Source: Devosia sp. ZB163
Lineage (GTDB): Bacteria > Pseudomonadota > Alphaproteobacteria > Rhizobiales > Devosiaceae
Length of the DNA: 64,000 bases
Direction: 5' to 3'
NCBI RefSeq assembly: GCF_028613635.1
Contig: NZ_JAQRMY010000003.1
Location: forward strand, 446,787-510,786
In this document: positions 1 through 64,000 of the stretch, in pieces
Position numbering within the stretch: the first letter of the stretch is position 1
Layout: each line of letters begins with the position of its first letter
Program-made: the position numbers and the translations under genes
Notes under the pieces: model-generated
Told to the model about the DNA's origin: nothing
What the model saw: only the letters and a program-made list of their open reading frames with translations
The model's database searches: none

Positions 1-3000
1 ATCGTCACCGGCGAGGTGACCCCGGTCACGGTTGCAGCCAAGTATCTCTATGGCGCGACGGCGCCGGATCTTGCGATCGAGGCCGACGCAGTGCTGCGTC
101 CGGTGAGCTCGCTGCCGGGCTTTGCGGGCTATACGTTCGGCCGGCTCGATGATCCGTTCCAGACGTCGCGTGAGCCGCTGGGCGTGGTCGGTACGACCGA
201 TGCGGACGGCAATGCCACTGCCGAAGTGGTGGTGAGCGAGCCGCAGGCGACGACCAAGCCGCTCGAGGCCCAGCTCATCATGCGGCTGGTCGACTCCAAT
301 GGCCGCGCCGTCGAGCGCAGCCTCAGCCGACCGGTGCTGGCGACGACCGATCGTATCGGCGTCAAGCCGCGCTTCGAGTCGGCGGACGGGCTGACCGAGG
401 GCAGCCAGGCGGTCTTTGACGTGATCGCGGTGGCGCCTGACGGCGCCCAGATCGACAAGGCCGGGCTCGAGTGGAGCCTGTCGCGCGTCGAGACCAACTA
501 CCAGTGGTATCGCAACAGCGGCGTGTGGAAGTGGGAAGCCATCACCACGACGCGCGAGGTGGCGAACGGGACGGTGGACACGACCGCTTCCGGGCCCGCG
601 GCCATCTCCGCGGCTGTCGACTGGGGTCTCTACCGGCTCGAAGTGTCGAGCACGGGCGAGGGCGCCACGTCGACGAGCTACGAGTTCTATGCGGGCTACT
701 ACTACCCGCAGGTGGGTTCGGACACGCCGGATACGCTGTCGGTTGCGCTCGACAAGCCGGCCTATCGCTCGGGCGAGACGGCGGTGCTGAAACTCGATCC
801 GCAGTTTGCGGGCACTGCGCTGGTGATGGTGGTCGACGACCGCATCATCGACATGAAGGCGGTCGAAGTGCCGGAGGGCGGGGCCTCGGTCGAGCTGCCG
901 GTCACCGATGACTGGGGGCCGGGCGCCTATGTGACGGCCATGCTCTACCGGCCGGCGAGCGCTGAAGCCAAGCGCATGCCGGCGCGGGCGCTCGGTGTCG
1001 CCTTTGCCGATGTGGATCCGGGTGACCTCAAGCTCGACATGGCGCTCGAGGCCCCTGAGACGGCATTGCCGCGGCAGGCCTTCAGCACCACGGTGAAGCT
1101 GGCCAACGTGCAGCCGGGCGACAAGGCCTATGTGGCCGTCGCGGCGGTGGACCTCGGCATCCTCAACCTCACCAAGTTCCAGGTGCCGGATCCCGACGGC
1201 TACTTCTTCGGCCAGCGCCAGCTCGGCATGGAGTTCCGCGACCTCTACGGCCAGTTGATCGATCCGATGCAGGGCACGCCCGGCGCGTTGCGCGTCGGTG
1301 GTGACGAAGGCGCGTCGCGCCTCGGCACGCCGCCGGCGACGACCGTACTGGTGGCGCTCCATTCGGGCATCGTGGAAGTTGGTCCGGACGGCACGGCCAC
1401 AGTCAGCTTCGACATGCCGGACTTCAACGGCACCGTCCGGCTGATGGCCATGGCCTGGTCGGCGAAGGCCGTCGGCCATGCTTCGGCCGACGTTGTCGTC
1501 CGTGATCCGGTGGTGGTGAACCTGAGCCCGCCGCGGTTCCTCCGCTATGGGGATACGTCGCGGCTGCTCGTCGAGGTGACCAATATCGCCGGCCAACCGG
1601 GCACCTATACGGTGTCGCTCGATACCGGGGAGGGGCTCTCGACGGATGCGCTTGAGAGCACGATCGAGCTTGGCGTCGGCGACAGGGCGGGGCTCGACCT
1701 CAAGCTCACCGGCACGGGGATCGGCGACAACAAGCTCACCGTGACCGTGCGGGCGCCGAACGGCGATGCGCAGGTGAAGGAACTGACGCTCGGCGTCCGC
1801 GCGGCAAGTGCCCCGCAGACGACGAGCCAGCTGATCCCGCTCGCCGTGGGCGAGACAGTGACGCTCGACGGCAGCCTGTTCGACGGCATGGTGCCGCACA
1901 CAGGCGAAGTAACGCTGGCGCTGGGCCCGATCGCACGTCTCGACGTGCCGGGCATCCTGCTGGCGCTCGACCGTTACCCCTATGGCTGTGCCGAGCAGAT
2001 TTCGAGCCGGGCACTGCCACTACTCTATCTCAACGAGGTCGCCTCGATGGTGGGGATCGGCACCGATGCCGAACTCGACCAGCGCATCCGCGATGCCATC
2101 AGGAACCTGCTCAGCAAGCAGACGTCGAGTGGCGGCTTCGGGCTGTGGGATCCGTATTCGACGACCGACCTGTGGCTCGACTCCTATGTCAGCGAGTTCC
2201 TGATCCGCGCCAAGGCGGCCGGGTACGAGGTGCCGGAGCTGGCGATGTCGCGGGCGCTGGACAACCTGAGCAACCAGGTGTCCTACGCGGCCGACTTCTC
2301 GCTGGGCGGCGAGGACGTGGCGTTCGCGCTCTACGATCTCGCCCGGGCCGGCCGGGCCGCCATCGGCGACCTGCGCTACTATCTCGAGGCACGGCTGAAC
2401 AACTTCGGCTCGCCGCTGGCCAAGGCCCAGCTAGGTGCGGCGCTCGCCCTCTATGGCGACCGGACGCGCGCGGCGACCGCCTTTGCGGCGGCGGTCGAGG
2501 GCCTCGGCGTGGCCGAGGAGCGCTACAAGTACCGTGGCGACTACGGCAGCCTGCTGCGTGATACGGCCGGCGTGCTGGCGCTTGCGGCGGAGTTCAAGCC
2601 GTCGGGCGTGGACATCGCGGAGCTGACGACCAAGCTCGCCAATATGCGTGATCGCGAGCGTTGGACGTCGACCCAGGAAGACGCCTGGACGCTGGTTGCC
2701 GCTTCGGCACTCGGCCAGTCGGCCGCAGATGGGTCCCTCGCCATCGACGGCGAGGCGCTGACCGGTTCGCCGTACCGCCGGTATGACCAGGAGCATTTCG
2801 ACGGGCTGACCGTCGAGGTGACCAACAACGGCAACCAGCCGACCGACATGAAGGTGACCACCACGGCCATCCCGGCCGAACCGCCGACGCCGAGCGAGAA
2901 CGGCTTCACGCTCACGCGGGACTACTACACCGTGACCGGCGAGCCGGCCGACTTCTCGGCGGTGCGCCAGAACGACCGGTTCGTGGTGGTGCTGACGGCG

Positions 3001-3339
3001 CAGCCGACGCGGCTGGGTTCGGGCCAGTACGTGATCGCCGATCCGCTGCCGGCCGGGTTCGAGATCGAGAACCCCAACCTGCTGCAGGGTTCGGGGGTTG
3101 CCGATCTCAGCTGGCTGACGGTGGACCAGCCGACGCACGTGGAGTCGCGGACCGACCAGTTCGTCGCGGCCTATCGGTTCACGTCGGATATCTCGAGCGT
3201 CACCGCGGCCTACCTGGTCCGCGCCGTGTCGCCGGGGACGTTCGTGATGCCGGGAGCGACGGTCGAGGACATGTATCGTCCTGATCTGCGCGCCAACACC
3301 AGTGCGGGCTCGATCGAGATCGGCCCGACCGGGCCGTGA
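1..3339 (+). CDS. Alpha-2-macroglobulin family protein, C-terminal part (5' end outside window)
   Basis: The frame is open from the first base, so this is the C-terminal ~1,112 residues of a larger protein. It carries a thioester site with Cys at 1987-1989 and Gln at 1996-1998 (C-A-E-Q), inside the typical tyrosine/proline-rich context that opens the alpha-helical TED domain; repeated helical pairs follow to about 2700 and a beta-rich receptor-binding-like domain ends the protein. Upstream are beta-sandwich MG domains. Bacterial members are periplasmic or lipoprotein protease traps thought to guard the cell wall. It overlaps the penicillin-binding protein 1C gene by 4 bp (GTGA), the conserved yfhM-pbpC pairing, which supports both calls. 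Family assignment is firm; target proteases are unknown. Confidence 0.93.
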   Translation: MVTGEVTPVTVAAKYLYGATAPDLAIEADAVLRPVSSLPGFAGYTFGRLDDPFQTSREPLGVVGTTDADGNATAEVVVSEPQATTKPLEAQLIMRLVDSNGRAVERSLSRPVLATTDRIGVKPRFESADGLTEGSQAVFDVIAVAPDGAQIDKAGLEWSLSRVETNYQWYRNSGVWKWEAITTTREVANGTVDTTASGPAAISAAVDWGLYRLEVSSTGEGATSTSYEFYAGYYYPQVGSDTPDTLSVALDKPAYRSGETAVLKLDPQFAGTALVMVVDDRIIDMKAVEVPEGGASVELPVTDDWGPGAYVTAMLYRPASAEAKRMPARALGVAFADVDPGDLKLDMALEAPETALPRQAFSTTVKLANVQPGDKAYVAVAAVDLGILNLTKFQVPDPDGYFFGQRQLGMEFRDLYGQLIDPMQGTPGALRVGGDEGASRLGTPPATTVLVALHSGIVEVGPDGTATVSFDMPDFNGTVRLMAMAWSAKAVGHASADVVVRDPVVVNLSPPRFLRYGDTSRLLVEVTNIAGQPGTYTVSLDTGEGLSTDALESTIELGVGDRAGLDLKLTGTGIGDNKLTVTVRAPNGDAQVKELTLGVRAASAPQTTSQLIPLAVGETVTLDGSLFDGMVPHTGEVTLALGPIARLDVPGILLALDRYPYGCAEQISSRALPLLYLNEVASMVGIGTDAELDQRIRDAIRNLLSKQTSSGGFGLWDPYSTTDLWLDSYVSEFLIRAKAAGYEVPELAMSRALDNLSNQVSYAADFSLGGEDVAFALYDLARAGRAAIGDLRYYLEARLNNFGSPLAKAQLGAALALYGDRTRAATAFAAAVEGLGVAEERYKYRGDYGSLLRDTAGVLALAAEFKPSGVDIAELTTKLANMRDRERWTSTQEDAWTLVAASALGQSAADGSLAIDGEALTGSPYRRYDQEHFDGLTVEVTNNGNQPTDMKVTTTAIPAEPPTPSENGFTLTRDYYTVTGEPADFSAVRQNDRFVVVLTAQPTRLGSGQYVIADPLPAGFEIENPNLLQGSGVADLSWLTVDQPTHVESRTDQFVAAYRFTSDISSVTAAYLVRAVSPGTFVMPGATVEDMYRPDLRANTSAGSIEIGPTGP

Positions 3340-5513
3340 CGATGGGCGGCAAAGCCGGTGCGGAGGGCTCCCCCGCACCCCAGCCCTCTCTCCAGCGAGG
3401 AGAGGGGGCGCGACGCCGGCGACTTGTGCCGGGGTTCCTCGCTGCGGGGTTGGTGCTCCTCGCATGGAGCGGGCTGATGGCGGGCCAGTACGGTCTCGCC
3501 GTGCTGCGCGACATCCGGGAGACCATTCCGGCGCCGCCGGCGATCGCGACGCTGCCGGTATCGAAGGCGGTGGTCGACAAGGCGGGACTGCTGTTGCGGC
3601 CCTTCACCACCGATGGCGGGCGCTGGCGGCTGCCGGTGACGATTGCGGACGTCGACCGGCGCTTCCTCGACATGCTGCTGGCCTATGAGGACCAGCATTT
3701 CGCCGAGCACCACGGGATCGAGTGGAGCGCCATGGTGCGCGCCGCGCTGCAATATGCGGGCGCTGGCGGGCAGATCGTTTCGGGCGGTTCGACGCTGACG
3801 ATGCAGGTGGCGCGCCTCCTGGAGCGTGAGCCGACGCGGAACCTGGGCGGCAAGATCCGGCAGATGGTGCATGCCGACATGCTGGAAGGGCGGCTCAGCA
3901 AGGACGAGATCCTGACGCTCTACCTGACGCTGGCGCCCTATGGCGGCAATATCGAGGGTATCCGGGCGGCGAGCCTCGCCTATTTCGGCAAGGAGCCGAA
4001 CCGGCTGACGACGGCCGAGAGCGCCCTGCTGGTGGCTCTGCCGCAATCGCCCGAAGCGCGGCGGCCGGATCGCGACTCCAAGGCAGCGCTGGCGGCGCGC
4101 GACCGGGTACTCGACCGGATGGTGGCGCAGGGCGTGATCAGCGCCGAGGAAGCCGAGATTTCGCGGCTCGAGCCGGTGCCGACGATGCGGCGCGAGTTTC
4201 CGATGCATGCCGCCCATCTCGCCGAGCAGGCCGTGAAGGCGCGGCCCAATGCGCGCGAGATCGAGTTGACCGTCGACCGGCGACTGCAGGCGGCGCTCGA
4301 AAAGCTCGGGGCGGACCGGGCGGCGCAGCTGGGCTCGAAGCTTTCGGTGGCGATCGTGGTTGCCGATCAGGCGAGCGGGAACATTCTTGCTTCGGTGGGA
4401 TCGGCCGGGCTGTTCAACAGCGAGAGCGACGGCTTCGTCGACATGACGTCGGCGGTGCGCTCGCCCGGCTCGACGCTGAAACCGCTGATCTACGGGCTGG
4501 CGTTCGAACTGGGGATGGCGCATCCCGAGAGCCTGATCGAGGACCGGCCGACGGCGTTCAACGGCTACGTGCCGGTCAATTTCGACGGCTTCAACCGAGG
4601 CACGGTGACGATCCGGCAGGCGCTGACGGAGTCGCTCAACATCCCGGCGATCGTGGTGCTCGACGCGGTCGGGCCGGCCCGGCTCGTGGCCCGGATGAAG
4701 CGGGCGCATGCCAAGCCGCTGCTGCCGGTGGATACGGCGCCGAGCCTTGCGGTCGGCCTCGGCGGCGTGGGCGTGACGTTGCGCGACCTGGTCTCGATCT
4801 ATGCGGCGATCGCGCGTGGCGGCTCGCCGGTGGTGCTGCGCGACGGCGTGCAGCCGCCGCCCACGGAGGAGGCCGTGCCGGCGCCGGTGCTCGACCCGGT
4901 GGCGGCCTGGTATGTGGCCAATGTTCTCGCCGACGTGCCGCCGCCGCTCAATGGCTCGGCGGGGCGGATCGCCTACAAGACGGGGACGTCCTACGGCTAT
5001 CGCGACGCCTGGGCCGTCGGCTTCGACGGCAAGACCGTGATCGGGGTGTGGGTCGGGCGGCCGGACAATTCGGCGGTGCCGGGGATCACCGGCATTTCGG
5101 CGGCGGCGCCGATCCTGTTCGAGAGCTTCGACCGGCTGAGCCGCACCACGGTGCCGCTCCGCGAGGCGCCGCGCGGGGTGATCTTTGCCTCGAACTCGGA
5201 GCTGCCCAATCCGCTGAAGCGTTTCCGGCACCCCGACGAGCAGAAGGTGAAGCGCGATGCGGCGCCGGAAATCGCCTATCCCGAGGACGGCGTGGACGTC
5301 GATCTCGGCATCGCGTCGGGCGACAGCGTGCCGCTGATCGTCAAGGTGCGCAACGGCGTGCCGCCCTTCACCTTCTTTGCCAACGGGGCGCCGTTCGGAC
5401 GCTCGGCCTTTGCCCGGCAGGAGAGCTGGCGGCCCGATGGGCCGGGCTTCGTGACGCTTTCGGTGGTGGACGCCGAGGGGCGCTCGGACAGCGTGAAGGT
5501 GTTCCTCGACTAG
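3336..5513 (+). CDS. pbpC: Penicillin-binding protein 1C (bifunctional glycosyltransferase/transpeptidase)
   Basis: Bifunctional class A peptidoglycan synthase of the PBP1C type, 725 residues from the GTG at 3336; ATG 3342 and GTG 3426 are alternatives. A short basic N-terminus and one membrane anchor (about residues 31-50) precede the GT51 glycosyltransferase domain, with E-D-x-x-F near residue 118 and GGSTLTMQ following. The transpeptidase domain has S-T-L-K at residue 379, S-L-N further on, and K-T-G at 548; a C-terminal PBP1C beta domain ends the protein. It is translationally coupled to the alpha-2-macroglobulin gene. Odd point: codons about 11-25 lie inside a GC-rich palindromic repeat that recurs elsewhere in the window, so the real start could be GTG 3426, just before the membrane segment. 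Confidence 0.93.
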   Translation: MTMGGKAGAEGSPAPQPSLQRGEGARRRRLVPGFLAAGLVLLAWSGLMAGQYGLAVLRDIRETIPAPPAIATLPVSKAVVDKAGLLLRPFTTDGGRWRLPVTIADVDRRFLDMLLAYEDQHFAEHHGIEWSAMVRAALQYAGAGGQIVSGGSTLTMQVARLLEREPTRNLGGKIRQMVHADMLEGRLSKDEILTLYLTLAPYGGNIEGIRAASLAYFGKEPNRLTTAESALLVALPQSPEARRPDRDSKAALAARDRVLDRMVAQGVISAEEAEISRLEPVPTMRREFPMHAAHLAEQAVKARPNAREIELTVDRRLQAALEKLGADRAAQLGSKLSVAIVVADQASGNILASVGSAGLFNSESDGFVDMTSAVRSPGSTLKPLIYGLAFELGMAHPESLIEDRPTAFNGYVPVNFDGFNRGTVTIRQALTESLNIPAIVVLDAVGPARLVARMKRAHAKPLLPVDTAPSLAVGLGGVGVTLRDLVSIYAAIARGGSPVVLRDGVQPPPTEEAVPAPVLDPVAAWYVANVLADVPPPLNGSAGRIAYKTGTSYGYRDAWAVGFDGKTVIGVWVGRPDNSAVPGITGISAAAPILFESFDRLSRTTVPLREAPRGVIFASNSELPNPLKRFRHPDEQKVKRDAAPEIAYPEDGVDVDLGIASGDSVPLIVKVRNGVPPFTFFANGAPFGRSAFARQESWRPDGPGFVTLSVVDAEGRSDSVKVFLD
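3367..3411. repeat. GC-rich palindromic repeat, single unit, inside pbpC 5' end
   Basis: A C-rich stretch followed by a short palindrome (CCTCTCTCC, spacer, GGAGAGGG). The same architecture occurs at 38953, 53132, 54082, 55120 and 62876. Here it is read in frame as a proline/glycine-rich cytoplasmic segment of PbpC. Confidence 0.7.
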
Positions 5514-5527
5514 CCGTCCGGCGGCTA
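5511..5527 (+). terminator. Small hairpin at the pbpC stop
   Basis: TAGCCG and CGGCTA form a 6-bp stem around the pbpC stop codon, followed by CTCGTATTT. Weak terminator candidate; no clean U-run. Confidence 0.3.
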
Positions 5528-5666
5528 CTCGTATTTGGCGCGCAATCTATTCGAATCCGCCGCGCGGGGCTCAGCATTCGGCAAGCTCTGGCGGTCAGTG
5601 TCGGCACTGCCTCACACCACTTCTGCCGCCGCGCCCCCGCGTGGCGGATCAAACGGGTGAGCATTC

Positions 5667-5888
5667 ATGCACAGACCAACATCCAATCCGGCGCTTGCCC
5701 TATCGCGGGTGACGCCCGTTTCGATGTTCGGCCGACTGGCTGTCCTGGGAGTTGCCCTGGCGCTGTCCCCGATGCTTCCCGTTCCGGCGGGGCAGGTGGC
5801 GGTTCGGGACGATGCCAGGATCGTGCAGGTCGCGTGCCTCGTCACCGACTACCGCAAGGGACAGTGCGACCGCCCGACAAGGGGCTGA
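5667..5888 (+). CDS. Small exported hypothetical protein (73 aa)
   Basis: Not a family I recognise. The protein starts with a polar segment followed by a hydrophobic stretch (residues about 20-40) that ends near P-A-G-Q, like an uncleaved or Sec signal sequence; ATG at 5724 would give a more standard signal peptide. The mature part is short with two cysteines. It lies just upstream of the sulfatase genes on the same strand, as does a similar small exported protein before the third sulfatase, but the sequences do not obviously align. Ribosome-binding site is weak. Confidence 0.4.
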   Translation: MHRPTSNPALALSRVTPVSMFGRLAVLGVALALSPMLPVPAGQVAVRDDARIVQVACLVTDYRKGQCDRPTRG

Positions 5889-5950
5889 GGCCGCACGACA
5901 GGGTGTTACCGTTCCGGCTTCCTCACGGCCACCTCGAGAGGACTCTCGCC

Positions 5951-6118
5951 ATGCCTTGGTTCCACGACAAGTTCACGGCCCTTATCCGGGGCTCGAAGCC
6001 CGACCGCGCGCCCGTACGCATCACCAAGGCGTGGCTAGGGATACCCGACGCCCGCGGTGGGCTGTTCGGAGCGCAGGCGCCGGCCTATCGGCCCGTGCGC
6101 GTGCGGCGAGACCGCTGA
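5951..6118 (+). pseudogene. 55-aa ORF resembling the N-terminus of an arylsulfatase (probable remnant)
   Basis: The first ~24 residues line up with the N-terminus of the 773-aa arylsulfatase at 10812: F-x-x-K at the start, then I-R-x-S-K-P-D and a later P and K-A, 11 identities in 24 by eye. In the intact gene this leader precedes the sulfatase fold by about 10 residues; here the sequence diverges and stops. I read it as the decayed start of a third-type sulfatase gene, although a functional small protein is possible because the next ORF starts in a TGATG overlap. Confidence 0.4.
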
Positions 6119-6303
6119 TGCTGGCCTGCTGCTCGGTCCCCGACTATCGCGAACTGATGCGCATGGCCGCTGCCGGCCGCGACCGAGGCCGCAAGGCAGA
6201 AGAGCGGGTGGCGGCCTCAACTGACGAGCGAGGGCAGGGCGCCCCGGCGGAAACGACGCCAGCGGCCGACAGACCCAGCGAACTCGATCGCGCGACCAAC
6301 TGA
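6118..6303 (+). CDS. Small hypothetical protein (61 aa), coupled to the preceding ORF
   Basis: The ATG shares its first base with the preceding TGA stop (TGATG), and the ORF ends 10 bases before the first sulfatase. It is rich in charged residues and alanine after an N-terminal segment containing two adjacent cysteines; no domain recognised and no clear signal peptide. It may be a real small protein of the sulfatase operon or leftover coding sequence. Confidence 0.35.
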   Translation: MLACCSVPDYRELMRMAAAGRDRGRKAEERVAASTDERGQGAPAETTPAADRPSELDRATN

Positions 6304-6313
6304 GGAGGAACCG

Positions 6314-7825
6314 ATGGCCAAGACCGACAAGCCAAACATCCTGATCATCTGGGGCGACGACATCGGCTGGTTCAACATCAGCGCCTACAATCACGGGATC
6401 ATGGGGTACCGGACCCCGAACATCGACCGCGTGGCCAAGGAAGGCGTAATGTTCACCGACTGGTATGGACAGCAGAGCTGCACCGCCGGCCGGGCCGCCT
6501 TCATCACGGGCCAGAACCCGATCCGCACCGGCCTTACCAAGGTGGGGCTGCCGGGCGCCGACCTGGGGCTGAGGCCCGAGGATCCGACGATCGCGGAGCT
6601 GCTGAAGCCGCTGGGCTATGTGACCGGCCAGTTCGGCAAGAACCACCTGGGCGATCGCGACGAGTTCCTGCCTACGGTGCATGGGTTCGACGAGTTCTTC
6701 GGCAATCTCTACCACCTCAACGCGGAGGAAGAGCCGGAGAACCCGGATTACCCCAAGGACCCGGAGTTCAAGAAGAAGTTCGGGCCGCGCGGGGTGCTCC
6801 ATTCGTGGGCCAACGCGGACGGCTCGCAGAAGATCGAGGATACCGGGCCGCTGAACACCAAGCGGATGGAAACGGTGGACGAGGAGTTCCTCGACGCGAG
6901 CCTCAAGTTCATGAAGAAGGCGAATGCCGACGGCAAACCTTTCTTCTGCTGGTGGAACTCCACCCGCATGCACGTGTGGACGCACCTGAAGAAGGAGTCC
7001 CAGGGCAAGACCGGCCTCGGGACCTATCCGGACGGCATGGTGGAGCATGACGGGCATGTCGGGCGGCTGCTCGACTTCCTCGATGAGCTCGGCATCGCCG
7101 ACAACACGATCGTCATGTACTCCACCGACAACGGCGCCGAGGTGATGAGCTGGCCCGACGGCGGGAGCACACCGTTCCGCGGCGAGAAGGACACGAACTG
7201 GGAGGGCGGCTGGCGCGTGCCCTGCGCGATCCGCTGGCCCGGCGTGCTGCCCAAGGGTGTCGTCTCCAACGAGATCTTCGCGCACATGGACATGTTGCCC
7301 ACGCTGGTCGCGGCCGCGGGGGACCCCGACATCGTCGCCAAGTGCAGGAAGGGGCACAAGGTCGGCAGCAAGACCTTCAAGGTCCATCTCGACGGCTACA
7401 ACATGCTGCCCCTGATCAAGGGCGAGGCGAAGGAAAATCCGCGCAAGGGCATCATGTACTGGAGCGATGATGGTGACCTCATGGCCATCCGCATCGGCCC
7501 GTGGAAGGTGCATTTCATGCTTCAGGAGGCGGAAGGCTTCGGTGCCTGGGAGCGGCCGTTCGTGAACCTCAGGTTCCCGGACCTCTACAACCTGCGGTCC
7601 GATCCGTTCGAGCGGGCCGACACCTCGATCTTTTATGGCAAGTGGAAGGGCGACCGCATGTTCGTGGTCGTGCCGGCCCAGGCGATCGTCGCGGACTTCC
7701 TCAAGACGTTCCAGGAGTTCCCGATCCGGCAGAAGCCCTCGAGTTTCTCGCTCGACGACGTCATGGCCCAGGCAGAACGAGCCCACAAGCAACTCGAAGG
7801 CGCGACCGGCGGCGGACCGAAGTAA
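6314..7825 (+). CDS. Type I sulfatase (CTAGR), cytoplasmic
   Basis: Hydrolyses sulfate esters; substrate unknown. 503 residues of the alkaline phosphatase/sulfatase fold (PF00884). Metal ligands: the D-D pair of W-G-D-D near residues 15-16 and D-N-G in the S-T-D-N-G-A motif around residue 275. The catalytic Cys56 lies in C-T-A-G-R, the C-x-[PA]-x-R signature that formylglycine-generating enzymes convert to formylglycine; a matching FGE is at 14824. There is no signal peptide: the protein begins directly with M-A-K-T-D-K-P-N-I-L. A strong GAGGAGG ribosome-binding site precedes ATG 6314. It is a tandem paralogue of the gene at 7919, with near-identical N-termini, implying duplication. A phosphonate monoester hydrolase role in the same superfamily cannot be excluded. 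Confidence 0.93.
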   Translation: MAKTDKPNILIIWGDDIGWFNISAYNHGIMGYRTPNIDRVAKEGVMFTDWYGQQSCTAGRAAFITGQNPIRTGLTKVGLPGADLGLRPEDPTIAELLKPLGYVTGQFGKNHLGDRDEFLPTVHGFDEFFGNLYHLNAEEEPENPDYPKDPEFKKKFGPRGVLHSWANADGSQKIEDTGPLNTKRMETVDEEFLDASLKFMKKANADGKPFFCWWNSTRMHVWTHLKKESQGKTGLGTYPDGMVEHDGHVGRLLDFLDELGIADNTIVMYSTDNGAEVMSWPDGGSTPFRGEKDTNWEGGWRVPCAIRWPGVLPKGVVSNEIFAHMDMLPTLVAAAGDPDIVAKCRKGHKVGSKTFKVHLDGYNMLPLIKGEAKENPRKGIMYWSDDGDLMAIRIGPWKVHFMLQEAEGFGAWERPFVNLRFPDLYNLRSDPFERADTSIFYGKWKGDRMFVVVPAQAIVADFLKTFQEFPIRQKPSSFSLDDVMAQAERAHKQLEGATGGGPK

Positions 7826-7835
7826 GCGCCCTCTC

Positions 7836-7863
7836 GGAGCGGCGGGTAGGCCTCCGCCGCTCC
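7836..7863 (+). terminator. 10-bp GC hairpin between the tandem sulfatases
   Basis: GGAGCGGCGG and CCGCCGCTCC pair perfectly with an 8-nt loop, 11 bases after the stop. No U-run follows, so it may act as an attenuator or 3'-end stabiliser rather than a full terminator. Confidence 0.45.
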
Positions 7864-7918
7864 TCCCCATTACGGAGGACCCTCACTCCTCGCGGACGAC
7901 ATCAAGGAGTGAGACGAC

Positions 7919-9463
<1,545 letters not shown>

Positions 9464-9473
9464 GCGATACCTC

Positions 9474-9500
9474 CGGGGCGGCGCTCGCAACGCCGCCCCG
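9474..9500 (+). terminator. 10-bp GC hairpin after the second sulfatase
   Basis: CGGGGCGGCG and CGCCGCCCCG form a perfect 10-bp stem with a 7-nt loop in the 78-bp gap before the HAD gene. No U-run; likely partial terminator or mRNA processing element. Confidence 0.45.
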
Positions 9501-9541
9501 TACCATCAGGGCAGAAACAGAAGACTGACCGGAGCCCCCCG

Positions 9542-10513
9542 ATGGAACGTGACGACAATACCCACACGGCAATGGCGACCACGCCGCTTGCTTCGTGGAA
9601 CGAAGGCCCAGCCAAGCAGGCGATCATGGATTTCGTCGAGCGCGTGACGGTGCCGATCAGCCCCGATTTCGTGCCGGTAGCCCAGAGGATTGCGACCTTC
9701 GACAATGACGGAACTCTGTGGTGCGAGCAGCCGATGCAGGTGCAACTGTACTTTGCCGGTGAGCGCCTCGATCAACTGGCGAAGAGAGATCCGTCGCTAA
9801 GGGATCGCGAGCCGTTCAAGTCGTACCTGGCCCGGGACATCGAGAGCATGAAGCGTTTCGGCAAGCGTGGCCTGCTCGAGGTTGGCCTCGCGGCGCATGC
9901 CGGCGATACAGAGGAAGAGTTCGAGGTTGAGGCGCGCGCCTGGCTGGACCGGGCGCGGCACCCGAAGCTCGGGGTGCTGTTCAAGGAACTGACCTACCAG
10001 CCGCAGCGTGAGCTACTCGACTATCTCAAGGCACATGGATTCAAGAACTTCATCGTGACCGGCGGCGGGATCGATGTGGTAAGGGCGCTGGCCGAGGACG
10101 CCTATGGCATCCCGCCGGAGCAGGTCGTGGGATCGAGCAACAAGACGAGCTTCGAGATCCGCGACGGCAAGGCGGTGGTGGTCAAGCAGGCCGAGCTCGG
10201 CAGCTTCGATGACCGCGAGGTGAAGCCGCAGAACATTGCGCTCCACATCGGGCGGCGGCCGATCCTCGCCTTCGGCAACTCGGACGGCGACCTCGCCATG
10301 CTGCGCTACACGCTGACCGGCGGCGGGCCGCGTCTCGGGCTGCTGCTGCATCACGACGATGACGAGCGCGAGTTCGCATACGATCGCGAGTTTCAGCTGA
10401 GCCCCCTGGTAGAGGCCCTCGACCATGCCGATGAGTACGGCATCACGGTCGTGAGCATGAAGAGCGACTGGCGGACGGTGTTTGGCGCCGACGTCAAGCA
10501 GGCCGCGGCATGA
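9542..10513 (+). CDS. HAD superfamily hydrolase (phosphoserine phosphatase-like)
   Basis: 323-residue haloacid dehalogenase-superfamily phosphohydrolase. Motif I is F-D-N-D-G-T with the nucleophile Asp54 and acid Asp56; motif II is V-T-G-G-G around residue 171; motif IV is G-N-S-D-G-D near residue 245. The insert between motifs I and II is helical, as in class C1/SerB-like members. No signal peptide. It sits between two kinds of sulfatase in one plus-strand run, suggesting it removes phosphate from, or otherwise processes, a product of the same pathway, but that is inference from position only. Confidence 0.82.
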   Translation: MERDDNTHTAMATTPLASWNEGPAKQAIMDFVERVTVPISPDFVPVAQRIATFDNDGTLWCEQPMQVQLYFAGERLDQLAKRDPSLRDREPFKSYLARDIESMKRFGKRGLLEVGLAAHAGDTEEEFEVEARAWLDRARHPKLGVLFKELTYQPQRELLDYLKAHGFKNFIVTGGGIDVVRALAEDAYGIPPEQVVGSSNKTSFEIRDGKAVVVKQAELGSFDDREVKPQNIALHIGRRPILAFGNSDGDLAMLRYTLTGGGPRLGLLLHHDDDEREFAYDREFQLSPLVEALDHADEYGITVVSMKSDWRTVFGADVKQAAA

Positions 10514-10527
10514 GGGGGAGGCGGGCC

Positions 10528-10761
10528 ATGCAATTCTCTATCCGGGTTCTCCTCCTGTGCGGCAGCGCCGTCGCGTCCCTCGCCATCTTCACCTTTGCCG
10601 CGGCGCAGGTGCCGGAGACGAGCCGGCCGGTGGTCGAGGTCGACAGGGTGGCGTGGCCGATCTGCCTTGCAGATGCGGCGATCGTGGCGAGCGATGGCCT
10701 GCTGCCATGGACGATGGACGCGAGTCCGAAGCAGTCCAGGGGCAGCCGCGCGAACGAATGA
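10528..10761 (+). CDS. Small exported hypothetical protein (77 aa)
   Basis: From ATG 10528 the protein opens with a convincing Sec signal peptide (basic start, hydrophobic core, cleavage likely after A-A-A-Q near residue 28). An upstream ATG at 10510 overlaps the HAD stop (ATGA) and would add six residues, so the gene is coupled to the HAD gene either way. The ~50-residue mature part has one cysteine and no recognised domain. Role unknown; position between HAD and sulfatase genes suggests co-expression. Confidence 0.5.
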   Translation: MQFSIRVLLLCGSAVASLAIFTFAAAQVPETSRPVVEVDRVAWPICLADAAIVASDGLLPWTMDASPKQSRGSRANE

Positions 10762-10811
10762 ACTCATTCTCCAGGGCCAAGCAACGCAAGTAACCGGCCA
10801 AGGAGCAGGCG

Positions 10812-13133
10812 ATGACGACCGCGACGTTCAAGGGCAAGATCAGCCTCGATATCCGGGACTCCAAGCCCGATTGGACGCCGTTCCTCGCCAAGAAGGCGCC
10901 AAAGGATTCACCCAACGTTCTGGTCGTACTCTACGACGACACGGGCCTGGCGGCCTGGGAGCCGTTCGGCGGGCGCATCGAGATGCCGACGCTCAAGAAG
11001 CTGGCGGATCGTGGGCTGCGGTTCTCGCAGTGGCACACGACAGCGCTCTGCTCGCCGACGCGCTCGTGCTTCCTGACCGGGCGTAACCACCACCAGAACG
11101 GCTTCGCCACCATCTCGGAGGCGGCAAGCGGGTTCCCCGGCTACAACTCGCACATCCCGCCGCAATGCGCTTCGATGGCGACAGTGCTGCGCGAGGCCGG
11201 ATGGAGCACGTTCTGGGTCGGCAAGAACCACAACATCCCGGTCGACGAGTGGACCATGGGCGCCTCGAAGAAACGCTGGCCGCTCGCCCAGGGCTATGAC
11301 CGGTACTACGGCTTCGTCGGCGGCGAGACCAACAACTGGTACCCGGACCTCGCCGAGGACAATCACTACATCGACCAGCCCTACCTGCCGGAGCAGGGCT
11401 ATCACCTCAGCAAGGACCTCGCCGACAAGGCGCTCGAATTCATCCGCGACAGCCGGCAGACCGAGCCGGACAAGCCCTGGTACCTGTGGTTCTGCCCGGG
11501 CGCCAACCACGCGCCGCACCACGCTCCCAGCGAGTTCATCGACAAGTACCGGGGACGGTTCGACGACGGATACGAGGCCTATCGCGAGTGGGCGCTGCCG
11601 CGGATGATCGAGCGCGGCATCATGCCCAAGGGAACGCAACTGACCCCGCTCAATCCGATGGCCGAGGGCACGTTCAGCCCGGCCGACGCGGTGCGGCCGT
11701 GGGACACGCTGTCGGCCGACGAGAAGCGCCTCTTCTCGCGCATGGCGGAGGTCTATGCCGGCTTCTCCGAGTACACCGACAGCCAGGTGGGGCGCATCGT
11801 CGAGTATCTCGAGGAATCCGGCCAGCTCGACAACACGCTGGTGATCTACTGCGCCGACAACGGCGCTTCCGGGGAGGGGTCACCGAACGGTTCGGTGAAC
11901 GAGGGCAAGTTCGCGAACGGCTATCCGGACGACATCGAGCAGAACCTGATGCTGATCGACAAGCTCGGTTCGCCCGACACCTACAACCACTATCCCACGG
12001 GCTGGGCCGCGGCGTTCTCGACCCCCTTCCGCATGTTCAAGCGCTACTCGTACCAGGGCGGCGTGGCCGACCCGCTGGTGATCAGCTGGCCGCGCGGGAT
12101 GAGGGCGCGCGGGCAGGTGCGCAGCCAGTACCACCACTGCACCGACATCGTGCCCACGATCCTCGATTGCTGCGGCGTGAGCTTCCCCAAGACGGTCGAC
12201 GGCTACGAGCAGGTGCCGTTGCCGGGGGTGTCGATGCGCTACAGTTTCGACCAGCCGCACGCGCCGACACGCAAGGAAACGCAGTACTACGAGATGCTGG
12301 GCACGCGCGGGATCTGGCATCGCGGCTGGAAGGCCGTGACCGAGCACGGGCCGATGACCGACCTGGGGCACTTCGACAAGGATCGCTGGCAGCTCTTTCA
12401 TACCGAAGTCGACCGTTCGGAGGCCCGCGACCTTACCGAGCAGTATCCCGACCGGCTGAAGAAGCTGATCGCCCTCTGGACGACGGAAGCCGAGAAATAC
12501 AACGTCCTGCCGCTGTCCGACCTGGGGCTGATGGGACTGCTCAAGATGGAGTTCAAGCCGCCGGTGCCGGAGAGCGGGCAGTTCGTCTACTATCCGGGAA
12601 CGAGCGAAGTTCCCGAGCGCTCGGCCGCCAATACGCACGGCGTTTCGTTCAAGGTGCTGGCCGACATCGAGTTCACCCCAAGGACCCAGGGCGTGATCTT
12701 TGCCCATGGCTCGCGCTTTGGCGGTCACTCGCTGTTCGTGAAGGACGGTAAGGTCTACTACTCCTACAACTTCCTCGGCATCGCGCCCGAGCAGAAGCTG
12801 GTGGGCGAGGCGCCCAAATCCGGCGAGCACGTGGTGGGCGTCGAGTTCACCAAGGAGCGCTCGGGCTCGTTCCAGGAGTCCTACGGGCCGGCCAAGCTGT
12901 ATATCGACGACAAGGTGGTGGCCCAGAGCGAGATCCGGACGATGACCGGGCACTTCGCCATCACCGGGGAGGGGCTGTGCATCGGCCGTGACGGCGGCGA
13001 CGCCGTCTCGAGCGAGTACGAGCCCAATTTCGACTTCACCGACGGAAAGCTGGGACGCGTCGTCTTCGACGTGGGCAAGGATGCCTACATCGATGTCGAG
13101 GCGCACCTGGCGGCCGCCATCGCACGCGACTAG
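10812..13133 (+). CDS. Arylsulfatase (CSPTR) with C-terminal lectin-like domain
   Basis: Large arylsulfatase, 773 residues. The sulfatase domain spans about residues 35-570, with catalytic Cys80 in the canonical C-S-P-T-R signature, Y-D-D-T near the start and C-A-D-N-G-A for metal and sulfate binding. Residues about 600-773 are a beta-rich segment resembling a LamG/concanavalin-like domain seen in long arylsulfatases. No signal peptide. It differs clearly from the two CTAGR sulfatases, so it is not a recent duplicate of them. Transcribed with the BASS-like transporter 12 bp downstream. Expected to require the FGE at 14824. Confidence 0.93.
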   Translation: MTTATFKGKISLDIRDSKPDWTPFLAKKAPKDSPNVLVVLYDDTGLAAWEPFGGRIEMPTLKKLADRGLRFSQWHTTALCSPTRSCFLTGRNHHQNGFATISEAASGFPGYNSHIPPQCASMATVLREAGWSTFWVGKNHNIPVDEWTMGASKKRWPLAQGYDRYYGFVGGETNNWYPDLAEDNHYIDQPYLPEQGYHLSKDLADKALEFIRDSRQTEPDKPWYLWFCPGANHAPHHAPSEFIDKYRGRFDDGYEAYREWALPRMIERGIMPKGTQLTPLNPMAEGTFSPADAVRPWDTLSADEKRLFSRMAEVYAGFSEYTDSQVGRIVEYLEESGQLDNTLVIYCADNGASGEGSPNGSVNEGKFANGYPDDIEQNLMLIDKLGSPDTYNHYPTGWAAAFSTPFRMFKRYSYQGGVADPLVISWPRGMRARGQVRSQYHHCTDIVPTILDCCGVSFPKTVDGYEQVPLPGVSMRYSFDQPHAPTRKETQYYEMLGTRGIWHRGWKAVTEHGPMTDLGHFDKDRWQLFHTEVDRSEARDLTEQYPDRLKKLIALWTTEAEKYNVLPLSDLGLMGLLKMEFKPPVPESGQFVYYPGTSEVPERSAANTHGVSFKVLADIEFTPRTQGVIFAHGSRFGGHSLFVKDGKVYYSYNFLGIAPEQKLVGEAPKSGEHVVGVEFTKERSGSFQESYGPAKLYIDDKVVAQSEIRTMTGHFAITGEGLCIGRDGGDAVSSEYEPNFDFTDGKLGRVVFDVGKDAYIDVEAHLAAAIARD

Positions 13134-13144
13134 CGGAGGGCAGC

Positions 13145-14041
13145 ATGACCGTAGCGCAAATGCTGCTGATCGTCCTCAACGTGAGCATCGCAATCGTCGT
13201 CCTCGGCCTGGGGCTGGGGGCGAGCCTCAACGATGCCGCCTACCTGGTCCGTCGTCCCGGGGCGCTGCTGCGGTCGGTGTTCTCGATGCATATCGTAATG
13301 CCGGTGGTCGCGGTCGTGCTGGTGATCGCGTTCGGTATGCGGGGGCCGATCGGTGTTGCACTGCTGGCGCTCTCGCTGTCGCCGATGCCGCCCTTCCTGC
13401 CGCTGACCCAGACCAGGGGAGGGGGAACCCATGCCTATGCCATCTCGCTGCTCGTGATCACGGCACTCCTCGCCGTCGCCGTGGTCCCGCTGGGTCTCAT
13501 GGCCATCAGCGTGGTCGCCGGCGCCAAGGCCGATGCTCCCGAGATCGCCGGAACGCTGGCGCTCACCGTGACACTGCCACTCGTCACCGGCATGGTCGTG
13601 CACGACCTCTATCCCGGTCTCGCGCGGCGCCTGGTGAAGCCGATATCGACGCTCGGCCTCGTGCTGCTCGTCCTCGCGTTCATCCCTGTCGCTGCATTCG
13701 AGTGGGGCAGGATGTGGTCGATGGTCGGGAACGGGGTGCTCGGGGCGCTCGTGATCTTTGCCCTCGTGGGGATTGTGGTGGGCCATTTCCTGGGAGGGCC
13801 GACCTCCGCTGACAGGCTCGTCCTCGCCACGGCCACCGCCGCCCGGCATCCGGGCATCGCAATCGCCGTGGCCGCGGCGAACTCCGAACAGGTGACGCTG
13901 GTTGCCGCGGTGGTCATCTGGCATCTGCTTGTGGGGGCGGTAATGGCCATGCCGTACACGCGGTGGATGCACCTGCTGCCGACGCCGGAACCTCAACAAA
14001 AAGCGGACAAAACCCCCCGGCATTTCCCGCCAATTAGATAA
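13145..14041 (+). CDS. Bile acid:sodium symporter (BASS)-like membrane transporter
   Basis: 298 residues with eight to nine hydrophobic segments. The C-terminal half contains A-T-A-A-R-H-P-G-I-A-I, closely matching the conserved R-N-P-G region of the BASS/NhaC-like fold. Family members move organic anions including bile acids, pantoate and sulfo-compounds with sodium. The start is 12 bp after the arylsulfatase stop and GGAGGG precedes ATG 13145, so the two are probably co-translated; an organic sulfate ester or its desulfated product is a plausible but unproven substrate. The C-terminal tail is basic and cytoplasmic. Confidence 0.72.
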   Translation: MTVAQMLLIVLNVSIAIVVLGLGLGASLNDAAYLVRRPGALLRSVFSMHIVMPVVAVVLVIAFGMRGPIGVALLALSLSPMPPFLPLTQTRGGGTHAYAISLLVITALLAVAVVPLGLMAISVVAGAKADAPEIAGTLALTVTLPLVTGMVVHDLYPGLARRLVKPISTLGLVLLVLAFIPVAAFEWGRMWSMVGNGVLGALVIFALVGIVVGHFLGGPTSADRLVLATATAARHPGIAIAVAAANSEQVTLVAAVVIWHLLVGAVMAMPYTRWMHLLPTPEPQQKADKTPRHFPPIR

Positions 14042-14098
14042 GACTGCGGGCTTCTGCCTTCATCAGAACGGAAGGCCGCTCTCCCGATACTGATAGCG

Positions 14099-14170
14099 CC
14101 TCACTCAAGCCGCTCGGCAGACTATCGGCCGGGCGGCCTTTCTAGCGGACTCGTTCCGCCTTGAGTGAGG
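14099..14170 (+). promoter_or_regulatory. Inverted repeat upstream of the DUF202 gene
   Basis: CCTCACTCAAG (14099-14109) and CTTGAGTGAGG (14160-14170) are perfect 11-bp inverted arms 50 bases apart, enclosing a second GC-rich palindrome (GGCCGGGCGGCC region). The right arm ends seven bases before ATG 14178 and includes the ribosome-binding purines, so folding would hide the start. Confidence 0.5.
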
Positions 14171-14177
14171 ACGGACG

Positions 14178-14807
14178 ATGGCCCTCCCCCTTCAGCAGCC
14201 GCCAGTGCGGCCCGAGCGCTTCAAGGCGCCGCCGCTGCCGGCGATGCCCGTGGTGGACCTCAGCAAGCCGGACGTAGCCTCAGTCGAATACTCCCAGCAC
14301 CGCACCGGCCTCAGCCGGCACCGCACGGAACTATCGGAACACCGCACGGACCTCTCGGAGTTCCGCACCGATCTTTCGGGCGAGCGCACCGAGATGTCGA
14401 TGCGGCGGACCGGCATGTCGTTCCAGCGCACACGGCTGAGCGCGGAGCGGACCCTGATGTCGGTGATCCGCACGTCCCTGTCGCTCATCAGCTTCGGCTT
14501 TACGATCTTCCAGTTGATCCGGGGACTGGCCCAGACGGGCACGATTGAAGTGGGCCAGCATGCGGCGCGGAACTTCGGCGTGACCCTGGTCGGACTCGGC
14601 ATCCTGCTTCTGATCGTCGGGATCATCTACCACATCCAGTTCATGCTCGGGCTGCGCTACGAGCGCGACGACATGCAGAGGGAAGGGCTGGTCTACGCCC
14701 AGAGCCACTTCCCCATCTCGTTCACATTGATCACGGCCTTCGTCCTGCTGGCGATCGGCGTTTCCGCCATTACCAGCATGGTCTTCCAGGTCGGCCCCTT
14801 CTTCTGA
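14178..14807 (+). CDS. DUF202 family membrane protein with nine R-T heptads
   Basis: 209 residues. The C-terminal part is a DUF202/YidH-like core: the family motif E-R-T-x-x-x-x-I-R-T-S-L at residues 90-101 and three membrane segments (about 101-115, 129-152, 178-200). What is unusual is that the heptad of the core motif is repeated: R-T pairs occur at residues 42, 49, 56, 63, 70, 77, 84, 91 and 98, exactly seven apart, each usually followed by x-[LM]-S. The N-terminus before it is proline-rich. DUF202 has no established biochemical function. It lies between the BASS-like transporter and the FGE gene, 16 bp before the latter, so it is very probably in the same operon. Confidence 0.85.
   Translation: MALPLQQPPVRPERFKAPPLPAMPVVDLSKPDVASVEYSQHRTGLSRHRTELSEHRTDLSEFRTDLSGERTEMSMRRTGMSFQRTRLSAERTLMSVIRTSLSLISFGFTIFQLIRGLAQTGTIEVGQHAARNFGVTLVGLGILLLIVGIIYHIQFMLGLRYERDDMQREGLVYAQSHFPISFTLITAFVLLAIGVSAITSMVFQVGPFF
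14298..14486 (+). repeat. Nine 21-bp coding repeats encoding the R-T-x-L-S heptad
   Basis: Nine consecutive 21-bp units inside the DUF202 gene, each encoding x-R-T-x-[LM]-S-x. Arg and Thr are invariant in all nine; the third-position and flanking residues vary, so the repeats are old enough to have diverged at DNA level while the protein pattern is kept. Confidence 0.9.
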
Positions 14808-14823
14808 GCAGGCGGGACAGATA

Positions 14824-15783
14824 ATGACATCGGCAGCAGCGAAGGAGCGCGTGAGATCCAAGGGCGCCCCTCCGACGGAGAGCCTGGTCTGGATCCCGGG
14901 CGGCACCTTCACCATGGGTTCCGACGTGCACTATCCCGAGGAGGCGCCGGCGCATCGGGTGACGGTCGACGGGTTCTGGATCGATCGGTACACGGTGACC
15001 AACCGCGAGTTCGAAGCGTTCGTCGCGGCAACGCGCTACGTGACGCTTGCCGAGCGGCCGGCCAATCCCGACGACTACCCGGGCGCGCTGCCGGAGTTGC
15101 TCGAGCCAGCGTCGACCGTATTCAGCCGGCCGCTCGGTCCGGTCGACATGCGCAACCACTACAACTGGTGGAGCTATGTGCGGGGCGCCAACTGGCGACA
15201 CCCGGGCGGGCCGCATACCAGCATAGACAGGCTGGCCGAGCATCCGGTGGTGCATGTGGCGCTCGAGGATGTCGAGGCCTATACGCGCTGGATCGGCAAG
15301 GAGCTGCCGACCGAAGCCGAATGGGAGTTCGCGGCGCGCGGCGGGCTCGACCATGCGGAATTCGTGTGGGGCGACGAGATGGCGCCCGACGGACGCCACA
15401 TGGCCAACACCTGGCAGGGGACGTTCCCCTATCTCAACACGGCCGAGGACGGGTTCGAAGGCACGGCGCCGGTCGGGAGCTATCCGGCCAACGGGTACGG
15501 GCTCTACGACATGGCCGGCAATGTCTGGCAGTGGACGCAGGACTGGTACACGCCGCAGCACATGCCGCACCTGGCCATCAATCCCCACGGGGGCACGCGC
15601 GAGGGCAGCTTCGATGGCCGACAGCCGGGTGTGCAGCTGCCGCGCCGGGTGACCAAGGGCGGCTCGCACCTGTGCGCCCCGAACTATTGCCGGCGGTACC
15701 GGCCGGCAGCACGGATGGCGCAGCCGGTCGACACGTCCACTTCGCACCTGGGTTTCCGTTGCGTGGTGCGGCCGGGCAGGTAA
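14824..15783 (+). CDS. Formylglycine-generating enzyme (sulfatase-modifying factor)
   Basis: 319-residue SUMF1/FGE-sulfatase family protein (PF03781). It oxidises the active-site cysteine of type I sulfatases to formylglycine, using molecular oxygen and copper. The N-terminal G-G-T-F-x-M-G signature is near residues 24-30. Both catalytic cysteines are visible in G-G-S-H-L-C-A-P-N-Y-C: Cys284 and Cys289, spaced as in characterised aerobic FGEs, followed by R-Y-R-P-A-A-R and the terminal L-G-F-R-C motif. This separates it from the many SUMF1-like proteins lacking the cysteines. No signal peptide, so it matures cytosolic sulfatases, consistent with the three leaderless sulfatases upstream. Sixteen bp after the DUF202 gene. 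Confidence 0.94.
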   Translation: MTSAAAKERVRSKGAPPTESLVWIPGGTFTMGSDVHYPEEAPAHRVTVDGFWIDRYTVTNREFEAFVAATRYVTLAERPANPDDYPGALPELLEPASTVFSRPLGPVDMRNHYNWWSYVRGANWRHPGGPHTSIDRLAEHPVVHVALEDVEAYTRWIGKELPTEAEWEFAARGGLDHAEFVWGDEMAPDGRHMANTWQGTFPYLNTAEDGFEGTAPVGSYPANGYGLYDMAGNVWQWTQDWYTPQHMPHLAINPHGGTREGSFDGRQPGVQLPRRVTKGGSHLCAPNYCRRYRPAARMAQPVDTSTSHLGFRCVVRPGR

Positions 15784-15799
15784 CCGGCCGGCGCCGTCC

Positions 15800-15931
15800 T
15801 TAGGAACCCAGCAGGACAGGGCCCGCCGATCTGGCGAGCACCAGGGTGGAGGAAACAAAGGCGATCACCAGGGCGACGGCGATGACCGCCACCATGGTTC
15901 GAAATGTGGAACGCCCGGGAAGGACTGGCAT
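15800..15931 (-). CDS. Single-span small membrane protein (43 aa)
   Basis: ATG at 15931 on the minus strand is preceded by GAGGAG eight bases upstream, an excellent ribosome-binding site. The peptide has a basic N-terminus, one hydrophobic segment (about residues 13-33) and a short tail ending in L-L-G-S. It converges on the FGE gene. No homologue recognised; probably a real small membrane protein, too short for most gene callers. Confidence 0.5.
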   Translation of the reverse strand: MPVLPGRSTFRTMVAVIAVALVIAFVSSTLVLARSAGPVLLGS

Positions 15932-16225
15932 GCAGATACTCCTCGCTCCGGCATCGGGCGGCTACGTCGCCCTGACCGAATGGCGCCATCCGGTGGCGCG
16001 GGGCCGTCGCGCACGGAGGGCGGATCGTCAGCCGGCCTGTGCCGGGTGTGGAGTGAGGCAGCTCACTATGGGGCCGCCGGCCCGGAGCTCAAGTCCAAAC
16101 GCCATGCAATATTTCCACATAATTGACGGCCTGGCGGAACTTGCCGCCAATCCGGTGGTGCCGGCGAAAGTAATCGACCGAGCCGGCGCCGTTGTCCGGC
16201 GATGCATACAAGATCGGAGGAACGA

Positions 16226-16489
16226 ATGACTGCCAGTCGTCTCGCGTCGCTTGTCGGGCTTGTTGTAATCCTATGGACGCCGTCCGCCTTTGCCGGACAG
16301 GTCGAGCGAGGTTGCAGGTTTGCCTGCTACGAGTATCTGCACGTGGAGCAGATCGGGTATGATCGCTACCATGTGTGCCGTAGTGGCAGGTGCATCGACT
16401 TCTCGGATCCCTGCTTCCGCAGGAGCAAGCCGTCGTTCGACGGGTGGACCCGGGACGTTCCCGACCCCAGTGTGTACGGGCTGTACTAG
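16226..16489 (+). CDS. Small secreted cysteine-rich hypothetical protein (87 aa)
   Basis: ATG 16226 follows GGAGGAACGA, a strong ribosome-binding site; a GTG or ATG further up is not needed. Residues 1-24 form a Sec signal peptide with cleavage after A-F-A. The mature ~63 residues carry five cysteines (G-C, F-A-C, V-C-R, R-C and P-C), consistent with disulfides in the periplasm. Rich in Tyr and Arg. No family recognised. The gene is isolated in a sparse region. Confidence 0.6.
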   Translation: MTASRLASLVGLVVILWTPSAFAGQVERGCRFACYEYLHVEQIGYDRYHVCRSGRCIDFSDPCFRRSKPSFDGWTRDVPDPSVYGLY

Positions 16490-17790
16490 CAGTTCGATCC
16501 CTGTGGCCGCTTCCGCGCTGCCAACGTGCGCTTGGACACTGAGCGCCGGCGGCTGGTTGACTCTCCATCGCTTCGCCGAACACGCTGAAGAACTGCCCGC
16601 CCCACCGCTTTGCCACGTGCCGAAATCTTCGTGATCCCAGTGGCTTAGTGACAGCATCAGATATCGGCGCGTCGGGCCTGCGCTCCGGAAATCGTAATTT
16701 TCGCTGCCCGTTCCCGCGAGAGGAGCGAGCGCGACGACGTTCCAGGTCCTCTTTACGTGGACCCTGGAGAGCGCTGCGAGGCCGCAGCGAGTGGAGACAA
16801 CTCCTCCCCCTCCCTCGGGCGGTCTCGCAGCGCAGTTTTTCCGATGATAGGTAGTAATACTCTCGAGATATTTCACATTGTGCGGTATCGAACAAAGAAC
16901 AACAAAGGTTAGTTCAAGCTTGTTTGATCTGTGCTATGATAGATATACGCGTCCGGTACCGCACACCATCGTCTGAAAATTGATTGAACAACAGGTACAC
17001 TTATACCATCTTGGTTTCTGTTTTCATTAAGACTTGGAAATAGGGTGGTTCATGTCGAACGAGGTTGAGATGTGAGGCCTCGGCTTCGTTCGGTTCGACC
17101 TCGTGCCCATGTTTCCAGGTGGCTCCCCATCGCTGACTCGCGAGCCCCCAAGGCCACCAGTGACCGACGCAACCCTCGGTCGGAAACTGCATAGGGTCGA
17201 TAGGCCATCCGGGCGGAGGCCCTGCCGTCCGGATGGCCACCCCTCAAGCCGCCATCGCGGGCCATACTGCCTGGCGGCGGATCCAACCACCGAGCTGGAG
17301 ATACGTTGATGCGTAGGATGCTTGTTGGCTTGTCGGCAGTGCCAGCCCGGACATTGGCGCAGGGGACGTCAAGGCAGGCGCTCGGGCAGGGCGCCTACCT
17401 TTGCGGGCTCGACGCACTCGCCCTCACCAGTTCGCTTGAGCCGGAGCTTTGGGTGCTCCAGGGCAATCAGGCCGCCGGCATAGTGGTCCCAGAACCACGC
17501 TAGGCGACAGCGAGAGATCGCCAGGGCCCCCGACACCGCGCAACTCCGGCGGCGTCCACAAATCCGGCACCCAGGTGCCCGCCTCACATCTGAATTCTCC
17601 GGCACGTTTCGGGCTGGAGCTTATGGATCGGATGCGCGGCGGCATCATTCCTTTCGTCCGTTCGTCCGGTAGCCAAGGCCTCGAATTGAGGCCGCTCGAG
17701 CGCAGCTGCAGCTCCACACCGGGGCTCGGCGCACTCGCAGAGATGGGTCCTGAAGTGGGCCACCTAGTGAGGCATGAAAGGAACTGGACT
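16490..17790. other. 1.3-kb stretch without a convincing gene
   Basis: Short ORFs occur (for example 17309-17503 plus, 17369-17605 minus), but none has a good ribosome-binding site or a recognisable domain. The segment 16830-17040 is markedly AT-rich compared with the rest of the window and contains inverted arms GTGCGGTA (16881-16888) and TACCGCAC (16957-16964) with TATGAT between them. A second perfect 10-bp pair, GGCCATCCGG (17203-17212) and CCGGATGGCC (17229-17238), lies downstream. It looks like decayed or acquired DNA with some surviving structure. Confidence 0.5.
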
Positions 17791-18156
17791 ATGACTTCTC
17801 GTCTGAAAGTTGCGGCCGCCGGCGTCATCGTCGCGGCCTCGCTGGGGGGCATACCCCCGGCCATGGCACAGACCTACCTGGGAGCACCGGTTGTCGTAGA
17901 CGTTGCCCCCTTCCAGGTCGCAGAGCGGCTTTGCCTGAGGTTCGACAACAAGTCGCTCATCGACAGGGATGATGAAGGACAGGACGCCTATGACCGCGCT
18001 GCGGCCCTGGGCAACCGGTGCTTCAGCAACATCCGCCGGCTGAACTACGGCGTGACCATCCTGCCGTTCCCGCGTAGCGACACGCTCAACGATCGTGACT
18101 TCTACTTCCTGACGCGTGAGCAGCGTCGCGCTCTCGGGATTGGCGATCCTCCGTGA
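17791..18156 (+). CDS. Secreted hypothetical protein (121 aa)
   Basis: ATG 17791 follows AAAGGA. Residues 1-26 are a Sec signal peptide ending A-M-A-Q. The mature protein of ~95 residues has two cysteines (C-L-R and R-C-F), likely disulfide-bonded, and a C-terminal tail ending in proline. No family recognised. A strong UUCG-loop hairpin lies 11 bases downstream, and another small secreted protein follows on the same strand. Confidence 0.6.
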   Translation: MTSRLKVAAAGVIVAASLGGIPPAMAQTYLGAPVVVDVAPFQVAERLCLRFDNKSLIDRDDEGQDAYDRAAALGNRCFSNIRRLNYGVTILPFPRSDTLNDRDFYFLTREQRRALGIGDPP

Positions 18157-18167
18157 GCCATTCTACG

Positions 18168-18193
18168 GCCGCCGCTGCTTCGGCAGCGGCGGC
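18168..18193 (+). terminator. UUCG tetraloop hairpin after the 121-aa secreted protein
   Basis: GCCGCCGCTGC, loop TTCG, GCAGCGGCGGC: a perfect 11-bp GC stem with a stabilising tetraloop directly downstream of the stop. Only a short pyrimidine run follows, so it may be a terminator or 3' stabiliser. Confidence 0.6.
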
Positions 18194-18264
18194 TCCTTCG
18201 TGCCACCGGCGCCCACTGGAGCGCCGGAGTACCCGGCGGTGACCGGCACCGGAGGCAGTTTCCA

Positions 18265-18582
18265 ATGCTCCCCTCAAGTCTGAGACCAATGCTCTTCGCG
18301 GCGCTGGCCGCGCTGCCCGCAATTGCCTACCCCGTCGCGCCCCCAGCTATGGCCACGAGCCTCCTCAGCGACGACGACGATGATGATGACGACCACCCGT
18401 GCATGACTTCAAACCGCATGCGGCAGTTCCTCGCCAGCAAGGGTTACCAGAACATCCGGTTGAACAGTCCGATCGGAAGCCGGTGGCAGGCCAAGGTGGA
18501 AAGCCATGGCCAGACGCTTCTGGTCGTGGTCGATACCTGCAGGGGCGTCATTGTCGGGCGCCAGGTCCTGGGCACCAACTAG
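18265..18582 (+). CDS. Secreted PepSY-like small protein with poly-Asp run (105 aa)
   Basis: A Sec signal peptide (about residues 1-30, cleavage after A-M-A) precedes a run of eight aspartates and then a ~65-residue domain with pattern R-x-F-L-A-x-x-G-Y-x-N-I, a tryptophan-containing strand and V-V-D-T-C-R-G-V-I-V near the end. This resembles a PepSY-type fold (sequence pattern only). Two cysteines flank the domain. The acidic run could bind divalent cations. Ribosome-binding site is modest. Function unknown. Confidence 0.55.
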   Translation: MLPSSLRPMLFAALAALPAIAYPVAPPAMATSLLSDDDDDDDDHPCMTSNRMRQFLASKGYQNIRLNSPIGSRWQAKVESHGQTLLVVVDTCRGVIVGRQVLGTN

Positions 18583-19144
18583 CGGCAGTCAAGACCTTCT
18601 TCAACGACCGATCCACTCGATCGACCGGAGCAGATTTGCTTGCGGGCGACAGGACTTACGACGGTCGTGATGGGTGTCCGCAAAACTGTTCCAGCCGTGG
18701 AAACGACGAGCGACAGTTGGTGTCGAAGGCATAGTAATTCATTTCATGTTGGTCGTAACGGTGTGCTTGATCTGAATAGGCTTGTGTTATAGCGTACGGA
18801 CTAGTCGGCATGACTAGTCATATGTGCGCAAGCGCACGTATCGGCGAAGTACTTGTGTACAATTGGGTGTGACTTGCAGGGTGATACCCTGCAGCCCCAG
18901 GGCCATAGTGCGGAGCAGCGTAACCGCCCCGCCGCCGACTTGGTACCGAGACGGCAGAAAGCCGTCAGTGCTTCGACATGGCTACGTGCCATGTGGCGCC
19001 GGAGCACGTGGGAACTGCGTGGGGGGCAGATTCTCCTGATCGTAGGTTTGGCATGAGCGGTTACCCGAAACCGTTCTGACGCGTGTACGCGTTGGCCGCT
19101 GTCCTGCGGACGGCAAAGGGTGGTCGCTCCACGACAGGGAGCGC
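18583..19144. other. 560-bp gene-free region upstream of the Crp/Fnr regulator
   Basis: No supported gene. 18735-18850 is AT-rich and holds two GACTAGTC palindromes (18799-18806 and 18812-18819), followed by GTGCGC-AA-GCGCAC (18824-18837). This cluster 300 bases ahead of a regulator gene is a plausible promoter/operator region. Confidence 0.45.
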
Positions 19145-19900
19145 ATGTTGTCGATTATTTCCCCTCGGTTCGAAAACGGGCTGTTGGCGAGGCTTCCAGA
19201 TTTCGATCTGGACCTGCTTGGGCCCTTGCAACGGATTGATCTGGCCCCACACAACGCACTCGAAGTAGCAAATCGGGAAGTGGATTCGATCTACTTCATC
19301 GAGAGAGGCTTTGCTTCGGTTGTCGCAGACGATGCTGACGGCGGCATCATCGAAGTGGGGCTCATCGGCCCGGAAGGCATGACAGGTCTTGCGGTCGTCC
19401 ACGGTGCTGAACACAGCCCGTTCTCGACCTTCGTGCAAGGCGCTGGCAGTGCCATCCGAATAGACCCCGACAATCTTCGGGAAGCCATGCGGGCAAGCCC
19501 GTCGCTACACAACCTGTTCATGCGTTATGCGCAGGCGTTCGCGATCCAGGTGGCGTCGACCGCGTCGGCGAACGGGTTGCTGCTGCTTGAGCAGCGGGTG
19601 GCGCGCTGGCTGCTGATGGTCGGTGACCGGCTCGGCGAGTCCTTCCAGATCACGCACGAGTTCCTGTCCGTCATGCTGGCGGTACGGCGGGCGGGTGTTA
19701 CCCGCGCGCTGCAGGATCTCGAGGCCCGCGGGCTCATCCGGACGATGCGTGGCGTGGTTTCCATCGTCAACCGCAACGGCCTCGCGCAGTTCACGAATGG
19801 CGCCTATGGCGTCGCCGAGCGCGAGTACGAGGCGTTGATGGGCGACTACCACCCGCAGCCGGTCGAAGAGATCAGGCACGCGAGCCACAAGGTCGGCTAG
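19145..19900 (+). CDS. Crp/Fnr family transcriptional regulator
   Basis: 251 residues. The N-terminal part is a cyclic-nucleotide-binding-like beta barrel (about residues 30-130, with a G-P-E-G-M turn), a dimerisation helix follows, and the C-terminal winged helix-turn-helix covers about 165-225 with recognition helix V-R-R-A-G-V-T-R-A-L. The cysteine cluster of oxygen-sensing FNR is absent, and the Arg-Ser of cAMP-binding Crp is not evident, so the ligand is unknown. AGGGAG precedes ATG 19145. Monocistronic, ending in a strong terminator shared with the convergent dehydrogenase gene. Similar proteins are common single-gene regulators in Hyphomicrobiales. Confidence 0.88.
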   Translation: MLSIISPRFENGLLARLPDFDLDLLGPLQRIDLAPHNALEVANREVDSIYFIERGFASVVADDADGGIIEVGLIGPEGMTGLAVVHGAEHSPFSTFVQGAGSAIRIDPDNLREAMRASPSLHNLFMRYAQAFAIQVASTASANGLLLLEQRVARWLLMVGDRLGESFQITHEFLSVMLAVRRAGVTRALQDLEARGLIRTMRGVVSIVNRNGLAQFTNGAYGVAEREYEALMGDYHPQPVEEIRHASHKVG

Positions 19901-19920
19901 TTCGCGCGCCTCAAAGCAAA

Positions 19921-19942
19921 AGGGCTCCCGACGAGGGAGCCC
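19921..19942. terminator. Bidirectional terminator between convergent genes
   Basis: AGGGCTCCC, loop GACGA, GGGAGCCCT: perfect 9-bp stem, preceded by AAAGCAAA and followed by TCATT, suitable for both the Crp/Fnr gene and the minus-strand dehydrogenase. Confidence 0.8.
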
Positions 19943-19963
19943 TTCATTGCCCGGATCTGCCGA

Positions 19964-21826
19964 TTAGTTCTGGATGACCATCTTTTCGAGGGCCGCAAGG
20001 TCGGTCGGGAGTTCGGCGTCGCCCACGGGCAGGCCATTCACCTGCAGGATGTAGGCCACGAGGTCGGCATAAGTTCCGTCGCCCAGTTGTCCCGGGCGGG
20101 ACGGCGGCATGCGATCGTGCGCGTGCGTGTAGAGAGCCGCCGCAGTCTTTCCCATCCACTTGCCATCGAAATAGGCGCCTGCCAGGGGCGGGCCGTAGTT
20201 GGCGCTGATCAGGTCCGGGCCGTGGCACGAGACGCAGTTGGCGTCGTAGGCAGTCTTGCCGCGGGCGGCCTGCTCGGCGGTGAAGCTTACGGGCTCGCCG
20301 GATGCGCCGACGGTGGCAGCGTCGCCGGCGGCGGGGGTTTGTTCCGTCGTTGCCGCGGCGGCGCCATCGCCCTCACCGGTATAGGTGTAGACGAGGATGG
20401 CGCCGGGGTTCTGGAGGGTCGTGCCGGCGCCGCCATCCATGGTGCCCACGAGGCCGCTGACGTCGGTCGCCACGTACATGGTCTTCATGTCGGGGCTGAG
20501 GGCCATGTCGCGCAGGCGGTTCTCGGACTGGAAGTAGCGCTCGATCGGGCCGGCGACCGTCTTGCCGTCGGCGTCGAGCGGGATGCGGTAGATCGAGCCG
20601 CGCTTCAGCGTCGTGACCAGCAGGGAGTTTTCCCAGCCCGGGATGCCTTCGCCGGCTGCGGGGAAATAGGCCTGCATCGACGAGGTGGCGACGGTCGGCC
20701 AGCAGATGAAGTCGATGCCGCCGCAAGCCGGGTCGGTGAAGTCCCAGTCGCTGGGCACGGTGAACAGGGTCGCGACGGGATCCTGCATCTCGTTGGGCCA
20801 GCTGGTCTCGTCCTCGACCGGCACCGAGGGATCGATCTTGATGTCCGAGAAGGTCAGCTGGGCGCAGGGCGTGGTGGCGTCGACCCAGCGGGCGCGCTGA
20901 TAGGCGCTGTCGTCCCTGAAGCCGACGACGTGCGGCCAGCCGTAGTTCCCCCCGGCGACGAGGGCGTTGACTTCGTCATCGGTCTTGGGGCCCTGCTCGG
21001 ACGCGTAGAGGGTGCCGTCGGGGCCGAAGTCGATGCCCTGCATGTTGCGGTGGCCGTAGGTGAAGACGTGGCTCCTGACGCCCTCGATCTCCGGGTTGTC
21101 CTCGGGGATCGAGCCATCGATGTTGAGCCGCAGCGACTTGCCCTGGTAGGCGATCCAGTTGCTGGCGCCCACCTCGTCCGCGGTCGGCAGGCGCTGGGCC
21201 TCGATGGGGATGCACCAGTTGCCGAGCTGGTCCTTACCGCCGTCGCCGATGGTGTAGTAAAGCTTGCCGTCGGGGCCGAGCTTGAGGCGGCCGGAATTGT
21301 GGTCGTTGAAGGCGGGAAGGCCGGCGATCACTTCCTTCGCCTCGCCGAGGGTGCCCGCGTCCTTGTCGAAAGTGAAGCGCACGATCTTGGTGAAGAGGTC
21401 GTGGTAGGGACTGGCGGGGTCGGTGACCCACGGCACGCCGCCGCGCGCGGTATCCACGTAGGTGTAGGCGGCATAGACGTGGTCGTTGCCGGTGTCCTGC
21501 AGCAGGCCTGGATCAAGCGCCAGACCGAGCAGACCGTCCTGTCCGCCGGGTGCCGAGACTTCCTCTATGTCGATCGCTACCTGTTTGGTCCCGTCCTCGG
21601 GATTGACGCGGGTGATCTTGCCGCCGGTTCGTTCGGTGACCCAGAGCCAGTTGTCCGGACCCCAGGTAACCTCCCACGGGCCCTCGAGGCCATTGGTGAG
21701 CTCCCTGACCTCGAACTGCTTGGTGCCGGTGACGGCCGAGTCCGGAGGGTTCTGGGCGAAGGAGGGGGCGACGGCTCCTGCGATGAGCAGGATGGAGGCA
21801 AAGGCTAACGTTGCGGAAAGTCTCAT
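19964..21826 (-). CDS. Glucose/sorbosone dehydrogenase fused to cytochrome c
   Basis: 620 residues from ATG 21826, chosen because GGAGG lies just upstream and a signal peptide (residues 1-25) starts there. Residues about 35-460 are a six-bladed propeller of the soluble quinoprotein glucose dehydrogenase (GSDH/YliI, PF07995) type, with G-Q-D-G-L-L-G near residue 95, and Y-G-H-R-N and G-G-N-Y-G-W-P motifs; PQQ is the likely cofactor. Residues about 500-620 form a class I cytochrome c with C-V-S-C-H at 531-535 and probable Met ligand in D-R-M-P-P-S-R-P-G. Periplasmic sugar oxidation passing electrons straight to the attached heme is the likely role. No pqq genes occur in the window. Confidence 0.88.
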   Translation of the reverse strand: MRLSATLAFASILLIAGAVAPSFAQNPPDSAVTGTKQFEVRELTNGLEGPWEVTWGPDNWLWVTERTGGKITRVNPEDGTKQVAIDIEEVSAPGGQDGLLGLALDPGLLQDTGNDHVYAAYTYVDTARGGVPWVTDPASPYHDLFTKIVRFTFDKDAGTLGEAKEVIAGLPAFNDHNSGRLKLGPDGKLYYTIGDGGKDQLGNWCIPIEAQRLPTADEVGASNWIAYQGKSLRLNIDGSIPEDNPEIEGVRSHVFTYGHRNMQGIDFGPDGTLYASEQGPKTDDEVNALVAGGNYGWPHVVGFRDDSAYQRARWVDATTPCAQLTFSDIKIDPSVPVEDETSWPNEMQDPVATLFTVPSDWDFTDPACGGIDFICWPTVATSSMQAYFPAAGEGIPGWENSLLVTTLKRGSIYRIPLDADGKTVAGPIERYFQSENRLRDMALSPDMKTMYVATDVSGLVGTMDGGAGTTLQNPGAILVYTYTGEGDGAAAATTEQTPAAGDAATVGASGEPVSFTAEQAARGKTAYDANCVSCHGPDLISANYGPPLAGAYFDGKWMGKTAAALYTHAHDRMPPSRPGQLGDGTYADLVAYILQVNGLPVGDAELPTDLAALEKMVIQN

Positions 21827-21912
21827 GCGTTCCTCCAATGGCAATTGATCAAAATAATACCTGAACCGACCGCTCCGTTCCGTGGGACCGGCAGCCATCG
21901 GACGCAGGAGGA

Positions 21913-21934
21913 CGCGGGCATGAAAACGCCCGCG
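21913..21934 (-). terminator. Hairpin between the SDR gene and the dehydrogenase gene
   Basis: CGCGGGC and GCCCGCG form a 7-bp stem with an 8-nt loop 12 bases past the SDR stop on the minus strand. No U-run; moderate candidate. Confidence 0.4.
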
Positions 21935-21945
21935 ACCAGCTGGGA

Positions 21946-22773
21946 CTAAGCGTCGTGCTTCCAGCCGAGGATGCGTTCGGCCTTGGTGGAGTTGAAGAAG
22001 CTCTTGCGGCCGCTCATGTCGCCCTTGATCGCGACGCCCGGGAAGAAACGCTGGGCGATCTCGAGGCTGGGGACGTTGGCCGTTGTATCGGGTGCCACGA
22101 TGTAGAAGGCCTCGTGGCCCTTGAACCGGCCCTCAAGGCTCAGCAGGCACGCCCGCGCCGCCGCATCGAAGCGGGTGTAGGCGAACAGGTGCTTGCCGGG
22201 CGCCGGGGCGTCGAGGGTGAAGTTCCTCGCCGCGAGTTCCCGCTCGGGCACCACCCAGTGGAAGCGCATCGAGGCGATCGAGATGTCTTCCCAGCGACGG
22301 GCGAAGGCATCGGCCTGCGCCTCGCAGATCCACTTCGACAGGCTGTAGGGCTCCTCCGAGTAGTTCGGATGCTCTTCGTCGATGGGGAAGTAGTCGTAGC
22401 GCGGGTCACGGCTGTAGGAGTGGCCGATGGCGTTGACGCTCGACGCCTGGCAGATGCGCATGATGCCGTTTTCGACAGCGGCCTGGAGCGCGTTGTAGCT
22501 ACCCACGACGTTGTTGTTGTGGACGACATGGTCGGGGTGCCGGCCGGGGGAGGGAATGGCCGCCATGTGAATGACGGCATCGCATCCCGCGAAGGCGGCG
22601 ACGAGCTTGTCGTACTCGTCCATGTCGGCCTGGATGAAATGCAGGCCCTTGGTCTCTTCGGTCTCGGGCGCGGCGACACGGTCGATGCAGACGAGGTCGT
22701 GACCCTGGCGGCGGGCTTCCGTGATGATGGCGCGGCCGACGCCGCCGGATGACCCGGTGAGTGCAATCTTCAT
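21946..22773 (-). CDS. NAD(P)-dependent extended SDR, uronate dehydrogenase-like
   Basis: 275 residues from ATG 22773 (10 bp after the mannonate dehydratase stop). Extended short-chain dehydrogenase/epimerase fold: G-S-S-G-G-V-G near residues 7-13 for NAD, D-A-V-I-H-M-A-A around 67-74, S-S-V-N active-site serine region and Y-S-L-S-K catalytic Tyr/Lys pair near 144-148. Its size and position beside mannonate dehydratase suggest a uronate or aldonate dehydrogenase acting on hexuronic acids, but an epimerase function is possible. Same operon as the mannonate dehydratase. Confidence 0.75.
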   Translation of the reverse strand: MKIALTGSSGGVGRAIITEARRQGHDLVCIDRVAAPETEETKGLHFIQADMDEYDKLVAAFAGCDAVIHMAAIPSPGRHPDHVVHNNNVVGSYNALQAAVENGIMRICQASSVNAIGHSYSRDPRYDYFPIDEEHPNYSEEPYSLSKWICEAQADAFARRWEDISIASMRFHWVVPERELAARNFTLDAPAPGKHLFAYTRFDAAARACLLSLEGRFKGHEAFYIVAPDTTANVPSLEIAQRFFPGVAIKGDMSGRKSFFNSTKAERILGWKHDA

Positions 22774-22783
22774 TTTTGAAATC

Positions 22784-23749
22784 TCAGCCCTTATAGACGG
22801 CTTCGTGGAGGCCGCGGATGTAGCCGATGGCGTAGAGGCGGCCAAAGGCGGAATAGCCGGCGTGTTCGTTGCTGTCGCCTTCGACGGTAGGGACGTGATC
22901 GGGACGGAGGACGCCGTCGAAATCGATGTCCTTATACGCCTTCATTGTTGCGAGCATGTCGGTCTTGCCGGCGTCGTGCCAGGTCTCGTGGAAGTTGGTC
23001 GGCACACCCGCGACGTCACGGAAGTGGACGAAGCTGATGTTCTTCTTGCCGAAGCCGCGGATGACCTTGGGCAGGTCGTCCGTCATCAGGGTGAAGTTGC
23101 CCTGGCAGAGCGTGATGGTGTTGTAGTCGGACGGCAGCATGTCGACGAGTCGCTGGAAGTTCGGCACTGTGCGCATAATGCGGGAAACGCCCTTGATCGG
23201 GGTGATCGGCGGATCATCGGGGTGCATCGAGAGCTTCACGCCGGCCTTCTCGGCGACGGGGAGCACGCGGCGGAGGAAATACTCCAGCGTCTCCCAGAGC
23301 TTTTCTTCCGAGATCGGCGGGTTCGAGGTGATCGAATCCGGCACGTCGTCGACGTTGAAGGCGGTGACCACGGAGCCGCCGCGGCTCGGGAGCGCCATGT
23401 TGGTGCGGACCCAGTTGAAATCGGTCATCCACTCGTAGCACCAGACCGGGATGCCGAGCTTGCCCATGTTGGTGATGAGCTCGCAGACGACATCGATCTC
23501 GGCGTCGCGCCCCTCGAGGCCACGCTTGGCGAGGTTGAGCGGCGGACGGCTCTCGATGACGCGGATCTCGTAGCCACCCTTTTCGTACTCGTCCTTCATG
23601 CGCTGCAGCGCGCTGAGCGACGAGACGCGCTCGTTGGCCTGCAGGCTGTCGAAGGGCAGGCCGGCTACGGCGAGGTCGACGCCGCACTGCTTGGCGAGCT
23701 TCCAGACGGGGGAGTATTTTGGAGGGATGACCTCGGCGATCTCGAGCAT
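22784..23749 (-). CDS. uxuA: Mannonate dehydratase
   Basis: Converts D-mannonate to 2-keto-3-deoxy-D-gluconate in glucuronate catabolism (EC 4.2.1.8). 321 residues, shorter than the ~390 of the enterobacterial enzyme but typical for compact members. TIM-barrel motifs: M-H-P-D-D-P-P near residue 178, Q-G-N-F-T, H-F-R-D-V-A-G, and R-P-D-H-V-P-T, which carry the metal and substrate ligands. The SDR gene follows at 10 bp. No uxaC/uxuB partner is visible here, so the rest of the route is elsewhere or bypassed by the adjacent dehydrogenase. Confidence 0.9.
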   Translation of the reverse strand: MLEIAEVIPPKYSPVWKLAKQCGVDLAVAGLPFDSLQANERVSSLSALQRMKDEYEKGGYEIRVIESRPPLNLAKRGLEGRDAEIDVVCELITNMGKLGIPVWCYEWMTDFNWVRTNMALPSRGGSVVTAFNVDDVPDSITSNPPISEEKLWETLEYFLRRVLPVAEKAGVKLSMHPDDPPITPIKGVSRIMRTVPNFQRLVDMLPSDYNTITLCQGNFTLMTDDLPKVIRGFGKKNISFVHFRDVAGVPTNFHETWHDAGKTDMLATMKAYKDIDFDGVLRPDHVPTVEGDSNEHAGYSAFGRLYAIGYIRGLHEAVYKG

Positions 23750-23850
23750 TTTCTATCCTGGGGCGGAGATGCGGGCCGCGCACAGGCGGCTCGGGAAATG
23801 AATGGCGGCCGTTCGGCCGTTACAACGTCAGTTGATGGCAGTGCTGAACC

Positions 23851-23869
23851 GGGCGGGTCGGCCGCCCGA
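23851..23869 (-). terminator. Hairpin downstream of the Dpp-type ABC operon
   Basis: CGGGCG and CGCCCG pair around a 7-nt loop, 30 bases after the ATP-binding gene stop on the minus strand; no clear U-run. Confidence 0.35.
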
Positions 23870-23899
23870 TGCAAAGGAGGTCGAGCGCCTGCACCGGCC

Positions 23900-24766
23900 T
23901 CAGGTCGTCTCGCTGTGGAACTCGGCCTGCGATTCCTTGGACCGGATCGAGTGCTGGCCCCACTTCTGGTCGAGATTGGGCCACGGGATCGAGTCGACGA
24001 GCAGGCGTGTGTAGGCGTGCTGCGGGTTGCGGATAACCGTCTCCACGTCGCCCTTTTCCACCACGTCGCCGCGGTAGAGCACAGTGATCGAGTCCGCCAC
24101 GTGATAGGCCGTGGTCAGGTCGTGCGTGATGTAGATGATGGTGACGCCGTGCTGGGTGTGCAGGTTCTTGAGCGACTCGAGGATGTTGGCGCGCAGCGAG
24201 GCGTCCACCATCGATACCGGTTCGTCGGCGATCAGGAGGCGCGGCTTCAGCAGCAGGGCGCGGGCGACGTTGATGCGCTGGCGCTGGCCGCCCGAGAGCT
24301 GGTGCGGGAAGCGGCCGAGCACGTCCTCGGGGCGAAGGCCGACGGCTGTCAGCGCCTCATCCATCTTGTTACGCGCGTCCTTGCCGGATTTGGCCAGCTT
24401 GAACTGCTTGATCGGGACCGTGAGCAGGTGATCGACCGTGTAGAACGGGTTGAACACCGCAAACGGATCTTGGAACACGGCCTGCACTTCGCGGCGATAG
24501 GCCATGCGATCCGGGCCGCGCAGTGAGACGATGTTCTGACCCTTGTAGAGGATCTCGCCTGTCGTTGGCGTGATGAAGCCGAGCAGCAGCATGGCGAGCG
24601 TCGTCTTGCCCGAGCCGGATTCGCCGGCGACGGTCAGGATGGTCGGCTCGTCTTCCATAAGGGTGAGCGAAAACTCCTTGAGCGCGATCTTGGCATGCGA
24701 GGACAACAGGCCGCGCTGGTAGACCTTGGTGACGTTCTTGATTTCCAGGAGAGGGGTCTTGGACAT
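23900..24766 (-). CDS. Oligopeptide/dipeptide-type ABC transporter ATP-binding protein (second ATPase)
   Basis: 288 residues. Walker A G-E-S-G-S-G-K-T-T near residue 49, Q-loop Q-D-P-F, signature L-S-G-G-Q-R-Q-R near 159, Walker B L-L-I-A-D-E-P and a switch histidine in I-T-H-D. OppF/DppF-like position as last gene of the five-gene operon. It powers import by the permeases at 25796-27715. The downstream uronate genes suggest an oligosaccharide rather than peptide substrate. Confidence 0.9.
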   Translation of the reverse strand: MSKTPLLEIKNVTKVYQRGLLSSHAKIALKEFSLTLMEDEPTILTVAGESGSGKTTLAMLLLGFITPTTGEILYKGQNIVSLRGPDRMAYRREVQAVFQDPFAVFNPFYTVDHLLTVPIKQFKLAKSGKDARNKMDEALTAVGLRPEDVLGRFPHQLSGGQRQRINVARALLLKPRLLIADEPVSMVDASLRANILESLKNLHTQHGVTIIYITHDLTTAYHVADSITVLYRGDVVEKGDVETVIRNPQHAYTRLLVDSIPWPNLDQKWGQHSIRSKESQAEFHSETT

Positions 24767-24770
24767 CGGA

Positions 24771-25796
24771 TCAGGACTCCTGGTCGTAGAGATGGCAGGC
24801 CACGAGACGGCCGCCGGGAAGCACGTTCACCTTCGGCTTTTCCGCCCTGGAGCGATCCGAGGCGAAGGGGCAGCGCGGGTGGAAGGCGCAGCCCGAAGGC
24901 AGACGGAGCAGGGACGGGGCGAGGCCCGGGATGCCCTTGAACTGGCCGCGGTTGTCGAGCGTGGGCAGGCTGGAGATGAGAGCCTGCGAGTAGGGGTGCT
25001 TGGGGTCGGTGAACATTTCACGGACCGTCGCGACCTCGACGAGGCGGCCGGCATACATCACCGCCACCTGGTCCATGGTCTGGGCCATCAGGCCCATGTC
25101 GTGGCCGATCAGGATGACGGCGGCGTTGAGCTCGTCCTGCACCCGGTCGATGGTTTCCATGACCTGGCGCTGGGTGACCACGTCGAGCGCGCTGGTGGGC
25201 TCGTCGGCGATGATCACCTGCGGCTTCAGCAGCACGCCGATGGCGATGCAGACGCGCTGCTTCATGCCACCCGACAGCTCGTGCGGGTACATGCGGGAGA
25301 CGCCGGGGTCGAGATCGACGGAGCGCAGCGCGTGGGCGATGCGATCATCGATCGAGGAACGGCTTTCGCCCCGCGTGTGCGACTTGATGGCGTCGACCAT
25401 CTGGGCACCGATGCGCATCACCGGGTTGAGCGAGTTCATCGCGCCCTGCGGGATGTAGGCGATCTTGGAAAGACGCGCCTTGCGCATGCCCTCTTCGTCG
25501 AGGGATTGCAGGTCGGTGCCGCCGACCCAGACGTTTCCGCCTTCGATGCGCCCCGGCGGCTTGATCATGCGCATCATGGCAAGGGCAAGGGTGGACTTGC
25601 CCGAGCCGGATTCGCCGACCATGCCCATCTTCTGGCCCGCGTGGAGCGTGAAGCTGACATTGTCGAGCGCGCGGGCGCGGCCGAGATCGGTGTAGTACGT
25701 GACGACGAGATCGTCGACGCGCAGGACAGGTTCGGCCGTACCGGGACGCGCGTTTCGGCCGGCGGCGGCTTCGGTGGTTGCGAGATTCATGGTCAT
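24771..25796 (-). CDS. Oligopeptide/dipeptide-type ABC transporter ATP-binding protein (first ATPase)
   Basis: 341 residues from ATG 25796, which overlaps the upstream permease stop (TAATG); ATG 25790 is an alternative. Walker A G-E-S-G-S-G-K-S-T, signature L-S-G-G-M-K-Q-R, Walker B V-I-I-A-D-E-P-T, switch G-H-D. The C-terminus has the OppD-type cysteine-containing extension (C-A-F-H-P-R-C-P-F-A), a likely Fe-S site in this ATPase subfamily. Coupled to both neighbours, with a 4-bp gap to the next ATPase gene. Confidence 0.92.
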   Translation of the reverse strand: MTMNLATTEAAAGRNARPGTAEPVLRVDDLVVTYYTDLGRARALDNVSFTLHAGQKMGMVGESGSGKSTLALAMMRMIKPPGRIEGGNVWVGGTDLQSLDEEGMRKARLSKIAYIPQGAMNSLNPVMRIGAQMVDAIKSHTRGESRSSIDDRIAHALRSVDLDPGVSRMYPHELSGGMKQRVCIAIGVLLKPQVIIADEPTSALDVVTQRQVMETIDRVQDELNAAVILIGHDMGLMAQTMDQVAVMYAGRLVEVATVREMFTDPKHPYSQALISSLPTLDNRGQFKGIPGLAPSLLRLPSGCAFHPRCPFASDRSRAEKPKVNVLPGGRLVACHLYDQES

Positions 25797-26704
25797 TACT
25801 CCGTCCGCCGCACGCGCGGATTGGCCAGTTCGTCGAGACCCATGTTGATCAGGGCAAGCGAGCCCAGGATCAGGATCATGGCGACCGAGGGGGCAATGGG
25901 CCACCACCACCAGCCGTTGAAGAAGGCGCCCTGCAACTGGGCGGCCCAGATTATGTTGCCGAGCAGCGGTTCGCGCAGCGGGCCGAGGCCGAGCACGGCG
26001 AGGTAGAAGGACGCGAACACCGCAGAGAACACCTGGCCGACGAAGGCCGCCGCGATGAACGGCAACAGGTTAGGCAGGATTTCCTTGAAGATGATCGACA
26101 GGTCACCGACGCCACTGAGCTTGGCGACGGACACGAACTGCCGCTCCTTCATGGTGAGCACCTGGGCGCGGACGACGAGCGTCGGTCCCATCCAGGCGAG
26201 CATCACGACGATGAGCGCCATGGTGATGATGGTGACGTCGCGCTTGTCGAGCGAGCCGGCCACGACGACCTGGATCAGGAGAACCGGGATCGGTGTCAGG
26301 ATCTGGCAGATGGTGCGGATGGTCGAATCTACCCAGCCGCCGAAATAGGCCGAGATGAAGCCGAGCACGACGCCGATGAAGGTGCCGATGCCGCCGGCGA
26401 TGAGGCCGATGATGGCGGTTTGCCACATGCCCACCACCATGGCGGCGAGCAGGTTGCGGCCGAAGAAGTCGGTACCGAACGGGTATTGCAGGCTCGGTGG
26501 CTTCTTGGTGGCCACCGACAGGGGATAGGCCTGCTTGGGGTTGATCGTCAGCATGCCGATGACGGTGAACAGGATCAGCGCAAGCAGGATGGCGAGACCG
26601 ATGGCGAGACCCTTGTTGCGCTTCAAATACCGCAGGATGAGGGTCAGGCGGCTCGGCTGCTGGATGTCGGCTTCAGGCGCCGCGGTTGCAATCACGGTGG
26701 TCAA
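25796..26704 (-). CDS. Dpp/Opp-type ABC transporter permease (DppC-like)
   Basis: 302 residues, six predicted membrane helices, with an N-terminal OppC-type segment and the long periplasmic loop (about residues 55-90) containing F-G-T-D-F-F-G-R-N. The cytoplasmic EAA-like loop lies around residues 195-215 (V-S-V-A-K-L-S-G-V-G). Stop overlaps the first ATPase start by one base. Pairs with the DppB-like permease 12 bp upstream. Confidence 0.9.
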   Translation of the reverse strand: MTTVIATAAPEADIQQPSRLTLILRYLKRNKGLAIGLAILLALILFTVIGMLTINPKQAYPLSVATKKPPSLQYPFGTDFFGRNLLAAMVVGMWQTAIIGLIAGGIGTFIGVVLGFISAYFGGWVDSTIRTICQILTPIPVLLIQVVVAGSLDKRDVTIITMALIVVMLAWMGPTLVVRAQVLTMKERQFVSVAKLSGVGDLSIIFKEILPNLLPFIAAAFVGQVFSAVFASFYLAVLGLGPLREPLLGNIIWAAQLQGAFFNGWWWWPIAPSVAMILILGSLALINMGLDELANPRVRRTE

Positions 26705-26716
26705 TTGTCCGGGCTC

Positions 26717-27715
26717 CTACTGGTTACGCACGCGCGGGTCGAGCAGCGGGTAGATGAACTCGAGGACGGCCATCAGCACGGCGATAGCGATCGTGATGAA
26801 GAGCACGATGCCGTAGATTGTGGGGAAGTCGTTCGAGCGGATGGCGTTGTTGAGCACCGTGCCAAGGCCGGGGAGGCCGAAGATGCCTTCCACGATAATG
26901 GCCGAGGTGACGACGGTGCCTAGCGCGAGTGCGAGGCCGGTAACCTGCGGCAGCAGCGTGTTGCGCAGGTAGTAGTCGCGGAAGATGCGTCCGCCAGTGA
27001 GCCCCTTGTGCTCGGCGTAGTTCACGTAGTCCTCGCCTTGGATGGTGACACCCATGCCACGCATCGAGAGCACCCATCCGCCGACGGAGCCGAGGATCAG
27101 TGACAGGGCCGGCAGCAGTTGGTGGCGCAGCAGGTCGAAGGCAAATTCCCACGACCAGTTCGGCACCACGCCGATGGAGTAGGCGCCGCCCAGAGGCAGC
27201 ATCTTGAGACGGAAGCCGATGAAGAACAGGAGCAGCACGCCCATGATCACGGGCGGCACGCCGGTCAGCAGCACGAAGGGCGTGGCGACCGAGCGGACCC
27301 AGCGGGGGGCCTTCGGCCAGGCCGAGAGCGCACCGAGCAGGTTGCCGATGACGAAGCTGAGGATGGTGGTGACCAGCAGCAGGAAGAAGGTCCAGGGCAG
27401 GGCCTGGGCGATGATGTCGGTAACCGTCGACGGATAGCGGTTCAGCGAGTAGCCGAAATCCATCCGGATCACGTTGCCGAGGTAGTTCCAGTATTGCTCG
27501 AGCAGCGGCTTATCGAGGCCGAACTGCTGGTTCATGCTGGCGATTATGGCTTCGAGGTCGCCCGGCGAGAAGCCGCCGGAACGGGCGAGCTCGGCGAAAC
27601 GCTCACGAATGGCGTTACGCGGGCTCAGGCGGGGAATGAAGAATACGATCGTCGACGCGGCCCAAATGACCAGTACCAGGAAAGACAGGCGCTTTGCGAT
27701 CAGCTTGAAGTTCAC
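26717..27715 (-). CDS. Dpp/Opp-type ABC transporter permease (DppB-like)
   Basis: 332 residues; N-terminal helix followed by a large periplasmic loop and five further helices. EAA-type loop Y-V-N-Y-A-E-H-K-G-L near residue 240 and terminal L-D-P-R-V-R motif are typical of DppB/GsiC. Second gene of the operon after the solute-binding protein (66 bp gap). Confidence 0.9.
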   Translation of the reverse strand: MNFKLIAKRLSFLVLVIWAASTIVFFIPRLSPRNAIRERFAELARSGGFSPGDLEAIIASMNQQFGLDKPLLEQYWNYLGNVIRMDFGYSLNRYPSTVTDIIAQALPWTFFLLLVTTILSFVIGNLLGALSAWPKAPRWVRSVATPFVLLTGVPPVIMGVLLLFFIGFRLKMLPLGGAYSIGVVPNWSWEFAFDLLRHQLLPALSLILGSVGGWVLSMRGMGVTIQGEDYVNYAEHKGLTGGRIFRDYYLRNTLLPQVTGLALALGTVVTSAIIVEGIFGLPGLGTVLNNAIRSNDFPTIYGIVLFITIAIAVLMAVLEFIYPLLDPRVRNQ

Positions 27716-27781
27716 TTGGGCAACTCCGGCACCATGAAGAGGGGGAGTGCGCGCGAACGCGCACTCCGATGTCGGGACGAC

Positions 27782-29578
27782 TTACTGCGCGCCGGTCGGC
27801 TGCAGGGACGTGATGACCAGCAGGCCGGTATGAGCCCAGAAGGCACCGTTCGTGCCCATTGCCGGGTTCTCGGCGGTCGGCCAGTTCTTCCAGTAGTGCT
27901 GGTTGTAGGCGATGCGGTGCAGCCACTGGATGATCGGGATATCGATCTGGTCACGCCAGTAGATGCCCAGGGCCTTGGCAGCGCCTTCCTGGAAGGCCGG
28001 ATCGTCCGACGAAAGCGGGGCGATCGAGTCCAGGATCTGGTCGTACTCGGGGTTCGAGTAGCGCGAGAAGCGGTTGTTGCCGGCCGAGGTGCCGATGGCT
28101 TCGCTGTACTTGCCGTGGAAGAGGTTCAGAGCCTCGAACGGGTCGTAGAGCGATGCGCCGTGGCCGAACATGTACAGGCCGGCCTTGCCGTCTGCCATGT
28201 TCTGGTAGGAGTCGGGACCGAAGTTGATGGCGGCGTCGAAGCCGGCCTGGCGGAGCATTTCCACGAGGATCGGAACGATGTCGCTATGGATGCCTTCGAA
28301 GCCCTGGATGGTGGCGTCGACGGTGTTGCCGTCCTTTTCCCACAGGCCGTCGCCGTTCATGGTGAAACCGGCTTCGGTCATGAGGGCCGCGCTCTGCTCG
28401 GGGTCGAACAGGCGGGGCTGGTACTGCTCCTCGAGCGCCTTGACGGCGGGCGAGTCAGCAAAAGCCTGCAGGTTCGGATAGAGCGGGAACGGGTAGATGG
28501 TGGCGATCTGGGCACCCTCGTACAGGATGTCGTTGATCACGTCGCGGTTGATGACCAGGGCCATGGCGCGGCGGACGCGGACGTCGTTGTACGGCTCGAG
28601 CTGGGTGTTCATCCAGAGCGAGTTCGGCCACCAGTCGAGATAGCCGAAGGGCGACTCGGAACCGGTGTGGGTGGTGATCTCCGGGTTCTGGGCAAGGATG
28701 TTGCCGATAACCGAGGAGCGCATGTCGAGGGCGGAGTCGAACTCGTTGTTCACGACGCGCTGGGCGACGGTGTCCATCGAGACGCCAGTGATGTTGGCAA
28801 TGATGACGCGCTTGACGGCCGGCTCGGCGATACGGCCGGCCTTAACGGCCCACCAGTCCGGACGGTAGTCGAAGATCTTCTGGTTGGCGTTCCACGCCAC
28901 CAGGTCATACGGACCCGAGTGCGGGATTTCGGTCGAGCCGGGTTCCATGTTCACGTCCGGCTTGGACGACAGGAATGCCGAGGGAACGATCGGGATACCG
29001 GTATCGAACTTTTCGGTCAGCACTTCGAACTTGAAGCGCGGAGCCGGGGCCTTGAAGTTCACCTTCACGGTCAGGTCGTCGACGATGTCGGTCGAAGCGA
29101 CGAACTGGGTGAAGTGGGCGTTGTAGGGCAGCTTGGAATTGTTCAGCTGGCCATCGAACGTGAACTTGACGTCGGCGGAGGTGACGGGCGTGCCGTCGGA
29201 CCACTTGGCGTCCTTGTTCAGCTTGATCTCAAGCGCGGTGAACGTGTCGTCGGTGTATTCCATGCTGTCGGCCAGCCACGGAACATACTCGCCCTTGAAA
29301 ATGGCGAAGTACATCAGCGGCTCCCACATGAAGGCATTGCCTTCCTGGTGGGTGTAGCCCGGCAGGGCCCACGGGTTGGTCACGCCGATCGGCGAGGACA
29401 GAGCCACGCCCCAGCCGAGGACAACCGTCTGGTTGCGCGGCACGTCGGGCAGCGGTGTGGCCGGCACGATTTCCTTGGGCGCAGTTGCGGCGAGCGGGCT
29501 TTGCGCCAGCGCTGCCATAGGCATCGACATGACGCCGAGCGCCAGCAATGCAGCTGTTACTATTCTACGTTTGACCAT
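27782..29578 (-). CDS. Dpp/Opp-type ABC transporter solute-binding protein (SBP_bac_5)
   Basis: 598 residues from ATG 29578, with GGGAGA upstream and a Sec signal peptide (cleavage after A-L-A near residue 24). The body is a family 5 solute-binding protein (PF00496): S-D-G-T-P-V-T-S-A-D-V-K-F-T around residues 120-135 is the family signature. It is longer than the ~530 typical for dipeptide binders, with a tryptophan-rich ligand region as found in members that bind oligosaccharides. First gene of the operon; no lipobox seen. Confidence 0.9.
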   Translation of the reverse strand: MVKRRIVTAALLALGVMSMPMAALAQSPLAATAPKEIVPATPLPDVPRNQTVVLGWGVALSSPIGVTNPWALPGYTHQEGNAFMWEPLMYFAIFKGEYVPWLADSMEYTDDTFTALEIKLNKDAKWSDGTPVTSADVKFTFDGQLNNSKLPYNAHFTQFVASTDIVDDLTVKVNFKAPAPRFKFEVLTEKFDTGIPIVPSAFLSSKPDVNMEPGSTEIPHSGPYDLVAWNANQKIFDYRPDWWAVKAGRIAEPAVKRVIIANITGVSMDTVAQRVVNNEFDSALDMRSSVIGNILAQNPEITTHTGSESPFGYLDWWPNSLWMNTQLEPYNDVRVRRAMALVINRDVINDILYEGAQIATIYPFPLYPNLQAFADSPAVKALEEQYQPRLFDPEQSAALMTEAGFTMNGDGLWEKDGNTVDATIQGFEGIHSDIVPILVEMLRQAGFDAAINFGPDSYQNMADGKAGLYMFGHGASLYDPFEALNLFHGKYSEAIGTSAGNNRFSRYSNPEYDQILDSIAPLSSDDPAFQEGAAKALGIYWRDQIDIPIIQWLHRIAYNQHYWKNWPTAENPAMGTNGAFWAHTGLLVITSLQPTGAQ

Positions 29579-30288
29579 GTGACTGGTTCTCCCTTGACCG
29601 TCGAATGGATGGGCATTGGTCGCCTTATCGGCTGACCTTCTTCTGTCGGGGGTAGCGTTTGCCCCGAACGTCCTCCTCACCTCCAAGACAAGCTCGTTAT
29701 CTTGTTCTCTTGCTCGGTGGGGACGGGCCCTGCCAGCAGCGGACCAATGAACGGTCCGCGCATGCCGCGAGACGACTAGGCTGGTTCGACCGGCCCAAAG
29801 GGGCCGTGCGGCATTTCCGGACTTTGGCTGAAGTCGCTGCGGTCCATGGTGGACCAGGAGCGAAGAAATCACCGACCGCCATCGGGGCGGCCGCGTTTCA
29901 CTTATGCGGTCTGTCCGTCCTGCCCATCGGACGACCTAGTTCATACCCTGCTGCATTTGGCCTGGCGTCTCCCCCACCAATTCTGCCGTCCGACCCCTCC
30001 TGGGCCCGCCCGGCGATTTCTCCCAATAATTCAAGCGTTAGCCAGCGGAATCGAGTGAGTCAACAGCTGGAATGGTAGGCTACCAGACAAGGGTGCTCCC
30101 GCTCGGGGCCAGCGCCCCGCAAAGCGCTTTGAACTTACGGTGTTTTTTCCGTTTGGTTCGTGGAGTGTACTAAATCAGAAAAATCATGTGCGATGATCAC
30201 GCAGACGTGCATCGTTGCAGGCAGGCTGACGCAGAATGGGTGCGAAGCTGTCGCTCCGCACCCTCGGGATTTCACGATGTCGGGCTCG
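29579..30288. other. 710-bp intergenic region between two importer operons
   Basis: No supported gene. It should contain the promoter of the Dpp-type operon near its left end. Structures seen: inverted arms GCGGACC (29739-29745) and GGTCCGC (29753-29759), and an AT-richer patch at 30130-30200. ORFs here lack codon bias and ribosome-binding sites. Confidence 0.5.
30238..30263 (-). terminator. Hairpin downstream of the CUT1 importer operon
   Basis: GGGTGCG (30238-30244) and CGCACCC (30257-30263), 7-bp perfect arms 26 bases past the permease stop on the minus strand. No U-run visible; moderate. Confidence 0.4.
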
Positions 30289-31188
30289 TCAGCCCTTGAT
30301 GCCGGCCGAAAGCATGATCGCTTCGGTGACGCGCCGCTGGAAGATCAGGTACACGATCGCCACCGGCAGGCCGGCGAGGATGGCGCTGCCGAGGTCGCGG
30401 GCATACTTCACGCCGAAGGCGTCGGTGACCTGCGTGATGCCGACCGTCACGTTCATCATCTGCTCGTTGGTGACCGAGAGGAAGGGCCACAGGAACTGGT
30501 TCCAGGCACCGATGAAGGTGATGATGGCGAGCGCGGTGGTGATGCCCCAGTTCATCGGCAGGTAGAGCCGGAAGAACATCTGGAACTCGTTGGCGTTGTC
30601 GAGCTTGGCGGCCTCGCGCAGTTCCCTGGGCACGGAGTCGAAGAACTGCTTGTAGATGATCACCGTCACCGGCCCGTAGACGAGCTGGGGCAGGATCACG
30701 CCGAGCCAGCTGTTGAACAGCTTGAACTGGCTGATCAGCACGAAGTGGTTCACGATCAGCGCCGGAATGGGGATCATGAAGCTGGCGAGGATGATCCACC
30801 AAAGGATGCGGCGACCGGGGAAGTTGAGCTGGCTGATGGCATAGCCGGCGAGCGACGAGATCAGCACGACACCGACCGTGACCGAGGCCGCCGTCACCAG
30901 CGAGTTGATGTACCAGGTGCCGATCTTGGTGTTGAACAGCACGTGGGTGTAGGCGTCGAGCGTGAACCGCTGCGGCCAGAGCTGGATGCCGGGCTGCACG
31001 ATGTCGTTCTCGACCTTGAGGGTCGTCACGACCGCCCAGTAGAGCGGGAAGGCCCAGAAGATCGCGCCGAGAACCGTGATGACGGTGGCGATCAGGCCGA
31101 AGACGTCGAGCGCCTTGATGACCTTGCGCTTGCGCGGGCTGAGGCCGGCGATCTCCCCGGCTGCGGGAGTGGTAGCGACCGAGCTCAT
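30289..31188 (-). CDS. Carbohydrate ABC transporter permease (CUT1, MalG-like)
   Basis: 299 residues, six membrane helices. The EAA loop R-E-A-A-K-L-D-N-A near residues 195-205 contacts the ATPase. CUT1 family member, inner membrane. Start overlaps the partner permease stop by 4 bp (ATGA), so the two are co-translated. Last gene of the importer operon. Confidence 0.93.
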   Translation of the reverse strand: MSSVATTPAAGEIAGLSPRKRKVIKALDVFGLIATVITVLGAIFWAFPLYWAVVTTLKVENDIVQPGIQLWPQRFTLDAYTHVLFNTKIGTWYINSLVTAASVTVGVVLISSLAGYAISQLNFPGRRILWWIILASFMIPIPALIVNHFVLISQFKLFNSWLGVILPQLVYGPVTVIIYKQFFDSVPRELREAAKLDNANEFQMFFRLYLPMNWGITTALAIITFIGAWNQFLWPFLSVTNEQMMNVTVGITQVTDAFGVKYARDLGSAILAGLPVAIVYLIFQRRVTEAIMLSAGIKG

Positions 31189-32108
31189 TTGTTACCTCGC
31201 GCGCGGAGCATCTGGAACTGCAGTACCGAGAAGACGACGATCACGAGGAACAGGACCACCGCGACGGTGGCGCCGTAGCCGCCGTTGTTCTTCTGGAAGG
31301 CGCTGCGATAGATGAGCTGGACGAGGCCCATCGTGGCGTCCGAGCGGCCGCCGTTGCCGAACAGGTAGACCTGGTCGAAGATCTTGAACTGCGCGATTAG
31401 CTGGATGGTCAGCACCAGCACCGTGATCGGCCAGATCAGCGGCCAGGTGATGCGGGTGAACTGGCGCCAGCGCGGCGTGCCGTCGAGCGCGGCAGCCTCG
31501 TAGATCTCGGGTGAGATGTTCCGCAGGCCGGCGATGAAAAGCAGGATGTTGAAGCCGATCGTCCACCAGACGGTGATGAAGGCGACCGTCGGCATGAACA
31601 GCGGCAGGGTGCGGAACACTGGCACGTTGTCGCCGGCGACGAGGGCGATCAGCGGCTGCAGGATGCCGAACTGGCTGTCGAACATCCAGCCCCAGACGCG
31701 GAACACCACAGAGACCGGCAGGATGTACGGAATAAAGAAGCAGGCGAGGATCAGCGACTGCATCCAGCCCTTCAGCCGGTTGACACCGACGGCGATGGCG
31801 AGCGCCACCATGGTGGCGGGGACCACCGTCAGGATCACGAAGTAGACCGTGTTCCACAGCGCCACGCCGAACAGCTTGTCCTTGAACAGCTTCAGATAGT
31901 TGTCGAAGCCGATGAAGGTGCCCGGGCCGATCAGCGGCGCCTTGTGGAAGCTGAGCCAGATCATCTGCAGCGTCGGGTAGATGAACAGCACGGCGTAGAC
32001 GACGACGAAGGGCAGAACGAAGATCAGCGCCGCCAGCACCTCGTTGCGGTTGAAGCGTTTCTTGCGTGCCGGCAACGGCACGTCGGCGGCAGTATCTGCG
32101 GCTGACAT
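31185..32108 (-). CDS. Carbohydrate ABC transporter permease (CUT1, MalF/UgpA-like)
   Basis: 307 residues, six helices after a basic N-terminus; EAA loop I-Y-E-A-A-A-L-D-G-T near residue 195. Together with the MalG-like permease forms the channel for a sugar or oligosaccharide. Follows the solute-binding protein gene by 69 bp. Confidence 0.93.
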   Translation of the reverse strand: MSAADTAADVPLPARKKRFNRNEVLAALIFVLPFVVVYAVLFIYPTLQMIWLSFHKAPLIGPGTFIGFDNYLKLFKDKLFGVALWNTVYFVILTVVPATMVALAIAVGVNRLKGWMQSLILACFFIPYILPVSVVFRVWGWMFDSQFGILQPLIALVAGDNVPVFRTLPLFMPTVAFITVWWTIGFNILLFIAGLRNISPEIYEAAALDGTPRWRQFTRITWPLIWPITVLVLTIQLIAQFKIFDQVYLFGNGGRSDATMGLVQLIYRSAFQKNNGGYGATVAVVLFLVIVVFSVLQFQMLRARGNK

Positions 32109-32177
32109 TGGTTCTGGCCTCCCCTTCCAGTCAAAAAAAGTCCGGCCGGCGCCCGGAGAGCGCCAGCCGGTCGGAGA

Positions 32178-33458
32178 TTACTCCACCTGACCTTGAAGGT
32201 CGTCGCGCATCTGCTCCATGGCAGACTGCGGATCGATTTCGCCGTTGACGGCGGGCATCAGGTAGTTGCCGGCCGCGTCGTAGACGGGGGAGGCAACGCC
32301 AGCGAGCACCGACGACGGATCGAACACGGCGGTATCAGCGAGCACCGAGTAGGTGGCGTTCGGCTGCTTGGTCTTGAACTCTTCGCTGTCGCGGACCGGC
32401 GAGTAGGCCGGGATGTGGCCGGCATCGGCCCAGGCGAGGGAGTTCTTGTTCATCCAGGCGATGACCTGGAGAACGGCGGCGCGCTTTTCGGGCGAGACTT
32501 CGTTGCCGACGCGGTTCGGGATGGCGAAGGCGTGCGAGTCAGCCCAGGTGGCCGGGTGGTCGAAGAAGGTCGGGAGCGCGATCGCGCCCCAGTCGAACAG
32601 CTCGCCCTTGGCGTTGAGGTCGGTCATGGTGGGGACTTCCCACACACCATTGATGTGCATGGCCGCCTTGCCGCCCGTGAACAGGGCGATCGAGGCCGGG
32701 TACTCGGTGGCGGCCGGTGCGAGACCGTCCTTCACCCAGTCGGCAACCACGGTGGTGGCCTTGACGGCCTTGTCGAGGTTGTCGCCCGACAGGAAGTTAC
32801 CGTCGGCGTCGAGGAACTGACCGTCCTGCTGGCCGAGCAGCGAGTAGAAAATGCGCCACTGGCTGTCGCCGGCGGCGGAGTGGATCGACACGCCGTACTC
32901 GGCGCCGCCGTCCTTGAGCTTCTGCAGCGCGGCCTTGAAGTTGTCGACGCCATCGAGGCCGGTCGGCAGGCCGTTATCGCCGAGCAGGCCAGCGGCCTTC
33001 AGCATGTCCTTGTTGTAGTAGAGGACGATCGAATGGATATCGAACGGGATGGCGTACTGCTTGCCATCGACCTGGGCGGCCTTCCAGTTCGAGTCCGCGT
33101 AGTCCGAACCGGCGAGGCCTGCAGCGGCGATCTCGTCGGCGGTGATCTCGCTGAGCGCACCCGAGGAGACGCCGAGCGGCAGGCGCGAGAGGTGATAGGT
33201 CATCACGTCCGGGCCTTCGCCGATGGCGGCCGAGGTCTGGACCTTGGTGTAGAACGGGGTACCCCACTCGAGGGTGGTGCCCTGGATCTCTATCTTGCCG
33301 GCGTTCTCGGCGTTGAACTTCTCGATCAGCGCCTTCATGCGGACGCCGTCACCGCCGCCGAGGAAGTCCCACCAGGTCACGACTTCCTGGGCATGCACAA
33401 GGCCGGTGGTCGACAGCAGACCTGCCGACAGCACTGCCATTTTCAGAAACGACTTCAT
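32178..33458 (-). CDS. Carbohydrate ABC transporter solute-binding protein (CUT1)
   Basis: 426 residues from ATG 33458, placed by GGAGGAA eight bases upstream and the Sec signal peptide beginning there (cleavage after V-H-A near residue 23). Family 1 extracellular solute-binding protein (PF01547), with W-W-D-F near the mature N-terminus and aromatic residues typical of sugar binding. Own promoter is possible in the 197-bp gap to the ATPase gene, which is common since the binding protein is needed in excess. Confidence 0.92.
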   Translation of the reverse strand: MKSFLKMAVLSAGLLSTTGLVHAQEVVTWWDFLGGGDGVRMKALIEKFNAENAGKIEIQGTTLEWGTPFYTKVQTSAAIGEGPDVMTYHLSRLPLGVSSGALSEITADEIAAAGLAGSDYADSNWKAAQVDGKQYAIPFDIHSIVLYYNKDMLKAAGLLGDNGLPTGLDGVDNFKAALQKLKDGGAEYGVSIHSAAGDSQWRIFYSLLGQQDGQFLDADGNFLSGDNLDKAVKATTVVADWVKDGLAPAATEYPASIALFTGGKAAMHINGVWEVPTMTDLNAKGELFDWGAIALPTFFDHPATWADSHAFAIPNRVGNEVSPEKRAAVLQVIAWMNKNSLAWADAGHIPAYSPVRDSEEFKTKQPNATYSVLADTAVFDPSSVLAGVASPVYDAAGNYLMPAVNGEIDPQSAMEQMRDDLQGQVE

Positions 33459-33638
33459 CACTTCATTTCCTCCCAAAGGATGAGCTCCATGCGTCTTTGC
33501 TTCACCTGGGCCGGCGACCCTCGCCGGTCCTGTCCCGCTGGCCACGCATTGAGCAGTGGCGGCCATTCGGGACATCATCTCTGACCTATCTACCGATACG
33601 GATCAGGAATGCTGATATATAAGGGCGTATTTCCACTT

Positions 33639-33648
33639 TATCCGGATA
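33639..33648. promoter_or_regulatory. TATCCGGATA palindrome upstream of the CUT1 binding-protein gene
   Basis: A perfect 10-bp palindrome in an AT-rich stretch (33600-33650) between the ATPase stop and the solute-binding protein promoter region. TTATATATC just beside it could serve as a -10 region on the minus strand. Confidence 0.3.
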
Positions 33649-33655
33649 TGCTTGG

Positions 33656-34738
33656 TCAGGCGGCGCTGTACGCCACATCCTTCGCGTCGAAGAGATGCGC
33701 CGCGGCGCCGTCGATATCGAGCCGCACCTGGTCGCCGACATTGAGCCTGGACTGGCCCTCGTCCTCTGCGATCACCACCGAGTTGTCGGCCAGGCGCACA
33801 TAGGCCAGGGTCCGCTCGCCGAGACGCTCGACGACGTCGGCCTTGCCGGAAATGGCGCCCGTCGCCGAGACCTTCACGGACTCGGGCCGGATGCCAAAGG
33901 TCACGTTGCCATCGCCGGGCAGGCGGGCCGCGGCGATACCGGTCTGGATCTCGGAGTTGTCAGGGAGCTTCACCAGCACCTTGCCGTCGCGATCGGAGAT
34001 CTTCTGCACCGGCAGGAAGTTCATCGAGGGCGAACCGACGAAGGCGGCGACGAAGCGCGACGCAGGCCGGTTGTAGATCTCCATCGGCGTGCCGATCTGC
34101 TCGATCTTCCTATTGTTCATCACCACGATGCGGTCGGCGAGCGTCATGGCCTCGATCTGGTCGTGCGTCACGAAGATCATCGTGGTCTTCATGCGCTGAT
34201 GCAGCTGGGCGAACTCGATGCGGGTGCGCACGCGGAGGCCTGCGTCGAGGTTCGAAAGGGGCTCGTCGAAGAGGAAGGCCTTGGGATCGCGGACGATGGC
34301 GCGGCCGATGGCGACGCGCTGGCGCTGGCCACCCGAGAGCTGGCCGGGCTTGCGGTCGATCAGATGTTCAAGCTCAAGGGTTTTCGCTGCGGCGGCGACG
34401 CGACGGGCGATCTCGTCCTTGGGCATGCGGATGTTCTGCAGGCCGAACGACATGTTCTCACGCACACTCATGTGCGGGTAGAGCGCGTAGTTCTGGAAGA
34501 CCATCGCGATCTGGCGGTCGGAGGGCGGCAGCTGGTCGACGCGACGATCGCCGATGTGGATTTCACCACCGTCGATGTCCTCGAGGCCGGCGATCATGCG
34601 CAGCAGGGTGGACTTGCCGCAGCCGGACGGCCCCAGGAAAACCATGAACTCACCAGACTCGATGGTCATCGAGACGTTCTCGATGACGCGCACCTGTCCG
34701 AAATGCTTGCTGACGTTTACGAGCCTGATATCGGCCAA
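33656..34738 (-). CDS. Carbohydrate ABC transporter ATP-binding protein (UgpC/MalK-like)
   Basis: 360 residues. Walker A G-P-S-G-C-G-K-S-T near 37-45, signature L-S-G-G-Q-R-Q-R near 134, Walker B F-L-F-D-E-P-L, switch T-H-D, then a C-terminal TOBE/MalK regulatory domain (about 235-360) with F-G-I-R-P-E. Energises the CUT1 permeases. It follows the GH2 gene with a 212-bp gap containing its own promoter and a palindromic operator. Confidence 0.94.
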   Translation of the reverse strand: MADIRLVNVSKHFGQVRVIENVSMTIESGEFMVFLGPSGCGKSTLLRMIAGLEDIDGGEIHIGDRRVDQLPPSDRQIAMVFQNYALYPHMSVRENMSFGLQNIRMPKDEIARRVAAAAKTLELEHLIDRKPGQLSGGQRQRVAIGRAIVRDPKAFLFDEPLSNLDAGLRVRTRIEFAQLHQRMKTTMIFVTHDQIEAMTLADRIVVMNNRKIEQIGTPMEIYNRPASRFVAAFVGSPSMNFLPVQKISDRDGKVLVKLPDNSEIQTGIAAARLPGDGNVTFGIRPESVKVSATGAISGKADVVERLGERTLAYVRLADNSVVIAEDEGQSRLNVGDQVRLDIDGAAAHLFDAKDVAYSAA

Positions 34739-34802
34739 GTCGCGTACCTCCCCGGTAGTCTACCGGCCCGAGTGTCCCTTGGGGATCTACCGAGCCGGGC
34801 TG

Positions 34803-34830
34803 ATGCTATTGCGGCTGACAATATTGTCAA
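34803..34830 (-). promoter_or_regulatory. Promoter with overlapping palindromic operator, ATPase gene
   Basis: On the minus strand TTGACA (34830-34825) and TAGCAT (34808-34803) are separated by 16 bp, a good sigma-70 spacing. The -35 is embedded in the perfect 14-bp palindrome TGACAATATTGTCA (34816-34829), and another TGACAAT half-site lies at 34862-34868. A repressor bound here would block the promoter. Confidence 0.6.
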
Positions 34831-34950
34831 TCCTGTATCAAATGGAAGCGGAAAATTCTGCTGACAATACAAGTAGTTAGCGTGCGTCGATATCCGCCGG
34901 AAGGCGTTCGACATGCTTCCTAACCCGAAAATCTGATTCAGTTTTGCCGC

Positions 34951-37689
34951 TCAATCGACCTCCAGATTTGAGGTGGTCGCCACAAGACCGTCGAACAGAG
35001 CCGTGGCGACAGGATCGCTCCCCGGTGCGTCGTTCGTGAGGCGGAAGGTGGTGACGACCATGGCGCCCTTGCCGATGGGACGGCGGGCGATGGTGGCGGC
35101 GGGCTTGTTGACCCAGCCGATCACCACACCTGCATCGACGAGCCCCTCGTATTCCCAGGAGCGGAAGCCCGTGAGCACGTGGTGCGGCACGACGCGGTCG
35201 AAGGACACGTCGAGCAGAGGACCACCCGGCAGGTCGGCGAAGACGCCGGAGCGCTTGATCCACGAGAAGTTCGCGATCCAGTCGCCGCGCCACAGCGTGC
35301 CGTCGCGCAGGACGAGCCCGATATTGGGCAACTGCGTTTCCGAGCCGAGATGGCGCGCGCGCTCCTTGCTGGCCGGCATGGTGGGCGGCTCGGCGCGGGG
35401 CTGGTCGACGCGCAGGTTGCGATGGGTCGCGACCGAGCCGTCGGCGAGGACGAGGTAGCGGGCGCCGTGGCGCATGGCCTCGATGTCGGCCTCGTCCAGT
35501 GCGTGGGTGAGGACGAGGTCGGCGGAAGCGGCGTCGGTGACGGTGTAGCCGAGGCCACGGGCGAAGGCGGCGAGGCCAGCATCGGCAGCTGCGATCCGGG
35601 CTGGGCCGGCGCTGCGCTTCGCATAGACCGAGACTTCGATCTGGTTCTTCGCCAGTTCCTGGCCGCCTGCTTCGAGCTTGAGAACGATGCTCGCAACGCG
35701 GCTCGCGCCATCCAGCTTGATGTCGGTGGTGCCGAGATCGACGACCGAGAGGCCAGCCGTGGCTGGCACGTCAATTCTGCCGCTCTGGCCGTCGACCGAC
35801 CAGGTCAGCGTTGCACCGGCTGGCACGGACCTGCCACCGGTTGCGACCTTGAGCTTCAGAGCGACGCTATCACCGGACCACACGGCATGGTGCTCGATCT
35901 GCGGCACGATGACGATGTCGTTGTTGACCTCAGCAAAGCGATCGTGGAAGGCGCGCGGGTTGCGGTTGATGTCGAGCAGGCCGTTGGCTTCCCAGTGCAC
36001 GTCCGTCATCTCGGTGATGACGTAGCCCTGGATCGGCGCGTGGGCGCGCATCGACTCGATCTCGTATTTGAGATTGGCGAACTGGTACCACTGCACCTTG
36101 TCGATGAAGCTGTCGAAGCTGCCGAAGACGTTCTGCAGGTGGTAAGTCGCGAAGCGGTTGCGGATGCCGTGCGGATAGGCAGCGCCGTCGCCCCAGTTGC
36201 TGCCGGTCTCGGCCCACCACGGCTCTTCGCCGGCGGGAGTCTTGACCTGATCGGGGTGGGGCAGGCCCCAGACGCCGAACTCGGAGACGACCAGCGGCTC
36301 GTCGCCGCGGCGCTCGCCATCGCCGTGGGGCGTCCACGTCCAGTCGGACGCGTCGGCGAATTCCTGCGTGAGCTTTTCCCACTCGGCGCGGCGTTCGGGG
36401 ACCGAGCGGTAGTAGTGGTAGTCGTTGATGTCGGTCTTGACGTGGAAGTTCGGGATGCACGCCGAATTGTCGACGACGAGGCGGCGCGGATCCTTGGCCT
36501 TCAGCCAGTCATAGGTGTCCTTGAGCCACTGGCGGTGGTCGGCATTCTCGACGAGGCGGGTGCCCCAATCCTCGTTGATGATGGTCCAGGTGACGATCGA
36601 GGGGTGGTTGCCGTCGCGGGCGAGGATGCCCTCCATCGTCTCGCGCATGCGCTGGGCTGCGGCGCTGGTGAAGTACTGGACGTTGGGGATTTCGGTCCAC
36701 ACCAGCAGGCCGAGGCGGTCGGCGACCTCGTAGTAGCGCGGGTCGGCCACCTTGATGTGGCAGCGCAGCATGTTGAGGCCGAGGTGCTTGGCCTTCCTCG
36801 CCTGGTCCTCGAGGAACTCGAGGGAGGGCGGGGTGCAGATGCCTTCGGGGTAGTAGTCCTGGTCGAGGGCGCCGCGGATGTAGAGCGGCTCGCCGTTGAG
36901 GTAGAACTTGCCGTCGCGGGTCTCGATGGTGCGGACGCCGAAGGTGTGCGTGGTGGTGTCGACGACGGCGCCGCCCGCGATGAGCTCGAGCTTTGCGGTA
37001 TAGAGATTGGGGTGCTCGGGCGACCAGAGGCGGGGCGAATTCAGCTTGAGTTTCAGGCTGTTGCCGGTGGTCTCGGCGGTGACGCCGTCGATGGTGGCGC
37101 GGATGGTGGCGCCGGCTGCGGCAGCGGAGCGCTGGAAGGCGAAGGTCACTTCGCCGGAGATGTCGGCGTCGATGGCGACGTGGGGGAGGTGGCGCTTGTC
37201 GCGGGCGATGAGCCTGACCGACTGCCAGATGCCGCCGAGCGGACCGTACCAGCTCTGCTTGCCATGCGGGATCTCACCGAAGGGGAAGTCAGGGTATTCG
37301 GTCACATCTGCGCTGGGCAAAGTGACGTGAACTTCCAGTGCACTTTCGGCCGGAGTCCCCTCGGGGACGACGAACTCGAAGGGGAGGTAGCCGCCCTCGT
37401 GGGTGCCGAGGGTTTTGCCGTCGAGGCGGACCTCGGCGAAGTAGTTCACCGCGCCGAAATGGAGCGCGAGCTCGCGACCCTGCCAGTTGGCCGGGATGGA
37501 GAGCTGGCGGGCGTAGATGGCCTTGCCGGTCGAGTGGCGCAGGTCGGCGAATTCGGCTTGCCAGGGGCCCGGCACGGTTGCCGTGCGCCAGTCGCCGTGG
37601 CCCTCCAGACGAAAGCGCCAGGCGCCGTCGAGCGAGATTTCCTCGCGTGCGGATGCGCCGGCCCTGGTGGCCGTAGTCTCGCCGATCAT
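34951..37689 (-). CDS. Glycoside hydrolase family 2 enzyme (beta-galactosidase/glucuronidase-like)
   Basis: 912 residues, no signal peptide, so it acts in the cytoplasm on imported oligosaccharides. N-terminal jelly-roll sugar-binding domain (about 15-160), immunoglobulin-like domain (170-270), TIM barrel (275-590) with acid/base Glu373 in I-I-N-E-D-W and nucleophile Glu470 in V-S-E-F-G, and a long C-terminal extension. Specificity (beta-galactosidase, beta-glucuronidase or other) cannot be fixed. ATG 37689 has AGGGAGGA upstream, directly preceded by a LacI-type palindrome. Divergent from the LacI regulator gene and upstream of the CUT1 importer. Confidence 0.92.
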   Translation of the reverse strand: MIGETTATRAGASAREEISLDGAWRFRLEGHGDWRTATVPGPWQAEFADLRHSTGKAIYARQLSIPANWQGRELALHFGAVNYFAEVRLDGKTLGTHEGGYLPFEFVVPEGTPAESALEVHVTLPSADVTEYPDFPFGEIPHGKQSWYGPLGGIWQSVRLIARDKRHLPHVAIDADISGEVTFAFQRSAAAAGATIRATIDGVTAETTGNSLKLKLNSPRLWSPEHPNLYTAKLELIAGGAVVDTTTHTFGVRTIETRDGKFYLNGEPLYIRGALDQDYYPEGICTPPSLEFLEDQARKAKHLGLNMLRCHIKVADPRYYEVADRLGLLVWTEIPNVQYFTSAAAQRMRETMEGILARDGNHPSIVTWTIINEDWGTRLVENADHRQWLKDTYDWLKAKDPRRLVVDNSACIPNFHVKTDINDYHYYRSVPERRAEWEKLTQEFADASDWTWTPHGDGERRGDEPLVVSEFGVWGLPHPDQVKTPAGEEPWWAETGSNWGDGAAYPHGIRNRFATYHLQNVFGSFDSFIDKVQWYQFANLKYEIESMRAHAPIQGYVITEMTDVHWEANGLLDINRNPRAFHDRFAEVNNDIVIVPQIEHHAVWSGDSVALKLKVATGGRSVPAGATLTWSVDGQSGRIDVPATAGLSVVDLGTTDIKLDGASRVASIVLKLEAGGQELAKNQIEVSVYAKRSAGPARIAAADAGLAAFARGLGYTVTDAASADLVLTHALDEADIEAMRHGARYLVLADGSVATHRNLRVDQPRAEPPTMPASKERARHLGSETQLPNIGLVLRDGTLWRGDWIANFSWIKRSGVFADLPGGPLLDVSFDRVVPHHVLTGFRSWEYEGLVDAGVVIGWVNKPAATIARRPIGKGAMVVTTFRLTNDAPGSDPVATALFDGLVATTSNLEVD

Positions 37690-37705
37690 GCAGTCCTCCC
37701 TAGCA

Positions 37706-37721
37706 GCTAATATTTATTAGC
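37706..37721. promoter_or_regulatory. LacI-type operator 1
   Basis: GCTAATA-TT-TATTAGC: 7-bp inverted arms, two-base centre, located 17 bases before the GH2 start codon. Shares GCTAA/TTAGC half-sites with operator 2 at 37769. Confidence 0.6.
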
Positions 37722-37768
37722 ATTTGGCATATGGCTAGCGTCTTTCCCCACACTACGCAAGCCTTCGG

Positions 37769-37788
37769 CTGCTAATGGAGTTTAGCAG
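37769..37788. promoter_or_regulatory. LacI-type operator 2
   Basis: CTGCTAA and TTAGCAG, perfect 7-bp arms separated by six bases. Lies 63 bases (about six helical turns) centre-to-centre from operator 1, between the divergent GH2 and LacI genes; spacing would allow looping. Confidence 0.6.
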
Positions 37789-37851
37789 GGGCAGTTGCGC
37801 ATGGCCCCTCGCGGCTGATAGTGCTGGCCCTGGAGGACGTTGGAGGTACGG

Positions 37852-38880
37852 TTGGCGAAGCGGCCGACGATGATCGACATTGGGGAGCGCGCCGGGGTCT
37901 CGCAGGCCACGGTGTCGCTCGTGCTCAATCGCGTGTCCAACGCGCGCGTCGCCGAGGCGACCCGGCAGCGCGTGCTCGAGGCAGCGGATGCGCTCGGCTA
38001 TCGCAAGGGCACCCAGCACCACGTTCCCGACAACAAGACGCGGGTGATTGGCCTCCTCATCGACGAGGTCACGACGACGCCGTTCGCGACGCCCTTCATC
38101 GAGGGGGCGCGCGAAGAGGCGGCGCTGCAGGACGTGGTGGTCGCGACGTTCTGCACGCGCGGCGATGCCAAGCTCGAGGGGCTGGCGCTCGATATGCTGC
38201 TGCAGCACGATGCGATCGGCGTGCTCTACACGAGCCTGATCACGCGGCCGGCCGAGCCGCCCGAGCGGCTGCGCGACGTGCCGACGGTGATGGTCAACTG
38301 CTACGACCGGAACCGGCTCTACCCCTCGGTGGTGCCCGCCGATGTGACCGGTGGGTTTGCGGCCACGGAAGCGCTGCTCAAGGCGGGGCACAGGCGCATT
38401 GCCCACCTCGCCGGCGAGAACTGGATCGAGGCGTCCGAGGATCGCGAGCGCGGCTACCGGCAGGCGCTGGCCTCATGGGACGTGCCGATCGACGAGAGCC
38501 TGATCCTGCGCGGCGGCTGGACGATTCCCGGCGGACGGGAACTGGCGTTGCAACTGCTCGACCTGCCGAGCCCGCCGACGGCGATCTTTGCCTTCAACGA
38601 TCGCATGGCGGTGGGGGCCTATGACGCGCTGCGCAGCCGGGGCCTGAGCGTGCCGCATGACATATCGGTGGTGGGGTTCGACAACGAGGACACCAGCGCC
38701 TATCTCGAGCCGCCGCTGACCACGGTGGTGCTGCCGCACGAGGAGATGGCGCGCTGGGCGGTCGGCACGCTGCTCGACGAGCATTTGCCCGTCGCGTCGC
38801 CGCGGCGGATCAAGATCGAGTGCCCGCTGATCGAGCGCGGCTCTATTGGGCCGGTGCCGGTGCGGGTTGCTGCGGAGTAG
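37852..38880 (+). CDS. LacI family transcriptional regulator
   Basis: 342 residues from TTG 37852, chosen because GGAGG lies five bases upstream and because it gives the standard LacI opening M-A-K-R-P-T. Helix-turn-helix at about 7-27 (A-G-V-S-Q-A-T-V-S), hinge near 50, then a periplasmic-binding-protein-like sensor domain with F-N-D-R-M-A near 250 and V-G-F-D-N-E-D. It should repress the divergent GH2 gene and probably the importer through the two GCTAA palindromes; inducer unknown, likely a mono- or disaccharide. Confidence 0.92.
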   Translation: MAKRPTMIDIGERAGVSQATVSLVLNRVSNARVAEATRQRVLEAADALGYRKGTQHHVPDNKTRVIGLLIDEVTTTPFATPFIEGAREEAALQDVVVATFCTRGDAKLEGLALDMLLQHDAIGVLYTSLITRPAEPPERLRDVPTVMVNCYDRNRLYPSVVPADVTGGFAATEALLKAGHRRIAHLAGENWIEASEDRERGYRQALASWDVPIDESLILRGGWTIPGGRELALQLLDLPSPPTAIFAFNDRMAVGAYDALRSRGLSVPHDISVVGFDNEDTSAYLEPPLTTVVLPHEEMARWAVGTLLDEHLPVASPRRIKIECPLIERGSIGPVPVRVAAE

Positions 38881-38952
38881 GTCGCTTCCCTTTTTCACAG
38901 GTGCTGAGGGGTGGTCGAGGCAGGGCTGCGCTGATCGCGACCTGCTGAGACG

Positions 38953-38990
38953 CTGACCCCGGCCCTCTCCCCTCAGGGGAGAGGGGGCGA
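38953..38990. repeat. GC-rich palindromic repeat, single unit
   Basis: CCGGCCCTCTCCCC-TCA-GGGGAGAGGGGGCGA. Lies between the convergent LacI gene and the membrane acyltransferase gene and supplies that gene's stop codon (38973-38975). May act as a terminator for both. Confidence 0.75.
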
Positions 38991-40046
38991 TGTGGCTCGG
39001 ACGCCGGCTCGCCATTCCGGCCGGGCTTTCCCGAACCGCTCCCAGGCGTACCAGCCAAGCGACAGGACGACGAGAATTGTGACGGTCACGATGGCCGCGA
39101 CCAGTGTCGTGCGCACCGGCTTGCCCATGAGGTGCCGGGTGAGGAAGAAGCCAAGATTGGTGAGGACGAGGAAGCTCAGCACGTGCCGCCCCGGCGTCAG
39201 CAGGATGTCGGGGATGCGAACGCGGCTGGCGACCCAGCGGCTGAGGGCGAGATAGGCGAGGAGGATCGCTGCGGGCCCGACGATCCAGAGGATGGTGGGC
39301 GGGAAGCGCTGCGGGAAGCCGCCCGTCTCGTAGGTGACCCAGAACAGGTAGCCGGTGATCGCCAGCGCCGGGACGAAGTGCCAGCCCCGAACCGGATGGC
39401 TGCCGTACCAGATGCCGAGCAGGAACCAGGGCAGGTAGGGCAGAAGCGGGAAGTTGGCGAAACCGGTGTGGCTGACGAGGGTCGGCAACAGCGGGAAGAT
39501 CGCGCCCGTCGTGTAGAAGGTCGTGAGCAGGCAGGCGGCGCTGACGCCGGCGAGCAGCCAGGGGTTGCGGCCGATGGCGAGCAGGGCGGGGCGCGCGAAC
39601 AGTTGCACCACTGCCAGCACGAAGAAGGTGGCGAGGAACTCGCTCCAGCCGAACAGGCGCTGCATGGTCAGGACGTCGAGCGCGAGCTCGAGGTTGAGCG
39701 GCTTGCGATCGACCCAGATGGCGAAGGCGAAGGACGAGGCATAGACGGCAAGCAGCAGGAGCAGCACCGGCCGCAGCCGTTCGAACCAGGTGCGCTTGCG
39801 TCCCTCGGGCTTGGGCAGGCCGAGGCCGAGGCCGAAGGCGAAGATAAAGCCCGAAAAGCTCACGAGGTTTGCGTATTCGGCAAAGATCGCGGCGTCCGGC
39901 TTGGGCCGGAAGGTGACGAGCTGGATGACGTGCGCGCCGACCATGGCGACGACCAGCAGGGTCTTGATGAGGTCGAGGTCCTGCGCGCGGGAGGCGCTGG
40001 TGCCTGGTCGGGGTTCAGGGGAGCGGGTCGAGTTCGGGCCAGCCAT
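38973..40046 (-). CDS. Polytopic membrane protein, acyltransferase-like
   Basis: 357 residues from ATG 40046 with about ten hydrophobic segments. The opening D-L-D-L-I-K-T-L-L-V and overall layout resemble the HGSNAT/DUF1624 and acyltransferase-3 group of membrane acetyltransferases (OpgC-like), which modify glycans, but no catalytic residue stands out. The start overlaps the GH43 stop by 32 bp, implying co-translation. The last six or so codons and the stop lie in a palindromic repeat, so the native C-terminus may have been replaced. Confidence 0.6.
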   Translation of the reverse strand: MAGPNSTRSPEPRPGTSASRAQDLDLIKTLLVVAMVGAHVIQLVTFRPKPDAAIFAEYANLVSFSGFIFAFGLGLGLPKPEGRKRTWFERLRPVLLLLLAVYASSFAFAIWVDRKPLNLELALDVLTMQRLFGWSEFLATFFVLAVVQLFARPALLAIGRNPWLLAGVSAACLLTTFYTTGAIFPLLPTLVSHTGFANFPLLPYLPWFLLGIWYGSHPVRGWHFVPALAITGYLFWVTYETGGFPQRFPPTILWIVGPAAILLAYLALSRWVASRVRIPDILLTPGRHVLSFLVLTNLGFFLTRHLMGKPVRTTLVAAIVTVTILVVLSLGWYAWERFGKARPEWRAGVRATSPPLP

Positions 40047-41010
40047 CTGCAGTCCATCGGAGGGGCGAGAACTGGAGCTTGGACACTCCGAGGTCGTCAC
40101 CGTCGTAATAGTGGTAGGCGAGCATGTCGCCCCTGGTGGTGCGGATCGCTTCCTGCCCGCCGGGGCCGATGAAGCGGCCGGTCTTGCCGAGGAGCAGCGT
40201 GCCGCCGCCCTCGAGCATCGGCTTGCCGTCCTTGTCGAGGTAGGGGCCGGTGACGCTGTCGGCGCGGCCGATGCGCATGTTGTAGGTGCTGTCGAGCTGC
40301 TTGCAGCACTGGTCGAAGGAGACGAAGAGGTAGAACCGGCCGTCGTGCTCGAGAATGCTCGTCGCCTCGATGCCGGCGCCCTGGCGGGAGGCGAGGTCGT
40401 AGGTCGGGGTGTCCTCGGCGAGGAGCTTGCCGGTGACGGGATCGAGCTCGCGCATCTTGATGCCGTTCCAGAACGAGCCGTAGGCGAGGTAGGCGCGGCC
40501 GTCAGTCGTGTCGATCCGCCAGGGGTCGATGGCGTTCCAGTCGTCCTTGCCGTTGGACTTCAGCACGAGGCCCTGATCCTGCCAGCCCTCGCCGGGCTTG
40601 TCGGGATCGAGCGCCGTGCTGGTCATGAGGCCAATGGCGCTGGTGTTGATGCCGAAGGACGAGACCGAATAGTAGAGGTACCAGGTGTCGCCGTGCTTGC
40701 TGACCGAGGGCGCCCAGATGTTGAGCGACTGGTAGCCGAGCTCCTTGCGCTGCCACTTGGGGACACCCTTGCCGATCGAGCCGGCGTCGGTCCAGGCAAT
40801 GCCATCGGGTGACGTCTTCGCCCGGATCGCACCGCGATAGAGGCCGCCTTCCTGGCCGGTCTGGAAGGCGACGTAGCGGCCATCGACCTCGATGATGCTC
40901 GGATCGTGGATGCGGACATCGCCGGTGAGGGCGGGCTGGGCTTGCTCCGCGACGGCGGGAGCTGCGCATAGCAGCAGGGCCGCCACGAGGGCGGCGCGGA
41001 CCAGACGCAT
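40015..41010 (-). CDS. Secreted GH43 glycoside hydrolase (arabinan endo-1,5-alpha-L-arabinosidase-like)
   Basis: 331 residues with a Sec signal peptide (about 1-21, A-V-A-E). Five-bladed propeller of GH43: catalytic base Asp36 in H-D-P-S, W-A-P-S at 99-102, pKa-modulating Asp162 in A-I-D-P-W and general acid Glu215 in I-E-A-T-S, all present. Subfamily resembles arabinanases, releasing arabino-oligosaccharides from plant pectin side chains in the periplasm or outside. Divergent from the lytic transglycosylase gene. Confidence 0.9.
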   Translation of the reverse strand: MRLVRAALVAALLLCAAPAVAEQAQPALTGDVRIHDPSIIEVDGRYVAFQTGQEGGLYRGAIRAKTSPDGIAWTDAGSIGKGVPKWQRKELGYQSLNIWAPSVSKHGDTWYLYYSVSSFGINTSAIGLMTSTALDPDKPGEGWQDQGLVLKSNGKDDWNAIDPWRIDTTDGRAYLAYGSFWNGIKMRELDPVTGKLLAEDTPTYDLASRQGAGIEATSILEHDGRFYLFVSFDQCCKQLDSTYNMRIGRADSVTGPYLDKDGKPMLEGGGTLLLGKTGRFIGPGGQEAIRTTRGDMLAYHYYDGDDLGVSKLQFSPLRWTADGWPELDPLP

Positions 41011-41201
41011 CGCTCTCCTCCAGCGCGATGAATGGGGCTGCAGGCATCCCAGAGTTGGGGGCGGGATGTCAACCGATCACGCAATCGGGAACGCAGGCTT
41101 AACGCGATCTTAAGTCCGATCCGCAAAATCGTCATGAAAACCGGGCACGTGCGCCCAGTCAGTTGCCGCGTTTCCGGCGAGTCGTTTGTGCCGAGGCTTT
41201 C

Positions 41202-42413
41202 ATGTACCGCGTTAACAAGCCCCTCTCCTCCATTTCCCGTCGTTCGTTCGCGCTGGGTGCCGCCGCCCTCGTGGCGTCGTCTGCTTTCACGCCGGCTTTT
41301 GCCAGTGTCGACAGCTTTGTCGACGGCGTGTGGAAGCGGGCCAAGGCCCGTGGCGTTTCCAAGCGCGTCTTCGATATCGCGATGGGCGAGTTCTCGCCGT
41401 CCGGCAAGGTGATGGAACTGAGCCGCAAGCAGCCCGAGTTCGTGAGCACGGCCGCCGACTATGTCGGCAAGCGCGTGACCGAGACGCAGGTCGGCAAGGG
41501 CCAGGGCATGAGCGGCGAGTGGGAGCAGACGCTTGCCGCCGTCAGCTCGCGCTACGGCGTACAGGCCGAAGTCATCCTCGCCATCTGGGGCATCGAAACC
41601 AACTATGGCGGCTATATGGGCGGCACCAACTCGGTGCATGCCCTGGCAACGCTCGCCTACGGCGGCTATCGCGCCGACTATTTCGGCAGCGAGCTGATCA
41701 CGGCGCTCGAGATCCTCGAGGGTGGGCACGTCCGGGCCAAGAACATGGTCGGCTCATGGGCCGGCGCCATGGGGCATCCGCAGTTCATGCCGTCGAGCTT
41801 CATGAAGTACGCCGTCGACTTCAAGGGCGACGGACACAAGGACATCTGGGGCTCGGTGCCCGACGCGATGGCCTCGATCGGGAACTACCTGCGCTCGTTC
41901 GGCTGGCGGCCCGGCGAGACATGGGGTTACGAGGTAAAGCTCCCACGCGACTTCAACTACCAGAACGTCTGGAGCGGCATCAACGCGACGCTCGGCGACT
42001 GGAACGGCGTGGGCGTGAAGCGCGCGAACGGCAAGGCGTTTCCGCGGGCCAGCGATGTGGCGCGGCTCTACATGCCGATGGGCGGCAACGGGCCGGTCTT
42101 TGCGGTGCTCGAGAACTTCGGCGTCATCAAGCGCTACAACAACTCCGACAGCTATGCCCTTGCAGTTGGCCATCTTGCCGACCGGATCATCGGCAGCCGC
42201 GGCTTCGTTTCGACCTGGCCCAAGGACACGGCGCTGACCAAGGACGACCGCAAGCAGTTGCAGGCCAAGCTGATCAAGCGCGGCTACGAGCTGGGCACAC
42301 CGGACGGCGTCATCGGTCCGAAGACCCGGGCGGCCGTGATCGACTGGCAGAGCCGGTCCGGACTGCTGCCGGACGGCCATGTGTCGGGCAATTTGCTGCG
42401 GGCGCTGAGCTAA
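41202..42413 (+). CDS. Lytic murein transglycosylase (MltB-like) with peptidoglycan-binding domain
   Basis: 403 residues from ATG 41202. The N-terminus has a twin-arginine signal (S-R-R-S-F-A-L at 12-18) and cleavage near residue 35. SLT_2 domain (about 38-330) with catalytic Glu132 in W-G-I-E-T-N-Y-G, G-A-M-G-H-P-Q-F-M-P-S downstream, then a C-terminal PG_binding_1 domain (about 345-403, D-G-V-I-G-P-K-T-R-A-A-V). Cleaves glycan strands to 1,6-anhydro ends in the periplasm. Monocistronic. Confidence 0.93.
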   Translation: MYRVNKPLSSISRRSFALGAAALVASSAFTPAFASVDSFVDGVWKRAKARGVSKRVFDIAMGEFSPSGKVMELSRKQPEFVSTAADYVGKRVTETQVGKGQGMSGEWEQTLAAVSSRYGVQAEVILAIWGIETNYGGYMGGTNSVHALATLAYGGYRADYFGSELITALEILEGGHVRAKNMVGSWAGAMGHPQFMPSSFMKYAVDFKGDGHKDIWGSVPDAMASIGNYLRSFGWRPGETWGYEVKLPRDFNYQNVWSGINATLGDWNGVGVKRANGKAFPRASDVARLYMPMGGNGPVFAVLENFGVIKRYNNSDSYALAVGHLADRIIGSRGFVSTWPKDTALTKDDRKQLQAKLIKRGYELGTPDGVIGPKTRAAVIDWQSRSGLLPDGHVSGNLLRALS

Positions 42414-42460
42414 GTCTCAGCCGCTGCTGTCGCGGGTAAGTGAAATCAGTAAAAATGCGT

Positions 42461-42491
42461 GGCGGCATAAGGGTACGTCCTTAATGCCGCC
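42461..42491 (+). promoter_or_regulatory. Hairpin between mltB-like and GGDEF/EAL genes
   Basis: GGCGGCAT (42461-42468) and ATGCCGCC (42484-42491) with a further near-match AAGG/CCTT inside. Could terminate the upstream gene or structure the leader of the GGDEF/EAL mRNA; no U-run. Confidence 0.35.
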
Positions 42492-42529
42492 CCAACTACT
42501 CTCGGCTGTGTTCAGCGGACGAGAAGACC

Positions 42530-44557
42530 ATGCAGAAGCGTGGCGTGCCTATATCTCCAGACAAGAGATCGACACTGCGTCTGGCGGAGGTGGCGTGGCC
42601 GTTCATCGCCATTATCATCCTGCAGGCCGCCCTCGCTACTTTCAGTCTCCAGGTGGTGACTTCGCTGCGAGCCTATGTTGCCGGCGAGAGCTTGTGGTCC
42701 AAGGGCCAGCATGACGCGATCTACTTCCTCAACCGTCATATAGACACGACCAATCCCGCCTATCTCGTGCGCTACAAGACGGCGCTCGACGTGCCCATGG
42801 GAGATCGCGACGGGCGGCTGGCGCTCGAACGGCAACCGTCCGATCGGTCCGCGGCGGCTGCCGGATTCGCGAGGGGCGGTCATCACCCCGCTGACATCCC
42901 CGGGATCATCTGGGGTTATGAGAACTTCACCTGGTTCCCCTACATGCGGGTGGCGATGGAGCATTGGCGCAATGCCGAGCCCTCGCTGTTCCAGCTACAG
43001 GAACTGGCCGACGAAGTGTCGACGACCGAACAGGCTTCGGGCGCGCAGCGGCAGGCCTGGAAGGCGCGCCTCGACGGGATCTACGATATCGTACGGCCAC
43101 TTGCCCTCGCATACTCAAGTACTCTGGGAGAGGGGACCCGCTTCGTCCAGAGCTTGCTGCTGGCCGCCAACCTCGCCATGGCGGCGGGGTTCGTGGCGCT
43201 GACCATGTGGCGGCTCAGCAAGTTCGTGCGGCACCGGCGGGCCATCGAAGATGAGCTGGCCTGGCTTGCCTCGCACGACGACCTGACGAAGCTGCCGAAC
43301 CGCTCGGCATTCGAGCGCGCGGTGAGCGCGACGCTGGCCGACGGAACAGCGCGGGCGGTGATGTTCATCGACCTCGACCAGTTCAAGGTGGTCAACGATA
43401 CCGGCGGGCACGCGGCGGGCGACAGGCTGCTCCGCACCATCGCGGAACAGGTGCCGGGGACGCTGGGGAACCACGCGCTGCTGGCCCGGCTCGGAGGCGA
43501 CGAGTTCGGCGTGCTGCTGACCACGCCGACCGATCGGGAGGTCACCGCCATCGCCAACCGGCTGCGCCACACGCTGGCCGAGCTGCCCTTCATCTGGGAG
43601 GGGCAGCATTTTGTCGTCAGCGCCAGCATCGGCCTCGTGCGGCTGGGGCGGGAGAAGCACACGCTCGAATCCGCCATGCGCGCCGCCGACATCGCCTGCT
43701 ACATGGCCAAGGAGAAGGGGCGGAACCGCGTCCATGTCTACGCGGCCGACGATACCGAGCAGGCGGAACTGGCGGGCAACATGGGGTGGGTGCAGCGGCT
43801 GCAGGCCGGGCTCGACGAGGATCGGTTCGTACTCTACGCGCAGGAGATCGTGCCCATCAGCGCACAGGCCGGTCACGGTTATTGCGAGATCCTGATGCGC
43901 CTCAGCGAACGGGGCGAACTGGTGTCGCCGGGCCGGTTCATCCCCGCGGCCGAGCGCTTCGGGCTGATGCCGCAGCTCGACCGGTGGGTGGTGCGCAAGG
44001 CGCTCGAGACCATCGCGGCACGGCTGGCGCGGGGTGTGGGTGGCGATGCCACGTACTCGATCAACATTAGTGCGCTGACCCTGTCGGACGAGGCTTTCGT
44101 GCCGTTCGTGCGGCAGCAGCTGAAGCGCACGCAGGTGCCGGCGCAATCGCTGTGCTTCGAGATCACCGAGACGGCGGCGGTCGCCAATCTCGAGCGGGCC
44201 AATGCGTTCATCAGCGCGCTGCGGCAGATGGGTTGCCGGTTCGCGCTCGACGATTTCGGCGCGGGCATGTCGTCGTTCCACTACCTCAAGCGGCTGCCGG
44301 TCGACTGGATCAAGATCGATGGCGGGTTCGTGCGCAACATGCTGCGCGACCGCACCGACCTCGCGGTGGTGGAGATGATCAACCACCTGGGGCACGTGAC
44401 GGGGATGAAGACGGTTGCCGAATTCGTGGAGTCGGCCGAGATCCTCGTCGCGCTGAGGGGGATCGGGGTCGACTACGCGCAGGGCTACCACGTGGCGAGG
44501 CCGCAGCCGTTCCTGGCCGACCCTGTGGTCGAGGAAGAGCAGCGGCTCACCGCGTAG
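42530..44557 (+). CDS. Membrane GGDEF/EAL cyclic-di-GMP signalling protein
   Basis: 675 residues. Two membrane helices (about 20-42 and 203-225) flank a ~160-residue periplasmic sensor. The GGDEF domain (about 240-410) has an intact G-G-D-E-F at 322-326, but no R-x-x-D inhibitory site at the usual position. The EAL domain (about 420-670) reads C-E-I-L where E-A-L is expected, keeping the glutamate; D-D-F-G at 574-577 and K-I-D-G are intact, so phosphodiesterase activity is plausible. Either or both activities are possible. Single gene, terminator shared with the convergent aldo/keto reductase gene. Confidence 0.9.
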   Translation: MQKRGVPISPDKRSTLRLAEVAWPFIAIIILQAALATFSLQVVTSLRAYVAGESLWSKGQHDAIYFLNRHIDTTNPAYLVRYKTALDVPMGDRDGRLALERQPSDRSAAAAGFARGGHHPADIPGIIWGYENFTWFPYMRVAMEHWRNAEPSLFQLQELADEVSTTEQASGAQRQAWKARLDGIYDIVRPLALAYSSTLGEGTRFVQSLLLAANLAMAAGFVALTMWRLSKFVRHRRAIEDELAWLASHDDLTKLPNRSAFERAVSATLADGTARAVMFIDLDQFKVVNDTGGHAAGDRLLRTIAEQVPGTLGNHALLARLGGDEFGVLLTTPTDREVTAIANRLRHTLAELPFIWEGQHFVVSASIGLVRLGREKHTLESAMRAADIACYMAKEKGRNRVHVYAADDTEQAELAGNMGWVQRLQAGLDEDRFVLYAQEIVPISAQAGHGYCEILMRLSERGELVSPGRFIPAAERFGLMPQLDRWVVRKALETIAARLARGVGGDATYSINISALTLSDEAFVPFVRQQLKRTQVPAQSLCFEITETAAVANLERANAFISALRQMGCRFALDDFGAGMSSFHYLKRLPVDWIKIDGGFVRNMLRDRTDLAVVEMINHLGHVTGMKTVAEFVESAEILVALRGIGVDYAQGYHVARPQPFLADPVVEEEQRLTA

Positions 44558-44564
44558 GTGGGGT

Positions 44565-44586
44565 GACGCCGGCTCAAGCCGGCGTC
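44565..44586. terminator. Bidirectional terminator hairpin
   Basis: GACGCCGGCT, loop CA, AGCCGGCGTC: perfect 10-bp stem between the convergent GGDEF/EAL and aldo/keto reductase genes, overlapping the latter's last codons. Confidence 0.65.
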
Positions 44587-45593
44587 GGGGCCTCGGGATC
44601 GATCAGGCCGGCCGAGGTCAGGTCGGACCAGAATGCGGCCGGTATCGCCTCCTGCACGAAACCGACGTTGGCCGTGACCTCCTCGGGCCTGGCGCCGCCG
44701 GGGATCACGGAGACCACGGCGGGATGGGCGAGGGGGAACTGCAGCGCCGCGGCCTGGAGCGAGACGCCGTGGCCGGCGCAGACCGCCTGGATGCGGCGGG
44801 TCTTGTCGAGGATATCGGGCTCGGCGATGCCGTAGGCGTAGCGCGCGCCGGGGATGGGGCCGGTAGCGAGGATGCCCGAGGCATAGGGGGCGCCGACGAT
44901 GACCGAGATGTTCTCGTCGACGCACCGCTTCAGCCCGGTCCGCAGCGCCGACTGGTTGAGCAGGGTGTAGGGCATCGCCACGATGCAGAAATCGAGCTGC
45001 ACGCGCGGGGCGATGGTATCGAGCGAGTCGGCGTGGTTGAGGCCCATGCCGATGGCCTTGATGTGGCCGGTGCGCTTCAGTTCCTCGAGGGCGCGGATGC
45101 CGCTCGCCTCGAGATCCTCGAGCTTCGGGCCGCCGGGGCTGGCAGCTGCTTCGGGATCGTGGATGAGGAGCGCGTCGATGGTGTCGAGGCCGAGGCGGAG
45201 CAGGCTCTGCTCGTAGGAGCGCATGATGCCGTCATAGGAATAGTCCCAGACGATCTCCATGTTCAGTCCGCCGCCCCAGGGGGTGCGGTCGAAGGTGCGG
45301 GGATCGGCGGGGCGCTTGAAGTAGCGGCCGACCTTGGTGGTGATGACGAACTCGTCGCGGGGCTTGTCGATGAGGAAGGTGCCGGTGCGCAGCTCGCTCA
45401 GACCCCGGCCGTAGAACGGGGCCGTGTCGTAGTAGCGGACGCCGCCATCCCAGGCGGCCGCCAGCGTGGCGTTGGCCGTGTCGCCCGAGACGCGGTTGTA
45501 CATCCCGCCCAGGTGCGCCGCGCCGAAGCCCAGCGGCGGCAGCGACAGGGAGGTTGCGGCGACCTGGCCGCGATCGGAAAGCTTGATAGTCAC
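44574..45593 (-). CDS. Aldo/keto reductase (L-fucose/D-threo-aldose dehydrogenase-like)
   Basis: 339 residues from GTG 45593; GAGGAG lies upstream in the minus strand and the AKR fold begins at once. Catalytic tetrad: Asp56 in Y-D-T-A-P, Tyr61, Lys87 in I-T-T-K-V and His145 in L-I-H-D-P. The P-L-G-F-G-A opening and size match the group oxidising L-fucose or related deoxy sugars, or pyridoxal. Next to it is a sugar-lactonase amidohydrolase, the expected following step, so a fucose/rhamnose route is the best reading. Confidence 0.85.
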   Translation of the reverse strand: MTIKLSDRGQVAATSLSLPPLGFGAAHLGGMYNRVSGDTANATLAAAWDGGVRYYDTAPFYGRGLSELRTGTFLIDKPRDEFVITTKVGRYFKRPADPRTFDRTPWGGGLNMEIVWDYSYDGIMRSYEQSLLRLGLDTIDALLIHDPEAAASPGGPKLEDLEASGIRALEELKRTGHIKAIGMGLNHADSLDTIAPRVQLDFCIVAMPYTLLNQSALRTGLKRCVDENISVIVGAPYASGILATGPIPGARYAYGIAEPDILDKTRRIQAVCAGHGVSLQAAALQFPLAHPAVVSVIPGGARPEEVTANVGFVQEAIPAAFWSDLTSAGLIDPEAPTPA

Positions 45594-45693
45594 AGAGTCA
45601 TCTCCTCGGGGGCGTAGGTGAAGTGCTGGTTCAAAAGGAGATCTCCTCCGTGTCGTCGTATTCCGTGACCGATCCGGGCCGGTCGCGCCTTGA

Positions 45694-46581
45694 TCAGGCG
45701 GGGATGCGGTAGAACTTGCGGGCGTTGTCGCGGAACAGGCCGGCCCGCTCGGTTTCCGAGAAACCGGCGGTGATGTTGTCGAAGGCGCGCCAGACCGTGC
45801 GGAAGTCCGAGTAGAGCTTGTCGACCGGGAAGTTGGACGCAAACATCGCGCGCTCCGGGCCGAAGGCCTCGATGGCCTCGAGGACGAGCGGGCGGATGCT
45901 CTCGGTGGTCCAGCCGTGGTCGAGCATTCCCAGCCCGCTGACCTTGGCGACGATGTTGGGCTGGGCGGCGAGGGTGCGAAGGCCGGCCTTGTACTGCTTC
46001 CAGCCGGCCAGATCGCGATCGGCCCACATACCGGTGTGGTTGAGGATGATGCGGGTGTCGGGTGCCGCGGCTGCGAGGGCGGCGGCCGCGTCCATCTGGT
46101 GGGGGTAAAGCTGCAGGTCGAAGCTCAGGCCGCGCCGGCCCAGTTCACGCAGTCCTTCAAGAAACTGCGGCACCGCCATCAGGTCGCGCGAGACGTAGCT
46201 GCGGGCCGGGTTGGCGTGCATGTTCACCACTTGCCGGATGCCGCGGAAGATGGGGAACGCCTGGTGCCGGTCGAGCAGGGCAGGGAATTCCGGCGAAGTC
46301 AGGTCGCCGTTGCCGACGATGACCAGCGGCAGCGGGTTCGCGTCGGCGACCTTCTGCAGGGTCTCCGTTTCCTTGATCGGGTCGGTCGGGAAGGCCTCGA
46401 CGTGGACGGCGCCGACGATCTCGAACTCGTCGCCGCCTTCCTCGAGGTATTCGTCGATCAGGTAGCTGCGGCAGATGGCGGCGTTGGCGCCGCCTTTGCC
46501 GGGCTTTTCGAAGTGCGGGTAGATGCGCGTCCAGAGATCCCACAAATGGATATGCGGGTCGACGATCTGCAGTCTGCTCAT
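45694..46581 (-). CDS. Amidohydrolase family lactonase (L-fuconolactonase-like, COG3618)
   Basis: 295 residues of the Amidohydrolase_2 fold (PF04909). Metal/active-site elements: D-P-H-I-H at the N-terminus (His10, His12), an N-H-T-G-M motif near residue 180 and S-N-F-P-V-D near 250. Members open sugar lactones such as L-fucono- or L-rhamnono-lactone. It is the upstream partner of the aldo/keto reductase gene (100-bp gap). It is not PhnM: that enzyme is longer with different metal motifs. Confidence 0.82.
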   Translation of the reverse strand: MSRLQIVDPHIHLWDLWTRIYPHFEKPGKGGANAAICRSYLIDEYLEEGGDEFEIVGAVHVEAFPTDPIKETETLQKVADANPLPLVIVGNGDLTSPEFPALLDRHQAFPIFRGIRQVVNMHANPARSYVSRDLMAVPQFLEGLRELGRRGLSFDLQLYPHQMDAAAALAAAAPDTRIILNHTGMWADRDLAGWKQYKAGLRTLAAQPNIVAKVSGLGMLDHGWTTESIRPLVLEAIEAFGPERAMFASNFPVDKLYSDFRTVWRAFDNITAGFSETERAGLFRDNARKFYRIPA

Positions 46582-46727
46582 GGTCCCCTCCGGTCCGGTG
46601 TCGCAGCCGGAGGTGGCAGTGCCTCCGCTGCTGTTCGCTGCGGCTTTCCCCGGGCCGCAGAACGGCCGGGATGTCAGTTGACCGGACGAGTCAAGTCAAC
46701 CGGGCGGGGCTAAGACTTTCGGGCGGG

Positions 46728-48077
46728 TCAATGCGAACGCCCGATCAACCGCGAGCGCAAGGCGTTGGAGATGTTGTCGAAAATGAACACCACGGCGAGG
46801 ATCAGCAGCACCATGTAGGCGACCTTGTCCCAGTCGGAATTGGTGCCCATCGCCTCGAGCAGCTTGAGGCCGATGCCGCCTGCGCCGACCGCGCCGATCA
46901 CGGTGGCCGACCGGGTGTTGCTCTCCCAGAAATACAGCGACTGCGAGATGAAGACCGGCAGCACCTGCGGCACCACGCCGAAGCGGTTGACGACGCTGGG
47001 CGCCGCGCCCACCGACTTGACGCCCTCGCGCTGCCGGTCGTCGACGTTCTCCAGCGCTTCGGCATAGACCTTCCCGAGTGCGCCGGCGTCGGTGAAGAAG
47101 ATCGCGGCGATCCCGGGGATCGGGCCCGGGCCGAAGCCGCGGGTGAAGAACAGCGCCCAGATCAGCATGTCGATCGAGCGCAGGAAGTCGAAGGTGCGCT
47201 TCATCAGCCAGTTGACCGGCCGGGACCGTGTGATGTTGCGCGCGGCGATGAAGGCGAGCGGGAAGGCGAACAGAGTCGCGAGCAGCGTGCCGACGAAGGC
47301 CATCACCAGCGTCTGGAGGAGTTTTGAGAGGATGTCGCCGTGCTGCCAGACGCCGTTGCCGAGGAAGTTCTGCACGGCCGTATCGAAGTTGGAGCGCGTG
47401 GGGTCGATGCGCTCGGAGCTGAGCATGAGCTGGATCACTTCGAGGGGGTTGAGGCCCCAATAGGCAGAGCGGGTATCGAACCAGAAGTTGGACCAGCCGA
47501 GGAAACGGCGCTGCACATAGACCTGGTTGGTGCGCACCTCGGCCTGACCGGCAAAGCCGTAGTCGACGATGACCTTGGTGCCGTCCTGCCGGACTGCGCC
47601 CGGTGCATCCGGCGGCGCGGTGACTGTGTCGGTGCCGATCGTGATCTCGTGCGGTTCGCCGCCGACATAGGCGGTGACGAGGCTCGGCGTGACCTCCAGC
47701 CGGTCGGCCTCGCTGCCGAAGGTCACGGTCATCGAGCCGTCATCGTGCAGCGTCAGCCAGTCGATAATTGCATCAGCGGGATATTGCCCGCGGCTCGACC
47801 AGGTGGCGGTGACCTTGCCGTCGGCGAACTTCAGTCGGGGCTGGGCGCGCCACGAGTACCAGTCCTGCAGGTAGAGCGCCGCGCGGTCCCACTTGCCGTT
47901 CTCGAAGGCCGGGCCGACGTTGAAGAACACGTAGCAGAAACCGAGGTAGAGCACTGTGGCCACGAGCCCGATCGGCAGCGCCCAGCGCTTCCACCATGGC
48001 TTGTGCAGCACGGCGGCATGCGACGACTTCAGTCGGGCGCGTTCGGTTTCATCGATTGCGAGCACGTTCGACATCAC
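46728..48077 (-). CDS. phnE: Phosphonate ABC transporter permease with large periplasmic insert
   Basis: 449 residues, far longer than the ~260 of classical PhnE. After a first membrane helix (about 34-53) there is a ~160-residue beta-rich extracytoplasmic segment, then the permease core (about 245-445) with E-G-V-K-S-V-G-A near 350 as coupling loop and G-A-V-G-A-G-G-I-G near 395. Overlaps the other permease gene by 4 bp (ATGA). Last gene of the operon. Confidence 0.88.
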   Translation of the reverse strand: MMSNVLAIDETERARLKSSHAAVLHKPWWKRWALPIGLVATVLYLGFCYVFFNVGPAFENGKWDRAALYLQDWYSWRAQPRLKFADGKVTATWSSRGQYPADAIIDWLTLHDDGSMTVTFGSEADRLEVTPSLVTAYVGGEPHEITIGTDTVTAPPDAPGAVRQDGTKVIVDYGFAGQAEVRTNQVYVQRRFLGWSNFWFDTRSAYWGLNPLEVIQLMLSSERIDPTRSNFDTAVQNFLGNGVWQHGDILSKLLQTLVMAFVGTLLATLFAFPLAFIAARNITRSRPVNWLMKRTFDFLRSIDMLIWALFFTRGFGPGPIPGIAAIFFTDAGALGKVYAEALENVDDRQREGVKSVGAAPSVVNRFGVVPQVLPVFISQSLYFWESNTRSATVIGAVGAGGIGLKLLEAMGTNSDWDKVAYMVLLILAVVFIFDNISNALRSRLIGRSH

Positions 48078-49054
48078 GCCGCTCCCCGTCCGAATTCGAA
48101 GGCCTGGTTGCCGACCAGTCGCCGGCGCAGCCAGCCCGAGAACTGGTCGACCGCGATGATCGTCACCAGCAGCAGGATGATGATGGCGTAGGTCTTGGCG
48201 GCGTGATTGTTGCCGATCGACAGGCGGAACGCCTCACCGATGCCGCCGCCGCCGACAGCGCCGATGATGGTCGAGGCGCGCACATTGATCTCGGTGCGCA
48301 GCAATGTGTAGGACACGAAATTGGGCAGCACCTGTGGCAGCATGCCGTAGCGCACGCGCTCGAGCCAGGTGGCGCCGACGGCGCGCAGACCTTCGTCCGG
48401 CTTCATGTCGGCATTCTCGACGACTTCGAAGAACAGCTTGCCGAGCGCCCCGATGGTGTGGAGCGAGATGGCGAAGATCGCCGCGATCGGCCCGATCGAG
48501 AGGATGGCCGTGAGGAGGCCCGCGATCACGATCTCGGGGAAGGCGCGCAGCACCTCCATGATGCGGCGCACCACGAAGCGGACGACCCCCGCACCGACGA
48601 GGTTGGTCGCCGCAAAGAAGCACAGCACGAACGCCAGGCCGCCACCGATGATCGTGGAGACGATCGCGATGTTCACCGTGATGATCAGTTCGTAGATGAA
48701 GTGCGGGATGTAGAGCGTCTCGGTCAGATAGAAGCGCTGCGAGGTGAAATCGTACTTCATCGAGCCGTCGGCATAGGGTGACGGCAGGTCGAACATGGCG
48801 CGGAAGATCTCGAGCGGATCGTTCGGCACGAAGCTGCGCAGAAAATCGAACAGGTAGGGCAGGCGCTCGAAGAACTTGCCCGAGTTCGCCGCGTTGGCGA
48901 AGTTGAGCGACATGGCCAGCACGATGGCGAACACGACCAGCGCGATGATGGAATAGACGCGCCGGGTGCGGATCTGCTGGCGATAGTGACCGAAGACGGT
49001 CTTCGTCGCGTCGCTGATGCCGCCGGTCGCCGGATCGTGGGCGAGATGCGCCAT
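48074..49054 (-). CDS. phnE: Phosphonate ABC transporter permease
   Basis: 326 residues from ATG 49054 (GGAGC upstream). Permease core with E-G-L-R-A-V-G-A coupling loop near 220 and G-A-V-G-G-G-G-I-G near 270, the conserved PhnE signature. A ~75-residue periplasmic loop follows the first helix. Works with PhnC, PhnD and the second permease to import phosphonates. Confidence 0.92.
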   Translation of the reverse strand: MAHLAHDPATGGISDATKTVFGHYRQQIRTRRVYSIIALVVFAIVLAMSLNFANAANSGKFFERLPYLFDFLRSFVPNDPLEIFRAMFDLPSPYADGSMKYDFTSQRFYLTETLYIPHFIYELIITVNIAIVSTIIGGGLAFVLCFFAATNLVGAGVVRFVVRRIMEVLRAFPEIVIAGLLTAILSIGPIAAIFAISLHTIGALGKLFFEVVENADMKPDEGLRAVGATWLERVRYGMLPQVLPNFVSYTLLRTEINVRASTIIGAVGGGGIGEAFRLSIGNNHAAKTYAIIILLLVTIIAVDQFSGWLRRRLVGNQAFEFGRGAA

Positions 49055-49127
49055 GCCCTGCTCCTGATGTCGGAACGGCGGCACCTGAGAGGAGAGGCAC
49101 CGCCGTTCGCGTTCATTCGTTGGTGGA

Positions 49128-50036
49128 TCAGTCGCCGATCACGGACTTACGGGCGGCGACAATGGTGTCGTAGAAGGACGGCTCGACTTCGACATAGGCG
49201 GTGTTCTCGCCCTGGGTGAAGCCCTGGAAGCAGGCGAGGTCCTTGGTCGGCAGCTCGAGGAAGAAGGCCTGGACCTTCGCCTTCAGATCTTCCGGCAGCT
49301 TGTTGGAGACCATCAGCGGGCCGTTCGGGATCTGCGGCGAGCGCCACAGCTCGACGATATCGTCGGTGTCGAGGATGCCCTTTTCGACCATGGTGTGGAG
49401 GTTGCCGGTGGTGTAGCCCTCGGCCCACTCGCCGACGCCCGAACCGAAGGTGGTGCCAGCGTCCCAGGTGCCGTCGAGCACGCCGAGAACGAGGTTCTCA
49501 TGGCCGCCGCCGAAGCCGGTCTCGCCGAAGAACTCGGCCACCGGGCCGCCGATATCGGCCGGGAGCGACACGTTCGGGACGAGGTAGCCCGAGGTCGAAT
49601 CCGGGTCGGCGAAGCCGAGCTTCTTGCCCTTGAGATCGGCCAGCGAGGCGAAGCCCTTGTCCTTGCGGGCAACGAGCAGCGAGTAGTAGCCGGTCGAGCC
49701 GTCGGCGCCGGCAGTGGTCAGGATCGGATCGACCGCGGCCGGGTCCTGCAGCACGATGGCGGCATAGGACGAAGCGCCCATCTGGGCGATGTCGATGGTG
49801 CCGCCGAGCAGGCCCTGGATGACGCCGTTGTAGTCGGGCGACGGGAAGATCTGCACTTCCGGCACGCCGGTCGCGGCCTTGAGGCCCTCGGCGACGCATT
49901 CGGTCTTGCGGATCTGGTCGGCTTCGTTCTCCGAGCCGTCGAGGCCGATGCGGAGGACCGAGACATCCTGCGCGAAGGCAGTGCTGGTCATGGTGAGGGC
50001 GAGGGTCGCCATCAGGACGTTGCGGATCGCGGACAT
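49128..50036 (-). CDS. phnD: Phosphonate ABC transporter substrate-binding protein
   Basis: 302 residues from ATG 50036 (AAAGGAG upstream). Sec signal peptide, cleavage after A-F-A-Q near residue 23. Phosphonate-binding fold (PF12974): G-A-S-S-Y-A-A near 85-90, F-A-D-P-D-S-T-S-G-Y-L-V-P near 145, which form the phosphonate pocket. Periplasmic; hands substrate to the PhnE permeases. Confidence 0.94.
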   Translation of the reverse strand: MSAIRNVLMATLALTMTSTAFAQDVSVLRIGLDGSENEADQIRKTECVAEGLKAATGVPEVQIFPSPDYNGVIQGLLGGTIDIAQMGASSYAAIVLQDPAAVDPILTTAGADGSTGYYSLLVARKDKGFASLADLKGKKLGFADPDSTSGYLVPNVSLPADIGGPVAEFFGETGFGGGHENLVLGVLDGTWDAGTTFGSGVGEWAEGYTTGNLHTMVEKGILDTDDIVELWRSPQIPNGPLMVSNKLPEDLKAKVQAFFLELPTKDLACFQGFTQGENTAYVEVEPSFYDTIVAARKSVIGD

Positions 50037-50127
50037 GGATGTCTCCTTTAGTGACGCGATTGGCTTTCCGCCACCTGCCGTGCCGCGCGAGCAGGCGGCT
50101 AACCGGCAGGCGCGAAAACTGGGGATG

Positions 50128-51000
50128 TCAGTTGGGAAGGCCGGCCGGAGCGAGCGGAGCCTCGAGGGCACCCGCCGCGAGATCGGCATGCTTCTTCTTT
50201 TTCTTCTTGGGGACGATGGCCTCGAGGCTGGTCGAGGTCATTTCCTCCGAGAACGCTTCTTCGAGGCCGTCGGCGCCGTAGAGTTCACGGGCCACTTCGG
50301 TGGTCAGCTGCTCGGGCGTGCCGTCGAACACCACGCGGCCCGCCGACATGCCGATGATCCGCTCGCAATAGGCGCGGGCGGTATCGAGGGTGTGGAGGTT
50401 GGTGATCACCGTGATCCCCTGCTCCTCATTGATGGCCTGCAGCGAGTCCATCACGATCTTGGCGTTGCGCGGATCGAGCGAGGCGATCGGCTCGTCGGCG
50501 AGGATCACCTTGGGCTCCTGCATCAGGGCGCGGGCGATGGCGACGCGCTGTTGCTGGCCACCCGAGAGGGTCTGCGCCCACTGGCTGGCGGTCTGGGCGA
50601 TATCGAGACGCTCCAGCGCCTTGAGCGCCATCAACTGCTCGTCTTCGGAGAAGATCTGGAGCAGGCTCATGATGGTGTTGCGGCGGTTGAGCCGGCCGAG
50701 CATCACGTTGGTGATGACGTCGAGGCGCGGCACGAGGTTGAACTGCTGGAAGATCATGGCGCAGTCGCGCTGCCAATCGCGCAGGGCCTGGCCACGCAGC
50801 GACGACACTTCAAGACCGCCGAACTCGACGCTGCCCTCGGAAACGTCGATCAGCCGGTTGAGCATACGCAGCAGGGTCGACTTGCCGGCGCCGGAGCGGC
50901 CGATGACGCCGACCATCTGGCCGGCGGGGATTTCGAGGTTGACGTTGTCGACTGCCACCTTGGCGCCGAAGCGACGTGTAACCTGAGAAATCTTCAGCAT
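50128..51000 (-). CDS. phnC: Phosphonate ABC transporter ATP-binding protein
   Basis: 290 residues from ATG 51000. Walker [10 protein letters not shown] near 33-41, Q-loop F-Q-Q-F-N-L-V, signature L-S-G-G-Q-Q-Q-R near 150, Walker B V-I-L-A-D-E-P, switch T-N-L-H. PhnC normally ends near residue 250; here a ~40-residue tail follows containing six consecutive lysines and an Ala/Pro-rich end, of unknown role. Confidence 0.93.
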
Positions 51001-51116
51001 GCGGGGACCCCGTCCAATCGACGGGGCCAACTCGTAAGGCGGCTACAAGAAGCGTGGATGAAGGTAGGGTGACGTCTTCATGACAGTGGAAGAGCCCGGC
51101 CGGAGCGGCGGCAGGC

Positions 51117-51704
51117 TCACATGAAGAGGCGCGCGATGAAGAACGCGGCGCTGCCGAACAGCAGCAGCGCCGTCACCAGCAGGGCGCCATCGCGCACGGT
51201 GATGGCGAGCCCGAGCGTGGCGATGATCACCCCGGCGGTGGTCGAGGCGCCGGGGAGGAGCTCGAGCGGGGGCATGGTGAGGGCGACAAGGATGCAGACG
51301 AGCGCGGCGAGGCGTACGCCGATGCTGTCGACCAGCCAGGCGAGCCGCGGCTTGATGGCCTTGTCGACCCATTTCACGCCGGGCCGCATGAAGGTGATGA
51401 CCTTGTGCGCGCGCTCGGCGGAGAGCTTGGCTTCGCGGAATTTTCTCGGCAGCCAGACGGTGCGGCGGCCGGCCAGCACCTGCACCGCGATGAGGATCAC
51501 GGTAATGGCCACCATGGTTGGCAGGGTCGGGATCAGGCTCAGCGGCGACACCACGATCATCGCCGGAAAGAACAGGAGCGGGCCGGCGAAGCGCTTGCCG
51601 GCGACCTCCTCGATGGTCCCGACCGAGATGCCTTCGCCGTTGCCCGAGCGCTCGGCGATCCTGTCGATGAGGTGAGCCAGGGTCAGGTCGGGTGCTTCGG
51701 CCAA
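51117..51704 (-). CDS. ExoD family membrane protein
   Basis: 195 residues with four to five hydrophobic segments, matching the ExoD family (PF06055): opening T-L-A-H-L-I-D-R-I-A, then F-A-G-P-L-L-F-F-P-A-M-I and P-T-L-P-T. Family named from a Rhizobium exopolysaccharide/alkaline tolerance gene; biochemical role unknown. It is inserted on the same strand between the hexapeptide transferase and phnC, an unexpected place, and may simply be co-transcribed. Confidence 0.82.
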   Translation of the reverse strand: MAEAPDLTLAHLIDRIAERSGNGEGISVGTIEEVAGKRFAGPLLFFPAMIVVSPLSLIPTLPTMVAITVILIAVQVLAGRRTVWLPRKFREAKLSAERAHKVITFMRPGVKWVDKAIKPRLAWLVDSIGVRLAALVCILVALTMPPLELLPGASTTAGVIIATLGLAITVRDGALLVTALLLFGSAAFFIARLFM

Positions 51705-51794
51705 TCAGTGATCCGTCGGTGGCACGGGGGAATCCGTCCCTAGCGGCACCGACCGGCCGAGGCAACCACATGACAAAGCTGTTAGCGCAACCGG

Positions 51795-52403
51795 CTATTC
51801 ATATTTCTCGAGGAACGCCTCGATCTCGAGTGCGCGGAAATCCGGCAGCGCCTGGTGGAGCCTGTCGTGGCTCCAGTCCCACCAGCCGAGCGCGAGGAGG
51901 CGATCGGCGATGGGGGCGTGGAAGCGCTGGCGGATGGGCTTGGCGGGGACGCCGACGGCGATGGCGAAATCAGCCACGTCCTTGGTGACGACGGCGTTGG
52001 AGCCGACGATGGCGCCGTGCCCGACCTTCACGCCCGGCATGATCACCGCGCCGTGGCCGATCCAGGTGTCGTGGCCGATCTCGATGCCGTTGTCGGCGCG
52101 CCAATCGAAGAAGGCGTCGTCGTCTTCTTCGCCGTCGAAGTACCAGCTCGAGCGGTAGGTGAAGTGATGCAGCGAGGCGCGCTGCATCGGGTGCTTGCTG
52201 GCGTAGATGCGAACGTTCGCCGCGATGTTGGCGAACTTGCCGATCTCGGCGTAGGCCACCTGCGTGCCGTCGACGAGATAGGAGTAGTCGCCCAGCGTCG
52301 AGCGGTTGACGTGACAGTTGGCGCCGATCTCGGTGTACCGGCCGAGGACGGAGTCATGCACCTCCGCCGTGGGGTGGACGACGGGCGTTTCCGAGAGCTT
52401 CAA
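51795..52403 (-). CDS. Hexapeptide-repeat transferase of phosphonate operons
   Basis: 202 residues from TTG 52403, which overlaps the phnL stop (TTGA); GAGGA lies upstream. Left-handed beta-helix built of hexapeptide repeats (about 10-165), with H-D-T-W-I-G-H-G-A-V-I-M-P-G-V near 118 typical of xenobiotic acyltransferases. This DapD/PhnO-like family regularly follows phnL in C-P lyase operons; it may acetylate aminoalkylphosphonates or an intermediate. Confidence 0.87.
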   Translation of the reverse strand: MKLSETPVVHPTAEVHDSVLGRYTEIGANCHVNRSTLGDYSYLVDGTQVAYAEIGKFANIAANVRIYASKHPMQRASLHHFTYRSSWYFDGEEDDDAFFDWRADNGIEIGHDTWIGHGAVIMPGVKVGHGAIVGSNAVVTKDVADFAIAVGVPAKPIRQRFHAPIADRLLALGWWDWSHDRLHQALPDFRALEIEAFLEKYE

Positions 52404-53104
52404 GCGGCCTTCCTCGCGGCGAACAGGGTGACGTCGACGATGCGGTCGGCGACCTGGGCACGGACTTCCTCGTCGTGGAAGATGCCGAGCAGGGCGACAC
52501 CGGCCTGCTTCTTTTCGGCGATCATCTCGACCACCACGGCGCGATTGGTGGCATCGAGCGACGCCGTCGGTTCGTCGAGCAGCAGAACCGGATGCGGGGT
52601 GATGAAGCCGCGGGCGATGTTCACGCGCTGCTGCTCGCCGCCCGAGAAGGTGGCCGGCGGCAGCGACCACAGCCGCTCCGGCAGGTTCAGGCGGGCGAGG
52701 AGTTCGCGGGCCTTGGCCGTGGCTTCGTCGCGGGAGGTGCCGCGGCTGACCAGCGGCTCGGCCACCACGTCGACCGTGGTGACGCGCGGCACGGTGCGGA
52801 GGAACTGGCTGACATAGCCGATGGTGTCGCGGCGGAGATCCAGCACGGTGCGCGGGCTGGCGGTTGCGAGATCGACGGGTCGGCCGTGATGGATCAGCGA
52901 GATGGAGCCGGCATCGACGCCATAGTTGCCGTAGACCATCTTGAGCAGGCTCGACTTGCCGGCGCCGGAAGGGCCGCCGAGCACGACGCACTCTCCGGCG
53001 TTCACCTCGAAGGCGACGTCGGAGACGACGGGGAGGATGATCCCGTCGCGGAGGTGCATGGTGAAGGATTTGGCGACGTCGGAAACTGAGAGAAGGGTGG
53101 TCAT
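52400..53104 (-). CDS. phnL: C-P lyase complex ATP-binding protein PhnL
   Basis: 234 residues from ATG 53104. Walker A G-P-S-G-A-G-K-S-S near 42-50, signature F-S-G-G-E-Q-Q-R near 153, Walker B V-L-L-L-D-E-P-T, switch F-H-D. ABC ATPase that binds the C-P lyase core rather than a permease. Separated from phnK by a 172-bp gap filled by an inverted repeat. Confidence 0.94.
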   Translation of the reverse strand: MTTLLSVSDVAKSFTMHLRDGIILPVVSDVAFEVNAGECVVLGGPSGAGKSSLLKMVYGNYGVDAGSISLIHHGRPVDLATASPRTVLDLRRDTIGYVSQFLRTVPRVTTVDVVAEPLVSRGTSRDEATAKARELLARLNLPERLWSLPPATFSGGEQQRVNIARGFITPHPVLLLDEPTASLDATNRAVVVEMIAEKKQAGVALLGIFHDEEVRAQVADRIVDVTLFAARKAA

Positions 53105-53131
53105 GCGGCTGCCCTTTCGTTGACTGAGAGA

Positions 53132-53256
53132 GACGGTCCCCTCCCATCCTCCCCCATAAAGGGGGAGGTGAAGAGAGGCCGGTGCTTGGGCGAGATCGTG
53201 CCACATACTCGATGCGGCACCTCCCCCTTCATGGGGGAGGATGGGAGGGGGCCGTC
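53132..53256. repeat. Inverted pair of GC-rich palindromic repeats between phnK and phnL
   Basis: Arms 53132-53170 and 53218-53256, 39 bases each, match at about 37 positions when one is reversed and complemented; 47 bases separate them. Each arm is itself a short palindrome of C-run/G-run type. Same family as the other repeats in the window. Confidence 0.85.
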
Positions 53257-53276
53257 CGCCGGTAATTCCCCCATCG

Positions 53277-54053
53277 TCACACCTGCAAGATCGAGGAAAC
53301 GAGCAACTGCGTATACGGCTCGCGCGGATCGTCGAGCACCCGGTCGGTGAGGCCCTGCTCGATCACGTGACCGTCCTTCATCACCATCATCCGGTGCGAC
53401 AAGAGCCGCGCCACCGCCAGATCGTGCGTGACGATGATGGCCGAGAGACCGAGATCGGCGACGAGGCCGCGGATGAGGTCGAGGAGGCGCGCCTGCACCG
53501 AGACGTCGAGGCCGCCGGTGGGCTCGTCCATGAAGACGAGGCGCGGGTGGGTGACGAGGTTGCGGGCGATCTGCAGCCGCTGCCGCATGCCGCCAGAGAA
53601 GGCGCGGGGCTCATCGTCGACGCGGTCCTCGGCGATCTCGACGCGGCCCAGCCACTCGATGGCGGTCGAGCGGATGTTGGCGTAGTGGCGGTTGCCGACG
53701 GCCATCATGCGCTCGCCGACATTGGCGCCGGCCGAGACGGTCATGCGAAGGCCATCGGCCGGATTCTGGTGGACGAACCCCCAGTCGGTGCGCATCAGAA
53801 AGCGGCGTTCGGCTTCGCTGAGGTCGTAGAGATTGCGCCAGACTTCATCGCGCATGCGGTACTCGGCGAGGCCGGAGGTCGGCTCCAGCCTGGTCGAGAG
53901 GCAGTTGAGCAGTGTCGTCTTGCCCGAGCCGGATTCGCCGACGATGGCCAGCACTTCGCCGGGCCAGAGTTCGAACGAGACGTCGGCGCAACCCATGCGG
54001 CTGCCGTAGAACTTGCTGAGCTGGTTGACGCGGAGGAGGGGCTGGTCAGACAT
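53277..54053 (-). CDS. phnK: C-P lyase complex ATP-binding protein PhnK
   Basis: 258 residues from ATG 54053. Walker A G-E-S-G-S-G-K-T-T near 37-45, Q-loop V-H-Q-N-P, signature F-S-G-G-M-R-Q-R near 152, Walker B V-F-M-D-E-P-T-G-G-L-D, switch T-H-D. PhnK docks on PhnJ and drives the core complex. Follows phnJ across a repeat-filled 144-bp gap. Confidence 0.95.
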   Translation of the reverse strand: MSDQPLLRVNQLSKFYGSRMGCADVSFELWPGEVLAIVGESGSGKTTLLNCLSTRLEPTSGLAEYRMRDEVWRNLYDLSEAERRFLMRTDWGFVHQNPADGLRMTVSAGANVGERMMAVGNRHYANIRSTAIEWLGRVEIAEDRVDDEPRAFSGGMRQRLQIARNLVTHPRLVFMDEPTGGLDVSVQARLLDLIRGLVADLGLSAIIVTHDLAVARLLSHRMMVMKDGHVIEQGLTDRVLDDPREPYTQLLVSSILQV

Positions 54054-54081
54054 TGGCGTCTCCACTGGCGCGGGGGGTAGG

Positions 54082-54172
54082 CTCCCCTCCCCCTTGAGGG
54101 GTGGGGGTGGGGGTCCATCGGTGGCCCACCGAACCACCCCCTCCCTCAATCCCTCCCCTCAAGGGGGAGGGA
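54082..54172. repeat. Inverted pair of GC-rich palindromic repeats between phnJ and phnK
   Basis: Left unit about 54082-54114 and right unit about 54133-54172, both containing CCTCCCCCTTGAGGGG or its complement. Opposite orientation, short spacer. Same family as 53132 and 62876. Confidence 0.8.
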
Positions 54173-54197
54173 GGCGCAAGACCGCAGGACTCGGGCA

Positions 54198-55076
54198 TCA
54201 TTCTGCTGCCTCCAGGGCGTGGCCGGCGAGCTTGCCGCGGTGGCCGTGCGCGCCGCGATCTTCGCAATTGTCGGTGTCGGAGCAGACGAACATGCGCCCG
54301 CCCTTGTCGTCGAGGATGACCTCGTCGAGATAGACCCCGGTCGCGCCGCAGAGCGCGCACGGTTCCTCGAAGTGCTGGATCTCGAACGGGTGGTCCTCGA
54401 AATCGAGGCTCACCACTTCGGTGTAGGGCGGCACGGCGTAGATGCGCTTCTCGCGGCCGGCGCCGAACAGCTGCAGCGCTTCCGACATGTGCATCTTGGG
54501 GTTGTCGAACTTCGGCGTCGGCGAGGGGTCCATGACGTAGCGGCCCTCGACTTTCACCGGGTAGGCGTAGGTGGTGGCGATGCGGCCATGCTTGGCGATG
54601 TCCTCGTAGAGCTTCACATGCATCAGCCCGTATTCCTCGAGCGCATGCATTTTCCGCGTCTCGGTCTCGCGCGGCTCGAGGAAGCGCAGCGGCTCCGGGA
54701 TCGGCACCTGATAGACCAGCACCTGGCCCTCGGTGAGCCTGGCCTCCGGGATCCGGTGGCGGGTCTGGATGATGCTCGCTTCGGCGGTGTGCGTGGTCAC
54801 CGCGACATTGGCGACCTTGGCGAAGAAGGCGCGGATGGACACCGCGTTCGTCGTGTCGTCGGCACCCTGGTCGATAACCTTGAGCACATCTGATGGACCG
54901 ATGATCGCGGCGGTGACCTGCACGCCGCCAGTGCCCCAGCCGTAGGGCATCGGCATCTCGCGGCTGGCGAACGGCACCTGGTAGCCGGGGACGGCGATGG
55001 CCTTGAGGATGGCCCGGCGGATCATCCGCTTGGTCTGCTCGTCGAGATAGGCGAAGTTGTACTTGGCGATGTTCAT
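54198..55076 (-). CDS. phnJ: Alpha-D-ribose 1-methylphosphonate 5-phosphate C-P lyase
   Basis: 292 residues. Radical SAM-type enzyme that breaks the C-P bond. The C-terminal cysteines C240, C243, C265 and C271 have the spacing C-x2-C-x21-C-x5-C seen in characterised PhnJ, binding the 4Fe-4S cluster and providing the thiyl-radical cysteine. N-terminal F-A-Y-L-D-E-Q-T-K-R-M-I-R-R and P-M-P-Y-G-W-G-T-G-G are hallmark stretches. ATG overlaps the phnI stop (ATGA). Confidence 0.97.
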   Translation of the reverse strand: MNIAKYNFAYLDEQTKRMIRRAILKAIAVPGYQVPFASREMPMPYGWGTGGVQVTAAIIGPSDVLKVIDQGADDTTNAVSIRAFFAKVANVAVTTHTAEASIIQTRHRIPEARLTEGQVLVYQVPIPEPLRFLEPRETETRKMHALEEYGLMHVKLYEDIAKHGRIATTYAYPVKVEGRYVMDPSPTPKFDNPKMHMSEALQLFGAGREKRIYAVPPYTEVVSLDFEDHPFEIQHFEEPCALCGATGVYLDEVILDDKGGRMFVCSDTDNCEDRGAHGHRGKLAGHALEAAE

Positions 55077-56290
55077 TCTGCCGCCTCCGCGGGTGAGGTG
55101 TCCTCGATGCTTCCGGGCACTTCCCCCCTTGCGGGGGAGGCTGGGAGGGGGGAAGCGGCATGCTCGGAGTGTGGGGCTCCCCCCACCCCAGCCCTCCCCG
55201 CGGGGGGGAGGGTGCTGGCCGGTGCATCCGTCTCGTGCTCGGCGCGCATTTCGCGCAGCAGCCCGAGTTCGCCCTGGAAATCGACGTAGTGCGGCAGCTT
55301 CAGGTGTTCGACGAAGCCGGTCGACTGCACGTTGTCGGAGTGCGAGATGACGAATTCCTCGTCCTGCGCGGGATGGTTCACATCCTCGCCGAGCTCGCCG
55401 GCGCGCAGCGAGCGATCGACCAGCGACATCGCCATGGCCTTGCGCTCGGCCTGCCCGAACACGAGGCCGTAGCCGCGGGTGAACTGCGGCGGCACCTTGG
55501 CGTTGCCCTTGAACTTGTTGACCATCTGGCACTCGGTGACCCGGATGCGCCCGAGGTTCACGGCAAAGCCGAGTTCCGGGATATCCAGTTCGACTTCGAC
55601 CTCGCCGATGCGGATTTCGCCGACGAACGGGTGCGAGCGGCCATAGCCGCGCTGCGTCGAGTAGCCCAGCGCGAGGAGGAAGCCCTCGTCGCCGCGGGCC
55701 AGCGCCTGGAGACGCCGGTCGCGGTTGAGCGGGAACTCGAGGGGCTCGCGGGTGAGGTCGCCGATCTCGTCCTGCACCTCGGAGACGTCGGGCTCGATCA
55801 GGCCCTGGTGGTCGAGCAGGTCGGTGACCCGCGGTGCGGGCTCGTCGTCGCTGAGCCGGATGACCGCCTCATCGACATCGGCGCCCTCGGCAATGCTCGG
55901 ATCGAGCAGACGGTGCGTGTAGTCGAAGGTGGGGCCGAGCAGCTGGCCGCCCGGCAGGTCCTTGAACGTCGCCGAAACGCGCCGCTCGATCTTCATCGCG
56001 GCGGTGTCGATCGGCTTGGAGTAGCCGAAGCGCGGCAGCGTGGTGCGATAGGCGCGGACGAGGAAGATCGCCTCGATCAGGTCGCCGCGCGACTGGATGA
56101 TGGCGAGCGCCGCCAGCTCGCGGTCATAGAGCGAGCCCTCGCCCATGGCGCGATCGACCGCAAGGCCGAGCTGCTCGATGATCTGGTCGAGGCGCAGCGC
56201 CGGCACCGAACGATCGCCACGGCGGCGATCGGCAAGCAGCCGGTGGGCATTGGCAATGGCGGCCTCGCCGCCCTTTACGGCAACATACAT
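55073..56290 (-). CDS. phnI: C-P lyase core subunit PhnI (C-terminus extended by a repeat)
   Basis: 405 residues, against about 355-370 in well-known PhnI. The enzyme attaches phosphonate to the ribose of ATP with PhnG, PhnH and PhnL. The conserved body ends near residue 355 (P-H-Y-V-D-F-Q-G-E-L). The last ~45 residues are Pro/Gly/Ala-rich and are encoded by an inverted pair of GC-rich palindromic repeats at 55120-55210 read in frame, after which the frame continues to a stop that overlaps phnJ. Starts one base after phnH ends. Confidence 0.95.
   Translation of the reverse strand: MYVAVKGGEAAIANAHRLLADRRRGDRSVPALRLDQIIEQLGLAVDRAMGEGSLYDRELAALAIIQSRGDLIEAIFLVRAYRTTLPRFGYSKPIDTAAMKIERRVSATFKDLPGGQLLGPTFDYTHRLLDPSIAEGADVDEAVIRLSDDEPAPRVTDLLDHQGLIEPDVSEVQDEIGDLTREPLEFPLNRDRRLQALARGDEGFLLALGYSTQRGYGRSHPFVGEIRIGEVEVELDIPELGFAVNLGRIRVTECQMVNKFKGNAKVPPQFTRGYGLVFGQAERKAMAMSLVDRSLRAGELGEDVNHPAQDEEFVISHSDNVQSTGFVEHLKLPHYVDFQGELGLLREMRAEHETDAPASTLPPAGRAGVGGAPHSEHAASPLPASPARGEVPGSIEDTSPAEAAE
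55120..55210. repeat. Inverted pair of GC-rich palindromic repeats inside phnI
   Basis: Units about 55120-55154 and 55177-55210, opposite orientation, same C-run/G-run design as the intergenic copies. Encodes PhnI residues about 361-391 without a stop. Confidence 0.8.
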
Positions 56291-56291
56291 A

Positions 56292-56882
56292 TCAGGCCTC
56301 CGAAATGCGGGTGGTGCGGGGCAGACCGACGACCGTGCCAGCGCGGACGAGCAAGAGGTCGACGCCGCGCGGGAAGCGGGCGCGGTTCTCCGCCCACTGG
56401 TCGATGAAGTCGCCGCCGGGGAGGGGCAGCTCGGTGGTGAGCTGGTCCTTGATGCCTGGCCCCTTCAGCGTGACGGCACGCGGGGCGGCAGCGGCGGCGA
56501 GCACCACGGTGGTCGAACGGTCGGGGTACTCGTCGGTGCCCTGGCCGAAGCAGTCGAGGCTGGGGAGCAGAGCGACATCGCTGACCAGTGCGAACGCCGC
56601 CGCGCCGATATCTGCGGTGACCGGGGCGCCGCAGTGGAACGCCAGCCACAAGGTCACCGCCTCGTTCGCAGCGAGCACCGGATCGAGCCAAACCAGCGTG
56701 TCGTGATCGCAGAGCGTCAGCGCAACGGCGCCGAGTTCGGGCGTCAGCGGCGCCGGCGGCGCGGCATCGGACGCGATCGACTGCACCGTGCCGGGACGGG
56801 CCAGCGCATCCATCACGGCGCGGAAGACGTTCTGCGCGCCCAGCACCAGATCGGCGAAGCCGCCTTCGATTGTCGTGTCCAT
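56292..56882 (-). CDS. phnH: C-P lyase core subunit PhnH
   Basis: 196 residues from ATG 56882, which shares its first bases with the phnG stop (TGATG); a TTG codon just before is unlikely to be the start. F-x-x-V-M-D-A-L-A-R-P-G near residues 20-31 is the PhnH signature. PhnH is a dimeric PLP-transferase-like fold protein in the PhnGHIJ core, without its own cofactor. Confidence 0.94.
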   Translation of the reverse strand: MDTTIEGGFADLVLGAQNVFRAVMDALARPGTVQSIASDAAPPAPLTPELGAVALTLCDHDTLVWLDPVLAANEAVTLWLAFHCGAPVTADIGAAAFALVSDVALLPSLDCFGQGTDEYPDRSTTVVLAAAAAPRAVTLKGPGIKDQLTTELPLPGGDFIDQWAENRARFPRGVDLLLVRAGTVVGLPRTTRISEA

Positions 56883-57331
56883 CAATCGTCTCCGCGGACC
56901 ATGGTGAAGAAGTCGACCTTGGTGGCCGCCGTCTCGTCGCGGAGCCTGGCATCGGCCGCGGCCTGCTCTTCGCGCAGCGGCTTCAGCACCAGCGTTTCGA
57001 CCGCTTCGGCGTCACGCTGCAGCAGCGCATCGAACAGCGCCGACTGCACCGCCTTGTCGCCGTCGCGGCCGAGGCAATAGGCGTGCCCGACTTCGCCGGT
57101 TTCGAGCCGCACCGTGGCGCGGGTCACCGTCGCTTCGCCGAGGTTGAAGGCGTTGCCGCCGCCACCGGCGCGGCCGCGTACCATGACCAGCCCGGTCTCG
57201 GGACCACGCACCTTGTGATACGCGGGCTTGTCGGACCAGGCGGCCCAGAGCTCGCCGAGCCGCTTCGGCGTGGCGTGACTCAACACCGCCATCGCCTCCT
57301 GCCGGGGGGTGTTCGCAGGCAGTTCGGACAT
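56882..57331 (-). CDS. phnG: C-P lyase core subunit PhnG
   Basis: 149 residues from ATG 57331 (GAAGAGG upstream). Typical PhnG features: R-Q-E-A-M-A-V-L near residue 10, a G-G-G-G-N-A-F-N-L-G-E loop and a G-R-D-G-D-K-A stretch near 95. First gene of the minus-strand operon and part of the core hexa-/octamer. Promoter region shared with divergent phnF. Confidence 0.94.
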   Translation of the reverse strand: MSELPANTPRQEAMAVLSHATPKRLGELWAAWSDKPAYHKVRGPETGLVMVRGRAGGGGNAFNLGEATVTRATVRLETGEVGHAYCLGRDGDKAVQSALFDALLQRDAEAVETLVLKPLREEQAAADARLRDETAATKVDFFTMVRGDD

Positions 57332-57346
57332 TGCCTCTTCGCTCCA

Positions 57347-57370
57347 ACTTGTATAGTAAAATAGACAAGT
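57347..57370. promoter_or_regulatory. Operator-like inverted repeat between phnG and phnF
   Basis: ACTTGT (57347-57352) and ACAAGT (57365-57370) with 12 bases between, and TATAG/ATAGA steps inside, in the AT-rich 82-bp divergent region. The T-A-rich centre and spacing suit a HutC-type GntR repressor dimer such as PhnF. Confidence 0.6.
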
Positions 57371-57413
57371 AATGTCGTTTCGCCCCGCTATAGGCCGACC
57401 GTGTGAAGATGCA

Positions 57414-58151
57414 ATGACAATCTTGAGCCGTACCGAGATCGAACCCGCCGGAGGGGTGGCGCTGTGGCGCCAGATCGCCGACGCCATCCGTCTCGACATC
57501 GTGGGCGGCAAGCTCGAGAGCGGCGATCGGCTCGATGGCGAGCTGCCGCTGGCCGAGCGCTTCGGGGTCAACCGGCACACGGTGCGGCGGGCCATCGCGG
57601 TGCTGGTGGAGGAGGGGGTGCTGCGGGCCGAGCATGGTCGCGGCACGTTCGTCGCCGAGGCGCGGCGGCTGAGCTATCCCATCGGGCGGCGCACGCGCTT
57701 TTCGGAAGGGCTTGCCGGGCAGGTGCGGGAGCGGCGCGGACAGCTGCTGTCGAGCCGGATCGAGCGGGCGAGCGCACGGCTGGCGGCAGCGCTGCAGGTG
57801 AAGCCGGGAACGCGGCTACTCCGGCAGGAGACGATCTCGTTCGCCGACGGGCGGCCGCTGGCGCGTGCTACCGGTTGGTTGCCGGAGGCGCGGTTCAGCG
57901 GGTTCGATGCGGCCTATCTCGAGGCGGGATCGGTGACGCTGGCGCTCAGGCGCTATGGCATCGAGGACTACTCGCGCGGCTCGACGCGGATTTCGGCGCG
58001 GCATGCGACGCTCGACGAGGCGCAGGCGCTGAAGCTGGCGCCGGGCTCGGTCGTGCTCGTTTCAGATGCGGTGGACCTCGACATGGATGGCACGCCCATC
58101 CACGCGATGCTGACGCGGTTTCCGGCCGATCGGCTGGAGCTGGTGGTGTAG
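57414..58151 (+). CDS. phnF: GntR/HutC-family regulator of phosphonate use
   Basis: 245 residues from ATG 57414; ATG 57372 would place coding sequence almost on the operator and is less likely. N-terminal winged helix (about 15-80, A-E-R-F-G-V-N-R-H-T-V-R-R-A) and C-terminal UTRA ligand-binding domain (about 100-240). Divergent from phnG. In mycobacteria and proteobacteria PhnF represses phosphonate or phosphate uptake genes, so autoregulation and control of phnG-E is expected. Confidence 0.92.
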   Translation: MTILSRTEIEPAGGVALWRQIADAIRLDIVGGKLESGDRLDGELPLAERFGVNRHTVRRAIAVLVEEGVLRAEHGRGTFVAEARRLSYPIGRRTRFSEGLAGQVRERRGQLLSSRIERASARLAAALQVKPGTRLLRQETISFADGRPLARATGWLPEARFSGFDAAYLEAGSVTLALRRYGIEDYSRGSTRISARHATLDEAQALKLAPGSVVLVSDAVDLDMDGTPIHAMLTRFPADRLELVV

Positions 58152-58174
58152 CCGGCCGCCGTTCGGCAGCCGGC
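58151..58174. terminator. Hairpin between convergent phnF and ilvD
   Basis: GCCGGC at both ends with an internal stem, in the 33-bp gap between the two stops. GC-rich, no U-run; probably a shared terminator. Confidence 0.4.
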
Positions 58175-58184
58175 CAGCCGGGTA

Positions 58185-60026
58185 TCAGTCGAGGCGCGAC
58201 AGGTCGCGCACGGCGCCCCTGGCGGCGCTGGTGGCGAAGGCGGCGTAGGCCTTGAGCGCGGTCGAGACGTTGCGCTTGCGCGGCTGGGCCGGCTTCCAGC
58301 CGAGCTTGTCCTGCTCGGCGCGGCGCGCGGCGAGCTCGGCGTCGGAGATCTTGAGGTTGATGGTGCGGCCGGGGATGTCGATCTCGATGATGTCGCCTTC
58401 GCGCACGAGGCCGATGGTGCCGCCCTCGGCCGCCTCGGGCGAGACGTGGCCGATCGAGAGACCCGAGGTGCCGCCCGAGAAGCGGCCGTCGGTCAGGAGG
58501 GCGCAGGCTTTGCCGAGGCCCTTCGACTTGAGGTAGCTCGTCGGGTAGAGCATTTCCTGCATGCCGGGGCCGCCGCGTGGGCCCTCGTAGCGGATCACCA
58601 CGACATCGCCGGCCTTGATCTCGTTGGAGAGGATGGCCTTGACGGTAGCATCCTGGCTCTCGAACACGCGGGCGGGGCCGGTGAACTTGAGGATCGACTC
58701 GTCGACGCCGGCGGTCTTCACGATGCAGCCGTCGAGCGCGACGTTGCCCTTGAGCACGGCGAGGCCGCCATCGCGCGAGAAGGCATGCTCGGTGCTGCGG
58801 ATGACGCCGTTGGCGCGGTCGAGGTCGAGATCCTTCCAGCGGGCGCTCTGGCTGAAGGCCTCGGTGGTGCGGACGCCCCCGGGGGCAGCCATGAAGAAGT
58901 TGCGCACGCCATCGGAGTTGGTGCGGGAAATGTCCCAGCGGTCGAGGGCATCGCCGAGGGTGGCGGCGTGGACGGTCGGCTCGCCGCGGTTGATGAGACC
59001 GCCACGATCGAGCTGGCCGAGGATGGACATGATGCCGCCGGCGCGGTGCACGTCTTCCATGTGCACGTCCGACTTGGCCGGGGCGACCTTGCAGAGCACA
59101 GGCACCTTGCGGCTCAGCGCGTCGATGTCGTCCATGGTGAAGTCGATCTCGCCTTCGGCGGCGGCGGCGAGGATGTGGAGCACGGTGTTGGTCGAGCCGC
59201 CCATGGCGATATCGAGCGCCATGGCGTTCTCGAAGGCGGCCTTGGTGGCGATTGAGCGCGGCAGGACCGAGGCGTCATCCTGCTCGTAGTAGCGGCGCGC
59301 GAGATCGACGATCAGGTGGCCGGCTTCCTGGAACAGGCGCTTGCGGTCGGAGTGGGTGGCGAGCGTCGAGCCGTTGCCCGGGAGCGACAGGCCGAGCGCC
59401 TCGGTGAGGCAGTTCATCGAATTGGCGGTGAACATGCCCGAGCACGAGCCGCAGGTCGGACAGGCGGCTTCCTCGATGGCCTTGAGGTCGCTGTCGGAGA
59501 TCTTGTCGTCGGCGGCGGCGACCATGGCGTCGACGAGGTCGAGCGCCTGGAGTTGGCCGGCGAGCACGACCTTGCCCGCTTCCATCGGGCCGCCGGAGAC
59601 GAAGACCACGGGGATGTTGATGCGGAGCGCCGCCATCAGCATGCCGGGGGTGATCTTGTCGCAGTTGGAGATGCAGACCATGGCGTCGGCGCAGTGGGCG
59701 TTGACCATGTACTCGACGCTGTCGGCGATGAGCTCGCGCGAGGGCAGGGAATAGAGCATTCCGTCATGGCCCATGGCGATGCCGTCATCGACGGCGATGG
59801 TGTTGAATTCCTTGGCGACGCCGCCGGCTGCCTCGATCTCGCGCGCGACGAGCTGGCCGAGATCCTTGAGGTGCACGTGGCCGGGAACGAACTGGGTGAA
59901 CGAGTTGACCACGGCGATGATCGGCTTGCCGAAATCGCTGTCCTTCATGCCCGTGGCGCGCCATAGGCCGCGGGCACCTGCCATGTTGCGGCCGTGGGTG
60001 GTGGTGCGGGAACGGTACTGGGGCAT
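58185..60026 (-). CDS. ilvD: Dihydroxy-acid dehydratase
   Basis: 613 residues from ATG 60026 (GAGGAAA upstream, and the standard M-P[12 protein letters not shown] opening). Third step of branched-chain amino acid synthesis: dehydrates 2,3-dihydroxy-isovalerate/3-methylvalerate. Cysteines for the Fe-S cluster are in S-N-C-D-K near residue 122 and C-P-T-C-G-S-C-S-G near 195. Full length for the family. Divergent from the MATE gene. Confidence 0.96.
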
Positions 60027-60265
60027 GAGCTGATTTCCTCGTCGGACGTCACACTGCCATTCCACAACCGATATGGAACTGCAAGGCGACCTGAGGCCGA
60101 TGCGTCCACTCGGTGGTCAGGTCTGGGGTCGCGGCGACAGCGGCCTGGCGTCGCCGCTCTGGCCAACAGCGCGAAACCTGGTTCGGGCTTTCGCGAAATG
60201 CGCTATGTGCCTCGGCACAACACCCGCATGACTCGACTGGTCATGGGCAATCCTTCGGAACCACC

Positions 60266-61627
60266 TTGAGCCGACCCAGCTATCCATTCGAGGTCAAGTC
60301 TCGCGACATCTGGCGCATCGCGCTGCCGGCCTCCGTTGCCTTCATCACCGAGCCGCTGGCCGGGCTGAATGACATCACGGTCATCGGGCGGCTGGGCGAT
60401 GCGGCGCTGCTGGGCGGGCTCGTCCTCGGCGCGCTGGCCTTCGATTTCATCTTCTCGATGGCCTATTTCCTCAGGACGGGGACGGCGGGGCTCACGGCGC
60501 AATCGATCGGCTCCCGCGACCCGCAGGATGGACTGATCCATCTCAGCCGGGCGGTGGTGGCCTCGCTGATCATCGGCCTCGCCATGATCATCCTCAGCGG
60601 GCCGCTCCTTTACGTCGCGGGGTTGGCGCTGGCTCCGCCCACGCCGGGGGTGGCCGACGCGATGGCGGCCTATTTCCACGTGCGCATCTGGTCGGCGCCG
60701 TTCTCGCTGATCAACTACGCCCTGCTCGGGTGGTACTACGGCCGCGGCAATGCCCGCACCGGCATGATGCTGCAGTTCATCATCCACCTCGTCGACATCT
60801 TCCTGTCGGTCTACTTTGTCTATGGCCTCGGCTGGGGCATTTTCGGCGCGGCCCTGGGCACGGTGCTGGGGCAGGTGGTCGCTGCCTTGGTGGGCCTCGT
60901 GCTCGTGGTCCGGCACTTTGGCGGACTGCGCAGGCTCGCGCCCCTTATCCACCCGACCGAACTCTTCGATCCGACGGGACTCCGCCGCATGATCGGTCTC
61001 TCGCGCGACCTGATGCTGCGTTCGATGGCGCTGATGGGCACCTACCTGATCTTCGCCGCGCAGGGATCGCGCATGGGCGAGATCGCCCTGTCGGCCAACG
61101 CCATCCTGCTCAACCTGCTGATGATCTCGGGGTATTTCCTCGATGGCATGGCCCAGGCTGCGGAGGCGCTCTGCGGCAAGGCGGTCGGCGCAAACTACCG
61201 GCCGGCCTACGAGCGCGCCTATGCCCTCTCCATGCGATGGGGACTGGCTGTGTCGGCCGGCCTCGCGGCATTCTGGCTGCTGGGCGGACCGTTCGTGGTC
61301 GACTTCATGACCACGAGCGAGCCGGTGCGGGCATATGCACGGGAGTTCCTGTGGCTCGCGGCCCTGTGCTCGCTGACCGGCATGCCGGCCTTCGTCTACG
61401 ACGGGATACTGGTCGGCTCGACGCTCAACATCACCATGCGCAACGGCATGATCGTGGCGCTGCTCGCGTTCCTCATCGGGATCTTCGCGTTCCAGCCGCT
61501 TGCCGGAAACATCGGCCTGTGGCTGGCGATACACGTCTTCTATCTCGCCCGCGCCGCCTATTACTGGCAGGCGCTCGATCGCAGGAAGCCGTCGCTGTTC
61601 TCCCAGCCATCAGCCGCCGGCAGCTGA
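60266..61627 (+). CDS. MATE family efflux transporter (DinF-like)
   Basis: 453 residues if TTG 60266 is the start, which fits the family length; the open frame extends back to 60113 but those codons read like non-coding sequence. Twelve membrane segments, L-P-A-S near residue 19 and the two-fold repeated MATE layout. DinF-like members export organic cations or toxins using sodium or proton gradients. Start is uncertain because the ribosome-binding site is weak. Confidence 0.85.
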   Translation: MSRPSYPFEVKSRDIWRIALPASVAFITEPLAGLNDITVIGRLGDAALLGGLVLGALAFDFIFSMAYFLRTGTAGLTAQSIGSRDPQDGLIHLSRAVVASLIIGLAMIILSGPLLYVAGLALAPPTPGVADAMAAYFHVRIWSAPFSLINYALLGWYYGRGNARTGMMLQFIIHLVDIFLSVYFVYGLGWGIFGAALGTVLGQVVAALVGLVLVVRHFGGLRRLAPLIHPTELFDPTGLRRMIGLSRDLMLRSMALMGTYLIFAAQGSRMGEIALSANAILLNLLMISGYFLDGMAQAAEALCGKAVGANYRPAYERAYALSMRWGLAVSAGLAAFWLLGGPFVVDFMTTSEPVRAYAREFLWLAALCSLTGMPAFVYDGILVGSTLNITMRNGMIVALLAFLIGIFAFQPLAGNIGLWLAIHVFYLARAAYYWQALDRRKPSLFSQPSAAGS

Positions 61628-61846
61628 TCGATCGAGGCCGGGTGTTGGCGCACCCTGCGCGCCCAATGACCGGGTCAGCAGCAGGCCGGCGAGGAAGGTT
61701 GGCAGCGCGGCAGCCAGGCTCCCAAGGCGAGCGCCTGGAAGAAGAGCGACGACATGATAAGGTGTTGCGGCTTAATCATTTTTTCGCGGTTGCCTGCCTC
61801 GCTGCGTTCGGCCACTGTGGCGGGCGAACGAGGGGAAGCGATCGAA

Positions 61847-62872
61847 ATGACAAGGCTGGGTGAGGCACGTTCGCTGGTCTGGCAGCATGGCGTGGTCAGC
61901 GTCGAAAGCCTGGGTGGCATGATCGGGCCGACGCTGTTCGTGCTCGATGGCGGCAGGCAGGTGGCGCCGTTCCAGGTCGCGCCCTGGGCCACCGAGACGG
62001 TGGACGCCGAGGTCCCGGGAATCCTCAAGCGGCTGCGGGGTGAGTGGCCCTGCGTGCCCTTCGGATCGGACGCCGATCGTGCGCCGGCCGGCGGGTGGCC
62101 GGGGTCCGTGGCGGCGCCGACAGTCGATCCGTTCCCGCATGGCTATTCGTCCAACCACGCGTGGCGCTTCGAGGCAGGGGAGGCGGGCAGCATCGTACTC
62201 GCCATCGACTATCCGGAGGACCATCCGGTGCGGGGCTTGAAGCGGACCGTGACGCCGGACCCAAATGCGAGCGCGATGGATTTCGAGCTCGAGATCGACG
62301 TGCGGCGCGATTGCACGCTGCCGATGGGCCTCCACCCGTCGTTCCGGTTGCCGGCGAAGGCGGGGGCGATGCGGATCGAGGTCGGTTCCGAGGTCGCGGG
62401 GATGACGTTCCCGGGGCCGGTCGATGCGTCCTCGATCTTCAGGCAGGGGGAACTGCTCGAGCCGTGGCACGATGTGCCGCTGCTCGCCGGCGGGCGGCTC
62501 GATGTGCGGCAGGTGCCGTTGCCCCAGGCGACCGAGGAAGTGCTGCAACTGCTCGAGATGCCGGGCAGGGCCGCTCTGTGGAACACGGCGGAGGGCTATC
62601 GCGTCAAGCTGGCGTGGGAGGCCGAGCACTTTCCGAGTGCGCTGTTGTGGTTTTCCAACCGGGGGCGGCAGTTCGCGCCCTGGAACGGGCGGCACCTGGC
62701 GCTGGGGCTCGAGCCGGTCTGTTCGGCGTTCGACCTGGGCCAGCAGGTTTCGTCGGCCGACAACCCGATCTCGCGACGGGGGACGCCGACGGCGCGGACG
62801 TTCCGCGCCGGTGAGCGGTTCGTGACCCAGTACCGGATCGAGGTGGAGGCGGCGGAGATCGAGCAGGGTTGA
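61847..62872 (+). CDS. Aldose 1-epimerase-like protein
   Basis: 341 residues from ATG 61847 (AGGGGAAG upstream). Galactose mutarotase-like beta-sandwich: H-P-S-F-R near residue 165 and L-G-L-E-P-V near 288 are family elements. The canonical His/Glu catalytic pair cannot be assigned with confidence, so it may bind or interconvert sugars rather than act as a classic GalM. Follows the MATE gene with a 219-bp gap in which I see no gene. Confidence 0.72.
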   Translation: MTRLGEARSLVWQHGVVSVESLGGMIGPTLFVLDGGRQVAPFQVAPWATETVDAEVPGILKRLRGEWPCVPFGSDADRAPAGGWPGSVAAPTVDPFPHGYSSNHAWRFEAGEAGSIVLAIDYPEDHPVRGLKRTVTPDPNASAMDFELEIDVRRDCTLPMGLHPSFRLPAKAGAMRIEVGSEVAGMTFPGPVDASSIFRQGELLEPWHDVPLLAGGRLDVRQVPLPQATEEVLQLLEMPGRAALWNTAEGYRVKLAWEAEHFPSALLWFSNRGRQFAPWNGRHLALGLEPVCSAFDLGQQVSSADNPISRRGTPTARTFRAGERFVTQYRIEVEAAEIEQG

Positions 62873-62875
62873 ACT

Positions 62876-62980
62876 GCCCCTCACCCCGGCCCTCTCCCTA
62901 GCGGGGAGAGGGGGCGATGGGGCAGCGGTCGTGCGGTGAGCGTCCCCTCTCCCCAATGGGGAGAGGGTCAGGGTGAGGGC
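62876..62980. repeat. Inverted pair of GC-rich palindromic repeats
   Basis: Units about 62876-62912 and 62944-62980: the left reads CCCCTCACCCCGGCCCTCTC, the right is its near-complement in reverse. Lies between convergent genes, where it may serve as a terminator. Confidence 0.85.
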
Positions 62981-62993
62981 TGCCTGCTCGTGG

Positions 62994-64000
62994 TCAGTTC
63001 GCGAACCGTACGAGGACCGTGCGGATCTCGAGCGGGGCGAGGTCGACGCTCAGCGTCTTGCCGTCGAGCTTGAGGGCCTGGCCCGGGTGCTCGATGGGGT
63101 CGGCGCTGCGGGCGGCGGCAGGCCGGCCGGTGAAGGTCACCGTCTGGGACTGCCTGTCACCCGAGAGGTTCTGCAGGCGCAGCACCACCCAGCCGTCATC
63201 CTCGCCCGGCTTGGTGGTCACCAGCACGGGGGCCTTGCCGGTCGAGAGGTAGCTGTCCGAGCGCTTGCCGGTCGGGGCGATGTCACGCATGGCGACCGGC
63301 GGAACGGCGACTTCGGCGGCGAACTTGGCCGATGCGGCGGCGTCAGTCGGGCCCTTGCCGGTGGTCAGGCGATAGCGCAGCGGGATGCGTCCGCTCTGGG
63401 CCGACTTGAAGTTGACCAGCCAGTGGTTGTTGAGCGCCCAGCTCATGATGGTCGGGCCCTCGGGCTGGAGCGTGCGGTTCCACTTGCCGGTGGTGATGCC
63501 ACCCAGGTGGGCGAGCGGCGTATCGAGCGGAACGACGGTGACGTTGCGATCGCCGTCGCTCACCGAGGCCCAGCGGCCGAGCGGATACCAGTCCTTGGCG
63601 GCGCCATCGAGCTGGTCCTTGTTGGGCACGGAGGGCACGCCGTTGAGATCGAGCAGGAAGTCGGCGCGCTTCAAGTTGAACGGGAAGGCGATGAACACCG
63701 CCTCGGCCTCCGGATGCTCGAGCTTGTCGATGCTCCAGTCGACGACGACGCATTTGGTATCGGCATCGAGGGCATAGACGACGGTCGCGGCCGAGACGCC
63801 GGGGGCTTCGATGCGGACGGTGATCGAGGCGCGGCCTTCGTAGATGCTGGCATCCTCGAGCGTCACGCTGCTGGCGGTTTCGCGCCGCCACGGCGTGTCC
63901 TTGTGGCCGGTGAAGAACTCCGGCTTGTCGAAGCTGATGTCGGCGATGGCCAGCCGGTCGTCGGGCGAGTCCACGGTCTCGTAGACATACTCGCCGGGGC
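62994..64000 (-). CDS. GH38-related glycosidase, C-terminal fragment (5' end outside window)
   Basis: The frame is open to the window edge, so only the last ~335 residues are seen. They form a beta-rich domain with D-x-K-x-V-V-V-D-W and a terminal L-A-P-L-E-I-R-T-V-L-V-R-F strand, like the C-terminal domains of GH38 alpha-mannosidases and related large glycosidases. No catalytic residues are in view, so the family call is tentative. It lies beside the aldose-epimerase-like gene, which it converges on. Confidence 0.55.
   Translation of the reverse strand, partial: PGEYVYETVDSPDDRLAIADISFDKPEFFTGHKDTPWRRETASSVTLEDASIYEGRASITVRIEAPGVSAATVVYALDADTKCVVVDWSIDKLEHPEAEAVFIAFPFNLKRADFLLDLNGVPSVPNKDQLDGAAKDWYPLGRWASVSDGDRNVTVVPLDTPLAHLGGITTGKWNRTLQPEGPTIMSWALNNHWLVNFKSAQSGRIPLRYRLTTGKGPTDAAASAKFAAEVAVPPVAMRDIAPTGKRSDSYLSTGKAPVLVTTKPGEDDGWVVLRLQNLSGDRQSQTVTFTGRPAAARSADPIEHPGQALKLDGKTLSVDLAPLEIRTVLVRFAN

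Follow-up and report, generated by a model that had tools for sequence, protein, structure and literature searches.

Long arginine-threonine heptad arms on DUF202 membrane proteins encoded beside sulfatases: a possible VTC-like anion channel

The function of DUF202, a widespread domain, is unknown, and the yeast VTC polyphosphate complex is the only member family with solved structures that was found here. According to PMC9911596, the VTC channel is formed by five TM1 helices, the basic residues of its wall include the pairs K24/R31, K698/R705 and K622/R629, each pair seven residues apart, and the cytoplasmic half of the channel is lined by basic residues that include K24 and R31. In the same paper, R31 and its counterparts are described as the narrowest ring, two phosphates are placed at the cytoplasmic entrance, alanine mutants of the channel basic residues are reported to lose vacuolar polyphosphate, polyphosphate synthesis in vitro is raised for the yeast Vtc1 K24A/R31A mutant, and Vtc1 itself consists of the TM domain only (PMC9911596). 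A second described system is that of E. coli YidG and YidH, which resemble the present case in that these DUF202 proteins are encoded near yidJ (a putative sulfatase or phosphatase) and the transporter gene yidK. E. coli YidF, which we take to be a sulfatase maturase, was assigned to no family in a Pfam scan. With E. coli yidH as a D-alanine exporter candidate, intracellular D-alanine was not lowered (PMC10299036), a result that is neutral for the channel reading given below.

The DUF202 gene of the present study is carried by Devosia sp. ZB163 on a stretch of 64,000 nucleotides, which is referred to as the window (Table 1). The window protein is like Vtc1 in its detectable homology (E about 1e-6), its three TM helices and the spacing of TM1 basic residues seven apart. 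Where Vtc1 has one ERT motif plus K24, nine R-T units are present in the window protein, on a helical arm that, at about 10.5 angstrom per heptad, would be roughly 95 angstrom long, and its gene neighbours, unlike those of Vtc1, are sulfatases. E. coli YidH also differs from the window protein, with two R-T units and no long arm, and the annotated neighbours at the yid locus, unlike those in the window, include no FGE. Upstream of the SBF, DUF202 and FGE genes of the window were three sulfatase genes and a HAD hydrolase gene. These sulfatases start shortly before their first metal-site motif and lack a hydrophobic leader, and therefore look cytoplasmic. The genome also carries another DUF202 gene, which is shorter and encodes four heptad-spaced Arg; it adjoins sulfatase and DUF1622 genes.

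Table 1. Features of the DUF202 locus, in window coordinates
Feature	Position	Strand	Remarks
Sulfatase (PF00884), 503 aa	6314..7825	+	Pfam; without signal peptide
Sulfatase (PF00884), start MAKTDKPNILVIWGDD	7919..9463	+	Pfam; no space for signal peptide
HAD-type hydrolase (PF12710)	9542..10513	+	Pfam
Sulfatase (PF00884), 773 aa	10812..13133	+	Pfam; without signal peptide
SBF transporter (sodium/bile acid symporter family, PF01758)	13145..14041	+	Pfam; directly upstream of DUF202 gene
DUF202 membrane protein, CDS, 209 aa	14178..14807	+	Pro-rich N-terminus, Arg-Thr heptad arm, three TM helices
R-T heptads (n = 9), R-T-x-[LM]-S-x-x	14301..14474	+	Residues 42-99; helix 34-119 predicted
Pfam DUF202 match	14427..14639	+	Residues 84-154; R91 aligned with Vtc1 R31
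FGE-type sulfatase-modifying factor (PF03781)	14824..15783	+	Pfam; directly downstream of DUF202 gene; by eye without signal peptide

The original prediction, made from the DNA alone, that a DUF202 protein in this stretch contains nine R-T heptads was confirmed. Thus, R-T pairs began at residues 42, 49, 56, 63, 70, 77, 84, 91 and 98 of the protein, and all nine units fitted the pattern R-T-x-[LM]-S; the units are real, although the start given for them (14298) was one codon off the first base of the array. Pfam assigned the protein to DUF202 (PF02656) with an E value of 3e-13 and a score of 50.4 bits (cut-off 23.4), and hydrophobic segments were found at residues 92-118, 128-161 and 174-209, with three helices predicted. 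R91-T92 and R98-T99 form the ERT...RT core with which TM1 begins. The Pfam match covers the last units of the array, which bears out the claim that these represent the family core, and the further claim that the array is an outward extension of that core was also supported.

Neither chance nor fresh duplication of DNA accounts for the array. Among 20,000 shuffles of residues 38-102, an RT-heptad run of three arose in seven shuffles and a run of four or more in none, and shuffling the whole protein 20,000 times gave no run greater than two. Similarly, a DNA pattern of five units gave five overlapping matches in the window, all of them at the array, and none in 100 shuffles. Recent tandem duplication was ruled out by the DNA of the units, which had a mean identity between units of 0.55 and in which TRF detected just 2.0 copies. 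These findings indicate that the array is real, non-chance and not recent.

Conservation of the units was evident from 26 distinct arrays with a total of 252 units, in which Arg was kept in 252, Thr in 251, Leu or Met in 251 and Ser in 244. The other heptad positions were highly variable, and in the long arms they were often D, E or H. Since Arg in these arrays was encoded by five codons and Ser by both TCN and AGY codons, it is the protein that is under selection. Divergence of the units in DNA, with R, T, L/M and S kept, marks the array as old.

A profile of 13 DUF202 rows, the window protein included, matched Vtc1 structures in the PDB (9umg, 8i6v and 7ytj) with E values from 1.5e-6 to 4e-6 and matched Vtc4 weakly (E 0.38); the window protein alone gave chance matches only (best E 0.61). 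In this comparison Vtc1 R31 aligned with the Arg of the ERT motif, which is R91 of the window protein, while K24, a residue outside the aligned segment, corresponds to R84 by counting back seven. With R31 aligned to R91, the array continues the basic ladder of the VTC channel in register, R42 to R77 extending it outward. Both the homology and the register with Vtc1 are well supported by these sequence comparisons. The window protein was not filed as a VTC protein because Pfam gave DUF202 only, with no SPX or TTM (polyphosphate polymerase) domain.

An AlphaFold2 model of the window protein monomer, built with four sequences, predicted an unbroken helix through the array and TM1, with a mean pLDDT of 72.9 that was lowest in the outer arm (approximately 47-70 over residues 31-80). 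A single helix, from residue 56 to residue 157, was likewise predicted for a Lysobacter protein with 12 heptads (mean pLDDT 70.6). Foldseek found no match to the monomer model in the PDB at E <= 0.001, the best VTC row being 9umg chain D (E 1.6), and no fold is therefore claimed from this search.

An exact seven-residue period drifts by approximately 20 degrees per heptad on a straight helix. The arrays had this exact period over 9-14 units, and Leu or Met occupied d in 251 of 252 units; of the two core positions of the heptad, only this one is hydrophobic. Such a register would be kept best in a left-handed coiled coil, which supports the earlier suggestion that the period points to a long coiled coil. 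A helix that lay flat on the membrane, its Arg residues snorkelling to lipid phosphates, would account for the presence of R, S, T and L/M all on one face. However, the arm is predicted to be continuous with TM1 and, over as many as 14 units, the exact register would drift on a straight helix, and we consider this surface arrangement very unlikely. The binding of an anionic partner, also proposed at the outset, acquired a concrete basis from the alignment of an R-T Arg with a pore-lining Arg of Vtc1; given this homology, the version of that proposal with a ladder at the lipid surface seems less likely than a ladder leading to a pore.

Matches to the window protein were found in 2 of 19 genomes of its genus and 2 of 136 genomes of its family. 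DUF202 was present in 22 of 385 genomes of the class with a total of 26 matches, among which the strict R-T run was two in eleven, four in six, three in three, one in three, and zero, five and nine in one each, the sole run of nine being that of the window protein itself. Searches with a subfamily alignment gave matches in 15 of 299 genomes of the phylum and in 43 of 297 genomes of the family of genome G594. This family contains Lysobacter, since a search within the genus of the Lysobacter locus gave those places again; it was taken as Xanthomonadaceae and belongs to the same phylum as the window but to another class. No relatives were found in viral contigs (10 pattern matches only). The DNA pattern of five units occurred in at least 118 stretches of genome contigs and at least 120 of viral contigs, but those among the matches listed were mostly unrelated low-complexity frames, and no frequency was drawn from them. 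Loci L030, L084, L088, L078 and L105 were picked up through this pattern. The last two (L078:4001-6833 and L105:2760-5553) encode deltaproteobacterial proteins, each containing two or three DUF202-like blocks with several R-T heptads per block.

Array length was scored over 108 DUF202 genes, with R followed by T, S or N counted as a unit. At least nine heptads were present in 29 of these genes, the long arrays having 9, 10, 12 or 14, and none of the 108 had from six to eight. The distribution was thus bimodal, with either 2-5 or 9-14 heptads, and the four-heptad form corresponded to the last four units of the long form. Homologues differed by whole heptads, as insertions of 7 or 21 residues; the Lysobacter and window arrays were exactly 21 residues apart, while those of genome G002 and Neorhizobium were seven residues longer than that of the window protein. 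One R-S interrupted the R-T run of the long array at locus L378. In a tree of the core domain, which was based on few columns and left many forks unresolved, long and four-heptad forms were interspersed, with nine label changes, at least four of them forced by starred branches. Arms therefore appear to have been gained and lost repeatedly within the subfamily. The same interspersion would be expected if arrays simply grew and shrank by slippage with no function of their own, but such drift is hard to reconcile with divergence of the codons and other positions around a constant R, T, L/M and S, or with the lack of lengths from six to eight, and is in our judgement highly improbable.

The linkage of long arrays to sulfatase genes was evident from a scan of loci of up to 20 kb with purpose-built HMMs, in which neighbours within 5 kb were counted. 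These loci were chosen by sequence similarity rather than by neighbours and are related, so that the counts do not represent independent events. A sulfatase gene was found within 5 kb of 26 of the 29 genes with at least nine heptads, on the same strand in 24, and the same distance included a maturase gene for 23, DUF1622 for 20 and SBF for 3. One of the 26, at L397:9375-10163, was a sulfatase remnant right after a nine-heptad DUF202 gene. For the long-array gene of G594 (L348), the nearest sulfatase by PF00884 was approximately 6 kb off. Two nine-heptad genes of Phenylobacterium (L084 and L088) had no sulfatase within their 8-kb loci; their genomes gave 10 and 7 sulfatase matches, the nearest of which was 139 kb away in one genome, with none on the contig of the other.

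In contrast with these results, no sulfatase was found within 5 kb of any of 22 ordinary DUF202 genes from 21 loci of the class (loci L323 and L324, which had no DUF202 by HMM, were left out), nor in any of 20 control regions, each taken from the beginning of contig C1 in one of 20 genomes (four were under 10 kb). A PF00884 search of the class genomes found no sulfatase within 20 kb of DUF202 genes, several of which were on short contigs; the nearest was approximately 49 kb away. The ordinary proteins had the same TM domain as the window protein and 3-5 strict heptads in 10 of 22, but never more than five. Thus, the original prediction that the long array is tied to sulfatase and FGE genes was supported well beyond the window (26 of 29 compared with 0 of 22), and the objection it raised against itself, that repeated heptads might be a common DUF202 trait in unrelated neighbourhoods, was rejected for arrays of at least nine and accepted for those of 3-5. 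Since the shorter arrays are common in unrelated neighbourhoods, repeated R-T heptads alone are no marker of sulfatase operons.

Among Xanthomonadaceae loci chosen for a long-array match, a sulfatase was present in 22 of 22 (one a remnant), FGE in 21 and DUF1622 in 19, and the usual gene order was DUF202-sulfatase-FGE-DUF1622. Comparators from this family, with 2-5 heptads, were often linked as well; a sulfatase was within 5 kb of 7 of 23 genes at four-heptad loci and 13 of 19 genes of more distant relatives. These comparators indicate that linkage to sulfatases is not exclusive to long arrays; it is a property of the subfamily and is closest where the array is long.

The linkage of long-array DUF202 genes to sulfatase and maturase genes was thus conserved outside the window genome, and related arrangements were seen in other lineages. 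In Neorhizobium petrolearium, an array of ten heptads (one of them R-S) was followed by two arylsulfatases and DUF1622, and in Phyllobacterium a four-heptad form was accompanied by sulfatase, SBF, FGE and DUF1622. In Paraburkholderia, adjacent DUF202 and SBF genes had as neighbours an arylsulfatase and a maturase of the unrelated, anaerobic type (anSME). No sulfatase was seen at the loci of four-heptad forms from Microvirga (L253) and genome G543 (L351). A fusion protein of Leptolyngbya sp. BL0902 (L255:8028-9470) resembled the window protein in its R-T array, of ten heptads and located ahead of DUF202, and in its nearby sulfatase, FGE and DUF1622 genes, accompanied here by an MFS transporter gene, but differed in its fused SBF domain, in units of R-T-x-L-A rather than R-T-x-L-S and in its distant position in the tree. 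Three further DUF202 genes lie beside this gene, as do those for DUF1622, FGE and an arylsulfatase. DUF1622 (PF07784), a small protein of unknown function, recurred in the sulfatase operons at L325, L322, L252, L254, L255 and L378-L399. Genes for DUF2950 recurred at L252, L254 and L374, together with DUF3300 in two of these three.

Across these wider operons sulfatase and DUF202 were constant but their partners changed: the importer was SBF in the window, YidK in E. coli and an MFS transporter in Leptolyngbya, and the maturase was FGE or, in Paraburkholderia, anSME. This pattern suggests that DUF202 is to be assigned to sulfate, the product that the operons share, and not to the substrate. The SBF gene is adjacent to or fused with DUF202 in several lineages, as would be expected if DUF202 were an accessory or regulatory subunit of an SBF-type importer of sulfated organic anions, with the Arg arm capturing substrate or gating the carrier. 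However, SBF was within 5 kb of only 3 of 29 long-array genes and present at all in only 1 of 22 Xanthomonadaceae long-array loci, and such a role is unlikely.

The usual proximity of long-armed DUF202 genes to sulfatase genes suggests that the proteins handle sulfate released by the neighbouring sulfatases. Our preferred reading, to which we assign a probability of roughly 0.4, is that the protein forms an oligomeric anion channel like that of VTC, with a long Arg coiled-coil arm on the cytoplasmic side, through which sulfate made by cytoplasmic sulfatases is released; the oligomer, the coiled coil, the cargo and the direction of transport are elements that we infer. As in yeast VTC, an oligomeric pore would be lined by TM1, which the nine R-T heptads would carry on into the cytoplasm as a single long helix. 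Helices of several subunits could then wind into a left-handed coiled coil with Arg at a, Leu or Met at d and Thr and Ser beside them, and this coiled coil would hold rings of Arg in a single line above the pore. The resulting ladder may collect an oxyanion on the cytoplasmic side and guide it to the pore. In sulfatase operons this anion would most likely be sulfate from cytoplasmic FGE-matured sulfatases, so that sulfatase catalysis would be coupled to product discharge much as polyphosphate synthesis is to export in VTC. The most specific version, an enzyme-coupled sulfate export channel in which a multi-helix Arg-ring stalk of approximately 95-145 angstrom extends into the cytoplasm and takes sulfate directly from the sulfatases of the operon to a VTC-type pore, is put forward as doubtful.

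Several findings count against a channel, among them the low to moderate confidence of the model over the array, the lack of a Foldseek match at the threshold used and the raised synthesis in vitro of the yeast Vtc1 K24A/R31A mutant. The outer half of the arm (residues 42-69) has a net charge of -1 compared with +5 for the inner half, and a ladder would therefore need Arg inside and acids outside. In addition, the two Phenylobacterium genes are without a nearby sulfatase, and the sulfatase and FGE of Leptolyngbya have apparently export-type hydrophobic N-termini, whereas the N-termini of the proteobacterial operon sulfatases examined were without a hydrophobic segment; judged from its sequence, the Leptolyngbya sulfatase may not be cytoplasmic. 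The chief rival to the channel is a docking stalk, in which a membrane-anchored coiled coil would serve as scaffold for cytoplasmic sulfatase and/or FGE (or SBF), with arm length setting reach and Arg, Thr and Ser providing packing or contacts rather than an ion path. Such a stalk would fit the operon linkage with sulfatase and FGE, the DUF202-SBF fusion of Leptolyngbya, the adjacency of the two genes in the window, G002 and Paraburkholderia, the near-neutral outer arm rich in D, E and H, and the variation of arm length from 9 to 14 units with register kept. On the other hand, packing does not require Arg at 252 of 252 units and the same Arg lines the pore of Vtc1. We regard the stalk as somewhat unlikely and favor the channel.

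A literature search, outside which most subscription papers lie, found no description of an R-T array or of a link between DUF202 and sulfatases, and no description of the array was found in the available portions of papers that mention DUF202, including PMC4400040 and PMC5767969. The long arm, its length steps of whole heptads and the sulfatase linkage lead to a testable role for DUF202, namely enzyme-coupled channelling of anions. Such a role, if true, would give bacterial DUF202 a function, would explain the disposal of sulfate in bacteria with cytoplasmic sulfatases, and would make VTC-type discharge of an anionic product an old principle that extends beyond polyphosphate. It would also provide a natural, length-variable coiled coil of Arg rings for study and design.

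Two other features of the window were noted. The gap between the SBF and DUF202 genes (14042-14177) contains a strong predicted hairpin (-64.5 kcal/mol, z -4.07) with arms CCTCACTCAAG and CTTGAGTGAGG, extending near the DUF202 start codon; in the matching gap of a sister genome the hairpin was not significant (z -0.24). Upstream of the sulfatase cassette, positions 16-3339 encode a bacterial alpha-2-macroglobulin-type protein.
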